From: an uncultured Lysobacterales bacterium
GTDB lineage: Bacteria; Pseudomonadota; Gammaproteobacteria; Xanthomonadales; SZUA-36
NCBI GenBank assembly: GCA_937927755.1
Contig: CALBDB010000059.1
Span: 1 to 62,675 of the forward strand
Reading direction: 5' to 3'
DNA: 62,675 nucleotides
A program made the position numbers and the translations under genes. A model generated the notes under the pieces. That model saw only the letters and a program-made list of their open reading frames with translations, was not told the origin of the DNA and did no database searches. Shown piece by piece: positions 1-62,675 of the stretch (position 1 is its first letter; each line of letters opens with the position of its first letter).

Positions 1-28
1 TGCCTGAGCGTAGTGCAAATCTGAGCCA

Positions 29-54
29 ATCGCGACGCGAGCGTCGCTCCTACA
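29..54 (-). repeat. REP unit A (single copy at window edge)
   Basis: On the minus strand this reads TGTAGGAGCGACG followed by CGTCGCGAT. GCGACGC and GCGTCGC form a 7-bp inverted repeat with almost no loop. The same sequence recurs at 892, 1956, 11746 and 29279. It matches the general form of REP elements (a conserved GTAGGAGCG head followed by a palindrome) in Pseudomonas and Xanthomonadales. It lies just past the 3' end of the methyltransferase gene, where REPs usually sit. Confidence 0.75.
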
Positions 55-63
55 TCTAAGCCA

Positions 64-813
64 TTAAGGCTTGATGAACTTCAGGGTCCAGCGATCTGTA
101 TTGCCGGTGACCGTCTTACGGCCAACTTCATAACGAAGTTCGTCATCAGGCCTGAAATGCAGGTCTGAAAAATCTACAAATTCGAACCCTGCAGCCTCTA
201 TTTCGTGGATGGCCAGAACCGGATCGATGCGGCGGCGGTTTTCACTGTTATCCTGTTCCATGTGGCGGCGGGTGTGATCAACCACGGCGTAAACACCACC
301 GGACTTCAGCGCATCGAATGCCGCCTTGTTCATGGCTGCACGACCCTCGGCATCAAAATTGTGATAGTTACGGAATGTCAGCACCATGTCGGCACCAGTC
401 ACTCCAAATCCTTCAGTCTCAAGGGTGTATTGGCGTGCGCCCTCTTTCCGGTAGACCTTTGAATCCTCAGCCACGATATTCATGGCTTCAAAGCCGGGTT
501 TGCCTGCCAGTCTCTCGGAAATACGGCCCGTACCCAGGGCTGCGTAATATTCACCTTTTTCCTTCATGACCGGTGCCAGCAGTTTTGTATACCAGCCCCC
601 ACCGGGGAGCAACTCAATAATCTTCATATCATCACGCAAACCGAAGAATTTCAAGGTGTTGACCGGGCGGCGGTTACGGTCACGCTCTTTCTCAGCATCA
701 GTCCTGATATCGGAAGCAATGGCTGTTTTCAGCTTGGCCTCAACAGCCTCAAAATCATCGGCAAATGCCATGCCGGCAGAAAGCATTAACAATACGGCAA
801 GTAAATATTTCAT
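64..813 (-). CDS. Secreted class I SAM-dependent methyltransferase-like protein (COG4798 type)
   Basis: The predicted product is 249 residues, read from the ATG at 813; a longer frame to 858 exists. The 813 start places a clean signal peptide at the N-terminus (MKYLLAV...AFA, cleavage near residue 18). The mature part has a Rossmann methyltransferase signature: IIELLPGGGWYT followed by an aromatic-rich TKLLAP helix, where the usual acidic GxGxG loop has the LLPGGG form. TFRNYHNF and VYAVVDHTRR lie further on. This pattern is typical of COG4798 'predicted methyltransferases', which carry export signals; their substrate is unknown. It looks monocistronic, and a REP array separates it from the DnaJ gene upstream. 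Family assignment is fairly secure. Catalytic activity in the periplasm is not established for the family. Confidence 0.8.
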   Translation of the reverse strand: MKYLLAVLLMLSAGMAFADDFEAVEAKLKTAIASDIRTDAEKERDRNRRPVNTLKFFGLRDDMKIIELLPGGGWYTKLLAPVMKEKGEYYAALGTGRISERLAGKPGFEAMNIVAEDSKVYRKEGARQYTLETEGFGVTGADMVLTFRNYHNFDAEGRAAMNKAAFDALKSGGVYAVVDHTRRHMEQDNSENRRRIDPVLAIHEIEAAGFEFVDFSDLHFRPDDELRYEVGRKTVTGNTDRWTLKFIKP

Positions 814-891
814 CGGAACTCCATGTAATTCAGTTGTAAGAATGCGGAATGCAAGCATATAGGATTGATGCGCTTCTGCAAACCGCCGCCC

Positions 892-992
892 TGTAGGAGC
901 GACGTGCTCGTCGCGATGCTCTTTTCAACATTATCGCGACCAGCTTCGCCGATCGCTCCAACAGGGAATACGCCGCAGGACGCGTCTGCCAC
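892..992. repeat. Three-unit REP/BIME array, copy 1
   Basis: Three units lie in a fixed order. Unit A is forward (892-917, TGTAGGAGCGACGTGCTCG...). Unit A' is inverted (933-963, ATCGCGACCAGCTTCGCC...). Unit B is at 971-992 (CGCCGCAGGACGCG...CTGCCAC). The same order, spacing and sequence types recur at 1956-2070 and 29279-29388. The facing A and A' units can form a long cruciform, as in BIMEs. The array fills the gap between the DnaJ stop and the methyltransferase start. Confidence 0.75.
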
Positions 993-999
993 GGTGGAT

Positions 1000-1941
1000 T
1001 CAGGCGCTCACCATGTTTGCACGGGGGTCAAAGTCGAGTTCTTCCTGCATTTTCCGGTAAATGTCGCGGGTTTTTTCGTTATCTGCGGGCGGTAGCGCAA
1101 TTTGCAGTACGACATAAAGATCTCCCGGAGATTTTGCCGGGATACCGCGGCTCTTTAATCTAAGTTTCTTGCCGGCTTTCGAATTTGCCGGAATCTTGAG
1201 ATCAATGGCGCCGGATGGGGTTGGAACTTTGACCTTCGCACCCAGGGCAGCCTCCCACGGCGCCAGCGGCAAATCCAGGTAGATATCGGCGCCTTCGACA
1301 CGGTAGTAACGATGTGGTTTGAAACTCACTTCGAGAAAGAGATCTCCCGCCTTGCCGCCGCCCATACCTGCTGAGCCCTGTCCTCCCAACCGGATTTGCT
1401 GGCCCTGTCGGATGCCTTTTGGAATACGCACCTTTAAGGTCCGGTTGCGGGTTGTCACGTGGCCGCCCGGGGTCACATCCGGCACCTTCAAAGTGATTGA
1501 GCGGCTTGCGCCTTTAAAGCTGTCTTCAAGGTCAATCAGGATCCTGGCATGATTGTCTTCGCCCTGCCTCTGAAATGCACGGCTGCCACCACCGGCACCC
1601 CTTGCCTGGCCGAACAATGACTCAAAAAAATCGCTGAAGCCGTGCTGGTCACCCCCCGGAGGTCTGCCGTGAAACTCAAAGCCGGTATCCCATCCGGGTG
1701 GCGGACGGAATTCCTGTTGTGCTTTCCAGTTTGATCCCAACTGGTCATAGGCAGCGCGTTTTTCCGGGTCGCTGAGCACCTCGTTGGCTTCGCCGACTTC
1801 CTTGAACTTTAATTCTGCATCGGGTTCCTTGCTGACGTCGGGGTGATACTTTCGCGCCAGTTTACGATAGGCGCGCTTGACCTCATCCTGCGTGGCATTG
1901 CGGTTGACGCCCATTGTCTTGTAATAATCTTTATATTCCAT
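1000..1941 (-). CDS. cbpA: DnaJ-class molecular chaperone, CbpA type
   Basis: This 313-residue Hsp40 co-chaperone stimulates the ATPase of DnaK; CbpA proteins also bind curved DNA. The J domain covers residues 1-70 with the catalytic HPD motif (KYHPDVSK, about residue 33). A Gly/Phe-rich linker follows ([14 protein letters not shown], about 105-120). The C-terminal substrate-binding beta domains begin near residue 130 with [12 protein letters not shown]. There is no CxxCxGxG zinc finger, which separates it from DnaJ proper and fits CbpA (usually about 306 residues). The ATG at 1941 follows AAAAAGG at good spacing. It stands alone between two REP arrays. The gene symbol rests on domain layout only. 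Confidence 0.88.
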
Positions 1942-1955
1942 TATTGGCCTTTTTA

Positions 1956-2070
1956 TGTAGGAGCGATGCTTGCGTCGCCATTCTCCAAGCTATATGCGAA
2001 CCTGAAACGACCGCGACCGGCTGCGCTGATCGCTCCTACACCATAATCGCCGCGGGACGCGCCTCCCACA
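1956..2070. repeat. Three-unit REP/BIME array, copy 2
   Basis: It has the same A (1956-1980), inverted A' (2010-2040) and B (2045-2070, AATCGCCGCGGGACGCGCC) architecture as copy 1. It lies between the DnaJ start and the stop of the next minus-strand gene. The B unit contains the palindrome CGCG-GGA-CGCG. Two arrays within 1.2 kb flank the DnaJ gene almost exactly. Confidence 0.78.
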
Positions 2071-2081
2071 CCCACAATGGG

Positions 2082-2474
2082 TCATTGCAATTTTTCTTTG
2101 GGCTTGTATGTTGCGGCTTCCTCGCGGGTGAGTTGCTCAACGCGCAAGGTCCAGTTTGCCAGGCTCGAGTCGACCTTGAACATGAATTTGCCGCCCTCGG
2201 TAAACAACTTTACGCCGTTATCGACATACTTGGTCGTGACAATCTTGCCTACATGCTCATTAAGGGGTGCGGTAGCCAGATTTACATTGACCGCCATTTG
2301 CCCCGGATAGTCGCCGCTTACACGCCAATCAACAATCCATGGCGCTTTTACCTCGAAAGATCCGGTCGACTTGCTGCTGGAACCTTTGAACTCAACGATC
2401 AGTTCTTTACTGCTGGCCGCGGAAGAGAAACACGTTGCTGTAAACACTAAAAAAATAACGAGAAACCTGTTCAT
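2082..2474 (-). CDS. Small exported protein of unknown function
   Basis: The product is 130 residues. The ATG at 2474 is chosen because AGGAGAATCAG sits directly before it; a frame reaching 2504 has no such site. Residues 1-20 are a signal peptide (MNRFLVIFLVF...SAAS). The mature part has alternating beta-like stretches (IVDWRVSGDYPG, MAVNVNLATAPL, GKFMFKVDSSLANWTLRVEQL), consistent with a small beta-sandwich. I do not recognise the family. It is divergent from the SLC13 transporter gene and shares its 160-bp upstream region, so the two may be co-regulated, but nothing else shows that. Confidence 0.75.
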   Translation of the reverse strand: MNRFLVIFLVFTATCFSSAASSKELIVEFKGSSSKSTGSFEVKAPWIVDWRVSGDYPGQMAVNVNLATAPLNEHVGKIVTTKYVDNGVKLFTEGGKFMFKVDSSLANWTLRVEQLTREEAATYKPKEKLQ

Positions 2475-2518
2475 CTGATTCTCCTGGGTTTTGTTGGCAA
2501 CCACATTGTTGCACAGCG

Positions 2519-2547
2519 TTGCAAAAACGTATGCTACTGGAATAATT
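2519..2547 (+). promoter_or_regulatory. Candidate sigma-70 promoter for the SLC13 gene
   Basis: TTGCAA (2519-2524) and AATAAT (2541-2546) are 16 bp apart and lie about 90 bp before the transporter start. The -10 box matches five of six consensus bases; the -35 box matches four. The call rests on sequence match alone. Confidence 0.35.
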
Positions 2548-2635
2548 ATAGTAAATAGAGCAGGCTATTACTTCGCGGTTTTATGGCAAAGATACCCTGG
2601 GAACCGCGCCTTTTCTCCAATTTCGGAACAGGACC

Positions 2636-4414
2636 ATGACGGATCAGACTATTCTTTTTATCCTGCTCTTCTTTGTTTTCGCATTGCTTATTTGGGGCCG
2701 TTGGCGCTATGACCTGGTTGCATTTTCCGCCTTGTTGATCGCTGCGTTCACCGGGGTTGTACCAACCGATGAAGTATTTTCAGGCTTTGGACACCCTGCC
2801 GTTGTGGTTATTGCACTGGTCCTGATCGTCAGCCGTGGCCTGTCCAATTCCGGGGTAATTGAACTCCTTTCCCGTCATTTGCTGGACGCTTCACGCAAAC
2901 TGGGTGCGCATATCGGCATTATGGCGGGTTTCGCCGCTGTGCTTTCCGCGATTATGAACAATGTGGCGGCCCTGGCGCTGCTGATGCCACTGGATATGCA
3001 GGCTGCATCAAAAGCCAAACGCAGCCCGGCCCTGAGCCTGATGCCGCTTTCCTTCGCCTCGATCCTGGGAGGAATGATTACCCTGATCGGTACACCACCC
3101 AATATCGTGATCGCGGAATATCGCGGCAGCGTCATGGGTGAGCCTTACAGGATGTTTGATTTTGCCCCGGTGGGTCTTGCCGTCGCCATCGTCGGTGTAG
3201 CATATGTTGCGCTGATAGGCTGGCGCCTGATCCCGGTCGAGCGCGGCAAACACAACAGTGCTGAGGAACTGTCACATCTCGGGGATTATCTTGCCGAGGT
3301 CACGGTGACCGAAGCTTCCCCGGCAATAGGGCAAAAAGTCCGGGACATGGACGAAATTGCCCTGGAGAACGACGTCGAAATCGTTGGTCTTGTCAGGCGT
3401 GGTGAACGTCAGCCGGGAATGGCCCGGCGCGTCGAAATCCGCAAAAACGATGTACTGGTGCTGAAATCAAAACCGGAAGGGATCGAAAGTATTGTCGGTG
3501 CACTGAAACTTAAATATGCCGGAAAAAACAACAAGGACGATGGCGTATTTGCCGCCGCCGATTCCTCATTGCTGGAGATCGTCGTACCACAAGGAGCGAG
3601 GATTGAAGGCCGTTCAGCCCAGTCGTTGCGACTGATGTACCGGCACGGTGTCACCCTGCTCGGGGTCTCCCGCCAGGGTAAACGGTTTACCAAGAGGGTA
3701 CAGGAACTGGAAATCCAGGCTGGTGATATTCTGCTGCTAATGGGCAACAATGAAAAGCTGGACGATATCGCCGGCTGGCTGGGTTGCCTTCCTTTGAAAG
3801 AGCGCGGCCTGGAGCTCAAACAACGCCGGAAAGCCGGCTTGGCTGTTTTGTTTTTTGGTGGTGCCGTGATGCTGGCGAGTACCGGTGTGGTGTATTTGCC
3901 GGTCGCGCTCGGCCTGTCAGTGGTGCTTATGGTATTGACCGGCATCATCCCGGTCAGGCAATTGTATGAATCGGTCGAATGGTCGGTGATCGTGCTGCTT
4001 GGCTCAATGATCCCTATCGGCGTCGCACTGGAGACCAGTGGCGGCACCGGCCTGATCGCTTCGGGTATTGTCAATGCCGCCTCGGACCTGTCACCCGCCG
4101 CCGTCCTGGTCATCCTGATGATTGTAACGATGACGCTTTCTGACGTAATGAATAATGTCGCCACCGCCGTAATCGCCGCACCCGTCGCAGTAAATATCGC
4201 CAACACACTGGGCGTCAACCCGGACCCTTTCCTGATGAGCGTAGCCGTGGCGGCAAGTTGTGCGTTCCTGACGCCTATCGGACACAAAAACAACACCCTG
4301 ATCATGGGCCCCGGTGGATACCGGTTCGGAGACTACTGGCGCATGGGCTTGCCGTTAGAGATATTGGTGATCGCGATTGGTGTGCCGATGATCTTGTGGG
4401 TTTGGCCCCTGTAA
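2636..4414 (+). CDS. SLC13/DASS-type permease with two internal RCK_C (TrkA-C) domains
   Basis: This 592-residue inner-membrane ion-coupled anion transporter belongs to the SLC13/ArsB-NhaD superfamily. The N-terminal half has about five hydrophobic helices and the family-like NNVAALALLMP and IGTPPNIVI motifs. Residues about 215-385 form a soluble insert with two RCK_C repeats (VRDMDEIALENDVEIVGLVR; AQSLRLMYRHGVTLLGVSR). The C-terminal half repeats the fold with SDVMNNVATAVIAAP and FLTPIGHKNNTLIMGPGGY. Such proteins carry sulfate, dicarboxylates or related anions; the substrate cannot be read here. The ATG follows ACAGGACC. The gene is monocistronic, divergent from a small exported protein. 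Confidence 0.88.
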   Translation: MTDQTILFILLFFVFALLIWGRWRYDLVAFSALLIAAFTGVVPTDEVFSGFGHPAVVVIALVLIVSRGLSNSGVIELLSRHLLDASRKLGAHIGIMAGFAAVLSAIMNNVAALALLMPLDMQAASKAKRSPALSLMPLSFASILGGMITLIGTPPNIVIAEYRGSVMGEPYRMFDFAPVGLAVAIVGVAYVALIGWRLIPVERGKHNSAEELSHLGDYLAEVTVTEASPAIGQKVRDMDEIALENDVEIVGLVRRGERQPGMARRVEIRKNDVLVLKSKPEGIESIVGALKLKYAGKNNKDDGVFAAADSSLLEIVVPQGARIEGRSAQSLRLMYRHGVTLLGVSRQGKRFTKRVQELEIQAGDILLLMGNNEKLDDIAGWLGCLPLKERGLELKQRRKAGLAVLFFGGAVMLASTGVVYLPVALGLSVVLMVLTGIIPVRQLYESVEWSVIVLLGSMIPIGVALETSGGTGLIASGIVNAASDLSPAAVLVILMIVTMTLSDVMNNVATAVIAAPVAVNIANTLGVNPDPFLMSVAVAASCAFLTPIGHKNNTLIMGPGGYRFGDYWRMGLPLEILVIAIGVPMILWVWPL

Positions 4415-4847
4415 TCAACAACCCAATGACAAGGAAGAGTTTTTGAAAAATGCCCCCGGCCCCGGTGTTTCTTGATTAGTTTTTACCTTTACCTTCACGT
4501 TTACGTTTACCGTTATTTCCGTTGTCGCCAAGTTCCATCAAGCTGATCGATGAGCCACCACCGTTGCCATTACCAGCGCCAGCCATGCCGGTGCTTGCAC
4601 CGATCATTGTCAGAATCACCACCGTCAAAAACGTGAACACTGAATTGCTAAAGATGTTGATGCACCCCCAAAAAACTGCAAGGGGTGCACCAAGCATCAG
4701 GAGCACTCGTTGGTATGCTCCTGGACTGAATTCTAGCGGGCTACTGGTGAACGCTTGCTTAAAGTGACTTTAAGCTGCCGCTAAGATTAGATGAGATCAA
4801 GCTCTATCTGTAGGAGGGTTGTCGGGCAATTGAGTTTTTGACGCTCG
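4415..4847. other. 433-bp gap with two hairpins and one weak small ORF
   Basis: Two inverted repeats are visible: TGCACCCC (4661-4668) with GGGGTGCA (4682-4689), and GGAGCA (4700-4705) with TGCTCC (4716-4721). Both lie in the 5' part of the small minus-strand ORF described separately. A degenerate GTAGGAGGG at 4810 resembles a decayed REP head. The palindrome GACGCT/AGCGTC at 4840-4855 overlaps the YugP stop and has no T-run in the correct direction. Confidence 0.5.
4476..4706 (-). CDS. Doubtful small membrane-anchored Gly/Asn-rich protein
   Basis: The frame is 76 codons from the ATG at 4706. A shorter version from a GTG near 4642 would put one hydrophobic segment (FTFLTVVILTMIGA) right at the N-terminus. 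A Gly/Asn-rich stretch (GAGNGNGGGSS) and a very basic tail (KRKREGKGKN) follow. The hydrophobic start and charged end look like a short secreted or anchored protein. There is no good ribosome site before either start, and the 5' part overlaps two hairpins. I do not recognise it, and it may be non-coding. Confidence 0.35.
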   Translation of the reverse strand: MLLMLGAPLAVFWGCINIFSNSVFTFLTVVILTMIGASTGMAGAGNGNGGGSSISLMELGDNGNNGKRKREGKGKN

Positions 4848-5531
4848 CTAGCGTCTTAGCAGGGTCCACCAGCGGGCAATATTCAACAGGCTGGCAAGCG
4901 AGGCCGACAGGTAGGTCAGTGCAGCGGCCTTGAGCAAGCGCCTGGCGTGCGGTAGATCTACCGGTTTGAGGATTTTGTCTTTTTCCAGTATCGGCAGGGC
5001 ACGCGTAAAACTGGCATCCAGTTCAGTAGGCAGGGTCACCGCGTGTACCAGCGTGGTGGCGCCGAGGCTCATAAAACCGCCCAGTATCATCAGCAGGCTG
5101 ACCAACGGCGCCCGCGTGAGCAAACCTATTAACGGCGCCATCATCAGTATCCCTGCCCCCAGTTTTTCCACCGGGCGGGTCAGCTTGACCAGTTGGGTTC
5201 GAATCTTCAGGGGTGCAAAGCCGGTTGCGTCCTGGATCGCGTGACCGACCTCGTGTGCGGCTACGGTTATCGCGGTCAGGGATCGCCCGTTGAGTTTGTC
5301 AGGCGTCAGTCTTAGTGCCTTCTCAACGGGGTCGTAGTGGTCGCCCTCGTCTGTCTCTTCTACCCTGACGTGGCTGAGATCATTTTTGTCGAGCAGATAC
5401 CTCGCCAATTCCCCGCCGGTGCCTTCGTAACGGTCTTCCGGGCTGCTGTAGCGCAACATGACATTGCGTACCCACCAGCCAGGGCCGAAAATCAGGGCAA
5501 AAATCAATACCAAGGGTAAGAGCAGGTGCAT
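4848..5531 (-). CDS. Zinc-dependent membrane protease, YugP family
   Basis: The product is 227 residues, the family's usual length. An N-terminal membrane helix (residues 3-20, LLLPLVLIFALIFGPGWW) precedes a cytosolic metalloprotease domain. The HExxH zinc motif AAHEVGHAIQ is at residues 91-100 (His93, Glu94, His97). Two or three further hydrophobic segments follow (GAGILMMAPLIGLL, LLMILGGFMSLGATTLV). The C-terminal RRLLKAAALTYLSASLASLLNIARW is typical of PF04298 proteins. Natural substrates are unknown. It is a single gene with no obvious partner. Confidence 0.9.
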   Translation of the reverse strand: MHLLLPLVLIFALIFGPGWWVRNVMLRYSSPEDRYEGTGGELARYLLDKNDLSHVRVEETDEGDHYDPVEKALRLTPDKLNGRSLTAITVAAHEVGHAIQDATGFAPLKIRTQLVKLTRPVEKLGAGILMMAPLIGLLTRAPLVSLLMILGGFMSLGATTLVHAVTLPTELDASFTRALPILEKDKILKPVDLPHARRLLKAAALTYLSASLASLLNIARWWTLLRR

Positions 5532-5575
5532 GTTTGCATGATACCTTTAATCGGGGAATGGTTTAGAGAATTAGG

Positions 5576-5600
5576 AATCGCCGCGGGACGCGCCTCCCAT
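5576..5600. repeat. REP unit B, solitary
   Basis: AATCGCCGCGGGACGCGCCTCCCAT matches unit B of the BIME arrays nearly base for base. It lies between the YugP start and the stop of the FlgO/TPR gene. Confidence 0.7.
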
Positions 5601-5625
5601 AAGGGGGTTTTCCAGGAGCAAAAGG

Positions 5626-7035
5626 TTATTCGGGGAATGTCCTGATGATTTCATGGTAACGGGGGTGGTTGCGGATGTTGTCCAGATCGGAGTCGTGTTC
5701 AAGCCATTCACGGTTGATATTGCCCACCTTGATTATGCAGTTTTCAAGGCAATCCAGTGCGTGCTCCGTATCACCAGCCAGCGAGAAAAAGCAGGCGCCG
5801 TTGTACTGGATGATTGAATCCAGGGGCGCACTCTCCATCGAAGCCGCCATCCATTGTTTGGCCTCTTCCACCTGCCCGAGCCGCAACAGGGCGAAGGCGC
5901 CCATATTCAAGGCCCGGTTATCATCCGGCTTGAGCTCGAGCACGGCCCTGACACGCCTGATGCCTTCGCGGGTCACCTCAAGAGCCTTACCTTTTTTATT
6001 CAGGCTGGTATTGAGCTGCGCCTGCAACAGGACACTCTGGAAATCCTCCGGACGGACCCTTGATGCCCGCTCAAACAGCTTCAATGCCCGTTCGAGATCG
6101 CCTTCATGCACCTTTGTGCGGCCAAAGAAATACCAGGCTTCATATTTTTTTGGGTTCAAGCGGATGGCATTTTCAAACTCGACCTCTGCTTTAGCGTATT
6201 CCTGGTTCATGCAACAAACGATTCCGGATGAAATGTGTGAGCTGGTCAGGTTTGGCGCGAGTTCAAGCGCCCGCTCACTGGCGCGGGCGGCTTCTGCGAG
6301 GTTTACGTTACTGGCATTGAAGTACATATATTCAATACCATGGGAGTAGGCGACACTGGACCAGGCCCGGCCGTAATCCGGTTCAATCTCAATCGCCCGC
6401 TTGAACATCTGCCTGGCATAGACATTGTCCTGGGTGGTGTGCTTGGCGAATAAGGCCAGGCCACGAAGAAAAAAGTCATAGGCCTTCGGGTCCACCTGGT
6501 GGCGTATGACGTTGTAATCACTATCGAGGGCGACACCCAACGTGGTGCAAACCGAGTTCACGATATCATCATGGATATCAAAAACATCTTGCAGGCGCCG
6601 GTCGAATTCGCCGGACCATAGAATGGCCCCGGCTCCCGTATTGACAAGTTGCCCCTGTATTCGCAGATGATCGCCGCTTTTATCAACGCTGCCAAGCAGA
6701 ACACTTTGCACCTTCAGTTTCTTGCCAATTTCCTCGACATCCGCTTGTTCACCACCGAACTGGAAAGACATTATCCGCGCCGCAACCCTCAGCCGGGTAT
6801 ACCTGGTCAATGCATTCAGAATCTCTTCTGCAATCCCATAACAGAAGTATCCCTGCTTGCCCTGCTCGCTAGTATCTCTGAAAGGCAGCACGGCAATGGA
6901 AGGTGCGTCGGTATCACCGTCATCACCCTCGAAAGTGGATTCGATATGGTCGGAGGAAAAATAAGTCAGCGCGGCTTTTACAAGCTTGCGCTTTTTAAGC
7001 TGGGTCCAAATCCCATTGACTTGCGATTCAATCAT
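5626..7035 (-). CDS. TPR protein with FlgO/TolB-like N-terminal domain
   Basis: The product is 469 residues from the ATG at 7035, which follows AAAGGTACAGG; the frame extends to 7203 without a plausible start. It opens with IWTQLKKRKLVKAALTYF, the conserved lead-in of the many adenylate-cyclase/winged-helix proteins that pass into a membrane helix. Here that helix is missing and an acidic linker follows. Residues about 45-160 are the FlgO/TolB-like domain (SIAVLPFRDTSEQGKQGYFCYGIAEEI). TPR repeats fill about 180-460 (IEIEPDYGRAWSSVAYSHG, IRLNPKKYEAWYFFGRTKV). No cyclase or DNA-binding domain is present. It is probably a signalling or scaffold protein. It is divergent from the propeller gene. 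Confidence 0.78.
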   Translation of the reverse strand: MIESQVNGIWTQLKKRKLVKAALTYFSSDHIESTFEGDDGDTDAPSIAVLPFRDTSEQGKQGYFCYGIAEEILNALTRYTRLRVAARIMSFQFGGEQADVEEIGKKLKVQSVLLGSVDKSGDHLRIQGQLVNTGAGAILWSGEFDRRLQDVFDIHDDIVNSVCTTLGVALDSDYNVIRHQVDPKAYDFFLRGLALFAKHTTQDNVYARQMFKRAIEIEPDYGRAWSSVAYSHGIEYMYFNASNVNLAEAARASERALELAPNLTSSHISSGIVCCMNQEYAKAEVEFENAIRLNPKKYEAWYFFGRTKVHEGDLERALKLFERASRVRPEDFQSVLLQAQLNTSLNKKGKALEVTREGIRRVRAVLELKPDDNRALNMGAFALLRLGQVEEAKQWMAASMESAPLDSIIQYNGACFFSLAGDTEHALDCLENCIIKVGNINREWLEHDSDLDNIRNHPRYHEIIRTFPE

Positions 7036-7177
7036 TGCCTGTACCTTTGAACAAAGATACACCGGAACTGTTTTAATTGATATGCAGCGGATAGCGTAAG
7101 GCTCGCGCCACAAGCTTGTGCGCCGTGGCATTGTTTTGCGTAAAATGCGTGTTTCCCAACGCAACTGGAACTCAAAC

Positions 7178-10100
7178 ATGCTGCGCACCAAACTGCTTTC
7201 CACAATTCTTGCCCTTGGTACTTTCTCCTTACCTGTTACGAGCCCAGCCGAGGATCATCCGCTGGCTGGCATACCGCTCCGCAATCTCGGGCCGGCACTG
7301 ACTTCCGGACGTGTCTCTGATTTCGCATTTCACCCCAAGCATTCACAGGTTTTTTACGTGTCCATGGCCAGTGGCGGCGTGTGGAAAACAGAAAACAACG
7401 GTACAACCTGGAAACCGGTTTTCGATGGAGAAGGATCATTTGCCATCGGTGTAGTCGAACTGGATCCGTCAAATCCGAATATCGTCTGGGTTGGTAGTGG
7501 TGAAAACAACGCCCAGCGCAGCGTTGGTTACGGAGATGGTGTCTATAAATCTGTCGATGGCGGCAACAGCTGGCAAAACATGGGATTGAAGGATTCCGGG
7601 CATATTTCCATGATCCGTTTCCATCCCGAAGACAGCAATGTCATCTATGTTGCGGCCCAGGGTCCGCTTTGGAGCCCCGGCGGCGACCGTGGCCTGTATC
7701 GCTCCAAAGATGGCGGAGCGAACTGGGAACGTATTCTGGACATTGACGAGAACACGGGTATCAATGAATTCGTAATCAACCCGGCTAACCCGGATGAAAT
7801 CGTTGCATCCAGCTACCAGCGCAGACGCCACGTCTGGACACTAATCAACGGCGGGCCGGGCAGTGGTGTGCACAAAACCACGGACGGCGGCACCACCTGG
7901 AAAAAGGTCAAGGGCGGTTTGCCCGGTGGTGACCTCGGCCGCATCGGTTTGACCGCTGCACCATCGGAGCCGAGCATGATTTACGCGATTATCGAGGCAG
8001 ATGAAAAGGGCAAAGGCGTTTACCGCAGCACTGATTTTGGCGAGAGCTGGAACAAGCGCTCCGACCACTTAACAAGCAGCCCGCAGTACTACAACGAGCT
8101 GTATGTCGATCCGAAAAATCCGGAGCGTATCTACTCGGTTGATACTTTTACCCATGTCAGTGAGGACGGCGGTAAAAGCTGGAGCAAGATCTCATTCAAG
8201 AACCGCCACGTGGACGACCACGCACTCTGGATCGACCCCAATAACAGCGACCACCTTTATATCGGCGGTGACGGCGGTGTCTACGAAAGCTGGGATCGTG
8301 GTGAGTTGTGGCGCCATGTACGCAACCTTCCGGTGACGCAGTTCTACCGTGCCACGCCGGATAATGACACACCGTTTTATAATGTCTGTGGTGGCACACA
8401 GGACAATTTCACGCTGTGCGGACCCAGCCGCAATACCAAGACTGATGGCATCACCAACGGAGACTGGTGGGTTGCACAGTTTGGCGACGGCTTCAAAGCA
8501 CAGATAGACCCGACCGACGCCAACATCGTCTATGCCCAGGCGCAGTATGGCTCACTGGGCCGTTTTGATCGCGTTACCGGCGAGCGATTGCAGATCACAC
8601 CTATGCCGGGCGCCGATGAGAACAACTACAACTGGAACTGGAGTTCCCCGCTGATCATTTCGCCGCACGACCACCGCAGGCTGTACTACGGCGCCGATCG
8701 CCTGTTCCGTTCCGACGACCGCGGTGAAAGCTGGGTTGCGGTCAGCGGCGACCTGAGCCGTGATATAGATCGCAACAAGCTTAAAGTTATGGGCCGTGTC
8801 TGGAGTGTGGATTCCATCGCCAAGAATGTTTCCACCTCCACCTATGGCGCCCTGATCGCGGTGGATGAAAGCCCCCTGGTCGAAGGCCTGATATATGCGG
8901 GCACCGATGACGGGTTGATCCATGTCACCAGTGACGGCGGCAGCAACTGGAGCATGGTGGATTCATTCAAGGGCGTGCCTGACATGTCGCTGATCGAAGA
9001 CATTATTGCATCCTTCCATGATGCTGACGTAGCTTATGCCGTGATCGATAACCATAAGCGTGGCGACTACAAGCCTTATGTTCTGAAAACCGAAAACCGT
9101 GGCCGCAACTGGAGCCTGATCAGTAATAATCTTCCAGAACGCGGCTCGGCACATACCATCATAGAGGACCATGTCGATTCGAACCTGTTGTTCGTCGGCA
9201 CGGAATTCGGCCTGTTTTTCAGCAATGACGGCGGCGCCAACTGGAACGAGTTGACATCACTGCCAACCATCGCTGTCCGTGATCTGGAAATTCAGCGACG
9301 TGAAGGCGATCTCGTGGTCGGCACATTCGGGCGCGGCTTCTATATCCTTGACGATTACTCCCCATTGCGCACGAGCGGCAGCAAGCTCAAAAACGAGGCA
9401 ACCCTGTTTGGTGTACGTGACGCATGGCTCTATGTCCCCGACAACCGCCGTGGCTGGGGTGGAAAGGGTGACTGGGGCGTGGGCCGTTATACAGCCGACA
9501 ACCCGCCTTATGGCGCAGTGTTCGCCTATTATCTCTCCAAGGACCTGCAGTCCCTGAAAGAGCAGCGCCGGGAAGCTGAGAAGGAGGCCGCCAAAGAGGG
9601 TGGTGATAATCCGTACCCAAGCTGGGAACAGCTACGCCGCGAAGACCGCGAAGAGGCGCCGTCCATAATGCTCACCGTGCGTGACGAGGCCGGAAACGTG
9701 GTTCAGCGTATCAATGGACCTGCCGGTAAAGGCTTCCACCGTGTTGCATGGAATATGCGCTACCCGGCACCTGATCCGGTCGATCTTTCCCCCGAAACCA
9801 ATTTAGCTCCCTGGATGAGCCCGCCGCAAGGCCCGATGGCATTGCCAGGGAAATACAGTGTCAGCATGTCAAAACGTGTGGAAGGCAATCTGGTAGAGCT
9901 TGCGCCGGCGCAGTCCTTTGAACTGAAGCCGTTGTTTGAAGGCGGGCTGGTAACGGATAACCGCCAGGCACTGCTTGATTTCCAGATGAAGTCGAACGAC
10001 CTTTACCGCGCCATTACCGGTGCGAACAAGGCCCGTAGCGAACTCCAGGGCCGCATCAACCACCTGTTGAAGGCGGCGACGGATACACCTGCATCCGGCG

Positions 10101-10426
10101 AGGAGCACGCGCAGGCGTTACGCACCCTGAATGCCCGTATGCAGGACCTGAATGTGAAATTCAGCGGTGACAGAACCATCTCCAGGCGCGCCGAACCGGT
10201 ACCCATGTCTATTACCGGACGTATCAATACCATCGTCGGCGGCCATTGGGACAGCCAATCTGCCGTCACGGGCAATTACCGAGATTCCTATGCAATTGCA
10301 GACCGGCAGTTCCGGCAGGCGCTAGGAGAGTTGAAAGCCATTGCCGCTGATCTTGCCACGGTGGAAGCCGCCTTGCAGGCTGAGGGTGCACCGTGGACGC
10401 CCGGCCGCCTGCCTGATTGGCCCTGA
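7178..10426 (+). CDS. Exported Asp-box (sortilin/VPS10-like) beta-propeller protein
   Basis: The product is 1082 residues from the ATG at 7178, chosen because a signal peptide follows at once (MLRTKLLSTILALGTF...SPAED). The reading frame opens earlier, at 7118. I count eleven Asp-box motifs of the S-x-D-G-G-x-x-W type, for example KSVDGGNSWQNM, RSKDGGANWERI, KTTDGGTTWKKV and FSNDGGANWNEL. These are spread over residues about 45-720 and predict two beta-propellers. A C-terminal region of about 300 residues with a coiled-coil-like part (LKEQRREAEKEAAKEGG) follows. Proteins of this kind are common in marine Gammaproteobacteria and are often labelled glycosyl hydrolases, but no catalytic residues are evident. 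It sits 12 bp upstream of an outer-membrane barrel gene, probably in one operon. Confidence 0.82.
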   Translation: MLRTKLLSTILALGTFSLPVTSPAEDHPLAGIPLRNLGPALTSGRVSDFAFHPKHSQVFYVSMASGGVWKTENNGTTWKPVFDGEGSFAIGVVELDPSNPNIVWVGSGENNAQRSVGYGDGVYKSVDGGNSWQNMGLKDSGHISMIRFHPEDSNVIYVAAQGPLWSPGGDRGLYRSKDGGANWERILDIDENTGINEFVINPANPDEIVASSYQRRRHVWTLINGGPGSGVHKTTDGGTTWKKVKGGLPGGDLGRIGLTAAPSEPSMIYAIIEADEKGKGVYRSTDFGESWNKRSDHLTSSPQYYNELYVDPKNPERIYSVDTFTHVSEDGGKSWSKISFKNRHVDDHALWIDPNNSDHLYIGGDGGVYESWDRGELWRHVRNLPVTQFYRATPDNDTPFYNVCGGTQDNFTLCGPSRNTKTDGITNGDWWVAQFGDGFKAQIDPTDANIVYAQAQYGSLGRFDRVTGERLQITPMPGADENNYNWNWSSPLIISPHDHRRLYYGADRLFRSDDRGESWVAVSGDLSRDIDRNKLKVMGRVWSVDSIAKNVSTSTYGALIAVDESPLVEGLIYAGTDDGLIHVTSDGGSNWSMVDSFKGVPDMSLIEDIIASFHDADVAYAVIDNHKRGDYKPYVLKTENRGRNWSLISNNLPERGSAHTIIEDHVDSNLLFVGTEFGLFFSNDGGANWNELTSLPTIAVRDLEIQRREGDLVVGTFGRGFYILDDYSPLRTSGSKLKNEATLFGVRDAWLYVPDNRRGWGGKGDWGVGRYTADNPPYGAVFAYYLSKDLQSLKEQRREAEKEAAKEGGDNPYPSWEQLRREDREEAPSIMLTVRDEAGNVVQRINGPAGKGFHRVAWNMRYPAPDPVDLSPETNLAPWMSPPQGPMALPGKYSVSMSKRVEGNLVELAPAQSFELKPLFEGGLVTDNRQALLDFQMKSNDLYRAITGANKARSELQGRINHLLKAATDTPASGEEHAQALRTLNARMQDLNVKFSGDRTISRRAEPVPMSITGRINTIVGGHWDSQSAVTGNYRDSYAIADRQFRQALGELKAIAADLATVEAALQAEGAPWTPGRLPDWP

Positions 10427-10438
10427 TGAAAGCGGCTG

Positions 10439-11674
10439 ATGTTTGACTATCGAAAAACAGTACTTGCACTGGTGATCCTGGCCTTTTCCGGCCAGGGCCC
10501 GGTCTATGGCAACGAGCATGGCGGTGACGGTACTTCTGAAGCAGTTGCAGAAAAAGCTGCAACAGCTTCCGGGGATGACGGCAAACCGCCGCCAACGGAG
10601 GACAAGGCCAAAAAGAAGAAGTCAAAGGATCCAAACCGTGGCCGCTTCCTTCCAATACCTATTTTCATCACGGAGCCCGCTGTCGGCGAAGGCTTTGGCC
10701 TGGCCCTGGCCTATTTTCACCGCAAAAAGGAATTGCCGCAGGAGCGCAAGCTGGCTTCACCATATTCGATCGCACATGCATCGGACGAACAGGCACCCCC
10801 ACCCACGGTAACCGGCATCCTTGGGGCCGTGACCAACAACGGAACGAAAGCGGCCGGTGTCGGTCATATGAACTCTTTCAGAAATGACCAAATCCGTTTT
10901 ACCGGCGCCCTCGGCCTGGCGGATGTCAATTCGACGTTCTACCTGCTGGATTATCCCTTCAAGTTCAACCTCAGGGGCAAACTTGTTTTCCAGGAGACAC
11001 GCTTCCGGATGGGCGACAGCAAATTGTTCCTTGGTATTGGCCTGTCCTACCTTGATGCCAGCAGCGCTTTTCGGGTGGAGATACCGGAAGAACCGCCGCT
11101 TGATTCTTTAGACACCTTTGACCTGTTCCGCAGTGACGTGACAAACAGTGGCCTGTCTGCAAAGTTGGCATGGGATTCCCGCGACAACACTTCCATGCCC
11201 AACAAGGGCCAGTTGTTTGACCTTGCCCTGTGGCGCTATGACGAATTCCTGGGCGGTGACTCTGACTATTGGGATGTCAGGTTGAAAATGCTCAGCTTCC
11301 ACCAGTTAACTGAAAATTTTGTGCTGGGTGGGCGCCTGGAATTTTCTGCTATCGACGGTAATGCACCGTTCTTTGCTATTCCATGGGTAACACTGCGCGG
11401 CATACCGGCGATGCGCTACCAAGGGGATCGTGTCGGTGTATTTGAACTTGAGGGCCGCTATAACTTTTCACCGAAATGGGCAATGATCGCTTTTGCTGGT
11501 AGCGGCTCGGTTTCCAGCAATTTGCCCGCTATTGACACGGAGCAGAGCATTTACAACTACGGCCTGGGTGGACGCTTCAAGATATTTGAGGCGCAGAATG
11601 TCTGGGTGGGGATTGACATTGCGCAGGGACCGGAAGATACCAACTGGTATATCCAGGTTGGGCATGCCTGGTAG
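10439..11674 (+). CDS. BamA/TamA-like outer-membrane beta-barrel protein
   Basis: The product is 411 residues with signal peptide MFDYRKTVLALVILAFSGQG. A low-complexity Ala/Lys linker (residues 25-65) leads into the barrel, which starts at FLPIPIFITEPAVGEGFGLA. The rest shows alternating amphipathic strands (NQIRFTGALGLADVNSTFYLL, LSAKLAWDSRDNTSMPNKGQL), the usual barrel of the Bac_surface_Ag family, and ends in an aromatic residue (GHAW) as outer-membrane proteins do. There are no POTRA domains, so it is unlikely to be an insertase. It is translated 12 bp after the propeller protein, which suggests the two work together at the cell surface. Confidence 0.8.
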   Translation: MFDYRKTVLALVILAFSGQGPVYGNEHGGDGTSEAVAEKAATASGDDGKPPPTEDKAKKKKSKDPNRGRFLPIPIFITEPAVGEGFGLALAYFHRKKELPQERKLASPYSIAHASDEQAPPPTVTGILGAVTNNGTKAAGVGHMNSFRNDQIRFTGALGLADVNSTFYLLDYPFKFNLRGKLVFQETRFRMGDSKLFLGIGLSYLDASSAFRVEIPEEPPLDSLDTFDLFRSDVTNSGLSAKLAWDSRDNTSMPNKGQLFDLALWRYDEFLGGDSDYWDVRLKMLSFHQLTENFVLGGRLEFSAIDGNAPFFAIPWVTLRGIPAMRYQGDRVGVFELEGRYNFSPKWAMIAFAGSGSVSSNLPAIDTEQSIYNYGLGGRFKIFEAQNVWVGIDIAQGPEDTNWYIQVGHAW

Positions 11675-11688
11675 ATATTTATTTGGGG

Positions 11689-11769
11689 AATCGCCGCGAG
11701 ACGCGCCTCCCACGGGGTGTGCCTCCTGCGGGGATAGCTAAAAGGATCGCGACGTTGGCGTCGCTCCTA
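11689..11769. repeat. REP pair, B followed by inverted A
   Basis: Unit B (11689-11713, AATCGCCGCGAGACGCGCC) is followed by unit A inverted (11746-11769, ATCGCGACGTTGGCGTCGCTC). The order is opposite to the three-unit arrays. It fills the convergent gap between the barrel gene and the phospholipase-D gene. Confidence 0.72.
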
Positions 11770-11795
11770 AAGCTTGTTCGTGGGGCAGTACCAAG

Positions 11796-13340
11796 TCAAA
11801 GCTGACTCTCGGGGAGGATTCGGGACAGGAATGCTTTGAACCTCAACCACCTGCTTGCCTGTGGTTCGTTGGTTTCAACAATGTCCTCGCCGTCAATCAC
11901 CGTGGTCCACCTGAGCTTTCCATTCTCGGCCTCAGACACCCGGTAGGCAAAAGCCGGCAGCCTCTCGAAAAACCTTTCCAGCATACTGTCTGTAAGTTCC
12001 GGACTGTCAATTAATACCCCTGCTTCCGTATTAATATCAATCGAACGTGGATCGAGATTCAGCGAGCCTACAAAGGTATAGCGACGATCAATGAGTATTC
12101 CCTTTGTATGCAGGGTGAGGCTGTCATAAGCATTCTCTCTGTCACCTTCCGGAATCCCGGAGGCATCCACCCTGACCTCGTACAACTCCACCCCGGCTTT
12201 AATAATGTCACTGCGATAGCCGGCGTAAGCGCCATGAACCGGTACATGATTATTCGAGGCCAGTGAGTTGGTAACAATGACCACTCTTACACCCTTGCCG
12301 GTAATGCTTCGCCAGAATTCGACACCGTTTTTCCCGGGAATGAAGTACGGTGTGATAATCACGACCTCGGATTTCGCTTCATCGATCATAGCGGCAAGTG
12401 CCGTTACCAATATCTTGTAATCTGTCGAGACCTTGTTCAATAGCTTTTCAGGGTCATCGGTAATGACCTGGCTGTCGCCGGGAAATAGTGCAATCCGGTT
12501 TGCGGCTATGTCCTGCATCAATGGCGAGTTAAGGGCCCTGCCATAGATTGACCGGTTGGCCTCGATGGTTTTCTTATCCATATTGGCGCGGACAGTTTCC
12601 AGGTCCGGAACATCTTTTCCTGTCTCTAAGGCCTCAACTGGCAAGGACAACTCGTGGTTCCAGAAAAGGTCAAATTTTTCAGATATTTCCGCAGCGACAG
12701 GCCCAGCCGCGAACATGTCAAAATCCCTGAACTCGGCATCATCCAGTAACTCGAAATATTCATCAGCAATATTACGGCCGCCGACAACGCTCATCTGGTT
12801 ATCCACCGTGAACGACTTGTTATGCATGCGCCGGTTGGCGAGCTTGAAATCGGCCATGTAATTGAGGTAATAGAAACCACGCCTGCCAACCGGGTTAAAA
12901 AGCCGGAGCTCGATGTTCGGGTGCTGATTGAACATAAAGAATGCTTCGTCATCGACAGTTGTGAAGATGTCATCGAGCAGCAGTCTCACGCGTACCCCGC
13001 GATCAGCGGCTTTTAACAATTTCCCTGCAAACAGGCGACCAGCCGAATCAGGCTTCATCAAAAAATACTGGGCGTCAATTGTACGTTCCGCACGATCAAT
13101 CATCTTAAGCCTGATCCCCAAAGCATCAAGCCCTTCAATCAAGGGGTAAAACCCGGATTTACCAGGATGGTTTGCTGTCCATTTGGAAACCTGGATGCCC
13201 AGGCTGGTATCACTGGTATCGGTTAGCGCATGGCTTTCCTGCCTGGGAAAATCAAGTGGCGCAGTTGCACAGCTTGTCAGCGAAAGTGCTAATAGAATGG
13301 GTGCAATCGTTGTGAGATCTAATTGTTTTATGCAAATCAT
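11796..13340 (-). CDS. Phospholipase D-family lipoprotein (cardiolipin synthase C-like)
   Basis: The product is 514 residues. A lipoprotein signal (LLALSLTSC, Cys at about residue 24) places it in the envelope. Two HKD motifs are present: HNKSFTVDNQMSVVGGRN near residue 170 and HTKGILIDRRYTFVGSLNLD near residue 415. Both keep the H-x-K-x4-D form and the downstream GG/GS-x-N. The spacing and the NRRM and NVPVHGAY-like surroundings resemble ClsC/YmdC, which makes cardiolipin from phosphatidylglycerol and phosphatidylethanolamine. The lipoprotein anchor makes a periplasmic phospholipase or transphosphatidylase plausible. It is divergent from the octaheme cytochrome gene, with a 320-bp gap. Confidence 0.85.
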   Translation of the reverse strand: MICIKQLDLTTIAPILLALSLTSCATAPLDFPRQESHALTDTSDTSLGIQVSKWTANHPGKSGFYPLIEGLDALGIRLKMIDRAERTIDAQYFLMKPDSAGRLFAGKLLKAADRGVRVRLLLDDIFTTVDDEAFFMFNQHPNIELRLFNPVGRRGFYYLNYMADFKLANRRMHNKSFTVDNQMSVVGGRNIADEYFELLDDAEFRDFDMFAAGPVAAEISEKFDLFWNHELSLPVEALETGKDVPDLETVRANMDKKTIEANRSIYGRALNSPLMQDIAANRIALFPGDSQVITDDPEKLLNKVSTDYKILVTALAAMIDEAKSEVVIITPYFIPGKNGVEFWRSITGKGVRVVIVTNSLASNNHVPVHGAYAGYRSDIIKAGVELYEVRVDASGIPEGDRENAYDSLTLHTKGILIDRRYTFVGSLNLDPRSIDINTEAGVLIDSPELTDSMLERFFERLPAFAYRVSEAENGKLRWTTVIDGEDIVETNEPQASRWLRFKAFLSRILPESQL

Positions 13341-13660
13341 CTTTTTGAATCTTATCCTGATCTCTGTCTGCCTTCTATATATTTACCATTTCAGATGCAC
13401 GCATTGCCGGCCATGCGCATTTGGGAGACAGAACGTGGAAATATTTAACAGGAAAGTACAACGCAGCGCTTCATTATAAATTCGCGAACCTTAATTTAAG
13501 CTTAAATTCAGTTTAAGCCTGTGGTAAGCAAGCCTCCCATATCCTTCGCCTCAGGACCATCTATAAGAATCAGTTGGCGCGACAAAACGGTGCGCCCAGG
13601 ACTTCTGAAAAGATGGTCGTTTTTTGTCCAATTTTAAGAAGTTACACGAGGAGAAAGATA
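13341..13660. other. 320-bp divergent regulatory gap
   Basis: No gene is seen here. The region is AT-rich near 13470-13520 and holds the perfect palindrome described at 13493-13508. A TATAAA at about 13475 could be a -10 box. A long frame of the cytochrome gene extends back to 13574, but its first 29 codons do not look like protein. Confidence 0.6.
13493..13518. promoter_or_regulatory. Perfect 16-bp palindrome plus extra half-site, candidate operator
   Basis: AATTTAAGCTTAAATT (13493-13508) is a perfect palindrome. TTTAAGC is repeated at 13512-13518. The site lies about 150 bp before the cytochrome start and 150 bp from the phospholipase start, where a dimeric regulator could act on either promoter. 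No regulator gene is adjacent. Confidence 0.4.
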
Positions 13661-15307
13661 ATGAATGTCAAATCACCCGCCGCTTCGCGTGCGGTTTCCT
13701 TCCTTGTTGCCGTACTTGCCATCAGCCTGGCAGTCTTTCCATTGATTGGCCAGGCAAAGAGTTCAGGTACTGACATCTACGGAAGTTTCGAGAAATCAAC
13801 GCTGATCACGCCAGCTGATTTTATCGAGCAAGCGGACTCAAGCGATACCGATATACATGACCTGTACTTCGAACTCAGAGAGTACGAAGGAACCAAAACC
13901 TGCCTGATGTGCCATGAAGAACAAGGCACACAAATGCTCGATTCCGCTCACTTCAAGTGGGACGGGCTGAGCAAGAACATGGCCGGACAGGAAAAAGAGA
14001 TCCACGGCAAAAACGACCTGATAAACAACTTCTGTATTGCAGTTCCCACCAATGAAGGACGTTGCACACAGTGTCATGCCGGCTATGGTTACAAGGATGC
14101 GGACTATGACTTCACCAACCCTGAGAATGTCGATTGCCTGGTATGCCATGATAGCTCCGGCACCTACAAGAAGGATCCGAAAAAGGCCGGTATGCCTGCA
14201 GGCACTGTCGACCTCCAGGCTGTTGCCCGCAGCATTACCCAGGGAAGTGTTCCATCGCGTAAAAACTGCATCAACTGTCATTCCCATGCTGGCGGTGGCG
14301 ATAATGTAAAACATGGCGACCTGTCATCAGATATCGTTAACACGACTCGCGAATATGACGTTCATATGGGTGCCGATGGCGCTGACATGACTTGTGTAGC
14401 CTGCCACGGCGCGAACCATGATCCCAAGGATGGCACCGTGAACCACGGTATCGCCGGAATGGCCCAGCACTCTGTCCACGAAGGTGAAATGAAGCAGTGT
14501 TCAGATTGCCATGGCAATGTGAAGAAAATCCATGTCGGCACCAGTGTTGAGGACATGCTGGTGAATGAAACCTGGCACGACCGCCTGGCTTGCCAGGTCT
14601 GCCATATCCCGGCAATAGCACGGAAAATCCCAACCAAGACCGAATGGTACTGGGCCGACGCCGGTCAGGATGTCGACCCGATCCCGAAAGACCCGGACAC
14701 AGGCATGCCGCTCTATAACAAGATGAAAGGCACGTTTAACTGGGAATTGAACTATCGCCCGGTACTGCGCTACTCAAACGGCAAATGGGTACGGAAAACC
14801 ATTGGTGACAACGACAAGTATGACTCAGAGCCGGTCTCGCTTGCTCATCCCCTGGGTGATTACAATGATCCGAACGCAATGATCTATCCGTTCAAACTGA
14901 TGATAGGTAACCAGGCTGCAGATCCGGTCACAAAGACCATCTCTGTGCCACATCTGTTCGGAATGGCTGGTGGCCCGAATCCTTACTGGGTCAAGTACGA
15001 CTGGAATCTTGCCTTGATGGACGGCGCGGCCTATACCGGTCAGGATTACAGTGGTGAATACTCATTCATAGATACCACAATGCTGCTTTCAGTGAACCAT
15101 GAAATTGCTCCAGCTGATCAAGCGTTGGGTGCCGGCGTTATGCCCGACAGCTGCCTGGACTGTCACCAGTCCGGTAATGTCGACTTCCAGGCACTTGGCT
15201 GGGATGCTGATCCGCTGGATGGCGGAGAACGTACTACTGATGCGGTACCGACACAGTCCAACTCCAGCTTGCTGAGCACAAAAGTTAGTGCTGAGGGTGC
15301 TCGATAG
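13661..15307 (+). CDS. Octaheme c-type cytochrome, tetrathionate reductase (OTR) family
   Basis: The product is 548 residues from the ATG at 13661, preceded by GAGGAGAAAGATA. A signal peptide (residues about 1-34) ends near GQAKS. There are eight CxxCH haem motifs, starting at about residues 81 (CLMCH), 135 (CTQCH), 159 (CLVCH), 203 (CINCH), 245 (CVACH), 280 (CSDCH), 311 (CQVCH) and 498 (CLDCH). The number and the long gap before the last haem fit the periplasmic OTR family of Shewanella, which reduces tetrathionate, nitrite and hydroxylamine in vitro. The OTR active-site haem has lysine as ligand; I cannot assign that lysine. No quinol dehydrogenase or other partner lies beside it. The gene ends in two hairpins. 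Confidence 0.88.
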   Translation: MNVKSPAASRAVSFLVAVLAISLAVFPLIGQAKSSGTDIYGSFEKSTLITPADFIEQADSSDTDIHDLYFELREYEGTKTCLMCHEEQGTQMLDSAHFKWDGLSKNMAGQEKEIHGKNDLINNFCIAVPTNEGRCTQCHAGYGYKDADYDFTNPENVDCLVCHDSSGTYKKDPKKAGMPAGTVDLQAVARSITQGSVPSRKNCINCHSHAGGGDNVKHGDLSSDIVNTTREYDVHMGADGADMTCVACHGANHDPKDGTVNHGIAGMAQHSVHEGEMKQCSDCHGNVKKIHVGTSVEDMLVNETWHDRLACQVCHIPAIARKIPTKTEWYWADAGQDVDPIPKDPDTGMPLYNKMKGTFNWELNYRPVLRYSNGKWVRKTIGDNDKYDSEPVSLAHPLGDYNDPNAMIYPFKLMIGNQAADPVTKTISVPHLFGMAGGPNPYWVKYDWNLALMDGAAYTGQDYSGEYSFIDTTMLLSVNHEIAPADQALGAGVMPDSCLDCHQSGNVDFQALGWDADPLDGGERTTDAVPTQSNSSLLSTKVSAEGAR

Positions 15308-15354
15308 CACGGGTTGAATAAGTACGCTCTGACTCCGCACAATCTTCCGGGGTC

Positions 15355-15395
15355 AAGGTGGCCTTGGCATTCAATGCCAGGGCCACCTTATTTAC
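15355..15395 (+). terminator. Long hairpin after the octaheme cytochrome gene
   Basis: AAGGTGGCC plus TTGGCAT pairs with ATGCCAG plus GGCCACCTT around a TCA loop, giving a stem of about 16 bp with one mismatch. ATTTACT follows. It is the first of two hairpins after the stop and may protect the mRNA end. Confidence 0.6.
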
Positions 15396-15420
15396 TCTCC
15401 TCACCTCCGGAGAAGAAGTG

Positions 15421-15450
15421 GCCCGGGCAGCAATGTCCGGGTCTCTTTTT
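15421..15450 (+). terminator. Rho-independent terminator of the octaheme cytochrome gene
   Basis: GCCCGGGCA (15421-15429) pairs with TGTCCGGGT (15434-15442) around GCAA. TCTCTTTTT follows at once. It lies in the convergent gap before the LysAC stop. Confidence 0.8.
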
Positions 15451-15463
15451 ATCTGCAGACCGT

Positions 15464-18112
15464 TTAAATCATCATTTCAACAGCAGGCGCTCTCAGGTTA
15501 TAGCTTGAGCTCATAACGTGTCCGTAAGCGCCGACATTGGCTATCAACAGCACATCTCCCTCTTTGCATGCCGGTAACAGGCGGTCCGTGCCCAGCTTGT
15601 CGCCCGATTCGCAGATCGGCCCCACGATGTTTACCACCTGGCGTAAAGCTTCAGACAGGCGGCTCAGGTTGACGATCTCGTGGTTGGCGCCATACAGCGC
15701 CGGCCTGATCAGCGAATTCATACCGGTGCCAATACCGACATAACGCACCTCTCCCTTGCCTTTTGTCTGCGTGACACCGGCCACTAACACACCGGCCTCC
15801 GCAACGACGTAACGCCCTGGTTCGAGCCAGAATTCATACTGGCTGAATTCGCGTTTGAGCGCGGCAAGGCTATTATCCAGTGTCTGCATGTTCAGGGCAT
15901 GCTGTCCCGGTTTCTCAGGTATGCCTAACCCACCCCCGAGGTCGAGTATCTTCACATCGGGGAAGGATTGAGCCACCTCGATCAGTGTCTCTGCAACATT
16001 CTGCCAATTGTCCGACTGCAGAATGCCACTGCCCGTATGTGCGTGCAGGCCGATAATTTTTATATCCAGGGCGCCGGCCAGTTGCCTTGCTTCATCAAGC
16101 TCGAACAAGGGGATTCCGAATTTCGAGTGTACACCGGCGGTGCGCACATGCTCGTGGTGGCCACGGCCCAGGCCCGTGTCCAGGCGAAGCAGGATTTCAC
16201 TGCCGGTAAAAATTTCTCCCCATTCCTGCAACGGGTAAAGATTGTCCAGCGTCAGCCAGACACCCTGCTCCAGGCCATATTCGTATTCAGTCCGGGCTGC
16301 AAAATTTGGGGTGAACAGTATCCGGTGTCGATCGATATCCGGAAACAGGGACAGAACGTGATCGATCTCACCTGGTGAAACGCATTCGAAGTTCAGGCCC
16401 GCCGCCTCGATTGTGCGCAGCACACCGGCATGATTATTGGCCTTGACCGCGTAATGGACGCAGTCGATGTTCTGCAGTGAGCCCAGTTTGCCGCAAGCTT
16501 TTCTGACGGTTTCGCGATCATAAACATAGGCAGACGGGTGTGTCGCCCCGATCCCGAGCAGTTGCTCCTGCTTTTTCGACCACCAGGGCTCTGAAATGAC
16601 CTGTTCTGCCGTCCGGTCTGCCTGCAATTCATCCCAGGTAGGGCCGAAGACAGGATCATTTTCCATTGGCCGCACCAGCGAGCCATGCAGTTTTTTCAAA
16701 AGCCTGTGTGCCTGGCCTTCCTCGACCACGATACTGAGGTTCAAATCGTTGGCCGCCTGGCTGATCAGGTGGATTTTATGCTCAGCGAAGACTTCAAACG
16801 CAGGGCCGATCTCGTGCAAAAGGGCACGTATCTTTTGTCCTACCAGGCTGACGACCTCGGTATTCTCTATGATTTCGACACGGCAAAGGCGTTCGAGCTT
16901 TGAACGCAGTTTCGACAGCGTTCTTCCATCGATGGCCTCCTGCCCTGCGTCCAGGGTCACAGTGACATTCGATTCGGCAGTCGAGACAAGGTCAATAGAC
17001 AGACCCAGATCGGCAAAACACCTGAACGCCTCCACCAGGAAACCTACTTCGCGCCACATGCCGAGCGTTTCCATGGAAACAACCGTTATGCCCTCCCGGC
17101 TCGACAGGGCTTTCAGCCCCGGACTGTCCCTGCCCGGATCCTTGCTGATCAGTGTTCCGGGCAGTTCAGGTTGCACGGTGCAGCGCACCCTCAAAGGAAT
17201 ACCCTGCCGGTGCACGGGGTGCAGGCAGCGGGGGTGGAGTACCGCGCCACCGGTTGAGGCGATTTCCTGCGCCTCGTCATAACTCAGGATGTTTAGCAAC
17301 CTTGCACCGGATACAACACGCGGGTTGGCGCTGAACATGCCGGGCACGTCTGTCCAGATCTCCAGCCCGGCTGCTTCCAGCTTGGCAGCAAAATACGCTG
17401 CTGATGTATCTGAGCCGCCGCGTCCCAGCAACACGGTTTCGCCATCTTCATTCCGGGCAATAAACCCCTGCGTCAGGATAACTCCGGATTCACGCGCAAA
17501 ACGCGCCTGCAGGTCCTTGTCCGGATCGATCTCACAACTTGCCGACAGGTAACGCGAGCGTTCATTTTCCCCGGCAACGGTAATGCTCTCCAGCACATCA
17601 CGTGCATCGACCCAGAGCGCATCAAGCCCCTGTGAGCGGAGATAGGCAGCACCAATGGCTGTTGCCATCATTTCACCAAGCGCCATGACGCGGGCCTGCA
17701 CCGGCGGATTGATCCCCCCCGTTTCGCGGATAAGGGATAGCAATTGATCCAACTCGGCAAAAAATCCGTCAAGAACCACTTTGCCGTCAAGCCCAATACG
17801 GGCGGCAAGATCGAGATGCACGGCTACTATCTGCTCGAATTGCTGTTGATGCGCTCCGCCCGGGGCTTTCTGCAATATTGCATCCAGCCGGTTTGACACC
17901 GTTGCGAGGGCGGAGTGGATAATGACGGGCCTGTAACCGGCGGCCTGGCGTTCGAGCACCAGGTCACGGATTGTCGCCCAGTTCTCGGGGGACGATACGC
18001 TGGTGCCGCCAAACTTCATTACCAGCCAGTTATGCGCTTCCGTTTTAGATTGGCCCGCTGCTGATAACCCGCCCGTACCTGGCGGGAAGCTGTGTTTGTC
18101 TATGGTTTGCAT
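15464..18112 (-). CDS. lysAC: Bifunctional aspartate kinase/diaminopimelate decarboxylase
   Basis: This 882-residue fusion covers the first step of the aspartate pathway (aspartate to aspartyl phosphate) and the last step of lysine synthesis (meso-DAP to lysine). Residues about 28-310 are the kinase (VMKFGGTSVSSPENW; ILTQGFIARNEDGETVLLGR). Residues about 325-470 hold the paired ACT domains (VVSMETLGMW; NVTVTLDAGQEAIDG), so lysine feedback is likely. Residues about 520-880 are the PLP decarboxylase (HYAVKANN, Schiff-base Lys near residue 557; EYGLEQGVWLTLDNL; LGLHAHTGSG-like IIGLHAHTGSG). The fusion is known from Xanthomonadales and relatives. The start at 18112 is uncertain; the frame stays open to 18190. 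It stands apart from other lysine genes. Confidence 0.92.
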   Translation of the reverse strand: MQTIDKHSFPPGTGGLSAAGQSKTEAHNWLVMKFGGTSVSSPENWATIRDLVLERQAAGYRPVIIHSALATVSNRLDAILQKAPGGAHQQQFEQIVAVHLDLAARIGLDGKVVLDGFFAELDQLLSLIRETGGINPPVQARVMALGEMMATAIGAAYLRSQGLDALWVDARDVLESITVAGENERSRYLSASCEIDPDKDLQARFARESGVILTQGFIARNEDGETVLLGRGGSDTSAAYFAAKLEAAGLEIWTDVPGMFSANPRVVSGARLLNILSYDEAQEIASTGGAVLHPRCLHPVHRQGIPLRVRCTVQPELPGTLISKDPGRDSPGLKALSSREGITVVSMETLGMWREVGFLVEAFRCFADLGLSIDLVSTAESNVTVTLDAGQEAIDGRTLSKLRSKLERLCRVEIIENTEVVSLVGQKIRALLHEIGPAFEVFAEHKIHLISQAANDLNLSIVVEEGQAHRLLKKLHGSLVRPMENDPVFGPTWDELQADRTAEQVISEPWWSKKQEQLLGIGATHPSAYVYDRETVRKACGKLGSLQNIDCVHYAVKANNHAGVLRTIEAAGLNFECVSPGEIDHVLSLFPDIDRHRILFTPNFAARTEYEYGLEQGVWLTLDNLYPLQEWGEIFTGSEILLRLDTGLGRGHHEHVRTAGVHSKFGIPLFELDEARQLAGALDIKIIGLHAHTGSGILQSDNWQNVAETLIEVAQSFPDVKILDLGGGLGIPEKPGQHALNMQTLDNSLAALKREFSQYEFWLEPGRYVVAEAGVLVAGVTQTKGKGEVRYVGIGTGMNSLIRPALYGANHEIVNLSRLSEALRQVVNIVGPICESGDKLGTDRLLPACKEGDVLLIANVGAYGHVMSSSYNLRAPAVEMMI

Positions 18113-18219
18113 GAAGCTTGTCTCTGGCTGTATGAGTTCCTGCCGGAAAGTACAACCAATGTGGTCATCCCCGTCAAGGATATTCTCCATTCATGCAGTG
18201 ACCGGAGCAGGCCCGGGAA

Positions 18220-19380
18220 TTATTCCAGTTCGTACTCTGCTGATAGCTCTGCTTCGTATTCTGTAGCCAGCACGTCCAGCGGACGGTCATAGTAGACCAG
18301 CATGCTTTCGGGGGCCAGTTCACGTGCACGCGACAGGCTGCTTTGCGCAGCCTCGGTTTCACCGGATAAATATTGCGTCGTGGCCATGGCGAAGTGCAAT
18401 TTGTGATCGGTGTCCTTTTTCTTTATCGCCCGCTGTAATAACTTCAGCGATTCATCGTAGTTATTCTCTACCAGGGCCTCTTCACTGAGCTGTAAAAGAT
18501 AATAGGGGTTATTCCGACGATACCTTTCGACCTTGTCTTCGAGTTCTGCTGCAGATTCCAGGTCGCCCTGGGCAATGTAAACCTCGTACAGATTGCTCGC
18601 TGCAGAGTATTCGTAACTATCGATATCAAGCGCTGTGCGCAATGCGAATGCCGCATCATCCAACTGTTCGTTGCGGCCAAGCACCACCCCCATATTGACC
18701 CACGAGTCCGTCAACAGGGGCTCCGTTTTAATGGCTTTGGCCATGTATGCATAGGCAGTCGGCAAATCGTTCATTATCAGTGACTCGGCACCAATATTAT
18801 TTAAATACAGAGCCTTGGCGTAATCGTCACTGATAATTCGCCGGCGCACGTTTGGACTGAACCTGAGCCCACTGACATCCATGACATAGGTGTAGCCAGC
18901 GCTTTCCAGTACGACGTTGACATGCTTGACCAGCAGGACGGTGTCTTCGCGCGACGACCATTCCGAGGTCCTGAAAACTTCCTGGTATTCCGCTTTCAAT
19001 CCTGCCCTGCGTGACAGCGCAACCAGCATGTTCGCAAAACCTATACAATTCCCTGCACGGGTATCGAAAGCCTCTGTAGCCGTCAGGGTCAGGCCCTCAT
19101 CATAACGAAACCCCAATGCACCATTGCCGGAAACCGCGTTCATCAACAGCGTCAGCCGTGTATGCTTGTTGGTGTATGGCAGGATGTAGCGTTCGAGGAA
19201 TTCATCCATGGCGGGGGAGGCCGCCAATACATCAACATCAACCACCTGCACTTCGGGCGCATCAACCAACAGGGGAGGTGGCTTGATGTTTGGGATATAC
19301 GTTGTCGCACAGGCAGCCAGCAATAACACACTTGCCAGCAGCGGCACCAGCTTGCCTGTCATACGACTGAGATAACCCAT
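18220..19380 (-). CDS. Lipoprotein with transglutaminase-like domain and TPR repeats
   Basis: The product is 386 residues from the ATG at 19380; GAGGG lies 13 nt upstream, and a longer frame reaches 19443. The lipobox is SVLLLAAC (Cys about residue 24). The first half is a transglutaminase-like cysteine protease fold: Cys in RAGNCIGFANML, His in VKHVNVVLE and Asp in YVMDVSG. All three triad positions are kept. The second half, from about residue 195, is TPR (AYMAKAIKTEPLLTDSWVNM, FALRTALDIDSYEYSAASNL). Such proteins sit on the periplasmic face of a membrane; the substrate is unknown. It is divergent from addB, and its stop is about 100 bp before the LysAC start. Confidence 0.82.
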   Translation of the reverse strand: MGYLSRMTGKLVPLLASVLLLAACATTYIPNIKPPPLLVDAPEVQVVDVDVLAASPAMDEFLERYILPYTNKHTRLTLLMNAVSGNGALGFRYDEGLTLTATEAFDTRAGNCIGFANMLVALSRRAGLKAEYQEVFRTSEWSSREDTVLLVKHVNVVLESAGYTYVMDVSGLRFSPNVRRRIISDDYAKALYLNNIGAESLIMNDLPTAYAYMAKAIKTEPLLTDSWVNMGVVLGRNEQLDDAAFALRTALDIDSYEYSAASNLYEVYIAQGDLESAAELEDKVERYRRNNPYYLLQLSEEALVENNYDESLKLLQRAIKKKDTDHKLHFAMATTQYLSGETEAAQSSLSRARELAPESMLVYYDRPLDVLATEYEAELSAEYELE

Positions 19381-19550
19381 GTCTTTAAATTGACCCTCGT
19401 TAAAATCTAAAAGATATTCCGTAGACCACGATAAATTGACCATAGTTCATAACCAGCAGCCCTCGAACTTCTCTCTCTACGGACCACATCAACCACTTAT
19501 TTAAGCATAATTCACATTTTTTCCAAATCAGTCTCAGCTAATGAGAACCC

Positions 19551-22397
19551 ATGCTTTATGATAGCCCCATGACCAATTCCAGCTCAGACTATTCAACCCA
19601 GTTAGCGGGTCTTTCAACTCAAATACTCGATCATGAGTCGTTATTTGAGCGTCTATGCAATGGCCATACCCTGGTAACTGGCAACAGCCGCCTTTCGAGG
19701 GTTTTGAGCAGCCAATATAGCCAGTGGCGCATAGCCATGGGTGACAAACAGTGGCAAAGCCCTGAGATTTTTTCCTGGAACATATGGCTGGATAAAATCT
19801 GGGAAACGGCAGCATTACGAGGCGTGGACGGAACCGATCGCGCCGTACCCGGCAACAGGCAGTTACTGAGCCTGTGGGAATACATTTTGAACAACGAGTT
19901 GTTGGCTCATCAGTTGCTTCGGCCTGCATCGCTGGCAACCCAATTGCGCGACACCCGCAGGCTGATGGTAGAGTGGCAACTGGATTTTAACCACCCTGCC
20001 TGGTTTGATGGTGATAATGAAAATTACACGGCTTTTCACCAGTGGAATAAAGCATTTGAAAAACACTGTGAGAAGGGCCGGTGGATAAGCCCTGAAGACC
20101 GTACGGGGCTGTTAACAAAAGCCATCAAAGACTCTCTCGTCCTGCCCGCTGGAAACATTGACCTGCTGGGTTTTGATGAATTTAACCCCAATCAGGCCGC
20201 ATTGCTTTCGGCGCTGGCCGGGAATGGAAATCCAGTCTGCCTCCTGTCGATCACGAGCCGGCAAAAAGATGCCGTGCTATTGAAATGCAGGGATAACAGC
20301 GATGAACTGGAACAGGCTGTTCGTCGGGTGCGCTACTGGTACGAGAACGACCCGGGTTCACGCATCGCAATCGTTGTGCCGGACCTGCAAAAGCGGCGTC
20401 CGGAAGTTGAGCGGCAACTTGACGAAATTCTCACTCCCGGCAACATCCAGACCACCCGCCTCGCAAACCCATGGAACATATCCATGGGTACACCCTTAGC
20501 AAGCGTGCCTATGATCGAAACTGCTTTTGATCTGTTTAAGTTGTTCGACAAACGAATCGACATCCAGCATATCGGCCGGGTTTTGAGATCCCCTTGGCTT
20601 AGGGGCGCCTCGTTCGAACACAACAGTCGCGCACTACTGGAAAAATGCTTACGGGATAAATATCCGCGTCAGTTGAAACTGGCTGAAGTACGCTACCGCG
20701 CCAGTGAAATCAAAAAACACGACCGCCAGCACAGTGAACTCCCCAAGGATCAGCACAAGCCACGGGCCTGGAACAGTCCGGCTTTGTCTATTGTCCTTGA
20801 TACCCTAATCCACTTTGAGCAGCAAACCAGGGGGGCACGTCCAGCTTCTGCATGGGCGGAATCTTTTGACAAGTTGCTGGCAAGCGTGGGCTGGCCTTTT
20901 GCTGATGAAACGGAGTCGGAAACCGCAACTTTGGATCACGGCGAAAACTGGCAAACCCTGCAAACCTGGCGTGAGGCCTTGCGTGAACTCGCTTCACTTG
21001 ATGCCGTCGTTGCCCGGTTTGGCCGTGAAACTGCCATTAACCATCTAAAGCACATCTGCCGTGAGAAGATATTCCAATTTCGAACACCTCAGGCATCAAT
21101 CCAGGTACTGGGCTTGTATGAAGTAAACGGATTGCATTTCGACCATTTGTGGGTGGTTGGTATGCACGCTGGCACCTGGCCATCCACCGCCCGACCAAAT
21201 CCCTTTATTCCCGCCAAGCTGCAAATGTCAGGGCAAACACCCCATTCCAGCCCTCAGCGAGAGTTGGCCGTAGCACAAACGGTTACGCAACGGTTACTGG
21301 AAACAGCCCCGGACTGTGTTTTCAGCTACCCGGCTAAACTGGAGGGCGAAGAGGTTCTGCCCAGCCCGTTGCTTAATGCCAAACCCATTAACGAAGTAAG
21401 TGAGTTGCCAGGTTGGAATGGATACACCTGGCGCCGCGTGGTGGCCAGTGCCGACAAACCGTTCGACCAACCGTTGGCAATGCCGGGCAAACTTGTCCAC
21501 GGCACGACAAAAGGTGGTAGCAACATTCTTGAAAACCAGGCGGTATGCCCTTTTCGGGCCTTCGCCAGTAACCGCCTGGGGGCCGAAGGCCTCGAAACAC
21601 CAACCGATGGCATCAGCCCCATGTTGCACGGAAGCTTGGTACATGGCGTACTTGAGTATTTCTGGAAAGAGACTAAAACCCAGGCGGCGCTGTTACAACT
21701 CGATGATACGGACCTCGAAAAACGTGTTCGCAAACATGTGGAGAATGTAACCGGGGAAAACCGTGGGCTGAAGCAGCGGCCCTCGTTCCGCAGCGTCGAG
21801 GCCGACCGTATCCAACGTCATGTACTGGCGTACCTCAAGCTTGAAATGGAGCGGGGGCCTTTCGAAGCGGTCGGGTTTGAAGAAGAGGTTCATACCGAAA
21901 TCGAAGGCCAAACCATTCGCCTGTACATTGACCGGGTTGACCGCTTGCCAAACGGTGATGAAGTCATCATTGATTATAAAACCGGCACGAAACAACCCAA
22001 GAAATGGTTTGGCAACAGGCCTGAAGACCCGCAATTGCCGCTTTATGCCATTAGCGCGAAAAAAACACCTGCCGCAGTTGTGTTTGGCATCATCCGTGAG
22101 TATGGTTGTGAATACAAAGGTGTGGTGACACATGCCGGCCTGTTCCCGGGCCTGCCACCAAAAGAAAACAATTCCACGCGAGAACTGGTCGAAGCCGGAA
22201 ACCGGATGCCGGAGACCATCAACAACTGGCGGCAGATTCTGCACCGGCTGATGTCTGATTTCCTGGCGGGTGAAGCTGCCATCGATCCCAAGAACGGTCG
22301 TAACACCTGTACGAACAGCTATTGCGAATTACAATCGCTGTGCCGGATAGGTGAGTTGGAAAATATCCAGAAAACTCGCCATGAGGTGCCCGCATGA
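19551..22397 (+). CDS. addB: AddB-like DNA repair nuclease subunit with Fe-S-type PD-(D/E)XK domain
   Basis: The product is 948 residues and corresponds to the 'probable DNA repair protein' type of AddB. The N-terminus reads GHTLVTGNSRLSRVLSSQ where a helicase would have a Walker A loop, so ATPase activity is probably lost. A UvrD-like scaffold follows (WENDPGSRIAIVVPDLQ-type region; HFDHLWVVGMHAGTWPSTARP). The C-terminal nuclease has EVIIDYKTGTKQPKKW. Cysteines for a [4Fe-4S] cluster are split as in AddB: AVCPFRAFA near residue 665 and TCTNSYCELQSLC near 925. Its stop overlaps the start of addA by ATGA, so translation is coupled. The first ATG is used; an ATG six codons on is equally possible. 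The symbol is by analogy. Confidence 0.82.
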   Translation: MLYDSPMTNSSSDYSTQLAGLSTQILDHESLFERLCNGHTLVTGNSRLSRVLSSQYSQWRIAMGDKQWQSPEIFSWNIWLDKIWETAALRGVDGTDRAVPGNRQLLSLWEYILNNELLAHQLLRPASLATQLRDTRRLMVEWQLDFNHPAWFDGDNENYTAFHQWNKAFEKHCEKGRWISPEDRTGLLTKAIKDSLVLPAGNIDLLGFDEFNPNQAALLSALAGNGNPVCLLSITSRQKDAVLLKCRDNSDELEQAVRRVRYWYENDPGSRIAIVVPDLQKRRPEVERQLDEILTPGNIQTTRLANPWNISMGTPLASVPMIETAFDLFKLFDKRIDIQHIGRVLRSPWLRGASFEHNSRALLEKCLRDKYPRQLKLAEVRYRASEIKKHDRQHSELPKDQHKPRAWNSPALSIVLDTLIHFEQQTRGARPASAWAESFDKLLASVGWPFADETESETATLDHGENWQTLQTWREALRELASLDAVVARFGRETAINHLKHICREKIFQFRTPQASIQVLGLYEVNGLHFDHLWVVGMHAGTWPSTARPNPFIPAKLQMSGQTPHSSPQRELAVAQTVTQRLLETAPDCVFSYPAKLEGEEVLPSPLLNAKPINEVSELPGWNGYTWRRVVASADKPFDQPLAMPGKLVHGTTKGGSNILENQAVCPFRAFASNRLGAEGLETPTDGISPMLHGSLVHGVLEYFWKETKTQAALLQLDDTDLEKRVRKHVENVTGENRGLKQRPSFRSVEADRIQRHVLAYLKLEMERGPFEAVGFEEEVHTEIEGQTIRLYIDRVDRLPNGDEVIIDYKTGTKQPKKWFGNRPEDPQLPLYAISAKKTPAAVVFGIIREYGCEYKGVVTHAGLFPGLPPKENNSTRELVEAGNRMPETINNWRQILHRLMSDFLAGEAAIDPKNGRNTCTNSYCELQSLCRIGELENIQKTRHEVPA

Positions 22398-25300
22398 ATC
22401 TTCCTTCCGACTGGAGGGAACGGGAACAGGCACGTGGCCTGGATCACTCCTGTATCGTGCAGGCGCCCGCCGGTTCTGGCAAGACTGAATTGCTGACTCA
22501 GCGAATGCTGGCTTTGCTGTCCCGGGTGGAAAATCCCGAAGAAGTCGTGGCTATCACCTTTACCCGTAAAGCGGCGGCAGAAATGCGAAACCGCCTGGTG
22601 GGGTGGTTGCAGGCCGCAGCACAGTCAAATCCAACGCAGGCTAGCGAACTGCAAGACCACGAGAAGATCAGCTACGAGCTAGCTCTTACGGTTCTCGAAA
22701 ATGACAGCGTACGTAAGTGGAACCTGTTGGAACAGCCCAGCCGCTTGCGTATCCGAACGATTGACAGCCTGTGTGGTGAACTGGCACGACAGCTGCCGGT
22801 GCTGTCCGGGTTGGGTGGTGGTCAACAGGTCGTCGAAGATGCCAGCGCCTTGTATCGCCTGGCAGCTTCACGGACCATGGCCCTGATTGAAAACAACAAT
22901 GAAAGTCTGCAACAGGACATTACCCGTGTTCTGAATCGCTACAACAATCAATATGACCGGCTCGTGGATTTGCTGGCTTTCATGCTGGCAAACCGCGAAC
23001 AGTGGCTTGGTCATATCCTGAATTCACGTTCAGGTGATGGTTTTAACCGACAGGCACTGGAATCGTCGTTACGCATCCTTATTGAGGCACAGCTTGAAAC
23101 GGCGCGCGCTGAGATACCCGAGAAATTACTGAGCGACCTGCCCCGCTTTCTTGATTTCGCACTGGAAAACGACCCAAACGACAAGTCCGAGCTAATGAGT
23201 CTGTTACAGGCCTGCAATCATGGCGGCTTTATTGATCTGCCTGTGCACGCAGAAGCGCTGGAGCACTGGAAAACAATAATCGATCGCTTACTCACCGCTA
23301 CCGGTGACAAGTGGCGCTCAGCCCCCGACAAGAACGCTGGTTTTCCCCCGCCCTCAAACGCAACCGGCGAAGACAGAATCCGCTTCAGAACCTTCAAGGA
23401 AGATTTCACTGATCTGCTCGATGAATATCGTCAAAACGACGACCTGCGGGCGACATTCAATATCGTCCGCACCCTGCCCAAACCCCATTACGACGACGAG
23501 GCATGGGAGTCGCTCGAGTCGCTGATGCGCATCCTTTTGAGGGCGGCTTCCGAATGGAAGTTGGTTATGGCGGAAAACGGGCAGGTTGACTACGGTGAAA
23601 TGTCCTATCGGGCCATCCAGTCACTTGGTTCCGAGGGGGCGCCCACCGACTTGGCGTTACGCATGGATTACCGCATACAACACCTGTTAGTAGATGAATT
23701 CCAGGATACCTCTGCCAGTCAAATCCGGCTTCTGGAAAGACTCACTGCTGGCTGGAGTGAAGATGACGGGCATACTCTGTTTCTGGTAGGTGATCCGATG
23801 CAATCCATCTACCGTTTCCGCAAGGCGGAGGTCAGTCTTTTCATCAAGGCCTGGCAGAGACAACTGCTTGACCACATCCAGCTGGTTCCGTTGCAATTGA
23901 CGGTCAACTTCCGTTCGACGAAACCGATCGTGGGCTGGGTCAACCGGACGTTCCCGCTGGTGATGCCAGTTGAGGATGATTCGGTGACAGGCGCCGTGCG
24001 TTACGGCGAAGCCAGCACCCGGCCCGACGCATCGGATGAGGGAGCCGTAACGATACAAATACTGCCGGATCGTGATGATGATGAAGAAGCCAGGCAGGTG
24101 ATCGAACTCATCGGCCGGCACCCTGAGGAGAGATCCATCGCGATCCTGGTGCGTGCACGTGCCCACGCCGGCACAATTTTGGCGGAACTCGACAAGATAA
24201 AATCCCATCAACCGCGTTTTCGCTACCAGGCCATAAAGTTCACCCGGCTGGCCGATACAGCCCTGGTCAGGGATCTGGTTTCCTTGACTCTTGCATTGAT
24301 ACAACCCGCAGACCGCCTTGCGTGGTTATCCCTGCTGCGTGCACCCTGCGTCGGTCTGGATTTGGCTGACCTGGATACATTGGTTGCTGGTAACTCTGAA
24401 AACATCATCCTTGACGCGCTGAGCGCAAGTATTGGTGGAGAGGGCATTTCTGACGACGGACGAGCCCGACTTCAACGAGTTGGGCCGGTATTATTGCATG
24501 CCGTCAATCGCCGGGGCCGTCAATCCGTGAGGTCACTGGTTGAATCAACCTGGATTACACTGGGCGGCCCCTCCTGCCTGGATAATGCCAGCGAGATGGA
24601 TGATGCCTCGATCTACTTCGACCTGCTTGAATCAATGGAGGAAGAAAACCTCCCGATCGACCGTGATTCACTCAACCTGGGACTCGAGAACCTTTACGCC
24701 CAACCTGACGCAGATGCCAATGGAAATCTCCAGGTACTGACCATTTACGAAGCCAAGGGCCTGCAGTTTGACATGGTCATCCTGCCAGGGCTCAATCGTC
24801 GGCCCGGCGGTAACAATAACAAGCTGTTGCATTGGTTTGAGCTCGCGGGTGAAAACAGAATCGTGATGTCCCCGATGCGCAGCAGCGAAGAAAAAGAAAA
24901 GCTGAAAAAAGCAGGGGACCTGATTGAATTTATTACCTTTGTCGAGAAACAGCGTCAGGCGTTGGAAGATAGCCGTCTGTTATACGTTGCCGCCACCCGG
25001 GCCAAGCAAAACCTCCACTTATTCGCAGCAATCAAACCAAATGCCAGGGGTGATATCAAACCCGATGCCGCCAGCCTAATGGGCAGCCTGTGGCCGGCCA
25101 TATGGGAACAACAAACACCTTTGATCCTGCAGGCTAACGAAGGGCATGCTGACCCTGGGGAACAGAAGGAAGTACCACCAGTTACTCTGCCGCAAATCTA
25201 TCGCAGGCTAAAGGCTGACTGGCAGTTACCCGAGCCTCCAAGCTCTGTTCCACTGCATGAGATCGCACATGCCGAGGCCCAGGGCTATATTGAATTCAGC

Positions 25301-25828
25301 TGGGCGGGTGAGGGTGCGCGCCTGGCGGGAAACCTTGTCCACCGCATGCTCCAGGCGATCGGCGAACAGGGGGTGGACCGCTGGGCTGGGCGCGGTGGCA
25401 TGACCAGCCACCACGACTGGTGCCGTCAGCAACTTGCCAGCCAGGGCGTGCGGGCAGAAAAAGCCGACATCATCATTGAACGAGCGTCACTGGCCATGGA
25501 TAACTGCCTGGCATCTGAACGGGGCAGATGGATACTTCAAAACCATGAAGACGCACGCTGCGAATATGCAATAACTGCAGTTCTGGACGGACAATTGGAA
25601 AACTTTGTGCTAGATCGCACATTTGTTGAAAACGGTATACGCTGGATTATAGATTACAAAACTTCGAGCCATGCCGGTGGCGGCCTGGATGACTTTTTGG
25701 AAAATGAAGCCGACCGTTACCGCGGACAAATGCGCCGCTACAGGGATGCCATGGCATTAACAGAAACCCGGCCAATCAAAACGGCTTTGTATTTTCCTTT
25801 GCTCGACCGCTTAAAGGAACTGGATTAA
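22394..25828 (+). CDS. addA: AddA-like UvrD-family helicase-nuclease
   Basis: The 1144-residue SF1A helicase/exonuclease forms a double-strand-break end-resection complex with the preceding subunit, in place of RecBCD. Motifs in order: Walker A APAGSGKTELLTQR (residues 25-38); motif Ia ITFTRKAAAEMRNRL; Walker B LLVDEFQDTSASQ (near 435); motif III-IV LVGDPMQSIYRFRKAE; motif V IYEAKGLQFDMVILP; motif VI LLYVAATRAKQNLHLF. The C-terminal RecB-type nuclease has GIRWIIDYKTSS near residue 1080. Overlap with addB by 4 bp and abutment to the MpaA gene indicate one transcript. Family call is secure; the symbol is by analogy. Confidence 0.88.
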   Translation: MNLPSDWREREQARGLDHSCIVQAPAGSGKTELLTQRMLALLSRVENPEEVVAITFTRKAAAEMRNRLVGWLQAAAQSNPTQASELQDHEKISYELALTVLENDSVRKWNLLEQPSRLRIRTIDSLCGELARQLPVLSGLGGGQQVVEDASALYRLAASRTMALIENNNESLQQDITRVLNRYNNQYDRLVDLLAFMLANREQWLGHILNSRSGDGFNRQALESSLRILIEAQLETARAEIPEKLLSDLPRFLDFALENDPNDKSELMSLLQACNHGGFIDLPVHAEALEHWKTIIDRLLTATGDKWRSAPDKNAGFPPPSNATGEDRIRFRTFKEDFTDLLDEYRQNDDLRATFNIVRTLPKPHYDDEAWESLESLMRILLRAASEWKLVMAENGQVDYGEMSYRAIQSLGSEGAPTDLALRMDYRIQHLLVDEFQDTSASQIRLLERLTAGWSEDDGHTLFLVGDPMQSIYRFRKAEVSLFIKAWQRQLLDHIQLVPLQLTVNFRSTKPIVGWVNRTFPLVMPVEDDSVTGAVRYGEASTRPDASDEGAVTIQILPDRDDDEEARQVIELIGRHPEERSIAILVRARAHAGTILAELDKIKSHQPRFRYQAIKFTRLADTALVRDLVSLTLALIQPADRLAWLSLLRAPCVGLDLADLDTLVAGNSENIILDALSASIGGEGISDDGRARLQRVGPVLLHAVNRRGRQSVRSLVESTWITLGGPSCLDNASEMDDASIYFDLLESMEEENLPIDRDSLNLGLENLYAQPDADANGNLQVLTIYEAKGLQFDMVILPGLNRRPGGNNNKLLHWFELAGENRIVMSPMRSSEEKEKLKKAGDLIEFITFVEKQRQALEDSRLLYVAATRAKQNLHLFAAIKPNARGDIKPDAASLMGSLWPAIWEQQTPLILQANEGHADPGEQKEVPPVTLPQIYRRLKADWQLPEPPSSVPLHEIAHAEAQGYIEFSWAGEGARLAGNLVHRMLQAIGEQGVDRWAGRGGMTSHHDWCRQQLASQGVRAEKADIIIERASLAMDNCLASERGRWILQNHEDARCEYAITAVLDGQLENFVLDRTFVENGIRWIIDYKTSSHAGGGLDDFLENEADRYRGQMRRYRDAMALTETRPIKTALYFPLLDRLKELD

Positions 25829-26566
25829 ATGCCGATGGATTTTGAATCAAAGATGAACATGGTGCCCAACCCGGAACGGGGCGTCGTAAACCATGAGTCC
25901 CGGGTTTACGGTTCATCCTTCAAGGGAATACCGCTGGAAGTGTTCGGCCCGACCGACGGCCCCACTGACATTTTGCTGATGGCTGCCATGCACGGCGACG
26001 AAGGCGAATCTACCGTGGTGCTGTCCGAGGCACTTCGCAGCATACGGCCATCCGATATGAAGCATCCGGTTATCCTCAGCGTCAACCCCGACGGCATACT
26101 GCGTGGCACACGTTGTAACGCACGGGGGGTCGATCTGAACCGGAACTGGCCAACGGCCAACTGGTCGCCGGGTACCGTTCATTACCGGGGCCATGGCCAG
26201 GAGTTGCGTGAAATTGAGTTGAGCGCAGGTTCGTCAGCGGCATCCGAGCCCGAAACGAATTCCTTGCTCGCATTGGTTCAACGTTTGCAACCACGCGCCA
26301 TCGTATCGCTGCACGCGCCGCTGGGTTGCGTAGAAGATCCCGAGGTCAAACCCCTGGCCCGTTGGATCGCCAACCGGGTCGGCTTGCCCCTGGTGCCGGA
26401 CGTTGGCTACCTGACCCCAGGCTCTTTCGGTACATGGTCGGCAGAACAGGGCATCAACATCATCACCTGGGAGTTGCCGCTTGAGCCTATCTCGGATCTG
26501 ATCGCCTCCCACGCCCCGGTGCTGCGCAGGCTGATAACCGGGGAGCGTCTGCCGGAGACACTTTGA
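25829..26566 (+). CDS. mpaA: Murein tripeptide amidase MpaA-like M14 peptidase
   Basis: The product is 245 residues, close to E. coli MpaA (242). MpaA splits the gamma-D-Glu-meso-DAP bond of the murein tripeptide in the cytoplasm during wall recycling. Metal and active-site residues can be read: His and Glu in MAAMHGDEGES, the substrate-binding Arg-rich loop GVDLNRNWPT, the third ligand in IVSLHAPLG, and the catalytic Glu in IITWELPLE. There is no signal peptide. The ATG abuts the addA stop with no gap, and the racemase starts 1 bp after its stop, so the three are co-transcribed. A succinylglutamate-desuccinylase-type activity is the alternative. Confidence 0.82.
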   Translation: MPMDFESKMNMVPNPERGVVNHESRVYGSSFKGIPLEVFGPTDGPTDILLMAAMHGDEGESTVVLSEALRSIRPSDMKHPVILSVNPDGILRGTRCNARGVDLNRNWPTANWSPGTVHYRGHGQELREIELSAGSSAASEPETNSLLALVQRLQPRAIVSLHAPLGCVEDPEVKPLARWIANRVGLPLVPDVGYLTPGSFGTWSAEQGINIITWELPLEPISDLIASHAPVLRRLITGERLPETL

Positions 26567-26567
26567 A

Positions 26568-27446
26568 ATGAGAGTGGGTATCACGGATTCCGGTGTCGGA
26601 GGCTTGTCGGTATGCGCAGAGCTCGAAACCCTGCTGCGGCACTCTCCCGTCGCCCAGGACATTGAGATTTTTTACCTTAACGCGGCCCTGCGGGACGATT
26701 ATTCCTATAACTCGATGTCGTCACGGGGTCAGAAGCTCGAGGCCTTTGGCAGCTTTCTCCGGAACGTAACGGATTTGTACCACCCTGATCTGCTGTATAT
26801 CGCCTGCAATACGTTGAGCGTGTTATTCCAGGATTCGCATTTTGACCATTACCGGCATATCCCGATTACCGGTATAGTTGAGACGGGCACGGTGGAAATA
26901 CTGCGCGCCCTGCAACGGGGCAACGATACCTCGATCATCGTGTTCGCAACTCCAACGACCATCGCCGAGGCGGCTTACCAAAGGCGTTTGGTCCAGGCCG
27001 GTATACCCGCCGAGCGGATCGTTCAGCAGGCATGTCCGGGCCTGCCTGACGCGATATCCAATGACTTTACGGGCGGGCAGGCCACGACTCTGCTGAAGAC
27101 ATTCATCCCGACCGCCCTGACCCGGTTTAACGTGCCCCCGTCACGGGTGGCAGCTTTTCTCGGCTGCACACATTACGGTTACCAGGCCGGGCTTTTTAAA
27201 ACCATCTTGCGCGAAAGGGTCACAGACGTTGAAATCCTGAACCCCAACCCGGCAGCAAGCGCTTCCATTCACGCTGAAATCGGGTCACCAAGCGGCAGCG
27301 GCGCCGTGGAAATCCGCTTCATATCAGCCTACGCCGTGCCGGAAAAGCCGCTGGCTTCGCTTGCACACTACCTGGGAGAAAAGGCGCCGGCGACGGTGGC
27401 CGCGTTACAGGGTTTCATACACGACCCGGACCTGTACCGGGTTTAG
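26568..27446 (+). CDS. Glutamate racemase-like Asp/Glu racemase
   Basis: The product is 292 residues. The family signature is complete: DSGVGGLSV at the N-terminus, the first catalytic Cys in IACNTLSVL near residue 84, and the second in FLGCTHYGYQ near 205. The surroundings differ from housekeeping MurI (LGCTHYGYQ in place of the usual LGCTHFPLL; an insertion-rich YLNAALRDDYSY segment). It may therefore be a second racemase. It follows the MpaA-like amidase by 1 bp, so a role in handling D-Glu or Ala-Glu released from murein peptides is likely. A cell-wall supply role as the only MurI cannot be excluded from this window. Confidence 0.82.
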   Translation: MRVGITDSGVGGLSVCAELETLLRHSPVAQDIEIFYLNAALRDDYSYNSMSSRGQKLEAFGSFLRNVTDLYHPDLLYIACNTLSVLFQDSHFDHYRHIPITGIVETGTVEILRALQRGNDTSIIVFATPTTIAEAAYQRRLVQAGIPAERIVQQACPGLPDAISNDFTGGQATTLLKTFIPTALTRFNVPPSRVAAFLGCTHYGYQAGLFKTILRERVTDVEILNPNPAASASIHAEIGSPSGSGAVEIRFISAYAVPEKPLASLAHYLGEKAPATVAALQGFIHDPDLYRV

Positions 27447-27461
27447 GACCAATGCGGGAGT

Positions 27462-28361
27462 TCAGTCCTTTATACCGGCGGGGCCATTAGCCGGTATCTC
27501 GCGTTCTTCACCAGGCTGCGTAAACAGATCATGATGACGCAATTCCACTGGCCGCAGTGAAGGTGTTTTTGCTATGGATACGGGTACGTGCACACCCACG
27601 GCATGGCCGGGTTTTATACGGTTTTGAAGTATGTCCGGGCCATAGGTCGAGCTAAAAAACCAGTACGGTGGAAATGCCATGTGGCTGTGGCGCTTGTCCC
27701 AGTAGGCAGCATCCCTTTCAAAGTGAACATCATTGGGGTCGGCATCACCCATGTGTAGTACGGTGGTGGATCCGTTCAGGGTCACCCGCCAGGAAATATT
27801 TTCGACATCAAGTCTTGAAGTCGGCCAGCCTGAATGCGGAATACGTACTGCCTCAATGACCAGGCCTTCCATATTGAGTGTAACCGGTGCGTCCTTGTAA
27901 GCCAGTTCAACTGCAGTGACACGGTCAAAAACCGATCCGTCATCTGTACTTGCCAGTTCTCGCATTGCTGTCACCGCCTGTGCCGGGGCATACAGGCGGA
28001 TACGCTGCTGTTGCTTCAGCAACCGCAAGATGTCCGCGGGCGAAAAATGGTCCCCGTGATGGTGGCTGATAAATACCGCGTCGATACCGTCAAATGGCGG
28101 CTCACCGGCGAACAGCGCTTCTTTCATCGGCTTGGGCAATAGCTGGTACTGGCCGTAACTATTGAGAAACAGGGGGTCAAAAACGACCTTGATCTGGCCC
28201 TGAGCCACCATCAGGCCTTCATTGGCAAGATAACTGGCGACCGCATTGGAGCGGGCAGGCTGCGCCTGAACAACCGCGGTAAAAAGCAGAAACAACAGCA
28301 GTCCTGGCAACCACTTGACCAAAACGCCGACTGCAGTGAACCTCGTTGGCATGGGCGTCAA
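27462..28361 (-). CDS. Exported metallo-beta-lactamase-fold hydrolase
   Basis: The product is 299 residues. Residues about 17-34 are a signal peptide (WLPGLLLFLLFTAVVQAQ). The metal motif AVFISHHHGDHFSPAD is at about residues 95-110. Further ligands are in VIEAVRIPHSGWPTS and TVLHMGDADPND. The layout resembles UlaG/RomA-type MBL proteins, whose substrates vary; nothing here decides the substrate. Its start overlaps the MazG-like stop by ATGA, so the two genes are translated together. It is convergent with the racemase gene, 15 bp apart. Confidence 0.82.
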   Translation of the reverse strand: MTPMPTRFTAVGVLVKWLPGLLLFLLFTAVVQAQPARSNAVASYLANEGLMVAQGQIKVVFDPLFLNSYGQYQLLPKPMKEALFAGEPPFDGIDAVFISHHHGDHFSPADILRLLKQQQRIRLYAPAQAVTAMRELASTDDGSVFDRVTAVELAYKDAPVTLNMEGLVIEAVRIPHSGWPTSRLDVENISWRVTLNGSTTVLHMGDADPNDVHFERDAAYWDKRHSHMAFPPYWFFSSTYGPDILQNRIKPGHAVGVHVPVSIAKTPSLRPVELRHHDLFTQPGEEREIPANGPAGIKD

Positions 28362-28708
28362 AGGTACTCCGTGTATTTCCTGGCGCTGCCGCGGACGATA
28401 TCCGCCGGGTACTTGGCCTCGTTGGCCCTGATTTTCCTGTCGGTTGCGCTTAGCAGGTCGATACCAAGCCGGTCCGCGATCCTGATCAGGTAGACCAGAA
28501 TATCCGCCAATTCCTCTTCGACTGCCGCCAGCTTGTCTTGCGGGAGTTCGAAACTCTCATCCTGTTTCAGCCACTGGAAATGCTCGAGCAATTCGCCCGC
28601 TTCCACGATCAGGGCCATCGACAGGTTTTTCGGGGAATGGAATTGGTCCCAGTCCCTCTCACTGGCGAACCTGGCTATGCGGATTCTTAATTCTTCTAAT
28701 TCGTTCAC
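28358..28708 (-). CDS. MazG-like nucleotide pyrophosphohydrolase
   Basis: The product is 116 residues, the usual size of single-domain RS21-C6/MazG-type NTP pyrophosphohydrolases, which remove non-canonical (d)NTPs. The helical metal site is clear: LIVEAGELLEHFQW (residues about 31-44) and VEEELADILVYLIRIADRLGI (about 63-83) supply the ExxE-12-ExxD acids. The C-terminal NEAKYPADIVRGSARKY matches the family tail. It is the first gene of a two-gene operon with the MBL hydrolase (4-bp overlap). Confidence 0.88.
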   Translation of the reverse strand: MNELEELRIRIARFASERDWDQFHSPKNLSMALIVEAGELLEHFQWLKQDESFELPQDKLAAVEEELADILVYLIRIADRLGIDLLSATDRKIRANEAKYPADIVRGSARKYTEYL

Positions 28709-28887
28709 TGCGAATTACCCTGTCTTATGTTGTCGTTTGCCGGATGAAAACTTTGCCTACTTTAAGGTTCTTGTGCCGCAGTGTATAGGGGGGCGATCAG
28801 CAAATTTTCGAACTTGTCCTATACTTTATGCTAATGGCCTTGCGAAGCACACAAAGGCCTGGATAAACCATTTCCACGGGGAACTAA

Positions 28888-29271
28888 ATGAAAAACATCG
28901 ACCGTATGTTCGTATTCACCGGCCTGGTCTTTCTGCTGATTGGTATGTCACTGGGGCTGAAAATGTCCATGACACAGAATTTTGCGCTACACGGTTTGCA
29001 TGCACACCTTAATCTGCTGGGTTTTGTTGTAATGACCTTGTTTGGTCTTTGTTACCGTAGCTGGCCGAAGATGCAGGATGGGAAACTCGCAACTGTGCAC
29101 TACCTGTTGCACACCGTGACCGTAGGTGCTGCCATGATCATGCTTTACTTTGTTCTTTCCAATATGGATCTTGCGCCAAAGCTCGGGCCTGTCATGGATA
29201 TGACTCTGATCGGAACCCTTGCCGGCGTGATTCTTTTTGGCTATCTGTTTTTCACCCGCGCAAGGGATTAG
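28888..29271 (+). CDS. Small four-helix membrane protein with conserved-looking histidines
   Basis: The product is 127 residues with a good site (GGGGAACTAA) before the ATG. Four hydrophobic helices are at about 7-25, 36-56, 69-91 and 103-123. His35, His38, His40 (HGLHAHLNLLGF) and His71, His75 (VHYLLH) lie near helix ends. HAHLNLLGFVVMTLFGL resembles the haem-binding helix of cbb3 oxidase subunit I and NnrS-like proteins, so haem or copper binding is possible. I treat it as a stand-alone 'cbb3 subunit I-like' small protein of unknown role. A REP array follows directly. Confidence 0.75.
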   Translation: MKNIDRMFVFTGLVFLLIGMSLGLKMSMTQNFALHGLHAHLNLLGFVVMTLFGLCYRSWPKMQDGKLATVHYLLHTVTVGAAMIMLYFVLSNMDLAPKLGPVMDMTLIGTLAGVILFGYLFFTRARD

Positions 29272-29278
29272 CTAAACC

Positions 29279-29388
29279 ATCGCGACGGCCACGTCGCGCC
29301 TACAACGGGGTTGTGCCTGGAGGAGCGATAGGCAAGGCTGGTCGCGATTATTTGAGCTCAAAAATCGCCACGGGACGCGCCTCCGACA
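29279..29388. repeat. Three-unit REP/BIME array, copy 3
   Basis: Inverted A (29279-29304, ATCGCGACGGCCACGTCGC), A' (29319-29348, GGAGGAGCGATAGGCAAGG) and B (29363-29388, AATCGCCACGGGACGCGCC) occur in the same succession as copies 1 and 2, with the A and A' polarities exchanged. It lies in a convergent gap 27 kb from the other two. Confidence 0.72.
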
Positions 29389-29419
29389 GGTGCGCGCCCC
29401 TTGGCATGGCCTTTAAGCT

Positions 29420-29965
29420 TTATTGGCCGTTACCCACCGGAATCATTATGTGTGCGTAGTCGGTGTCTTTCCACATCACGAACGGGCCGCCACCTGAGGG
29501 ATCGGTGGTCATGCCTTCCAGCATCTCTTTTGGCACGATGACCATCAGGTGCGGACCGGTTTCAACGTAGTCATCCGCGCTCGGGGGATGCTCGTGGTAG
29601 GGTGTGGAGTTACTGACCCCGCTACCCTCCGGCTCACCCAACAGCATATATGAGATACCAATGCCGGTGGCCTTGTAAGGTGCCTTGGCTCCTACTGCAG
29701 CCATCATTTCTCCCCAGACGGCATCAATACAAACAGCAGCACCATCACCGGGCATGGTATCCGGTAAACAGGTCCAGCCATTGCTGCCTTCCACCACGAC
29801 TTCACCATTAATCACTATGGTTGCGTCGGCGCCGATGGCAGCGGGCGCAGCCGCCCGCGCATGTGCGATCAACTTGTCTTGGTCGCTGCCGGCAAAACCG
29901 GTGCCTATACCGGCTGCCAGTAATGCCATCGCTAATACAGATTTTGAAATTATGTTTTTATTCAC
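29420..29965 (-). CDS. Secreted protein of unknown function
   Basis: The product is 181 residues from a GTG at 29965, chosen because GGAGAAAGATAAC precedes it and a signal peptide (MNKNIISKSVLAMALLAAG...GFA) follows. A longer frame begins with another GTG at 29980. The mature part has Cys in GWTCLPD and AVCIDAVW, probably a disulfide, and a His-rich loop TPYHEHPPSADD. GPHLMVIVPKEML and PFVMWKDTDYAHIMIPVG follow. Proteins like this are known as hypotheticals in marine Proteobacteria. No function can be assigned. It is monocistronic. Confidence 0.75.
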   Translation of the reverse strand: MNKNIISKSVLAMALLAAGIGTGFAGSDQDKLIAHARAAAPAAIGADATIVINGEVVVEGSNGWTCLPDTMPGDGAAVCIDAVWGEMMAAVGAKAPYKATGIGISYMLLGEPEGSGVSNSTPYHEHPPSADDYVETGPHLMVIVPKEMLEGMTTDPSGGGPFVMWKDTDYAHIMIPVGNGQ

Positions 29966-30277
29966 GTTATCTTTCTCCACATTTTATTTACAAACCCTCT
30001 TCATTACACACGTGGGCCCGGCCTGGTCAAAGTTTTGGCCTGACCTGCCGGGGATGTGTGTAAATCTAAGTATAGGCGACTGTCAGAAAGTCACAGGACA
30101 GGGCCTGAATGGCGATGGATAAATATGATGTCCGCAATGAGTTGCTCTGCAGCATGAGGCTGTAGTGATGAATAGATAACCCGTATATTGAATCGGTCAG
30201 AACGAGATTGCCGGGCTGACCCGTATTTCACGGCAAAACTGTGCGCGCGTGCTGTTTCGCGGCCATAATGCACAGAC
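29966..30277. other. 312-bp divergent gap, no gene recognised
   Basis: Short frames here have no ribosome sites or protein-like composition. CATAAT at about 30265 could be a -10 box for the flavoprotein gene, but the -35 is poor. Nothing else stands out. Confidence 0.5.
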
Positions 30278-31537
30278 ATGAAAAATCCCGACCTCATAAT
30301 CATCGGTGCAGGTGCTGCCGGCCTAATGTGCGCAATTACCGCTGCTCAGCGCGGCAAACGTGTGCTTGTGTTGGAGCGGGCCAACAAGGCGGGCAAGAAA
30401 ATCCTGATGTCCGGGGGCGGGCGTTGCAACTTCACCAATTTGCATATAGCGCCGGACCGCTATCTTTCCAACAACCCGCATTTTTGCAAATCGGCCCTGA
30501 GCCGCTATACGCAGTGGGATTTTATCGAATGGGTCGAGCGCAGCGGTATTGAGTATTTTGAAAAGGAAACCGTTAACGGGCTGAGCGGTCAGTTATTTTG
30601 CCGGCAGTCCTCAAAGCTGATCCTGGCCATGTTGCTGAATGAGTGCCGGCAACAGGATGTTGAAATCAGGCTCAATTGCGAAATTGAGAACGTGGCCCAC
30701 CAGCGGGGTGCCTGGTCACGGCAAGCTGCCACCGGGGGCAGACAGGGCAATAAAACAGTCGCTGCTGATGCTTTCAGCCTAAAAACCAACCAGGGAGTTT
30801 TCATTTCCGAAACCCTGGTTGTGGCTGCCGGCGGCCTGTCGATCCCCAGTCTCGGCGGATCCGGGATCGGCTATGAACTGGCGGAATCTTTCGGCTTGCG
30901 TGTGCTGCCAACCAGCGCCGGCCTCGTGCCCTTTACATTCACCGATTCCATGCATGGTGTCTGTGAACGTCTTTCCGGTGTTTCAAACGAAGTCTACCTC
31001 TTCAATACCCGGCAGTCCTTCCGCGAGGATTTGTTGTTTACTCACCGCGGTCTCAGTGGACCCGCCGCATTGCAGCTATCCAGCTACTGGCAGGCAGGTG
31101 AGTCCATCTACGTCAACCTGTTGCCGGACCACGAGATATTGAGTTTGTTGCTGAGTTGGAAACAACAGCACCCGAAGGCTTTGCTGAGAACCCAGTTAGA
31201 CCACGTATTGCCACGAAAACTGGTGCTGGAACTGGAAAATCTGTGGTGGCCGGAACTAGCCGAAACAGCCCTGGCCGAATGGCCCAACGTGTGGCTGGAA
31301 GCGGTTGCGCAAAAGCTGGAGGACTGGCCACTCTTGCCGGCGGGCACCGAGGGATACCGCACTGCCGAGGTTACCATTGGTGGCGTGGATACCCGCGATC
31401 TGTCATCCAAGACCATGGAATCGACAACGCCGGGATTGTTTTTCATCGGAGAGGTCGTTGATGTTACCGGTCATCTTGGCGGCTTCAATTTCCAGTGGGC
31501 ATGGTCATCGGCATTCGTCGCAGGAGACTCCATTTAA
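30278..31537 (+). CDS. HI0933-type NAD(P)/FAD-dependent flavoprotein
   Basis: The product is 419 residues, within the family's range. The FAD-binding Rossmann motif IIIGAGAAGLMCAITAAQRG is at residues 7-26, followed by KAGKKILMSGGGRCNFTN, the hallmark of the HI0933/BaiN/RdsA family. A middle beta-rich domain contains FTHRGLSGPAALQLSS. The C-terminal FAD contacts are VTIGGVDTRDLSSKTME and GLFFIGEVVDVTGHLGGF. Substrates are mostly unknown; some members reduce flavins or bile-acid intermediates. It is monocistronic with no informative neighbours. Confidence 0.9.
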   Translation: MKNPDLIIIGAGAAGLMCAITAAQRGKRVLVLERANKAGKKILMSGGGRCNFTNLHIAPDRYLSNNPHFCKSALSRYTQWDFIEWVERSGIEYFEKETVNGLSGQLFCRQSSKLILAMLLNECRQQDVEIRLNCEIENVAHQRGAWSRQAATGGRQGNKTVAADAFSLKTNQGVFISETLVVAAGGLSIPSLGGSGIGYELAESFGLRVLPTSAGLVPFTFTDSMHGVCERLSGVSNEVYLFNTRQSFREDLLFTHRGLSGPAALQLSSYWQAGESIYVNLLPDHEILSLLLSWKQQHPKALLRTQLDHVLPRKLVLELENLWWPELAETALAEWPNVWLEAVAQKLEDWPLLPAGTEGYRTAEVTIGGVDTRDLSSKTMESTTPGLFFIGEVVDVTGHLGGFNFQWAWSSAFVAGDSI

Positions 31538-31605
31538 AACGCCACGTTTCCAATTCCGCATTAGCTGCGCTGCTTTCATGGAACCATGCGCCGATAACAA
31601 AAATC

Positions 31606-31634
31606 TTGACATGAGCCCAAAGTGAATTTTTAAT
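31606..31634 (+). promoter_or_regulatory. Strong sigma-70 promoter before the PA3496-family gene
   Basis: TTGACA (31606-31611) and TTTAAT (31629-31634) are 17 bp apart: a perfect -35 and five of six bases at -10. The predicted transcript starts about 35 nt before the ATG at 31676. It is the best promoter match I found in the window. Confidence 0.6.
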
Positions 31635-31675
31635 CCGCAATTAAAGTTGCGTTTCCACTGGCCGGAGATAAGCTG

Positions 31676-31918
31676 ATGGGATCTGAAAACCAAGGGCAAT
31701 TTGAAGACGACGGCATTGATTCAATCGATGATTTCGACGATGACATCGATCTTGATGATGCCTCATCCAGTGATTCTGCTGACTCTGAAGAGAAAATTGA
31801 TGCTGCCTCGCAGGCACGCATCAATGCCCGCCACGAAATTGAAAGAAGAAATGAACTAAAAGCGCTCAGGTCAGAGCTGGATGAATGGGACGACCTGTCT
31901 GACGAAGACGTACTGTAA
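31676..31918 (+). CDS. Small acidic PA3496-family protein
   Basis: The product is 80 residues. The first half is nearly all Asp/Ser/Glu (DDFDDDIDLDDASSSDSADS). The second half is a charged helix, ARINARHEIERRNELKALR followed by SELDEWDDLSDED. This acidic-then-helical pattern matches the PA3496 family, annotated as putative envelope integrity proteins in Pseudomonas relatives; their action is not known. There is no signal peptide. A strong promoter precedes it. It is convergent with the membrane hydrolase gene, 12 bp apart. Confidence 0.8.
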   Translation: MGSENQGQFEDDGIDSIDDFDDDIDLDDASSSDSADSEEKIDAASQARINARHEIERRNELKALRSELDEWDDLSDEDVL

Positions 31919-31930
31919 TACCCCGCATTG

Positions 31931-33790
31931 CTACAGCGGTAAGTAAATTACCGTGTTTGAAATTAAAATCATTATAAAAATCAGGCCCGTGGTCATCGGG
32001 CCAAGGTATATCCTGCCCGTCATACGGAAAAAATACCGGTTGAAGTAGGGCAACACGAACATCATCGGTACAACAGCAAACAACAGGTTCACGTACAACC
32101 ATCCATCGGTCCAGTAGACGGTTCCGGTGAGCGTGAAGGTCAGGTACTGAACAACCACGATCAACATCAACCCCAGGGAATTGGCAATGCCGCCGAGCAG
32201 CATGCTTTTCCACTCTGCTTCACCCTCAAAGCGCATGGCGCCGTTGATACGCAAGGAGTTTGAAAGCAGGAAGATAAAGAAAAATGGCACATACATGGCC
32301 AGCAATATCAGCAGTGGCGGCTGGAATGTACGTACCCCCATGAACAGGAAGCGATAATCCACGTGCAGAAAATAGTAAACGGTAAACAACAGCAGGAAGA
32401 AGAACACGAAAAGGCTGAACGCCAGAAAAAAGGTCCGCAACAGTTCCGAAAGGCTGCTCCCCGCACCCCACACTTGTGGAGTCACTCCGTTTTTCTTGCC
32501 AAAAAAGTGATAACTCAGCCAGAACATCAGGTAACCGACGCTACCGTTAAGCACCGCCCACAACATAACCGCATTGTTCATCCGTTGCGGAAAAAACCAG
32601 GTCTGCTGGCGGGTTGATGCGGCAACAAACAGTTTTTGAGACAACTCCGCCATCGGTATATACGTAAAACAGGCGATCAGGGCGCCGATGGCGAACATAG
32701 ACCAGAAAATCGCCTTGCCCTTGCCGCGTGGCTTGGGCAGCGCCGGCGGCAGCGCATGCACCAACACCTTGAAATAGGGAATTTCGAGCAACAACCTGCC
32801 CATGGGTATCACCGCAACGAGCGCTGCGATCAATGAGATCAAGCCCAGCAGCTCCTTCCAGTACCAGACCTGGTCGTCTAAGGAAAGACCGGTTTCGAGA
32901 TCGAATACGCGTTCGAAATATTCGAGTTGGCTGGCCATATCCTCGGTGATATAGGGCTGGAACGGGTGCAGGATCATCTCATTGTGAACCACCCGCAGCG
33001 TCCGGTCATCCTTGTTGCCGTAGTAGCGGCCGATTTCCACTTCATCAATGCTTTCTCCGGTAACCGCCAGGCCGGAATTCACTGCCCGCAGGGCTTCGGG
33101 GGCGTAACGCATATCACCATTTTTTAACTCGTTCCGATAAGCGCCCTCGTCGTAAAAAGCGTAGCTGACGCCCACGTTGGAACGGACACTTTCCAATACG
33201 TCTTCCCTCAGGGTGAGTACATAGCCTGAAACAAAGACTGAATGGAGTTTGCTGGGCTCACCGGTTTCCATCGCCTGCTTGCCAAAATAGCTGGCGCCGC
33301 GTATCGCAGCATTACCCCCCGCCGAATGACCGGTTGCGCCGATGCGTGTTTTATCTATGTAGTTGAGGTTTGGCGTCCCCGCAGCATAATCCACAATTGC
33401 GAACATGCCGTAGCCCTCGGTGGTCGCCGCGATCCTGCTCATGGAAGCGCTTGAAAACCCCTGTGCATAGGGGTCGATCAGGATTGCAACCACGCCACGG
33501 CGTGATAGCTCGATGGCAACATTTGAAAGGGCTTCCTTGGAACGTTGAAAACCCGGAATTATTACCACTAAAGGTGCAGGATTGTCGCTGGTCGCAGTAC
33601 GCGGGCGGTATAAATCTGCCACCACCCACTGCCCGTTATGGGTTGGTATCTTTATGTCCTGCACATGGACCCGGCCGCCCGAGTTCTGGATGGATGAAGC
33701 GATAATACTGGCGAATAAAACTACCAATAACGACACCAGCAGCTGTCTTTTGCTGGCTCTTATTTGTTTGTCAGCCCGTATCACTTCCAC
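31931..33790 (-). CDS. Membrane-bound alpha/beta hydrolase with C-terminal multi-pass domain
   Basis: The product is 619 residues. One N-terminal helix (about 16-34) anchors an alpha/beta hydrolase (about 45-280) with the nucleophile in GATGHSAGGN (Ser156), an oxyanion-region VVIIPGFQRS and IDPYAQG. The catalytic His is probably in RVVHNEMILHPFQP. From about residue 310, eight or so hydrophobic helices follow (LGLISLIAALVAVIPMG, AIFWSMFAIGALIACFTYI, MLLGGIANSLGLMLIVVVQ). The hydrolase lies on the outer face if the first helix orients N-in. Substrate is unknown. The coupling of a hydrolase to a polytopic domain suggests lipid or peptide handling. Confidence 0.8.
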   Translation of the reverse strand: MEVIRADKQIRASKRQLLVSLLVVLFASIIASSIQNSGGRVHVQDIKIPTHNGQWVVADLYRPRTATSDNPAPLVVIIPGFQRSKEALSNVAIELSRRGVVAILIDPYAQGFSSASMSRIAATTEGYGMFAIVDYAAGTPNLNYIDKTRIGATGHSAGGNAAIRGASYFGKQAMETGEPSKLHSVFVSGYVLTLREDVLESVRSNVGVSYAFYDEGAYRNELKNGDMRYAPEALRAVNSGLAVTGESIDEVEIGRYYGNKDDRTLRVVHNEMILHPFQPYITEDMASQLEYFERVFDLETGLSLDDQVWYWKELLGLISLIAALVAVIPMGRLLLEIPYFKVLVHALPPALPKPRGKGKAIFWSMFAIGALIACFTYIPMAELSQKLFVAASTRQQTWFFPQRMNNAVMLWAVLNGSVGYLMFWLSYHFFGKKNGVTPQVWGAGSSLSELLRTFFLAFSLFVFFFLLLFTVYYFLHVDYRFLFMGVRTFQPPLLILLAMYVPFFFIFLLSNSLRINGAMRFEGEAEWKSMLLGGIANSLGLMLIVVVQYLTFTLTGTVYWTDGWLYVNLLFAVVPMMFVLPYFNRYFFRMTGRIYLGPMTTGLIFIMILISNTVIYLPL

Positions 33791-33863
33791 TAGCCGGTTC
33801 CCTGGATTTTCAAATCAGCTAATTTATTTATCCAGGGTGAATACCCCGGCGCAAATGGCTCTC

Positions 33864-34382
33864 CTACGGTTCTAACAGGATATCGACCATCAGGTCATTG
33901 GCCATGGCTTCGATTTCAGCTCTCAGCGTGTCAACATCGGCGCTGGCCGGCACCGCCAGCGTCGCCCTGACCCTGAAAATCTCACCGCCGCCCATGGATG
34001 CACTCTCCACGAGCGTTTCAAGATCCTGCACGGTTATGTCATACCGGGCCAGTACCCTGGTGATGTCATGGATAATCCCCGGCCGGTCATTACCCACCAG
34101 GTTTAAATTGTACTCATCCCTCTTTAGGTTGACGGGCTCGGCTTCGCTGATGTGGGCAACTATGTGCAGACCCGAAGCGCCAAGTCCTTCCAGTGAATCA
34201 AGACAGGCTTCAGCATTTGCGCTTGGCACTGACATCAGCAGAATGCCCGCAAACTGCCCGGCCAGTGAGCTCATACTGCTTTGGGTCCAGCTTCCGCCAT
34301 GTTTTGCAAGGGTGCTGGATATGGTCTGGACGATTCCGGGGCGATCCTCGGCCATCACGGTCAGAACAATTGAAGTATTCAT
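33864..34382 (-). CDS. gcvR: GcvR-like protein with two ACT domains
   Basis: The product is 172 residues. The first ACT domain starts at VLTVMAEDRPGIVQTISSTL and the second at LNLVGNDRPGIIHDITRVL. Both keep the DRPGI ligand loop. This is the layout of GcvR, which binds glycine and holds GcvA in check at the glycine-cleavage promoter. No gcv gene is in the window, so the regulatory target is unverified; related ACT pairs sense other amino acids. It is preceded by an AT-rich stretch (34541-34619) that separates it from arsR. Confidence 0.82.
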   Translation of the reverse strand: MNTSIVLTVMAEDRPGIVQTISSTLAKHGGSWTQSSMSSLAGQFAGILLMSVPSANAEACLDSLEGLGASGLHIVAHISEAEPVNLKRDEYNLNLVGNDRPGIIHDITRVLARYDITVQDLETLVESASMGGGEIFRVRATLAVPASADVDTLRAEIEAMANDLMVDILLEP

Positions 34383-34540
34383 GGTTTTCGCGTTTCGCCT
34401 GTTAGTAATTCAAGTCGTTATCATATCGGAAACCCCGATGTTCTGGGCTCTTTAGGAAAGCCTGTGCAGCCTCGCTTTTTGAACAAAATTGCAGTCCCTG
34501 TTTCCAGTTTCAGTATTTCAACCGGATCCATGAATAGAAC

Positions 34541-34619
34541 TGTGTTTAATCTATATATTTTTATTCATTGCTTATATTTCTATACTTCTAATATTTTAGT
34601 ATTATAGATCATTTAAAAA
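34541..34619. other. AT-rich segment between arsR-type and gcvR-like genes
   Basis: About 80 bp are strikingly AT-rich compared with the roughly 55% GC surroundings. TATA-like boxes occur on both strands (for example TATAAT-like runs at 34590-34605). It lies just upstream of the gcvR-like promoter region and could hold its promoter or bind a nucleoid protein. Confidence 0.45.
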
Positions 34620-34922
34620 TCAGCCCCATATGCTTGAGTCATCTGCACAGCAATTACTTGCCAGGAACATTATCAGGGATTCCATATTCTCGAACTCAGC
34701 ACTGCAGACCAGGCTACGGCTAACCCGCTCCTGCGATACCAGGCCCGTTTGCACCAATTTGGATATATGATGTGACAGTGTGGACGGCGGTATATCGAGT
34801 CGTTCGTTTATTTCACCTACTGTGTTTCCCTGGCGGCCGGCCTCGACCAGGTCGCGGTAAATGGTCAAACGGGTTTTGTTGCCCAATGCTTCGAGTTGTT
34901 TTGCTGCCTGTTCCAGTTCCAT
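34620..34922 (-). CDS. ArsR-family winged-helix regulator
   Basis: The product is 100 residues from the ATG at 34922. The frame extends to a TTG at 34958, but that TTGACA looks more like a -35 box. The winged helix is plain: LEALGNKTRLTIYRDLVEAG, TVGEINERLDIPPSTLSHHI (recognition helix) and LVQTGLVSQERVSRSLVC. Cysteines at the C-terminus (RSLVCSAEF, ASNCCADD) match the NCC tail of proteobacterial ArsR-like sensors and could bind metal or thiols. No arsenic or metal genes are adjacent, so the target is unknown; the gene may act elsewhere or on the downstream ACT gene. Confidence 0.85.
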   Translation of the reverse strand: MELEQAAKQLEALGNKTRLTIYRDLVEAGRQGNTVGEINERLDIPPSTLSHHISKLVQTGLVSQERVSRSLVCSAEFENMESLIMFLASNCCADDSSIWG

Positions 34923-35112
34923 GAAACCCAACTTACTTTCTGCCACTAAATTTGTCAACTACATTTCTGGTATTTTCGAATTAAAGTGAATGAAGACAAT
35001 AGTAATTAAGAGTCATGAACTATTCTTAACAACCGGGACTTTGGCCGGATTGGCGCTCGTGGGTAGTGCGCCGCATAGGAGAAACCCCGGAGATTTTAGC
35101 GCAGTCCGCGCA

Positions 35113-36303
35113 TCAGAGCTCCCGCAAAGCCTGCGCAACGGGTTGCCGGGCGGCCCTAATTGCCGGGAACAGCCCACCGACCAGGCCAATGATCATGGCA
35201 AATACGATCCCCTGGATCAGCAAGCTGGCATTCACGTCAAAGGAGAACGTAATCGCACTGAAACTGGACCAATTAAGGGTCGCTGCCCGAAACCCGTCAA
35301 AAGCCAGCCAGGCCAGACCAGCGCCAAGCAGCCCGCCTGCCAGGGCAAGCAGCAATGACTCGCTGAGCACCGAAATCACAACCGGGCCAGAGCGAAAACC
35401 CAGCGCCCGTAAGGTTGCAATTTCGCGATTACGGGCGGAAACCGCTGTATACATGGTATTCAGTGCGCCAAAAACCGCACCCAGGCCCATGATGACTGCA
35501 ATAATGGTGCCCAGACCGGTAATCATGTTGTAAACCGTAGTTGATTGCGCTGCGTAATAGTCCACCTCCCGCATGGGCTTCACATTTAATCGCGGGTCGC
35601 TGGTCAATGAGTCCCTGAACTCTTCGAAGGCATCATATGAACTCAGTTTTGCATACACGGACTGGAAGGAGTTCCCACGTCGATATGCCGACTGTAACAC
35701 CGCCGCATCCACCCAGATCTCGGATTCAGCGAGCCCCCCGCCTGCTTCAAATACACCGACCACCGGCCACTGTTCCTGGCTGACCTCGATGGTTGAGCCG
35801 ATTTCAAGCCCTGCAAACTGTTGCCGGGCCCCCGTCCCGACGATTAATTCATTGAGACCCCACTCAAACATGCGGCCTTCTACCATTTGAAAATTTTCGC
35901 GCACCGATATGGCCTGTGATTGAACACCGCGCATTGGGACGTTGGCATCCGTGCCGGTCGAGCGCATGGGTAAATTGATGATAACGAACAACTCCGGCGA
36001 AGCCACTGCCCCGTTGTCATTGCGGGCAACACCGGGAGCTTCGGCGATGATGCGGACGTCCTCGCCCCCCAGGCCGCTCATCATTTCCGAATCTGAGCCG
36101 CTTCGAAGAACGATCGCATTTACGTCTCCGACGGAGCTTTCCATCGTCCTGAGCACACCCTGGGCGATGGATAGTACGCCAACCATGACAGCGACCACAC
36201 CGGTAATACCAACCATGGCTGCAAGCGATGAGCCTTTGCGTTGCGGCAAGGAACGCATGCTGAAACTGGTGACGGCAAAGATTTGAGACAGCCAGTTAAA
36301 CAT
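35113..36303 (-). CDS. FtsX/MacB-type ABC transporter permease 2
   Basis: The product is 396 residues with the MacB_PCD/FtsX layout. One N-terminal helix (about 28-48) precedes a large periplasmic domain (about 50-260). Three C-terminal helices follow (ITGLGTIIAVIMGLGAVFGAL; VISVLSESLLLALAGGLLGAGL; LLIQGIVFAMIIGLVGGLFPAI). It ends in the conserved AIRAARQPVAQALREL. It starts 3 bp after permease 1 stops, so it is the last gene of a four-gene export operon. It probably pairs with permease 1 as a heterodimer. Confidence 0.88.
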   Translation of the reverse strand: MFNWLSQIFAVTSFSMRSLPQRKGSSLAAMVGITGVVAVMVGVLSIAQGVLRTMESSVGDVNAIVLRSGSDSEMMSGLGGEDVRIIAEAPGVARNDNGAVASPELFVIINLPMRSTGTDANVPMRGVQSQAISVRENFQMVEGRMFEWGLNELIVGTGARQQFAGLEIGSTIEVSQEQWPVVGVFEAGGGLAESEIWVDAAVLQSAYRRGNSFQSVYAKLSSYDAFEEFRDSLTSDPRLNVKPMREVDYYAAQSTTVYNMITGLGTIIAVIMGLGAVFGALNTMYTAVSARNREIATLRALGFRSGPVVISVLSESLLLALAGGLLGAGLAWLAFDGFRAATLNWSSFSAITFSFDVNASLLIQGIVFAMIIGLVGGLFPAIRAARQPVAQALREL

Positions 36304-36306
36304 CCC

Positions 36307-37458
36307 TTATCTCCTCAGTGCGTCAGCAATTTGCAGTCTCTGTGCCTGCATGGCCGGAATGATACCGGCGACAAAAGCCATCGCCACTATTAACGCCAGC
36401 CCGACAAACATGTCCCCGGCGGGAAAGTAGAATACAGGGAAGGAGCCAGATGTCGGGTCACCCATGGATACCAGGCCCCAGGCCAGTCCGAGGCCAAGCA
36501 GGCCGCCAACCAGGGTGATCGCCAGGGATTCACCCAGCACCAGCCCAAGCACGCCCCGGTCAGTAAAGCCGATGGCCTTTAACACCGCCAGTTCATTAGT
36601 ACGCTCACGCACCGTGTAAGCCATGGTATTACCGGCAACCAGCAAAATAATAAAAAACACCGCCGACATGATCGACATGATAATGAAGCCGATATTTCCT
36701 ATCTGGTTTGCGAAGCCCTGGATAAATGCTCCCTCCGGTTCAGTCTTGGTTTCAGTTGCTGAATTGGCAAATTCAACATCGATTGCTGCAGCCACTTCGG
36801 CCGCCCTGTCCGGGTCCGCTACACGCACTGTATACCACCCGACCAGGCCTTCACCCATGGCCCGCGTTTCATCAAAAAAATCGTAGCGGAAAAAAAACTG
36901 GCTGGTGTCGGTGCCCTTTTCCGCGCCATCGTAGATGGCCACCAGGTCAAACTCCCAGGTTCTGCCGCCATCTTTCTTGGTCCAGATAGTGGCATTGATG
37001 GGTATACGGTCACCCAATTTCCAACCGAAGCGATCCACCAGGCCACGGCCCACGAGGGCGCCGGCACGGTTTTCCAGCCAGGCGGCTTTATGTTCATCAC
37101 TGATGACGTACTCCGGGTACATATCGAATAGCTCTTCCGGCATGATCGGCATCTGTGCGAAGAAATTCCTGGGCTCCTGGTAAATTCCACCAAACCAGGT
37201 GGAGTGGACGGCATTATCGACGCCATCAATCCTCTCCATTTTTTCTTCGTAGCTTTGCGGCAGCAACTGAATGAGAGAAACCTTGTGCCGCACAATCAAA
37301 CGGTCCGCCCCGGCAACCTCAACACCGGCATCAAAGGCCTGGCGGATTGCCGTCAGGTATCCAAACAGGATAAACGCGACCATGATCGACAATATCGTCA
37401 GGCCGGTACGCAATTTTTTGCGCTTTAGACTGCTGAAAATGAGATATAGATATTTCAC
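36307..37458 (-). CDS. FtsX/MacB-type ABC transporter permease 1
   Basis: The product is 383 residues and paralogous in layout to the next gene. The N-terminal helix is LTILSIMVAFILFGYLTAI. The periplasmic domain covers about 50-250. C-terminal helices are IGFIIMSIMSAVFFIILLVAG, VLGLVLGESLAITLVGGLLGLG and MFVGLALIVAMAFVAGIIPAM. It ends AMQAQRLQIADALRR. The start is 16 bp after the ATPase gene. Unequal partner permeases suggest a fixed heterodimer rather than the MacB homodimer. Confidence 0.88.
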   Translation of the reverse strand: MKYLYLIFSSLKRKKLRTGLTILSIMVAFILFGYLTAIRQAFDAGVEVAGADRLIVRHKVSLIQLLPQSYEEKMERIDGVDNAVHSTWFGGIYQEPRNFFAQMPIMPEELFDMYPEYVISDEHKAAWLENRAGALVGRGLVDRFGWKLGDRIPINATIWTKKDGGRTWEFDLVAIYDGAEKGTDTSQFFFRYDFFDETRAMGEGLVGWYTVRVADPDRAAEVAAAIDVEFANSATETKTEPEGAFIQGFANQIGNIGFIIMSIMSAVFFIILLVAGNTMAYTVRERTNELAVLKAIGFTDRGVLGLVLGESLAITLVGGLLGLGLAWGLVSMGDPTSGSFPVFYFPAGDMFVGLALIVAMAFVAGIIPAMQAQRLQIADALRR

Positions 37459-37474
37459 TATTCTGTTCCAGGGA

Positions 37475-38179
37475 TCAGTCGACCGGTGAGGTACTGAGCT
37501 GACCCTTGTTCAGGTACAGTGTTCTTGTGGCACGCGCCGCCGCGTGAATATCATGGGTCACCATGATGATGGTTTTTCCCTGCTCCTTATTCAACGCTTG
37601 TAACAGGTCCAGGATTTCATCGCCGGCCTTGCGGTCCAGGTCACCTGTCGGCTCATCACAAAGCAATAAGGTCGGATCGGTCACAATCGCCCTGGCAATA
37701 CCGGTGCGCTGTTGTTCGCCGCCGGATAATTGCCGCGGATAGTGGCCTGCGCGATGCGACAAACCAACGATATCCAATGCTATGGCCGCACGTTTTTTTC
37801 GTTCTGATGCAGATAGCCTGGTGAGAAGCAGCGGCAATTCGACATTTTTTTGCGCGGAAAGAACGGGCATCAGGTTATAGAACTGAAACACCAGGCCTAC
37901 GTGCCTTGCGCGCCATGCAGCCAGTCTTCGTTCGGAAAGCTTGTCAATACGCTTTCCACCCACTTCCACCGTACCTTCGCTGGGCCGGTCCAGTCCGCCA
38001 ACCAAATTCAATAGCGTTGATTTTCCGGAACCCGACGGCCCCATAAGCGCCAGGAACTCTCCGTTGGGAATTTCCAGGTCCAGGCCGCCAAGCACATGAA
38101 TCTCTTCCGAGCCACGTTTGAATACCTTGTCGACGCCGCTTACCCTGACAAGGCTGTTATCCGTATTGAGTTCCGTCAT
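37475..38179 (-). CDS. MacB/LolD-type ABC transporter ATP-binding protein
   Basis: The product is 234 residues. All ABC motifs are in place: Walker A LMGPSGSGKSTLLNLVGG (about 46-62), Q-loop VGLVFQFYNLMPVL, signature QLSGGEQQRTGIARAI (about 142-157), Walker B LLLCDEPTGDLDRKAG, and switch His in IIMVTHDIHAAAR. The FQFYNLMP Q-loop is typical of the MacB/LolD/FtsE group. It overlaps the adaptor gene by 4 bp (ATGA), which indicates translational coupling. Confidence 0.92.
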   Translation of the reverse strand: MTELNTDNSLVRVSGVDKVFKRGSEEIHVLGGLDLEIPNGEFLALMGPSGSGKSTLLNLVGGLDRPSEGTVEVGGKRIDKLSERRLAAWRARHVGLVFQFYNLMPVLSAQKNVELPLLLTRLSASERKKRAAIALDIVGLSHRAGHYPRQLSGGEQQRTGIARAIVTDPTLLLCDEPTGDLDRKAGDEILDLLQALNKEQGKTIIMVTHDIHAAARATRTLYLNKGQLSTSPVD

Positions 38180-39384
38180 CCGTTTATTTCCTTCACCCGC
38201 ACACCGGCATGGAGGTCAGTCGGCGCATTCAATATCACTTTATCACCCCCTGCAATACCGGCAGTAACAAGAATCTCTTTACCGCGTTCACCCGCCGTGG
38301 CAACGGCCATTCGTTCAGCCACGCCATCGACAACACGCCAGATATACTGCTTGCCATTATCCTCCTGGATTGCGGATTGCGGCACCAATACACCGGCGCG
38401 TCCGGGAGATGCATTGACCCCATTCTGAAACGCGACCTTAACACCCATATCCGGCAAGATCCGCTCATCCAGTTCATCAAAACCTACCCGCACCTCCACC
38501 GTGGCCCTTTGCCTGTCTGCCGTGGGAATAATTGCTATGACATGGCATGGAATCTGCCAATCCGGATAGGCATCCAGTGTGGCAACCGTTTTCTGGCCGG
38601 CCTTGACCCGGTTGATATAAGACTCGTTTACATCAATTTCGATTTCCAGTGAGTCCATGTCGACGATGGTGCCGATACCGGTACGGGTGAAACCACCACC
38701 GGCAGAAACGGGAGAGATCATTTCCCCGGGCTGAGCATTCTTGGCTACTACGATGCCGGAGAACGGGGCACGGATTATCGTGTCTTCCAATTGCTGCTGA
38801 TAAACACCAAGCTGCTTCTCGGCCACCTGCACATCAGCTTTCTTACGTCCTAGCTGGGCTTCCAAAAATCCGGAACCTGCCCGCGCACTATCCATCTCTG
38901 CTTCCGATGATAAACCGCGCTCAAGCAGGTTTTGTGTGCGTTTTAAGTTGGCGCGCGCCTCGACCAGCAACGCTTCGGTTTCTTTGAGCGAGTTCTGGGC
39001 AGAAATCAGTTGTGCCTCGGCCAGGTCATAACTGGTGATAACATTTGAATCATCGAGCCGGGCGAGGACCTGGCCCTCCTCTACCGACATGCCCTCTTCA
39101 ATCAGCACTTCCACAACTTTGCCGGTAAACTTGGACGATACGGTTGCCTGGCGCCGCGCGGTAACGTAACCGGATGCATTCAGCACAGTGCTGGCTGCCT
39201 GGTTGGAGATCTCACGGGCAACCGCTGTACGCACTTCGATCGCCGCATCCGGCTTCAGGAAAAACCAGTAAGCGGCAATCGCCACCACGATCACTACCAG
39301 GATTAAAACGGGCCAGCGTGAAGGGCCGCTGTCGGTTTCGGGTTCACGCTCGATTTTTAATTGATCAAGCTTGCTTGCTTCCAT
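38176..39384 (-). CDS. MacA-like periplasmic adaptor protein
   Basis: The product is 402 residues. An N-terminal membrane anchor (about 24-44, VLILVVIVVAIAAYWFFL) leads into the membrane-fusion layout. That is a lipoyl half-motif (ATVSSKFTGKVVEVLIEEGMS), a helical hairpin (about 120-205, SLKETEALLVEARANLKRTQ), the second lipoyl half (IIRAPFSGIVVAKNAQPGEMI) and beta domains to the end. In MacAB-type exporters the adaptor links the ABC pump to a TolC-like channel; no channel gene is in the operon. It is the first gene of the operon adaptor-ATPase-permease-permease. A TATAAT on the minus strand at 39424-39429 may be its -10 box. Confidence 0.88.
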   Translation of the reverse strand: MEASKLDQLKIEREPETDSGPSRWPVLILVVIVVAIAAYWFFLKPDAAIEVRTAVAREISNQAASTVLNASGYVTARRQATVSSKFTGKVVEVLIEEGMSVEEGQVLARLDDSNVITSYDLAEAQLISAQNSLKETEALLVEARANLKRTQNLLERGLSSEAEMDSARAGSGFLEAQLGRKKADVQVAEKQLGVYQQQLEDTIIRAPFSGIVVAKNAQPGEMISPVSAGGGFTRTGIGTIVDMDSLEIEIDVNESYINRVKAGQKTVATLDAYPDWQIPCHVIAIIPTADRQRATVEVRVGFDELDERILPDMGVKVAFQNGVNASPGRAGVLVPQSAIQEDNGKQYIWRVVDGVAERMAVATAGERGKEILVTAGIAGGDKVILNAPTDLHAGVRVKEING

Positions 39385-39423
39385 GGGCCCCCATCCGGAA
39401 ATATGCTCAAAACATAATCCATT

Positions 39424-39429
39424 ATTATA
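39424..39429 (-). promoter_or_regulatory. Possible -10 box for the ABC export operon
   Basis: The minus strand reads TATAAT here, 40 bp before the adaptor start. No convincing -35 box stands 16-18 bp upstream, so an activator might be required, or the match is chance. Confidence 0.3.
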
Positions 39430-39499
39430 CTGCCCAACACGCCAGACATCCCTATTAACTCAATACCTGATCCCGGGGCTAACAAGGCGCCCGGTCACA

Positions 39500-45405
<5,906 letters not shown>

Positions 45406-45682
45406 ATTTCAGTTCAATCGCCTGTTCAGGCTTATCTGGCTCCTTGCATTCCAGCCCCGTGTAAATCCCCGCCGCAGTTTTTCAGACGGGAACATCCTAT
45501 CCTACACGGTGACAATATTTTGAAAAGCCCTGATTTGACGCAAAACGCCCTGTTCACCACTCGCCCTGACGCAGAAAGATGTACCCGGCCAATGGATTGT
45601 CCTATAAACAGGATGAAATCATTCAACATTTGAAAAAGCGGTGGACGCACTATCAAGCTGTCCCCGGTGGAGTGTCACTATT

Positions 45683-46231
45683 ATGAATTGGCCAATTAAA
45701 ATAGCTCTGATCAGCATTACCAGCCTTGCTTACGCGACCACCGGCCTGGCACAGGACCCAGCTGCCGAACCACCGGCGCCGCCCGAACCCATTTGTAAGA
45801 CAGAACAACATTTTGGTGATTTTGATTTCTGGGTGGGAGAGTGGAATGTCTACAGCAATGATGAAAAGCGCGACTTCCAGGGCACCAACTCGATCACCAA
45901 GCATCACGGAAACTGCCTGATCATGGAAAACTGGACCAGCGTCCAGGGTGGTACCGGCAGGAGCATGAATTACTACGACCCGGTTGAAAACCAATGGCGC
46001 CAGCTGTGGGTGGCCGGCGGTTATTCAATTGACTATACGGGTGGCCTGGACGAATCCGGCTCGATGGTTCTGAATGGCAAAATCAACTACTACAAAACCG
46101 GTAAAAGCCATGCCTTCAGGGGCAGGTGGACACCCAATGAGGATGGCAGTGTGCGCCAGTTCTTTGAGCAAAAGAGCCTGGAAACCAGTGAATGGGCAGT
46201 TTGGTTTGACGGGCTTTACGTAAGGAGATAA
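45683..46231 (+). CDS. Secreted DUF1579-like beta-barrel protein
   Basis: The product is 182 residues from the ATG at 45683, with GGTGGAG about 11 bp upstream; the open frame extends back to 45641. A signal peptide ends near TGLAQD. The mature part begins with a Pro-rich spacer, then the family pattern FGDFDFWVGEWNVYS, GNCLIMENWTSVQGGTG, MNYYDPVENQWRQLWV and GRWTPNEDGSVRQFFEQ. This pattern is common in secreted lipocalin-like proteins of DUF1579 type; function is unknown. Its 3' end overlaps the convergent YgjP gene by 16 bp. Confidence 0.78.
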   Translation: MNWPIKIALISITSLAYATTGLAQDPAAEPPAPPEPICKTEQHFGDFDFWVGEWNVYSNDEKRDFQGTNSITKHHGNCLIMENWTSVQGGTGRSMNYYDPVENQWRQLWVAGGYSIDYTGGLDESGSMVLNGKINYYKTGKSHAFRGRWTPNEDGSVRQFFEQKSLETSEWAVWFDGLYVRR

Positions 46232-46953
46232 ACAAACCCCTCCGAACGCAGCCGGGCGCGGTGCTGTCTCCAGTCCGGATTCAGTTTTTCCAGCAGTGTA
46301 TAAAATGCCCTGCCATGATTCATCTCCTCAAGATGGCAAAGCTCATGCGCGATCACTGAATCAATAATTTCCAGCGGCGCCTTGATCAGGTGTGTGTTCA
46401 GCTTGATAGCACCCTTTGACGAACAGTTACCCCAGGTGCGTTTCATCCTCCTCAGCTTCAGCGGGACAGCTTTGCCGTTTACCCAGGGGGCGCGGCGGGA
46501 AAGAACGGCCAACCGGTCACTAAAAACCGGACCCGCCATGTTCAGATACCAGTTTTGCAGACTGGTCTGAATGTTTTCCGGATTCGGTTTTGGCGTATCG
46601 ATTCGTATTCGATCATCAACAAACGCAACTTGTGTTCCCCTCCCCGCCACGTGATGAATTGCCAACGGATATCTTTCACCCAGGTAGAAATGAGGCTCCC
46701 CTTGCGCGTATTGCAATGGGGTTACCTGTTTTTCCCGTGCTCTGGCAAGGAACCGTTCAACACGGGGTATATTTTGAGCCAGCGTCTCCCGAATATATTT
46801 CCTTGGCCAGTGAGCAGGTGCAACGACCACCAAACCGCCCTGCTGGTCCAGTTCCATGTGCAGGCGCCTGGTAACACGCGGACGGCGGATAATGGTGTAT
46901 TCCAATGCTTCGGGCGGTGATTTTGCTCGCAATTTTGAAGTTATTCGATGCAT
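46216..46953 (-). CDS. YgjP-like metallopeptidase (M48-type, DUF45)
   Basis: The product is 245 residues, the family's usual size. The zinc site is VIAHELCHLEEMNHGRAFY: His203, Glu204, His207, and a further His at 213 as in SprT/YgjP proteins. Upstream RRMKRTWGNCSSKGAIKLN is the family's second hallmark. There is no signal peptide, so the protein is cytosolic. Members are often near restriction systems or housekeeping genes, and their substrates are unknown. It overlaps the DUF1579-like gene tail to tail. Confidence 0.9.
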   Translation of the reverse strand: MHRITSKLRAKSPPEALEYTIIRRPRVTRRLHMELDQQGGLVVVAPAHWPRKYIRETLAQNIPRVERFLARAREKQVTPLQYAQGEPHFYLGERYPLAIHHVAGRGTQVAFVDDRIRIDTPKPNPENIQTSLQNWYLNMAGPVFSDRLAVLSRRAPWVNGKAVPLKLRRMKRTWGNCSSKGAIKLNTHLIKAPLEIIDSVIAHELCHLEEMNHGRAFYTLLEKLNPDWRQHRARLRSEGFVYLLT

Positions 46954-47029
46954 CGGGGAATCATTCTATCCGCTTCGAAAAATTAATTTGATGATTTTTC
47001 GCATCTGGATTAAACATTTTGCTGAATTG

Positions 47030-47124
47030 GTTGTCACACAATGTGAGTTAAGGACTATTGCAAGATTGTTTGAAACTAACCACTCCTCCTACTAGCCGGG
47101 CCCGTAACGGGCCCGGCTTTTTTT
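47030..47124 (+). ncRNA. Candidate small RNA with anti-SD motif and intrinsic terminator
   Basis: A terminator stands here with no plus-strand gene to end: the nearest upstream one stops at 46231 and a minus-strand gene lies between. The transcript would therefore start within 46954-47090. It would carry ACTCCTCCTACT, complementary to ribosome-binding sites, just 5' of the terminator stem. The 5' end is a guess; TTGTCA at about 47031 is only a weak -35 box. Confidence 0.4.
47094..47124 (+). terminator. Perfect 11-bp rho-independent terminator
   Basis: AGCCGGGCCCG (47094-47104) pairs perfectly with CGGGCCCGGCT (47108-47118) around TAA, and a run of seven T follows. It works on the plus strand only; the minus strand has no T-run. 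Confidence 0.9.
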
Positions 47125-47259
47125 GTGAGCTTAAATTTCAATTTCATCATGACGTTGATTGGATCAGCATCCTCTACGATTCCGACCTCACGCTTTCCAT
47201 GGTTGGAAATGCTAAAGTTACCCATTGAACTCTTACCTCTCAATAGCATTGGAAAAACA

Positions 47260-48606
47260 ATGATCAGGAAACTAGTTTTTGTTACTTCAGCCCTATTGGC
47301 CACCAGCCTCCCCGCCCAGGTCCCACCTGCGGAAGACATGCGCCTGTATGACATCGCCAGTGCAACTTCCGCCCGGCGAATCGAGAAGGATGTGACCAAA
47401 CTGGTAAGCTTTGACACACGCCACAGCCTTTCCGATACGCAATCGGATACCACCGGTATCGGCGCGGCTCGCAGATGGATAGAGACAGAATTCAAAGCCA
47501 TTTCAAAGGAATGCGGGGGCTGCCTGGAAGTAATAACAATCTCGGACACGGTAACCGGCGCACGTATACCGGACCCGCACGAAATCGTCAGTGTCATTGC
47601 CATTCAGCGCGGCCAACATGATCCCGATCGCATGGTATTGATGAGCGGGGATATTGATTCGCGTGTTACGGACCCGATGAATTCCAAAAGTACATCGCCC
47701 GGCGCCAATGACAATGCCTCCGGTATGGCCGGGGTTATCGAGGCAGCCCGAGTATTAAGCCGCTACAAGTTTTCCGCGAGTATCGTCTACGCCGGTTTAG
47801 CCGGTGAAGAGCAGGGTCTCTTCGGTGGCAAGATCGTGGCTGCACATGCGACAGAGAATGGCTGGAATATCGATGCCGTGCTGAACAACGACATGATCGG
47901 TAACATCGCCGGCATCAACGGTATCATCGACAATCACAGCGCCCGGGTTTTCTCCGAGGGCGTTCGCTGGGTCGAAACAGAGGAAGAAGCCCGCAAACGG
48001 TACTTTACCGGTGGTGAAGTGGACTCTGCGTCGCGCAACCTGGCGCGTTATGTCAAACGGGTCGGCGAGCAGTATGTAAGCAATATGGACCTGGTAATGG
48101 TTTACCGCCTGGACCGCTTTGGCCGCGGCGGCCATCACCGGCCATTCAATGAGGCGGGCTTTCCGGCTGTCAGGATCATGGAGACCAACGAGCACTACGA
48201 CCGCCAGCACCAGGATTTACGCCTTGAGGATGGCCGGCATTTTGGTGATACCATCGAATTTGTAGATTTTGAGTTTGCTTCCAAACTGACCGCAGTGAAC
48301 GCGGTTTCACTCGCAGCTCTCGCCTGGGCGCCGGCGCCGCCGGCAGATGTCAGCATTGAGGGCATAGTGCGGGCAAGCACAACACTGAAGTGGGCCATGG
48401 GTGAAGACCAGAACCTGGCCGGTTACCGCGTTTACTGGCGTCTTACCACCGAGCCAGGGTGGAGCCACAGCAGATGGGTTGGGAAGGTTGATCAGTACAC
48501 GCTCGAAAATGTCGTGATTGATAACTATTTTTTCGGAGTTGCCAGCGTTGCAAAAGATGGCAACGAGAGCCCCGTGGTCTTCCCAGGACCTGCCGGCGCC
48601 TTCTGA
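47260..48606 (+). CDS. Exported M28-family metallopeptidase with C-terminal fibronectin III-like domain
   Basis: The product is 448 residues from the ATG at 47260, where a signal peptide begins (MIRKLVFVTSALLATSLPAQ). The M28 core has the bridging Asp in SPGANDNASGMAGVIE, the acid pair in AGLAGEEQGLFGG, Asp in LNNDMIGN and His in METNEHYDRQH. The first ligand position reads LMSGDIDSRV where most M28 enzymes have GHxDS, so His is replaced by Asp. From about residue 365 an Fn3-like domain follows (TLKWAMGEDQNLAGYRVYW, FFGVASVAKDGNESP). It probably acts as a secreted aminopeptidase if the altered metal site is active. Confidence 0.83.
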   Translation: MIRKLVFVTSALLATSLPAQVPPAEDMRLYDIASATSARRIEKDVTKLVSFDTRHSLSDTQSDTTGIGAARRWIETEFKAISKECGGCLEVITISDTVTGARIPDPHEIVSVIAIQRGQHDPDRMVLMSGDIDSRVTDPMNSKSTSPGANDNASGMAGVIEAARVLSRYKFSASIVYAGLAGEEQGLFGGKIVAAHATENGWNIDAVLNNDMIGNIAGINGIIDNHSARVFSEGVRWVETEEEARKRYFTGGEVDSASRNLARYVKRVGEQYVSNMDLVMVYRLDRFGRGGHHRPFNEAGFPAVRIMETNEHYDRQHQDLRLEDGRHFGDTIEFVDFEFASKLTAVNAVSLAALAWAPAPPADVSIEGIVRASTTLKWAMGEDQNLAGYRVYWRLTTEPGWSHSRWVGKVDQYTLENVVIDNYFFGVASVAKDGNESPVVFPGPAGAF

Positions 48607-48687
48607 AAAAGACCGATTTATAAGCAGTTTTGTGCCTGTAATAGCTTTTTCGCGCACGTTGGAGTATGCTTAATTTAGCCGGTGATA

Positions 48688-48868
48688 ATGAGAAAGGGTT
48701 TTCATAATCCTGGTTCGATTTCCAACTGCTGGGGGGACCATCTGGTAGGTTGTTGTCTTCGAATGATTTCGCCACCCGCTGTACGCCGGGCGGTGTATTA
48801 GCCGCCACATGCTTTTGTACAGTACTAATAAGGCAAGCGCTCATCCATTTATGCGTTTGCCTTTTTTT
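48688..48868 (+). ncRNA. Candidate structured RNA with own promoter and terminator
   Basis: A GATAAT -10 box ends at about 48689, with TTGGAG 19 bp before it. The RNA could fold as follows. Hairpin 1 is at 48688-48705 (ATGAGAA/TTTTCAT, loop AGGG). A nested arm has TTCGA (48714-48718) with TCGAA (48759-48763), CAAC (48723-48726) with GTTG (48749-48752), and ACC with GGT inside. Hairpin 3 is CTGTAC (48779-48784) with GTACAG (48817-48822), enclosing GGCGG/CCGCC. The terminator follows. I do not recognise it as 6S, tmRNA, SRP RNA or a known riboswitch. It could instead be the 3' UTR of the M28 gene. Confidence 0.5.
48832..48868 (+). terminator. Rho-independent terminator
   Basis: GGCAAGCGC (48832-48840) pairs with GCGTTTGCC (48853-48861) with one G-U, and seven T follow. 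It ends the RNA candidate and any read-through from the M28 gene. Confidence 0.85.
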
Positions 48869-48946
48869 ATGCAGGACAGTTTCAACCCTCTCCCTTACAA
48901 TCTGCGATTGGATAAAATTCCGGTCCGTTAACTTAGAAAAACGAAT

Positions 48947-49342
48947 ATGTATAAGCTCAAATTGCGCCGTTGCCTGGTTTTCACACCGCTTCTGATGTTG
49001 TTATCCACCTCCATTGCTGCAAATGAAATACATCAGCTTGACTGGACCGGGGCCAGGGAAGAGTGGGGGCGATTGCTGTTCTGCCAGCATATTTACAAAC
49101 TGCCCGAGGTCAGTCCTCGTTTGTACAGCTTTGATATTGAGCATTGTGACAAAGCCGGACAGTTAATGGCTGTGGCCGTAAGCAAATATTCGAAACAGGA
49201 ACAAGTGGACCTTAAAAACCAGGCTCAGCAGCATGCAGCCCTGTTATTCAGAAACACATCAGAGCCCTATCACTCGGTCGTTGCCTGCCGTGCTTTTTGT
49301 CAGGAGTTAGCCGAAAAACAGGACACGCGTAATGACCGATAA
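48947..49342 (+). CDS. Small secreted four-cysteine protein of unknown function
   Basis: The product is 131 residues. Signal peptide: MYKLKLRRCLVFTPLLMLL...SIAA, cleavage near residue 24. The mature part has four Cys (LLFCQHIY, IEHCDKAGQ, VVACRAFCQEL), which suggests two disulfides, and WTGAREEWGRL near the start. I do not recognise the family. It overlaps the start of the glycosyltransferase gene by 11 bp, so the two are translationally coupled and may share a job. No strong ribosome site precedes its ATG. Confidence 0.68.
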   Translation: MYKLKLRRCLVFTPLLMLLSTSIAANEIHQLDWTGAREEWGRLLFCQHIYKLPEVSPRLYSFDIEHCDKAGQLMAVAVSKYSKQEQVDLKNQAQQHAALLFRNTSEPYHSVVACRAFCQELAEKQDTRNDR

Positions 49343-51203
49343 AACAGATTTTTCACTGGAACTGGACGTTAACCCTTCAAGCGGGTTTAAGCCGTTGCCG
49401 GACTGGGTTGCGTTTGATGTTTGCAAGGCCTACCCACTTCCCGGCGGCGAACTATTACTGCATAACCCGCACAATAAAAAACGCGCCTTGGTTAAGCCCG
49501 AGGTTTATGCGTCTCTTTTACGCTGCGACCAATTCAAGACGCTCGATCAGCATGTTGCCAAAATCATAGAACTCAACCCGGGGATGCAGGGGCAGCAAGC
49601 CGATATCCGCAAGGTTTTCGAGACCATGCTCGAAAGCGGCATGATGGTGTCCGCGAAAGAGATAAGTAACAAATTTAAAAGCAAAAACAGCATACCGGTG
49701 CGGAATGATGCTGCTTCACCCGTTGTCGCCATCGTTACATGGGAAAGGCCGGAAGCACTCGAAAGGCTGCTTACTTCCATCGCCACCAATTGCGAGACAA
49801 GAAAAATCCAGCGCCTGTACGTTGTGGATGATTCGCGTAAACCTGAAAATATAAATAAAAACAAAAAACTGGTCGAAATTTTTTCTTCCAGGGTTGACGC
49901 GTCACTATTCTATTTCGGCCAGGATGAGCAAAAAGCCCTTTTGGATGGCCTGGCAGACCGACTGCCGGAATATCAAAATGCCATAAGGTTTTTAGCTGAC
50001 CAGTCCAGGTGGCGTAATCACTGGACCAGTGGCCTGGCTCGAAATTTCGCCTTGCTGCTTTCCTGTGGGCGCCGCCTGGTGGTAATGGATGACGACACCC
50101 TTTGCGATGTCTATAACCCGCGACGACCCAAACCGGATATTTCCTTTTCAGACGAACCCCGCGAAGCAGATTTTTTCTCCCGTGAACAGGATTGGGAGCC
50201 AAGACACCAGTCCATCAACCCTGACCCCGTGACTCGCCATATGCAATGCCTGGGTTTGTCTTTTTCGGAAGCGCTGGAAGTATTGGGTCAAAACCATCTA
50301 AAACCATCTGGCTTTGCAAATGCAACCACTCGAATAAGTAACGATCTTCATTCGGATTCGCCCATACTGGTGACTGAATGCGGCTCCCTGGGTTGTCCGG
50401 GAACAGGTCGAAATACCTGGTTGCCTGAAATGGCCCCTGAATCTTTAAAAAGAATGCTGGCATCAAAACCTGCCACAAAGAATGCCCTAAGTAGTCGCCT
50501 GGTATGGAGCGGTCGCAATAACCCCCACTTTGCACCGCGGCCTAACATGTCCGCAATAACCGGATTTGACAACCGGAAATTGTTACCTCCCTACTTTCCC
50601 ATTATGCGTGGCGAAGATCGTTTGTTTGGTTACATGCTGGACTTTATTTACCCGGATGCTGTTTCACTCGATTATCCTTGGGCAGTGCCACATTTACCAA
50701 TTCCCAAGAGAGAATGGCAGAAAAAGGATCTTGATTTTTCACCGAACCATTCCTTTCCAAGGTTCTTTTTTGAGAAGGTCATGGATCAAAAACCTCTTTG
50801 CCTTGCAACATCACCAACTGAGCGCTTGAAAGCCCTGTCTGCCTGGTTTGACGGTATGGCTGCTGCATCAGCAGAATCATTGGAAAAAATGTACAGGGAT
50901 ACCCGGCTGCATACTATTTCACTTCAGCTCAAGGACTTGAGCCTTTTGTTGGAAAAAGGGGAGTCTGCTCCGGCCGATTGGAAAGCGTATTTGAAAGATG
51001 GTATTGAGCAGTTAACGGCCGCCATGGCCCGGGCCAGCGATGAAAACTTTCCAACAAAGGGGCTGCCACAAACAATGGAAGGCAGTGAACTCATCGCTTT
51101 CTGGAAAGAGGTTTGGGCGGAATATGCAACTGCCCTTAATGCGTGGCCGAAAATCCGGCAAGCTGCAGCCGAAATTGTCGATGGAGCCGGCGATACGCCC
51201 TGA
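49332..51203 (+). CDS. GT-A-type glycosyltransferase with a possible PqqD/RRE-like N-terminal domain
   Basis: The product is 623 residues with no signal peptide or membrane helix. Residues about 20-105 resemble the small winged-helix PqqD/RiPP-recognition fold: YPLPGGELLLHNPHNKKRAL, then VYASLLRCDQFKTLDQHVAK, then ADIRKVFETMLESGMM. Residues from about 128 are a family-2 style glycosyltransferase: VVAIVTWERPEALERLLTSI, RLYVVDDS, GLARNFALLLSCGRRLVV and the metal-binding VMDDDTLCD (DDD at 253-255). The C-terminal 150 residues are helical. The sugar and acceptor are unknown. It follows the small secreted Cys protein with an 11-bp overlap. GT assignment is fairly firm; the N-terminal domain call is a hypothesis from pattern only. 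Confidence 0.7.
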   Translation: MTDKTDFSLELDVNPSSGFKPLPDWVAFDVCKAYPLPGGELLLHNPHNKKRALVKPEVYASLLRCDQFKTLDQHVAKIIELNPGMQGQQADIRKVFETMLESGMMVSAKEISNKFKSKNSIPVRNDAASPVVAIVTWERPEALERLLTSIATNCETRKIQRLYVVDDSRKPENINKNKKLVEIFSSRVDASLFYFGQDEQKALLDGLADRLPEYQNAIRFLADQSRWRNHWTSGLARNFALLLSCGRRLVVMDDDTLCDVYNPRRPKPDISFSDEPREADFFSREQDWEPRHQSINPDPVTRHMQCLGLSFSEALEVLGQNHLKPSGFANATTRISNDLHSDSPILVTECGSLGCPGTGRNTWLPEMAPESLKRMLASKPATKNALSSRLVWSGRNNPHFAPRPNMSAITGFDNRKLLPPYFPIMRGEDRLFGYMLDFIYPDAVSLDYPWAVPHLPIPKREWQKKDLDFSPNHSFPRFFFEKVMDQKPLCLATSPTERLKALSAWFDGMAAASAESLEKMYRDTRLHTISLQLKDLSLLLEKGESAPADWKAYLKDGIEQLTAAMARASDENFPTKGLPQTMEGSELIAFWKEVWAEYATALNAWPKIRQAAAEIVDGAGDTP

Positions 51204-51211
51204 TGGCCAGG

Positions 51212-52204
51212 TCAGCGGCGGGATTGGCGTAACTCACTGGGGGCTGCACCTGTCCAGTTTTTGAATGCACGTGAAAATGAACTGGGCTCGGAAAAGCCCA
51301 GTAACAGAGAAATTTCTGTCAGGGTCAGGCTGTTGTCCATGATGTACTGTTCAGCCAGTTCACGCCGCATTTCAACCAGAATCGTCCTGAAATTATTGTC
51401 AACGTCTGCCAGCTTGCGGTGCATGGTGCGTACTGACATATGCAGTGCATTCGCCGCTGTTTCATCACTGGTGTCACCGGTCGGCAACAGGTCAATTAAA
51501 ACCGCCTTCAGCCTCGCCACGATATCTTCACGGTGCATACGCGCCAGGCGCTTGGTAATCACCTGGTCATGCAGCAAGGTCATTTCCGGGCTCCCGCCGG
51601 GGAGTGTTTCGTCGACAAGTGATAAGGGGATCAGTAATTGGTTGTCAGCCTGGTCAAAGTTCAGCTGACAGGCAAAGTATTCAAAATAGGGTTTGATATC
51701 TTTCGGCTCAACGTGCCTGAAACTAACCGCCTGTAACCGGAACTTCTCACCGCTGATCAAGCGGCACATCCTGGTAATCAGTGCCAGTGCCCCGTCATCT
51801 CTGGCAAAGATATTTGCACTGTCCTGATTCAACCTGAAAGTAACAACCAAACATACATCTCTCTCCTCAAGGACGACAGAGGCCTTGTCGTTAACGACAC
51901 GAATGAATCTTTCCGCGCGCTGAAGGGCTTTTCTCAGAGTCAGACTGGCGTCCCAGGCATAACCCAGGGCACCCAATTGCGAAGGAAGATAAACCGAAGC
52001 CGAGCGAAGCCCGAAGGCCTCGTCGCCGGACAACTCCGCTGCCTTGGCCCGAAGCCGGTCAATCTTCTGATACGGCAAGCGTATACACGGGTCAATCGGC
52101 GGTTGGACGTTTATGTCCTCCGCTGCAAAAAGAGGGGCCGGATCAATACCGTAGGATTCAATGGTTTTCCACAGATTAACCACGCTGGGTGCAAAAACCG
52201 ACAT
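51212..52204 (-). CDS. AraC-family transcriptional regulator
   Basis: The product is 330 residues. The N-terminal 200 residues match the 'arabinose-binding AraC N-terminal' (OruR/ArgR-like) sensor type (LWKTIESYGIDPAPLFAAEDI, YQKIDRLRAKAAELSGDEAFGL). The C-terminal DNA-binding domain has both helix-turn-helices: ANALHMSVRTMHRKLADVDN and LTLTEISLLLGFSEPSSFSR, then AFKNWTGAAPSELRQS. The ligand is unknown. It is divergent from a two-gene unit of tiny genes, with GGTCAA repeats 21 bp apart in between. It is convergent with the glycosyltransferase gene (8 bp). Confidence 0.9.
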   Translation of the reverse strand: MSVFAPSVVNLWKTIESYGIDPAPLFAAEDINVQPPIDPCIRLPYQKIDRLRAKAAELSGDEAFGLRSASVYLPSQLGALGYAWDASLTLRKALQRAERFIRVVNDKASVVLEERDVCLVVTFRLNQDSANIFARDDGALALITRMCRLISGEKFRLQAVSFRHVEPKDIKPYFEYFACQLNFDQADNQLLIPLSLVDETLPGGSPEMTLLHDQVITKRLARMHREDIVARLKAVLIDLLPTGDTSDETAANALHMSVRTMHRKLADVDNNFRTILVEMRRELAEQYIMDNSLTLTEISLLLGFSEPSSFSRAFKNWTGAAPSELRQSRR

Positions 52205-52264
52205 CTCGTGAACTACCTTTGTTGCTGGCTGTACCGCATCTCGTAATTCTCTTCCACTGTTCTG

Positions 52265-52295
52265 TTTCGGTCAACTGAATGTCCGCTTTGGTCAA
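52265..52295. promoter_or_regulatory. Direct GGTCAA repeats with 21-bp period, candidate AraC operator
   Basis: TTTCGGTCAA (52265-52274) and CTTTGGTCAA (52286-52295) share GGTCAA at an exact 21-bp spacing, two helical turns, as AraC-type operators do. They lie between the regulator start (52204) and the first small gene (52323), 28 bp before its ATG. Confidence 0.5.
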
Positions 52296-52322
52296 GCGGG
52301 CCAGGCCTGTCTTGCCTAAAGT

Positions 52323-52538
52323 ATGCCCATCGAAAACGCAGCCGATGGAATAGCAGCAATGCAGGCAGAGGAAAAAATGTTGCAGGCGGAAATTGAATTC
52401 TGGCGCTACATGATTGAGAGCCGAAGAGGGACAGTTTCTGAGCAGGCAACCGAACGTATGCTGAATGCATGCGAGTTGGCTCAACGAAAGTTAATGATGA
52501 TGGACAGCAAGTCGCCACCCGTCCGAACCAGGCAATAA
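52323..52538 (+). CDS. Small helical protein, first gene of an AraC-divergent unit
   Basis: The product is 71 residues, mostly a charged amphipathic helix (MQAEEKMLQAEIEFWRYMIE, ERMLNACELAQRKLMMM) with a basic tail. There is no signal peptide. The start has no clear ribosome site; ATG at 52359 is an alternative. I do not recognise it. Its position next to an AraC operator and 14 bp before a membrane peptide gene with an excellent ribosome site supports its being real. Confidence 0.55.
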   Translation: MPIENAADGIAAMQAEEKMLQAEIEFWRYMIESRRGTVSEQATERMLNACELAQRKLMMMDSKSPPVRTRQ

Positions 52539-52552
52539 ACAGGAGATCGAAG

Positions 52553-52645
52553 ATGGAGCACAAAATCATGAAAAACATCATGCGGATCGTGGTTGCCGGC
52601 TCAATCATTGCGATTACCGTCAATGTCCTGGTGATTTTTGGATAA
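52553..52645 (+). CDS. 30-residue single-helix membrane peptide
   Basis: The ATG at 52553 is preceded by AGGAGATCGAAG, among the best ribosome sites in the window. The peptide opens with a basic stretch (MEHKIMKNIMR), then one membrane helix (IVVAGSIIAITVNVLVIFG), then TAA at 52643. Its size and layout are those of small bacterial membrane peptides that tune larger complexes or transporters. It is 14 bp after the 71-residue gene and just before the tandem hairpin RNAs. Function is unknown. Confidence 0.6.
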   Translation: MEHKIMKNIMRIVVAGSIIAITVNVLVIFG

Positions 52646-52721
52646 GTCTTTTACAGGTAAGTGTGGGCGTCAGTAATTTGGTTTTGGGGTTATCGGTAGC
52701 AAGCGCCCGCTACCGGGTTTA

Positions 52722-52790
52722 TGCCCCGGCTTCGTCTAACCCTGGTGGATTCCCCCCCCCTTTCGCCAGTTTTGAAGCCGGGGTATTTTT
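52722..52790 (+). ncRNA. Hairpin RNA module 1 with C9 apical loop
   Basis: A 12-bp stem, TGCCCCGGCTTC (52722-52733) with GAAGCCGGGGTA (52774-52785), encloses TAACCCTGGTG. An inner 6-bp stem, CTGGTG (52742-52747) with CGCCAG (52764-52769), has the apical loop GATTCCCCCCCCCTTT. TTTTT follows the outer stem, so it can also terminate transcription of the small-gene unit. It is homologous to module 2. Confidence 0.55.
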
Positions 52791-52841
52791 AAATTTTGTG
52801 GTGTAGTTTTTGAGTGTAGTTTTATGTTGCGTTGTTTAAGT

Positions 52842-52907
52842 CCCCGGTTCCAGTAACCCTGGTGTTTCGTCCTCCTTCACCAAATTCCGGAATCGGGGCA
52901 TTTTTTT
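52842..52907 (+). ncRNA. Hairpin RNA module 2 with anti-SD-like apical loop
   Basis: A 10-bp stem, CCCCGGTTCC (52842-52851) with GGAATCGGGG (52889-52898), is followed by seven T. Inside are TAACCCTGGTG, as in module 1, and the inner stem TGGTG (52860-52864) with CACCA (52878-52882). The apical loop TTTCGTCCTCCTT contains CCTCCTT, the anti-Shine-Dalgarno sequence of 16S rRNA. Stem bases differ from module 1 in a paired way (CTTC/GAAG against TTCC/GGAA). It also serves as a terminator. Confidence 0.55.
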
Positions 52908-52911
52908 GCCC

Positions 52912-52941
52912 AAAAAAAAGGCCCCGGTTTTACCCGGAGCC
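52912..52941 (-). terminator. Rho-independent terminator of the asnB-thrABC operon
   Basis: On the minus strand GGCTCCGG pairs with CCGGGGCC (one U-G) around GTAAAA, followed by eight T. It lies 65 bp past the thrC stop and 5 bp from the end of RNA module 2 on the other strand. Confidence 0.88.
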
Positions 52942-53005
52942 TACGCCTCGATAAAAACACCCCTTGAACTTAAGAACAACCGGCAAGGGAAAAAGTTGGT
53001 AAAAC

Positions 53006-54280
53006 TCAGGCTTCCAGTAAAAATGCCCTCAAAACAGCAAAATCTGCCGGCATATAGGTGCTCAAAACCTTTTTCTGAGCAACCTGCTCCAGTTCCACTG
53101 GCAACACCACGTGGCGTTTCAGCGTGTCTTCAATGGTCTCCTTGAATTTTGCCGGGTGTGCGGTACACAGAAATACGCCCGTTTCGCCTTCTTCCAGGTT
53201 GCCGGCAAGCGCTCTCCAGGCCAGCGCACTGTGCGGATCCGCCAGGTAGCCGATAGCATCGAGCGCCCTGACTGCATCCCTGGTCTCCTCATCGTCAATG
53301 GCAAAAGACGTAAGCAGTTGCTGTAAGGGCAAACCATGCCGCTGCCCCATTTCCAACACACGGGGAAAATTGTTTGGCAGTGAAATGTCCATGGCGTTGG
53401 TAAGTGTTGTCACCGTCGGCCGCGGGTCCCAGTGCCCGGACTTAAAAAACCTTGGTACCGTGTCGTTGCTATTGGTCGCTGCGATCATGCGCTTGACGGG
53501 CAAGCCCAGCGCATGGGCCAGCAAGCCGGCGGTGACATTACCAAAATTTCCGCTGGGTACACTGAATACCGGCATGGTACCTTCCGGCAATTGCGCGACA
53601 GCCTCAAAATAGTAACAAACCTGGGCCAGTAATCGCGCAACGTTGATCGAATTAGCGGAATTGAGTCCAAGCGCCTCCACTAAATAATGGTCGTCAAAGG
53701 ACTGTTTGACCAACTTCTGGCAGGCATCAAAATCATCTTCGATTGCAACCGTCCTGATATTGCCGCCAAGCGTGCAAAACAGCTTTTCCTGTAGTGGTGT
53801 CACCTTCCCTTTTGGGTAAAGGACCACTACGTCGATACCCGGTTGCCCGTAGAATGCCAGCGCCACGGCAGCCCCTGTATCACCGGATGTCGCAGTCAAT
53901 ATGGTGGTCTTGTGACCGGCGTTGAAATCCGCCAGGCACTGCGCCATGAAACGTGCACCAAAATCCTTGAATGCGAGCGATGGACCATGAAACAGCTCCA
54001 GCGCATTAACACCTTCGGACACTGGTTCCAGCATGAGTGGAAAGTTAAACGCTTTTTCAACGCAAGCCTGCAAAACATCCGGCTCCATCGCTTCACCTAC
54101 CAGGTGTTGCAATATCGCCGGGCTGCGGCTAACAAAATCCATCTCGAGCAGTGCCTGGATATTGTTTAGCGGTGCCAGTCGCTCCGGGAAAAACAGACCC
54201 TGGCCTTTTCCAAGGCCGGTGACCACCGCTTGCGGAAACGTAACCTTCTGTTCCGGATGGCTTATGTTAATAAAATTCAT
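53006..54280 (-). CDS. thrC: Threonine synthase
   Basis: The product is 424 residues, close to E. coli ThrC (428). It converts O-phosphohomoserine to threonine with PLP. The Schiff-base Lys is in SLAFKDFGARFMAQ (near residue 110). The PLP phosphate loop is in SVPSGNFGNVTAGLLAH. TATSGDTGAAVALAFYG and DDFDACQKLVKQSFDD follow the family pattern. It is the last gene of the asnB-thrA-thrB-thrC operon, 18 bp after thrB. Confidence 0.96.
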   Translation of the reverse strand: MNFINISHPEQKVTFPQAVVTGLGKGQGLFFPERLAPLNNIQALLEMDFVSRSPAILQHLVGEAMEPDVLQACVEKAFNFPLMLEPVSEGVNALELFHGPSLAFKDFGARFMAQCLADFNAGHKTTILTATSGDTGAAVALAFYGQPGIDVVVLYPKGKVTPLQEKLFCTLGGNIRTVAIEDDFDACQKLVKQSFDDHYLVEALGLNSANSINVARLLAQVCYYFEAVAQLPEGTMPVFSVPSGNFGNVTAGLLAHALGLPVKRMIAATNSNDTVPRFFKSGHWDPRPTVTTLTNAMDISLPNNFPRVLEMGQRHGLPLQQLLTSFAIDDEETRDAVRALDAIGYLADPHSALAWRALAGNLEEGETGVFLCTAHPAKFKETIEDTLKRHVVLPVELEQVAQKKVLSTYMPADFAVLRAFLLEA

Positions 54281-54298
54281 GGGTATGTTGTTCTTGGG

Positions 54299-55255
54299 TC
54301 AAATTTTCCTGGCGCCGGCGAGGTCCACCCTGCAAATATGTACAAAGCCATGATCAGTTTGCAGGTAATTCTGCTGAAGCCATTGTGCAGTAGCGGTTGC
54401 CACCCGGCTGTCGTCAGCAATACAAAAAATCGTTGGTCCCGAACCGGAAATACCCGTTGCCAACGCACCCAGTTTTGCCAGTTCGACCCGGGCTTCCTTG
54501 AACCCCGGCAGCAGCGATTTCCGATAGGGCTCTGCCAGAAAATCAACCAGGCAGCCTGCTGCCGCTGCCGCATCACCCTGGTGCAGCTGGTGTACGAACA
54601 GGGCAAACTGCGCACCGTGGGCGACCACCGTTTTACGCTCATATTTGGATGGCAGCGCCTCTCGTGCCGCTCGCGTATCCAACCGGGACCCAGGCCACGC
54701 GACCACGGACCGCCAATGACCGGGCCAGGGCATACCATATTGCCTGGCGCGACCCGGCAAGCATAAACGCAAGCCCCCCAGCAAGCTGGGGGCAATATTA
54801 TCCAGGTGTACTTCACCACTGATGCTGCCTTCCATCTCCGCCATCAATCGTAACAATGCAGGGCGGTCCAGGGGGCGGTTGAAGTACAGATTTAACGCAA
54901 CCAGCGTGGCCACGATGGAGCTGGCGCTTGAGCCCAGGCCGCTACCCACCGGCAGCCGTTTATCCAGGGTGATATTGAGCGGATGTATTTCGGCACCCCT
55001 GGCGCGGGCAGCTTGTTCAAACCGCCTGCATGAAGCGATTACGATATTCTGCTCCTGGTCCTGTGGCAGGGCATGCGCAAACGGTCCATCTATACACAGC
55101 ATCCAGTCATTCGGCTTGCCGGGTATTATGCTGACACAGTCGCCCAACAAACTTCTGTCGATCGGGGCAAGGGCCAGGCCCAGGGCATCAAAGCCTACCG
55201 ACAGGTTGCCGGAAGAGGCCGGTGCGTAAACCGTCAAGGTGTTATCGTTCATCAT
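54299..55255 (-). CDS. thrB: Homoserine kinase (GHMP family)
   Basis: The product is 318 residues (E. coli 310). It phosphorylates homoserine with ATP. The GHMP ATP loop is LPVGSGLGSSASSIVATLVA (near residue 88-107). The N-terminal VYAPASSGNLSVGFDALGLAL and C-terminal ALATGISGSGPTIFCIADD are as in ThrB. Two ATGs in a row are possible starts; GAGAAG precedes them. It begins 8 bp after thrA. Confidence 0.95.
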   Translation of the reverse strand: MMNDNTLTVYAPASSGNLSVGFDALGLALAPIDRSLLGDCVSIIPGKPNDWMLCIDGPFAHALPQDQEQNIVIASCRRFEQAARARGAEIHPLNITLDKRLPVGSGLGSSASSIVATLVALNLYFNRPLDRPALLRLMAEMEGSISGEVHLDNIAPSLLGGLRLCLPGRARQYGMPWPGHWRSVVAWPGSRLDTRAAREALPSKYERKTVVAHGAQFALFVHQLHQGDAAAAAGCLVDFLAEPYRKSLLPGFKEARVELAKLGALATGISGSGPTIFCIADDSRVATATAQWLQQNYLQTDHGFVHICRVDLAGARKI

Positions 55256-55263
55256 CTTCTCAC

Positions 55264-57714
55264 TTACAAATCCAGCGGCCTCCAGGCCGTGCGTAAAAGG
55301 TCGCCAAAAACACCGGCGGCGGTGACTTCCGCGCCGGCGCCATAACCCCGCAGTACCAGCGGAATGGGCTGGTAATAATGGCTGTGCAACACAAGTGCGT
55401 TTTCACCGTCGCGGATCGACCCTAGCGGCTTGTCCCTTGGAACAGCATCCACGGACACGCAGCAACTGCCATCCTCGACGCGGCCCACGTAACGCAGAAC
55501 CTTTCCCTCGGATTCTGCCATTGCGACCTTGTCGGCAAATTCCTTGTCCAGCACTTTTAACCGGGATATGAGCTCGGTGCTGTCAGCAGCATCGGCAAAC
55601 TCAGGTCCGATCACCGGCTCGACATTTATATCCTCAAGCTCAAGTTCCAACCCCACTTCACGTGCGATAATCAGTAATTTACGCGCCACGTCCATACCGG
55701 ACAAATCATCGCGCGGGTCAGGTTCAGTGAAGCCCAGTTGCATGGCTTTTTCAACCGCCTCGGAAAACGCGACCCCATCCTCCAACAAACCGAAGATCAT
55801 CGACAGCGACCCGGACAGGATACCGCCAAATGTCTGTAACCGGTCACCGGAGCGGATCAATGACTGCAGGGTGTCGATAAAAGGCAAACCCGCGCCGACG
55901 TTGGTTTCATACATGAACTTGCGAAAATGCCGGGTAGCAGTGGCACGCATCTCGCGGTAGTAAGCCATGCTGGCGGTGTTGGCCTTCTTGTTGGCCGCCA
56001 CGACATTGTAGCCATTGGCCAGGAAACTCGCGTATTCCATCGCCAGGTTTTCATCCGTTGAACAATCAATAATGGTCGGATTTAGCAAGCCCAGTTGTTT
56101 ACGGATGTCAATAATGTCATCTATCGTCCAGGCTTTCCCCCGCTCTTCAAGCGCCTGCTGCCAGCCTTCGAGTTCAACCGTGTCGTTTCCCACCAACAGC
56201 TTGCTGCTATCGGCGATGGCCCTGACGTGCAGCGCCTTGTGGCCCGCGGTCAGGCTGCTGTCCTGCTTCATGAACTGCCGTATTAGCGCAGAGCCAACGT
56301 TTCCGCAACCCAGCAGGATGACATCCATGTGGCTCGTGTGACTAAAAAATGCCGTATGGCTGGCGCGCAGCGCCGCTTCTGCCGACTCCTTTCTGACCAC
56401 CACGGCGATGGCGCATTCGGTTGAGCCCTGGGCAATGACTTCTACATTGACGCCGCTGGCGGAAATTGCACCCAGGAACCGCGCCGCCACGCCTCGGTAA
56501 TGTTTCATCCCATCACCAACCAATGTGATCACGGATCGCTGGTCCATTACCGAAACTTCGGAAATCAGGCCATGCAACAGTTCAAAATGGAAAGCTTCCG
56601 TCAACGCTTTACGCGCCCGGGACGCTTCATTGCTGCGTACGCACAGGGTGATGCTGTACTCAGAAGAAGACTGCACGATCAACAGCACCGAAATGGACTC
56701 GCTGGCCAGCGCTTCCATTACCCGTCGTGCAACACCGACGCGCCCGCGCATACCGCCGCCTTGCAGCGTGATGCTGGCCACGTCATTTAGGTGCGAAATA
56801 CCACGGACTACAGTGGGTTTTTCGGTGTTGGCATGGATCAGTGTGCCGACCAGGTCGGGGTAATAGGTGTTCTTGATCTCACAGGGAATACCGGCGCTCA
56901 TTAGAGGTGTAAGGGCCTTGGCGCTGATGACTTTGGCGCCGAAAAATGACAATTCCATTGCTTCTTCGTAGCTGACCTCGTCCAGGCACCTGGCGCTGGC
57001 GACAATTCTTGGGTCGGCGGTAAAAAAGCCATCGACGTCCTTCCAAATTTCGCAACAACGTGCCTGGATTGCGGCGGCGGCGCTTGCCGCAACGTAATCG
57101 GAACCATTGCGGCCCATCAGTTGTGGCTTGCCATTGGCATTTACTCCGTAAAAGCCTGGCAATACCAGGATGCTTTGGTCACCGCTGACCGCTGCCTGCA
57201 GAAGCGGCGCCGCTGCTTCGACATCAACGAGACTATCGATGTAGCTTTCGTTGGCGGGCGGCAAGACATCGGTGTCTGACCAACGGGCGGCATGGCCCTG
57301 GGCCTGTAGCAGATCGGTCATCAAGCGGGAGCTAAAGCCCTCACCGGCCGACAGGATTTCGGCCCGGACATCGGGGGGGCATTGCTCCAGCAATGCTATC
57401 CCCTCCAGCCGCGAAGCCAACCGCTGGCGCTGGTGGCCCAGGAATGCCGTGGCCAGCGGACTACTCATTCCAGCTGTCTGCATATCGCCGATGATTTTCT
57501 GTTCTTTTTCGATGGCACGATCCAGGGCCGCCCTGAAGTCGCCACCCTCGACTGCTGCGGTAATTGAAGCTTCCAGCAAATCAGTGACACCGTACATCGC
57601 GGATAGTACAACCACGACTTTTTCTTTGCTCCCGGCATTGCTGATAATACTGCCTGCAGCCATGAAACTATCAAGGTTCGCAAGTGAGGAACCGCCGTAT
57701 TTCTGAACTAACAT
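55264..57714 (-). CDS. thrA: Bifunctional aspartokinase I/homoserine dehydrogenase I
   Basis: The product is 816 residues (E. coli ThrA 820). It catalyses the first and third steps of the aspartate-to-threonine path. The kinase domain has VQKYGGSSLANLDSF (residues 3-17) and LMGRNGSDYVAASAAA. The ACT pair is at about 310-455 (ISHLNDVASITLQGGGMRG; NVEVIAQGSTECAIAVVV), for threonine feedback. The dehydrogenase starts at VILLGCGNVGSALIRQF (near 463), with the catalytic region YETNVGAGLPFIDTLQSL and GFTEPDPRDDLSGMDVARK. It follows asnB by 47 bp. No leader peptide or attenuator is visible before it. Confidence 0.97.
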   Translation of the reverse strand: MLVQKYGGSSLANLDSFMAAGSIISNAGSKEKVVVVLSAMYGVTDLLEASITAAVEGGDFRAALDRAIEKEQKIIGDMQTAGMSSPLATAFLGHQRQRLASRLEGIALLEQCPPDVRAEILSAGEGFSSRLMTDLLQAQGHAARWSDTDVLPPANESYIDSLVDVEAAAPLLQAAVSGDQSILVLPGFYGVNANGKPQLMGRNGSDYVAASAAAAIQARCCEIWKDVDGFFTADPRIVASARCLDEVSYEEAMELSFFGAKVISAKALTPLMSAGIPCEIKNTYYPDLVGTLIHANTEKPTVVRGISHLNDVASITLQGGGMRGRVGVARRVMEALASESISVLLIVQSSSEYSITLCVRSNEASRARKALTEAFHFELLHGLISEVSVMDQRSVITLVGDGMKHYRGVAARFLGAISASGVNVEVIAQGSTECAIAVVVRKESAEAALRASHTAFFSHTSHMDVILLGCGNVGSALIRQFMKQDSSLTAGHKALHVRAIADSSKLLVGNDTVELEGWQQALEERGKAWTIDDIIDIRKQLGLLNPTIIDCSTDENLAMEYASFLANGYNVVAANKKANTASMAYYREMRATATRHFRKFMYETNVGAGLPFIDTLQSLIRSGDRLQTFGGILSGSLSMIFGLLEDGVAFSEAVEKAMQLGFTEPDPRDDLSGMDVARKLLIIAREVGLELELEDINVEPVIGPEFADAADSTELISRLKVLDKEFADKVAMAESEGKVLRYVGRVEDGSCCVSVDAVPRDKPLGSIRDGENALVLHSHYYQPIPLVLRGYGAGAEVTAAGVFGDLLRTAWRPLDL

Positions 57715-57761
57715 TTATTGTTTTCCCAGGAATAAATCCTTGTTTAAATTTTAAAAAACCC

Positions 57762-59426
57762 TCAATACGCTTGCCGGTGGACAGAACGGACCGCCCGCCC
57801 GGATGGGTCATCCATTTCCTGCAGACTCTTGTCCCACAATACCGCTTCGGGCGTGCTGCAGGCGACCGATGGTCCTCCCGGCACGCATTCGGCCGCACTG
57901 GCCGACGGGAAATGGTTCTCAAACAGGCGCCGGAAAAGATAGGCCTCTTCCGTTGCAGGTGTATTGAAAGGAAACCGTTTACCGGCGTGGGCCATCTGCT
58001 TTGCGCTGACCTGGGTTTTCGCATAATCACGAATACCATCAATCCAGCTGTAACCCACGCCGTCTGAAAATTGTTCTTTCTGCCGCCAGGCGATTTCATC
58101 CGGCAACATGTCACTGAAGGCTTCCCGCAGTATCTGTTTTTCCATCTTGCCTTCGGTAATCATTTTATCTTTCGGGTTCAGCGACATGGCCACGTCCAGG
58201 AATTCACGATCCAGGAAAGGCACCCGTGCTTCAACCCCCCACGCCGCCATGGCCTTGTTTGCACGCAGACAATCATAACTGTGCAGCCGGGATAACTTGC
58301 GCACCGTCTCCTGGTGAAATGAACGGGCGTTCGGTGCCTTGTGGAAGTAAAGGTAGCCGCCAAAAATCTCATCCGCACCCTCGCCGGACAGAACCATTTT
58401 TATACCCATGGCGTGAATCTTCCGCGCCAGCAAATACATTGGCGTGGCAGCGCGGATGGTTGTCACATCATAGGTTTCAAGGTGATAGACCACTTCGTCG
58501 AGAGCGTCCAACCCTTCCTGCAGGGTGAATTCAAAACCGTGGTGTACGGTTCCGATATGCGCCGCCACTTTTTCAGCCGCCTCCAGGTCAGGTGACCCCG
58601 TCAAACCGACGGCAAAAGAGTGTAATCGTGGCCACCAGGCTGGACTGCGTTCCCCGTCTTCCACCCGCATACTCGCATGTCGCTGGGTAACCGCGGCAAT
58701 AATAGATGAGTCAAGCCCACCGGAAAGCAGTACGCCATAAGGCACATCTGTCATCAGGTGGCTAATAACCGCTTTTTCCAATGCCTCACCAACCGCGTTG
58801 ACACTGCTTTCGGCTTTTTCGACCGTGGTAAAATCCTGCCAGGGGCGCTGGTAATAAAGTTTTGGCTGATCATCGCCGCTCATCCAGAAATGGCCCGGTG
58901 GAAACTCGGACACGATAGCGCACACGTCCACCAGCGCTTTCATTTCCGAGGCCACGTACAGCTGGTGCTCGTCATCAAAACCATAATACAACGGAATAAT
59001 ACCGATTGGGTCACGCGCGATCAGGTAACGACCTGCGGTTTCATCGTAAAGTACAAAAGCAAACATACCGTGCAGATCGTTTAAAAAATTGCTGCCCTTT
59101 TCCAGGTACAACGGCAACAGGACCTCGCAATCCGACTCGGTGGCGAACTCATACGGATGTTCCAGCGTCTTGCGCAAATCACGATGATTATAAATTTCAC
59201 CATTAACCGCCAGTGACTGTTTGCCATCATTAGAGATCAACGGCTGCGCGCCGGTGTTGATATCAACAATTGCCAACCGCTCATGCGCCAGTACCGCACC
59301 CTCGCAGGCATGGATGCCGCTCCAGTCCGGCCCTCGGTGACGCAGCAAACGGGACTGGCGCAAGGCTACCTTGCGCAAGGCCCGCAAATCACCATTGATA
59401 TCCAATATTGCGAATATAGAACACAT
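57762..59426 (-). CDS. asnB: Asparagine synthase, glutamine-hydrolysing
   Basis: The product is 554 residues, the same length as E. coli AsnB. The ATG at 59426 gives MCSIFAILDIN, in which Cys2 is the glutaminase nucleophile after Met removal, and AGGGAT stands before it. The glutaminase domain runs to about 190 (RHRGPDWSGI, NGEIYNHRDLR). The synthetase has the PP-loop VLLSGGLDSSIIAAVT (near 225), LSGEGADEIFGGYLYFHKAP and VEARVPFLDREFLDVAM. It is the first gene of the asnB-thrABC operon, which diverts aspartate to asparagine and threonine. Confidence 0.95.
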   Translation of the reverse strand: MCSIFAILDINGDLRALRKVALRQSRLLRHRGPDWSGIHACEGAVLAHERLAIVDINTGAQPLISNDGKQSLAVNGEIYNHRDLRKTLEHPYEFATESDCEVLLPLYLEKGSNFLNDLHGMFAFVLYDETAGRYLIARDPIGIIPLYYGFDDEHQLYVASEMKALVDVCAIVSEFPPGHFWMSGDDQPKLYYQRPWQDFTTVEKAESSVNAVGEALEKAVISHLMTDVPYGVLLSGGLDSSIIAAVTQRHASMRVEDGERSPAWWPRLHSFAVGLTGSPDLEAAEKVAAHIGTVHHGFEFTLQEGLDALDEVVYHLETYDVTTIRAATPMYLLARKIHAMGIKMVLSGEGADEIFGGYLYFHKAPNARSFHQETVRKLSRLHSYDCLRANKAMAAWGVEARVPFLDREFLDVAMSLNPKDKMITEGKMEKQILREAFSDMLPDEIAWRQKEQFSDGVGYSWIDGIRDYAKTQVSAKQMAHAGKRFPFNTPATEEAYLFRRLFENHFPSASAAECVPGGPSVACSTPEAVLWDKSLQEMDDPSGRAVRSVHRQAY

Positions 59427-59634
59427 ATAAAAATCCCTGGATGTACAAATCCATTTCCTGACTTGCATGATACGTTCAGTGGACAGCGCATGGAACCACC
59501 AATCAGTCGCTTCGGGTATTCAATCGGCTATTTCTTTGAATGAGATCGCAAGTCGGTTTTTTGTACTCGAGAACCTGCATGATTCGTCTACAAGACCAAC
59601 CAAAGGCCTCTGAAAACAGTTATGCTTAGAGTGT

Positions 59635-62600
59635 ATGAGAAGGCTTTTGAAATGGCTGGTGCTTTTGATCGCCGCATTGACCGTAGGCGCGTTGGTAATA
59701 CTTTACAATCCCAGCCTGGTCAAAGGACCTTTAGAGCGCTATCTGAGTGGTGTAGCCGGCTATCCCGTCAGTCTTCAGGGTAACCTGGACATTGACCCCG
59801 GCCGGACAATTGAAATAGCGGCGAACAATATTAGTGTTGCCGGGCCCGATTGGGCTAAGCACGATCAACTTGTTGCCGTCGGACACCTGCAACTGACCCT
59901 GCATACCGCTTCGCTATTTAAAAAAATCATTGCGATTGAGTCCCTGGTGGTTGAAGACCTGGTAATAAACCTGGAATCAGACGTCAATGGGGCTGGAAAC
60001 TGGATAACCGCCAAATCACCTGACGCACCAACCGCTAAGGACAACGAGCAGGACCCATCGCTAGCAATATTCTTCAAGCACGGCCAGATCAGTAACGCGA
60101 CGTTGCGATTTATTAATGGCGTAAAAGGGATTGAACATACATTTGTAATCAATTCGCTGAACCATAACCAGCAAGCAGACGCGATGCTGCGCACCTCCAT
60201 GAATGGGTCTTTCAACGATAGACCTGTTAATTACTCAGGTGTCATAGGACCCTACACAAGCTTGCAAAGCGGGCGAGATATCAAATTCACGGCTAGCGGC
60301 CAGCTTGGTGAGTTGGTGCTGAGTGGAAACGGTTTGATTGATGACTGGTTCGAACCCAGGCACCCGCAATTCAATTTCGAAATGCAGGGTCCTGACGTTG
60401 ATGAGATTACCACCATGCTGGGCTTTGAAGACCTTGGTAGCGGTGAGTTTTTACTACGCTCCAGGGGGGGCGACGTCAATGGTCTTTATGAAGTGGATAT
60501 TAGCGGACAGATAGGGGACATCACCTTGAGCGCCTCTGCACGGGCGACTGACCTGTTTGAATTGAACGAACTTGATACGAACCTGGCCATAAACGGCCCA
60601 AGTCTTGGTTCTTTTACACGCTCTTTCGGGATTGAAAACTGGCCGGACAAACCGTTCAGCCTCAAGGGTGATGCGACAAGGGTGGGCGAAACACTGGACA
60701 TATCCAACCTGACCCTGAGCATTGGCGGTACCCGGCTCGTTCTGGATGCGCTGTTGACCAACTTCCCCGAGCTTGATGCTAGTCGAATCAAGTTGACGGT
60801 GACCGGAGACGATGTCGAGCAATTCCGTGATTTGCTGGGTATACCGGGGGTTGCAACCGGTCCGTTCGAAATACGGGGTTATCTTGATGTATCGCCCGAC
60901 GATGTGGAGTTGCTAAAGGTCGATCTGAAAACCTCCCTTGGCGAGGCCACTATATCCGGCACCCTTGGTCCGGCCCCGGGTTATCTGGGTAGTAAAATTC
61001 AACTACATTTGAATGGGAAGAATGCACATGCCTTGATGTCTGCATTTGATATCGATGCCTTGCCGGAACAGCCGTTTACCTTAAACACCCGCATCGAGCT
61101 TGTTGAGAACGGCATGCTGATTGAGCGCGGGGTGTTGGTATCCATCGACGATGACCGCCTGGAGTTAGGTGGCCTGGTCGTCTTTGACCCCGGTGCTATA
61201 GGAACCAGCCTCGAACTGAAAATTAATGGTCAGGATCTCGCCCAGATGCTGCGCAAACTGGTTGGTGATTTTGAAATCCCCCGTAGTCCCTATGGTGTGA
61301 GTGGCAGGGTTCGAGTGGTGGAGAATGGTTTGGAGCTCGAGAATATCGAGGCAGAATTCGAAGATATCCAGTTGGGCGGGTCTGGTCTGGTTCAGTTCAA
61401 TGAGCAGCTTGTGGGTACCGGTCTGGATTTTGAGCTCGAAGGTAAAAACCTGTCTTTATTGCAAAATTTTGCGGTGACAGGTGATTCGCTGGAAATCTTT
61501 GTCCCTGGCCAGCCTTACCAGGCCACAGGACGGTTTGCCTTTGAGGATGATGGATGGAAACTGGAGAATATCAAAGGCAGTATCGGAAAGACCAGGCTTG
61601 AACTTGACAGCCTGATCAGCAACAAGGCCGATTGGATCGGGTCCAGTATCCGGTTTTCGGCTGAGGGTCCGGGCTTGCGCGAATTGCTGGTTGAGCGTGA
61701 TGAATTGATCTTCCCCTCAAGGCCTTTTCAATCCAGTGGCCAGGTCTCTTTGGATACCGGTTTACTGGCCATCAGGAGTTTTAACTTCGAAACTGACAAG
61801 GCTCACGCCAAGGTTGACCTGGAACTGGGTTGGCCGCTCAGCAGTGGCAGTGATACCCGGTTCAATGTGGATATTCAGGGTGACAATATTCGCCAGTTGC
61901 CTTTACCAACAAACATGTTTGAACCACTCCCGGCAGCATTCAAAATTAAAGCTGTCGGTAACAAGCAGGGCCATCATATCTCGCTGAAGCAGTTTGATGC
62001 AGGTATTGGTGATTTGCAGGTCATTATGCAGGGTGAACTCGACGATGACGCTTCGGACGGCCGCGCTGACATCAAGATAAGCGTAACTTCAGAGAATCTG
62101 TCCACGCTCGGAAGTCTCGGAGGTGAGCAATTGCCTGCCCTGGCGCTGGGTCTTGGGGCCGACTTCAGTGGTAATGCCCACGAGTTTGTCATTCGTAATC
62201 TCAAAGGTTCACTGGGAGAAAGCCAGTTGGAAGGTGCGCTGGATGTTTCACTTGTTGGGCCAAAACCGGAAATCAAGGTAACAGTTCATTCAAACCACAT
62301 GGACCTCAGGCCTTTTTTGAAACCTTCTGATCCCGAAGTAAATGAAGAAGAAGAAACAAACCCTGAGCGCTTAATTCCCGCCACGCCTATTCCACTGGAA
62401 ACGCTGGCTGGGGCTAATATTCATATAAAGCTTGATATCACCGAGTTAAGGTACTTAAAGGACAGTATTCGAAACCTGGTTCTGGATGCTGTTCTGAAGG
62501 ATGGCAAATTAGAGATCCCTCAATTTTCACTCAAAGGTCCTCTTGGTGATTTAAATATCTCGTTATTTATTAACCCGGCGGACTCCAAAAACGCAGATGT

Positions 62601-62675
62601 AAGATTCGATTTAAACGCAAATGATCTCGTTCTGAACCTCACTGGTCAGTCTAAAGACAGGTTGCATGAGTTGCC
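59635..62675 (+). CDS. AsmA-family protein (3' part beyond window)
   Basis: An open frame of 1013 codons runs from the ATG at 59635 to the window end with no stop, so the protein is longer than 1013 residues. A signal anchor (RRLLKWLVLLIAALTVGALV, about 2-21) precedes the AsmA N-terminal pattern: YLSGVAGYPVSLQGNLDI, LTLHTASLFKKIIAIESL and NLESDVNGAGNWITA. Long beta-strand repeats follow (ALLTNFPELDASRIKLTVTG, LGGLVVFDPGAIGTSLELKI), as in AsmA/TamB/YhdP bridges that carry phospholipid across the periplasm. It is divergent from asnB, and its upstream region has only a weak ribosome site. Confidence 0.87.
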   Translation, partial: MRRLLKWLVLLIAALTVGALVILYNPSLVKGPLERYLSGVAGYPVSLQGNLDIDPGRTIEIAANNISVAGPDWAKHDQLVAVGHLQLTLHTASLFKKIIAIESLVVEDLVINLESDVNGAGNWITAKSPDAPTAKDNEQDPSLAIFFKHGQISNATLRFINGVKGIEHTFVINSLNHNQQADAMLRTSMNGSFNDRPVNYSGVIGPYTSLQSGRDIKFTASGQLGELVLSGNGLIDDWFEPRHPQFNFEMQGPDVDEITTMLGFEDLGSGEFLLRSRGGDVNGLYEVDISGQIGDITLSASARATDLFELNELDTNLAINGPSLGSFTRSFGIENWPDKPFSLKGDATRVGETLDISNLTLSIGGTRLVLDALLTNFPELDASRIKLTVTGDDVEQFRDLLGIPGVATGPFEIRGYLDVSPDDVELLKVDLKTSLGEATISGTLGPAPGYLGSKIQLHLNGKNAHALMSAFDIDALPEQPFTLNTRIELVENGMLIERGVLVSIDDDRLELGGLVVFDPGAIGTSLELKINGQDLAQMLRKLVGDFEIPRSPYGVSGRVRVVENGLELENIEAEFEDIQLGGSGLVQFNEQLVGTGLDFELEGKNLSLLQNFAVTGDSLEIFVPGQPYQATGRFAFEDDGWKLENIKGSIGKTRLELDSLISNKADWIGSSIRFSAEGPGLRELLVERDELIFPSRPFQSSGQVSLDTGLLAIRSFNFETDKAHAKVDLELGWPLSSGSDTRFNVDIQGDNIRQLPLPTNMFEPLPAAFKIKAVGNKQGHHISLKQFDAGIGDLQVIMQGELDDDASDGRADIKISVTSENLSTLGSLGGEQLPALALGLGADFSGNAHEFVIRNLKGSLGESQLEGALDVSLVGPKPEIKVTVHSNHMDLRPFLKPSDPEVNEEEETNPERLIPATPIPLETLAGANIHIKLDITELRYLKDSIRNLVLDAVLKDGKLEIPQFSLKGPLGDLNISLFINPADSKNADVRFDLNANDLVLNLTGQSKDRLHEL

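Follow-up and report, generated by a model that had tools for sequence, protein, structure and literature searches.

What might two neighbouring hairpins with C-rich loops do behind two very small open reading frames of an uncultured Lysobacterales bacterium? The initial annotation of the window (the whole stretch of DNA analysed, 62,675 nucleotides) described two tandem modules, each running from outer stem through inner stem and C-rich loop to a T-run. Both modules are borne out by reading of the sequence and by folding: the segment 52700–52930 folds at −74.6 kcal/mol (z = −3.55), none of 200 shuffles is equally stable, and the two C-rich loops that had been claimed are present, C9 at 52752–52760 and CCTCCTT at 52871–52877. 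hpA, a third hairpin that is likewise conserved, was missing from that annotation, as were the AraC-type regulator and the two small ORFs upstream. The features of the locus are as follows.

51212–52204, minus strand: AraC-family regulator (Arabinose_bd and HTH_18, from Pfam on the window protein), divergent from the cassette
52269–52297, plus strand: operator-like box, GGTCAACT..TGTCC..GGTCAAGC, with direct repeats ~21 bp apart, between the regulator and sORF1
52359–52538, plus strand: sORF1, 59 aa from the conserved start given by alignment (71 aa from 52323)
52553–52645, plus strand: sORF2, 30 aa, hydrophobic
52695–52714, plus strand: hpA, stem GGTAGC/GCTACC, loop AAGCGCCC
52721–52789, plus strand: hpB (module 1), outer stem, inner stem, C9 loop and moderate U-run
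52838–52907, plus strand: hpC (module 2), outer stem, inner stem, CCTCCTT loop (anti-SD-like) and T7 run
52919–52942, minus strand: thrC terminator (terminator scan) of the convergent gene, outside the array and directly abutting hpC

As read from the sequence, the outer stem of hpB pairs 52721–52734 with 52773–52786 and its inner stem 52742–52749 with 52762–52769, around a TTC9T loop. The outer stem of hpC, read in the same way, pairs 52838–52851 with 52889–52899 plus the U-run, and its inner stem TGGTG/CACCA lies at 52860–52864/52878–52882, with CCTCCTT in the loop. A direct repeat of 31 nt (77% identity, spacing 117 nt) is common to the two modules, and the window contains just two exact copies of TAACCCTGGTG, at 52737 and 52854. 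A scan of the window saw no separate promoter for the hairpins, which may therefore exist only as mRNA 3′ ends. At 52891–52942, the hpC U-run and the thrC terminator adjoin as an inverted repeat, so that the ends of the convergent transcripts could base-pair with each other.

Is the array more than a local curiosity? When 41 genomes were searched with the DNA sequence, the stretch turned up in the window's genus, where the gene order is a 59-aa ORF, a ~30-aa ORF, hpA, hpB, a variable linker, hpC and convergent thrC; the linkers between hairpins vary and are not conserved. One genome, G005, is without hpC, and its hpB bears a strong T7 run; in another, G003, the contig stops shortly after hpC and thrC is on another contig. 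The initial annotation had proposed a covariance-model search of related genomes, and such a model of hpA and hpB (R1), run on 39 genomes from the uncultured Lysobacterales-type family to which the window belongs, recovered the array in 12 of them (6/10 of the window's genus and 6/6 of a second genus), with both the paired changes and the loops kept. In the second genus, one more C-run hairpin (hpB′) accompanies hpA and hpB, and the loop of hpC contains CCTCCTCC. Although the gene downstream differs, being thrC in the window's genus and another gene in the second, the hairpins are linked to the AraC regulator, sORF1 and sORF2 in all 12 loci. A refined model (R3) found the array in no genome beyond these 12 among 398 of the order. 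The array is not essential, given that 27/39 family genomes lack it and that the search of the order yielded no further copy.

Several further matches were set aside. Across 369 genomes of the class, R3 gave five marginal matches (E from 7e-5 to 6e-4). When folded, L108 proved to be an ordinary terminator and the other four to be terminator-like hairpins whose loop is C-rich or CCTCC; Rfam matched none of the five, and we treat them as chance or independent occurrences. A match in G002 to R2, mostly a sequence model, overlies coding sequence, lacks the module fold and was rejected. Separately, four of the six second-genus genomes (L053:1700–1940; L052, L056 and L057) have roughly 200–250 nt between hpB′ and hpC that include conserved blocks. 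This stretch is single-copy where detected, reaches no Rfam family at threshold in the loci scanned, and is possibly another structured RNA.

The claim that the stems differ by paired changes, so that structure rather than sequence is kept, proved real, with strong covariation across the 12 genomes. In a 12-sequence model alignment of hpA and hpB, both partners have changed in 17 of 24 pairs (double changes), paired cells make up 95.5% and the covariation score is 0.595. Here the model itself aligned the six distant rows, which biases the alignment towards the structure; the six same-genus rows, aligned by sequence alone, already contain 8 double-changed pairs. In slid controls the paired fraction is never above 51.4% and the score never above 0.185, and no shuffle attains the observed values. 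In hpA, all cells are paired and 4/6 pairs show double changes over the 12 genomes; in the outer helix of hpB the corresponding values are 98.5% and 6/11. The outer stem of hpC has 98.3% of cells paired, double changes in 5/12 pairs and a score of 0.458, against no more than 55%, two double-changed pairs and 0.142 in its slid controls.

The loops, by contrast with the stems, hardly vary. Over 29 hairpins the loop cores, either C7–C9 (hpB, hpB′) or CCTCCT (hpC), are 92–100% identical, whereas inner-stem arms are 31–53% identical. The hpB loop is C7–C9 in 12/12 genomes, GTCCTCCT in the hpC loop is invariant across five same-genus copies, and the hpA loop is CGCCC in 11/12 genomes and TGCCC in the remaining one. 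The array thus has the stable stems and conserved unpaired C-rich loops that characterize the class of C-rich-loop sRNAs.

What else belongs to the cassette? The window regulator matches PF12625 (E = 3.7e-34) and PF12833 (E = 2.8e-17); a divergent ORF homologous to it occupies the same place in all 12 hairpin-bearing genomes, as judged by eye, the Pfam scan being of the window protein. The conserved box between regulator and sORF1, whose window form is GGTCAACTGAATGTCCGCTTTGGTCAAGC, is visible in the 12 loci and in several other genera that have sORF1, and the AraC protein would presumably bind it. A −10-like TAAAGT stands at 52317–52322 in the window, and TAAAGT or TAAACT follows the box in most loci. 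Neither small protein is assigned by domain searches: sORF1 has no Pfam or NCBIfam match, and sORF2, with counterparts of 24–39 aa in 12/12 loci, has none above cut-off. sORF1 is spread more widely than the hairpins, occurring in 27/39 family genomes and 9/14 genera, and the DNA downstream of its weaker homologues, when scanned, showed no C-rich hairpin like those of the array. Hence the RNA array was probably gained by, or lost from, a pre-existing AraC–sORF1 unit. On the far side of the regulator, window positions 49332–51203 (plus strand) encode a protein of 623 aa whose match to glycosyltransferase-2 is weak at best; G019 and G050 (L054, L055) have a similar protein on the downstream side of the array, which suggests a long-standing linkage.

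Hairpins of this design also occur away from the cassette. The pattern CCCCGG..C6..CCGGGG, run on the 39 genomes with a reversed control pattern, gave 18 listed matches against 0 for the control; among the matches listed are the cassette hairpins, a few chance matches and, at a second locus type, five hairpins built in the same way. These five (in G005, G019, G050, G048 and G049) each lie, by inspection, beside a winged-helix regulator of one type. In the second genus they are without a U-run and upstream of a kinase-like gene. These dispersed copies argue for the C-loop hairpin as an independent unit. A CCTCCT hairpin pattern found only cassette copies, tRNA genes and chance matches over the family. 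At the second locus type (L085, L091, L096 and L084, ~1200–1480 on the hairpin strand), the hairpin is preceded by a conserved stretch with CCCCCCTGGCC and an GGAAAGCCACC...GGTGGCTTT terminator; it has no Rfam match and is a candidate for a further C-rich sRNA.

Alongside the observed structure, covariation, loop constraint, cassette conservation and dispersed copies, we propose a function that we regard as likely by analogy: the hairpins would be tandem trans-acting sibling sRNAs in the 3′ UTR of sORF1–sORF2, with C-rich loops that would block G-rich or Shine–Dalgarno sites, in line with the suggestion in the initial annotation that they might titrate or block ribosome sites. The short operon sORF1–sORF2–hpA–hpB–hpC would be transcribed as one unit from a promoter that is probably under the divergent AraC-type regulator. 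Partial termination, or RNase cuts within the unconserved linkers, could yield individual RNAs, each module forming a stable stem that would display an unpaired C-rich loop, C7–C9 in hpB and hpB′ or CCUCCU in hpC. By pairing with G-runs or Shine–Dalgarno sequences in many mRNAs, the loops would repress translation, perhaps with help from the small protein(s), as from CcaF1 in Rhodobacter. G6 near ATG is ~1.5 times as frequent as the reversed control in the window's genus; an equal excess is seen in genomes without the array, so this is not a target signal specific to the array.

Could the modules instead be duplicated intrinsic terminators, or 3′-end stabilisers of the sORF1–sORF2 mRNA, with loops that have no role? 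Several modules do end in U-runs, the sole genome without hpC carries its strong T7 run on hpB, and no promoter of their own was seen for the hairpins. Termination needs no fixed loop, however, and near-invariant loop cores on diverged stems are the reverse of what terminators alone would lead one to expect. Some conserved members, moreover, have little or no U-run (hpB′ GGGGCCGCCATAA and the G006 hpC GGGGCAACCCCG), and the second-locus hairpins of the other genus, which stand upstream of a gene, have none. The suggestion in the initial annotation that the modules are simply duplicated terminators is thereby made unlikely.

Two other readings accept a role for the loops but place their partners elsewhere. 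In one, a G-rich leader before hpA would pair with the C-run loop of hpB, as a pseudoknot or by self-sequestration, and control the operon mRNA in cis. G-runs of 4–8 do lie between sORF2 and hpA in 10/12 genomes (52686–52689 in the window, G8 in G003, G7 in G004), and the pairing is attractive by eye; yet the G-run is missing in two genomes and a row-swap test gives it no support, since leaders pair with their own loops no better than with swapped ones (sum −145.2 against a mean of −144.5, p = 0.40). We consider this cis structure highly improbable. In the other, the C-rich loops would bind a protein or soak up another RNA, and would not act on mRNAs. Such a sponge or protein-binding array would be consistent with the near-identical loops, which recur within one transcript and at dispersed loci; nothing positive was found for it, however, and C-rich-loop RNAs of similar shape that have been studied by experiment act on mRNAs, making it very unlikely. 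We retain trans-acting sibling sRNAs as the preferred reading. More tentatively, and with somewhat less than even confidence, we suggest a dual-specificity operon of an origin independent of alphaproteobacterial CIN1/Cuckoo, in which one regulator-controlled transcript would carry G-run loops (C7–C9), SD loops (CCUCCU) and its own small protein cofactor(s).

More broadly, C-rich-loop sibling sRNAs tied to a small protein are already known in Alphaproteobacteria, and C-run loops in Actinobacteria. A gammaproteobacterial operon that unites the two traits, with a divergent regulator adjoining, suggests that the same solution has evolved convergently, and it makes the small protein as a general partner of such arrays a testable question. 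The array also adds a family undetected by Rfam 15 and defined by covariation over 12 genomes. A text search of the open-access literature, whose coverage is partial, found no description of this array, and Rfam gave no family at threshold anywhere in the window.

How, then, does the array compare with known systems? The likeness to the Cuckoo RNAs of Rhodobacter drawn in the initial annotation holds for the design and fails for membership. The Cuckoo RNAs (ar14/NfeR1; CcsR1–4 with ccaF1, at the CIN1 locus) are likewise tandem hairpins with hypervariable stems and fixed, anti-SD-like C-rich loops, and in Rhodobacter they are co-transcribed behind a small protein gene. Repression of mRNAs through CCUCCUCCC loops that pair with their G-rich start regions has been experimentally shown or supported for NfeR1/ar14 (PMC10746234, PMC7143759). 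RNase E cuts CcsR1–4 out of the 3′ UTR of an mRNA that encodes a small protein, and that protein helps in the process (PMC8625941); the layout of the array fits this arrangement. The ar14 covariance model (RF02344), by contrast, gives a best score of 14.6 bits against a gathering score of 58.8, and even with E allowed up to 10 it does not appear among the hits in the window. Furthermore, ar14 has an unpaired CCUCCUCCC-type motif in every hairpin loop, whereas only hpC of the array has CCUCC(UCC) and hpB and hpB′ have C7–C9. The CcsR/CIN1 locus has a DUF1127 protein, a domain found in neither sORF1 nor sORF2, and the array differs further in its adjoining divergent AraC-type regulator and its gammaproteobacterial lineage.

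The 6C/B11 RNAs of Actinobacteria resemble the array in having stem-loops with C6 and C9 loops, the last of which is a terminator; the array belongs to a different phylum and has a cassette with small ORFs and AraC and an extra CCUCCU loop. For 6C, of which Rfam presumably contains a model, no match appeared among Rfam hits of short stretches at E up to 10. The C-rich loops of B11 pair with G-tracts at ribosome sites and repress (PMC12395582). Closer in taxonomy is sX13 of Xanthomonas, apparently from the same order as the array host, which has three stem-loops with 4C, 4C and 5C loops that act on G-rich motifs and represses by binding G-tracts near start codons (PMC3771888). Architecture and location set the array apart from it: sX13 is a single three-stem sRNA next to polA, whereas the array consists of separate terminator-like modules with C7–C9 loops behind small ORFs, adjoining sORF1/sORF2 and thrC or other genes. 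In the window the ErsA/Pseudomon-1 model (RF01719) places its pair of hairpins on hpA and hpB, correctly ordered, at 18.3 bits, and it also scores in two relatives (15.4 and 12.4 bits), always far below its gathering score of 50 bits; ErsA is a stand-alone sRNA, unlike the cassette array. NmsRA/NmsRB of Neisseria are tandem sibling sRNAs with anti-SD motifs; compared by description, they have their own promoters and are not described as having C-run loops or linked small ORFs (PMC5362039). Taken by analogy, the best explanation is that the array, while not detectably homologous to Cuckoo/CcsR, 6C/B11 or sX13, would work as they do.
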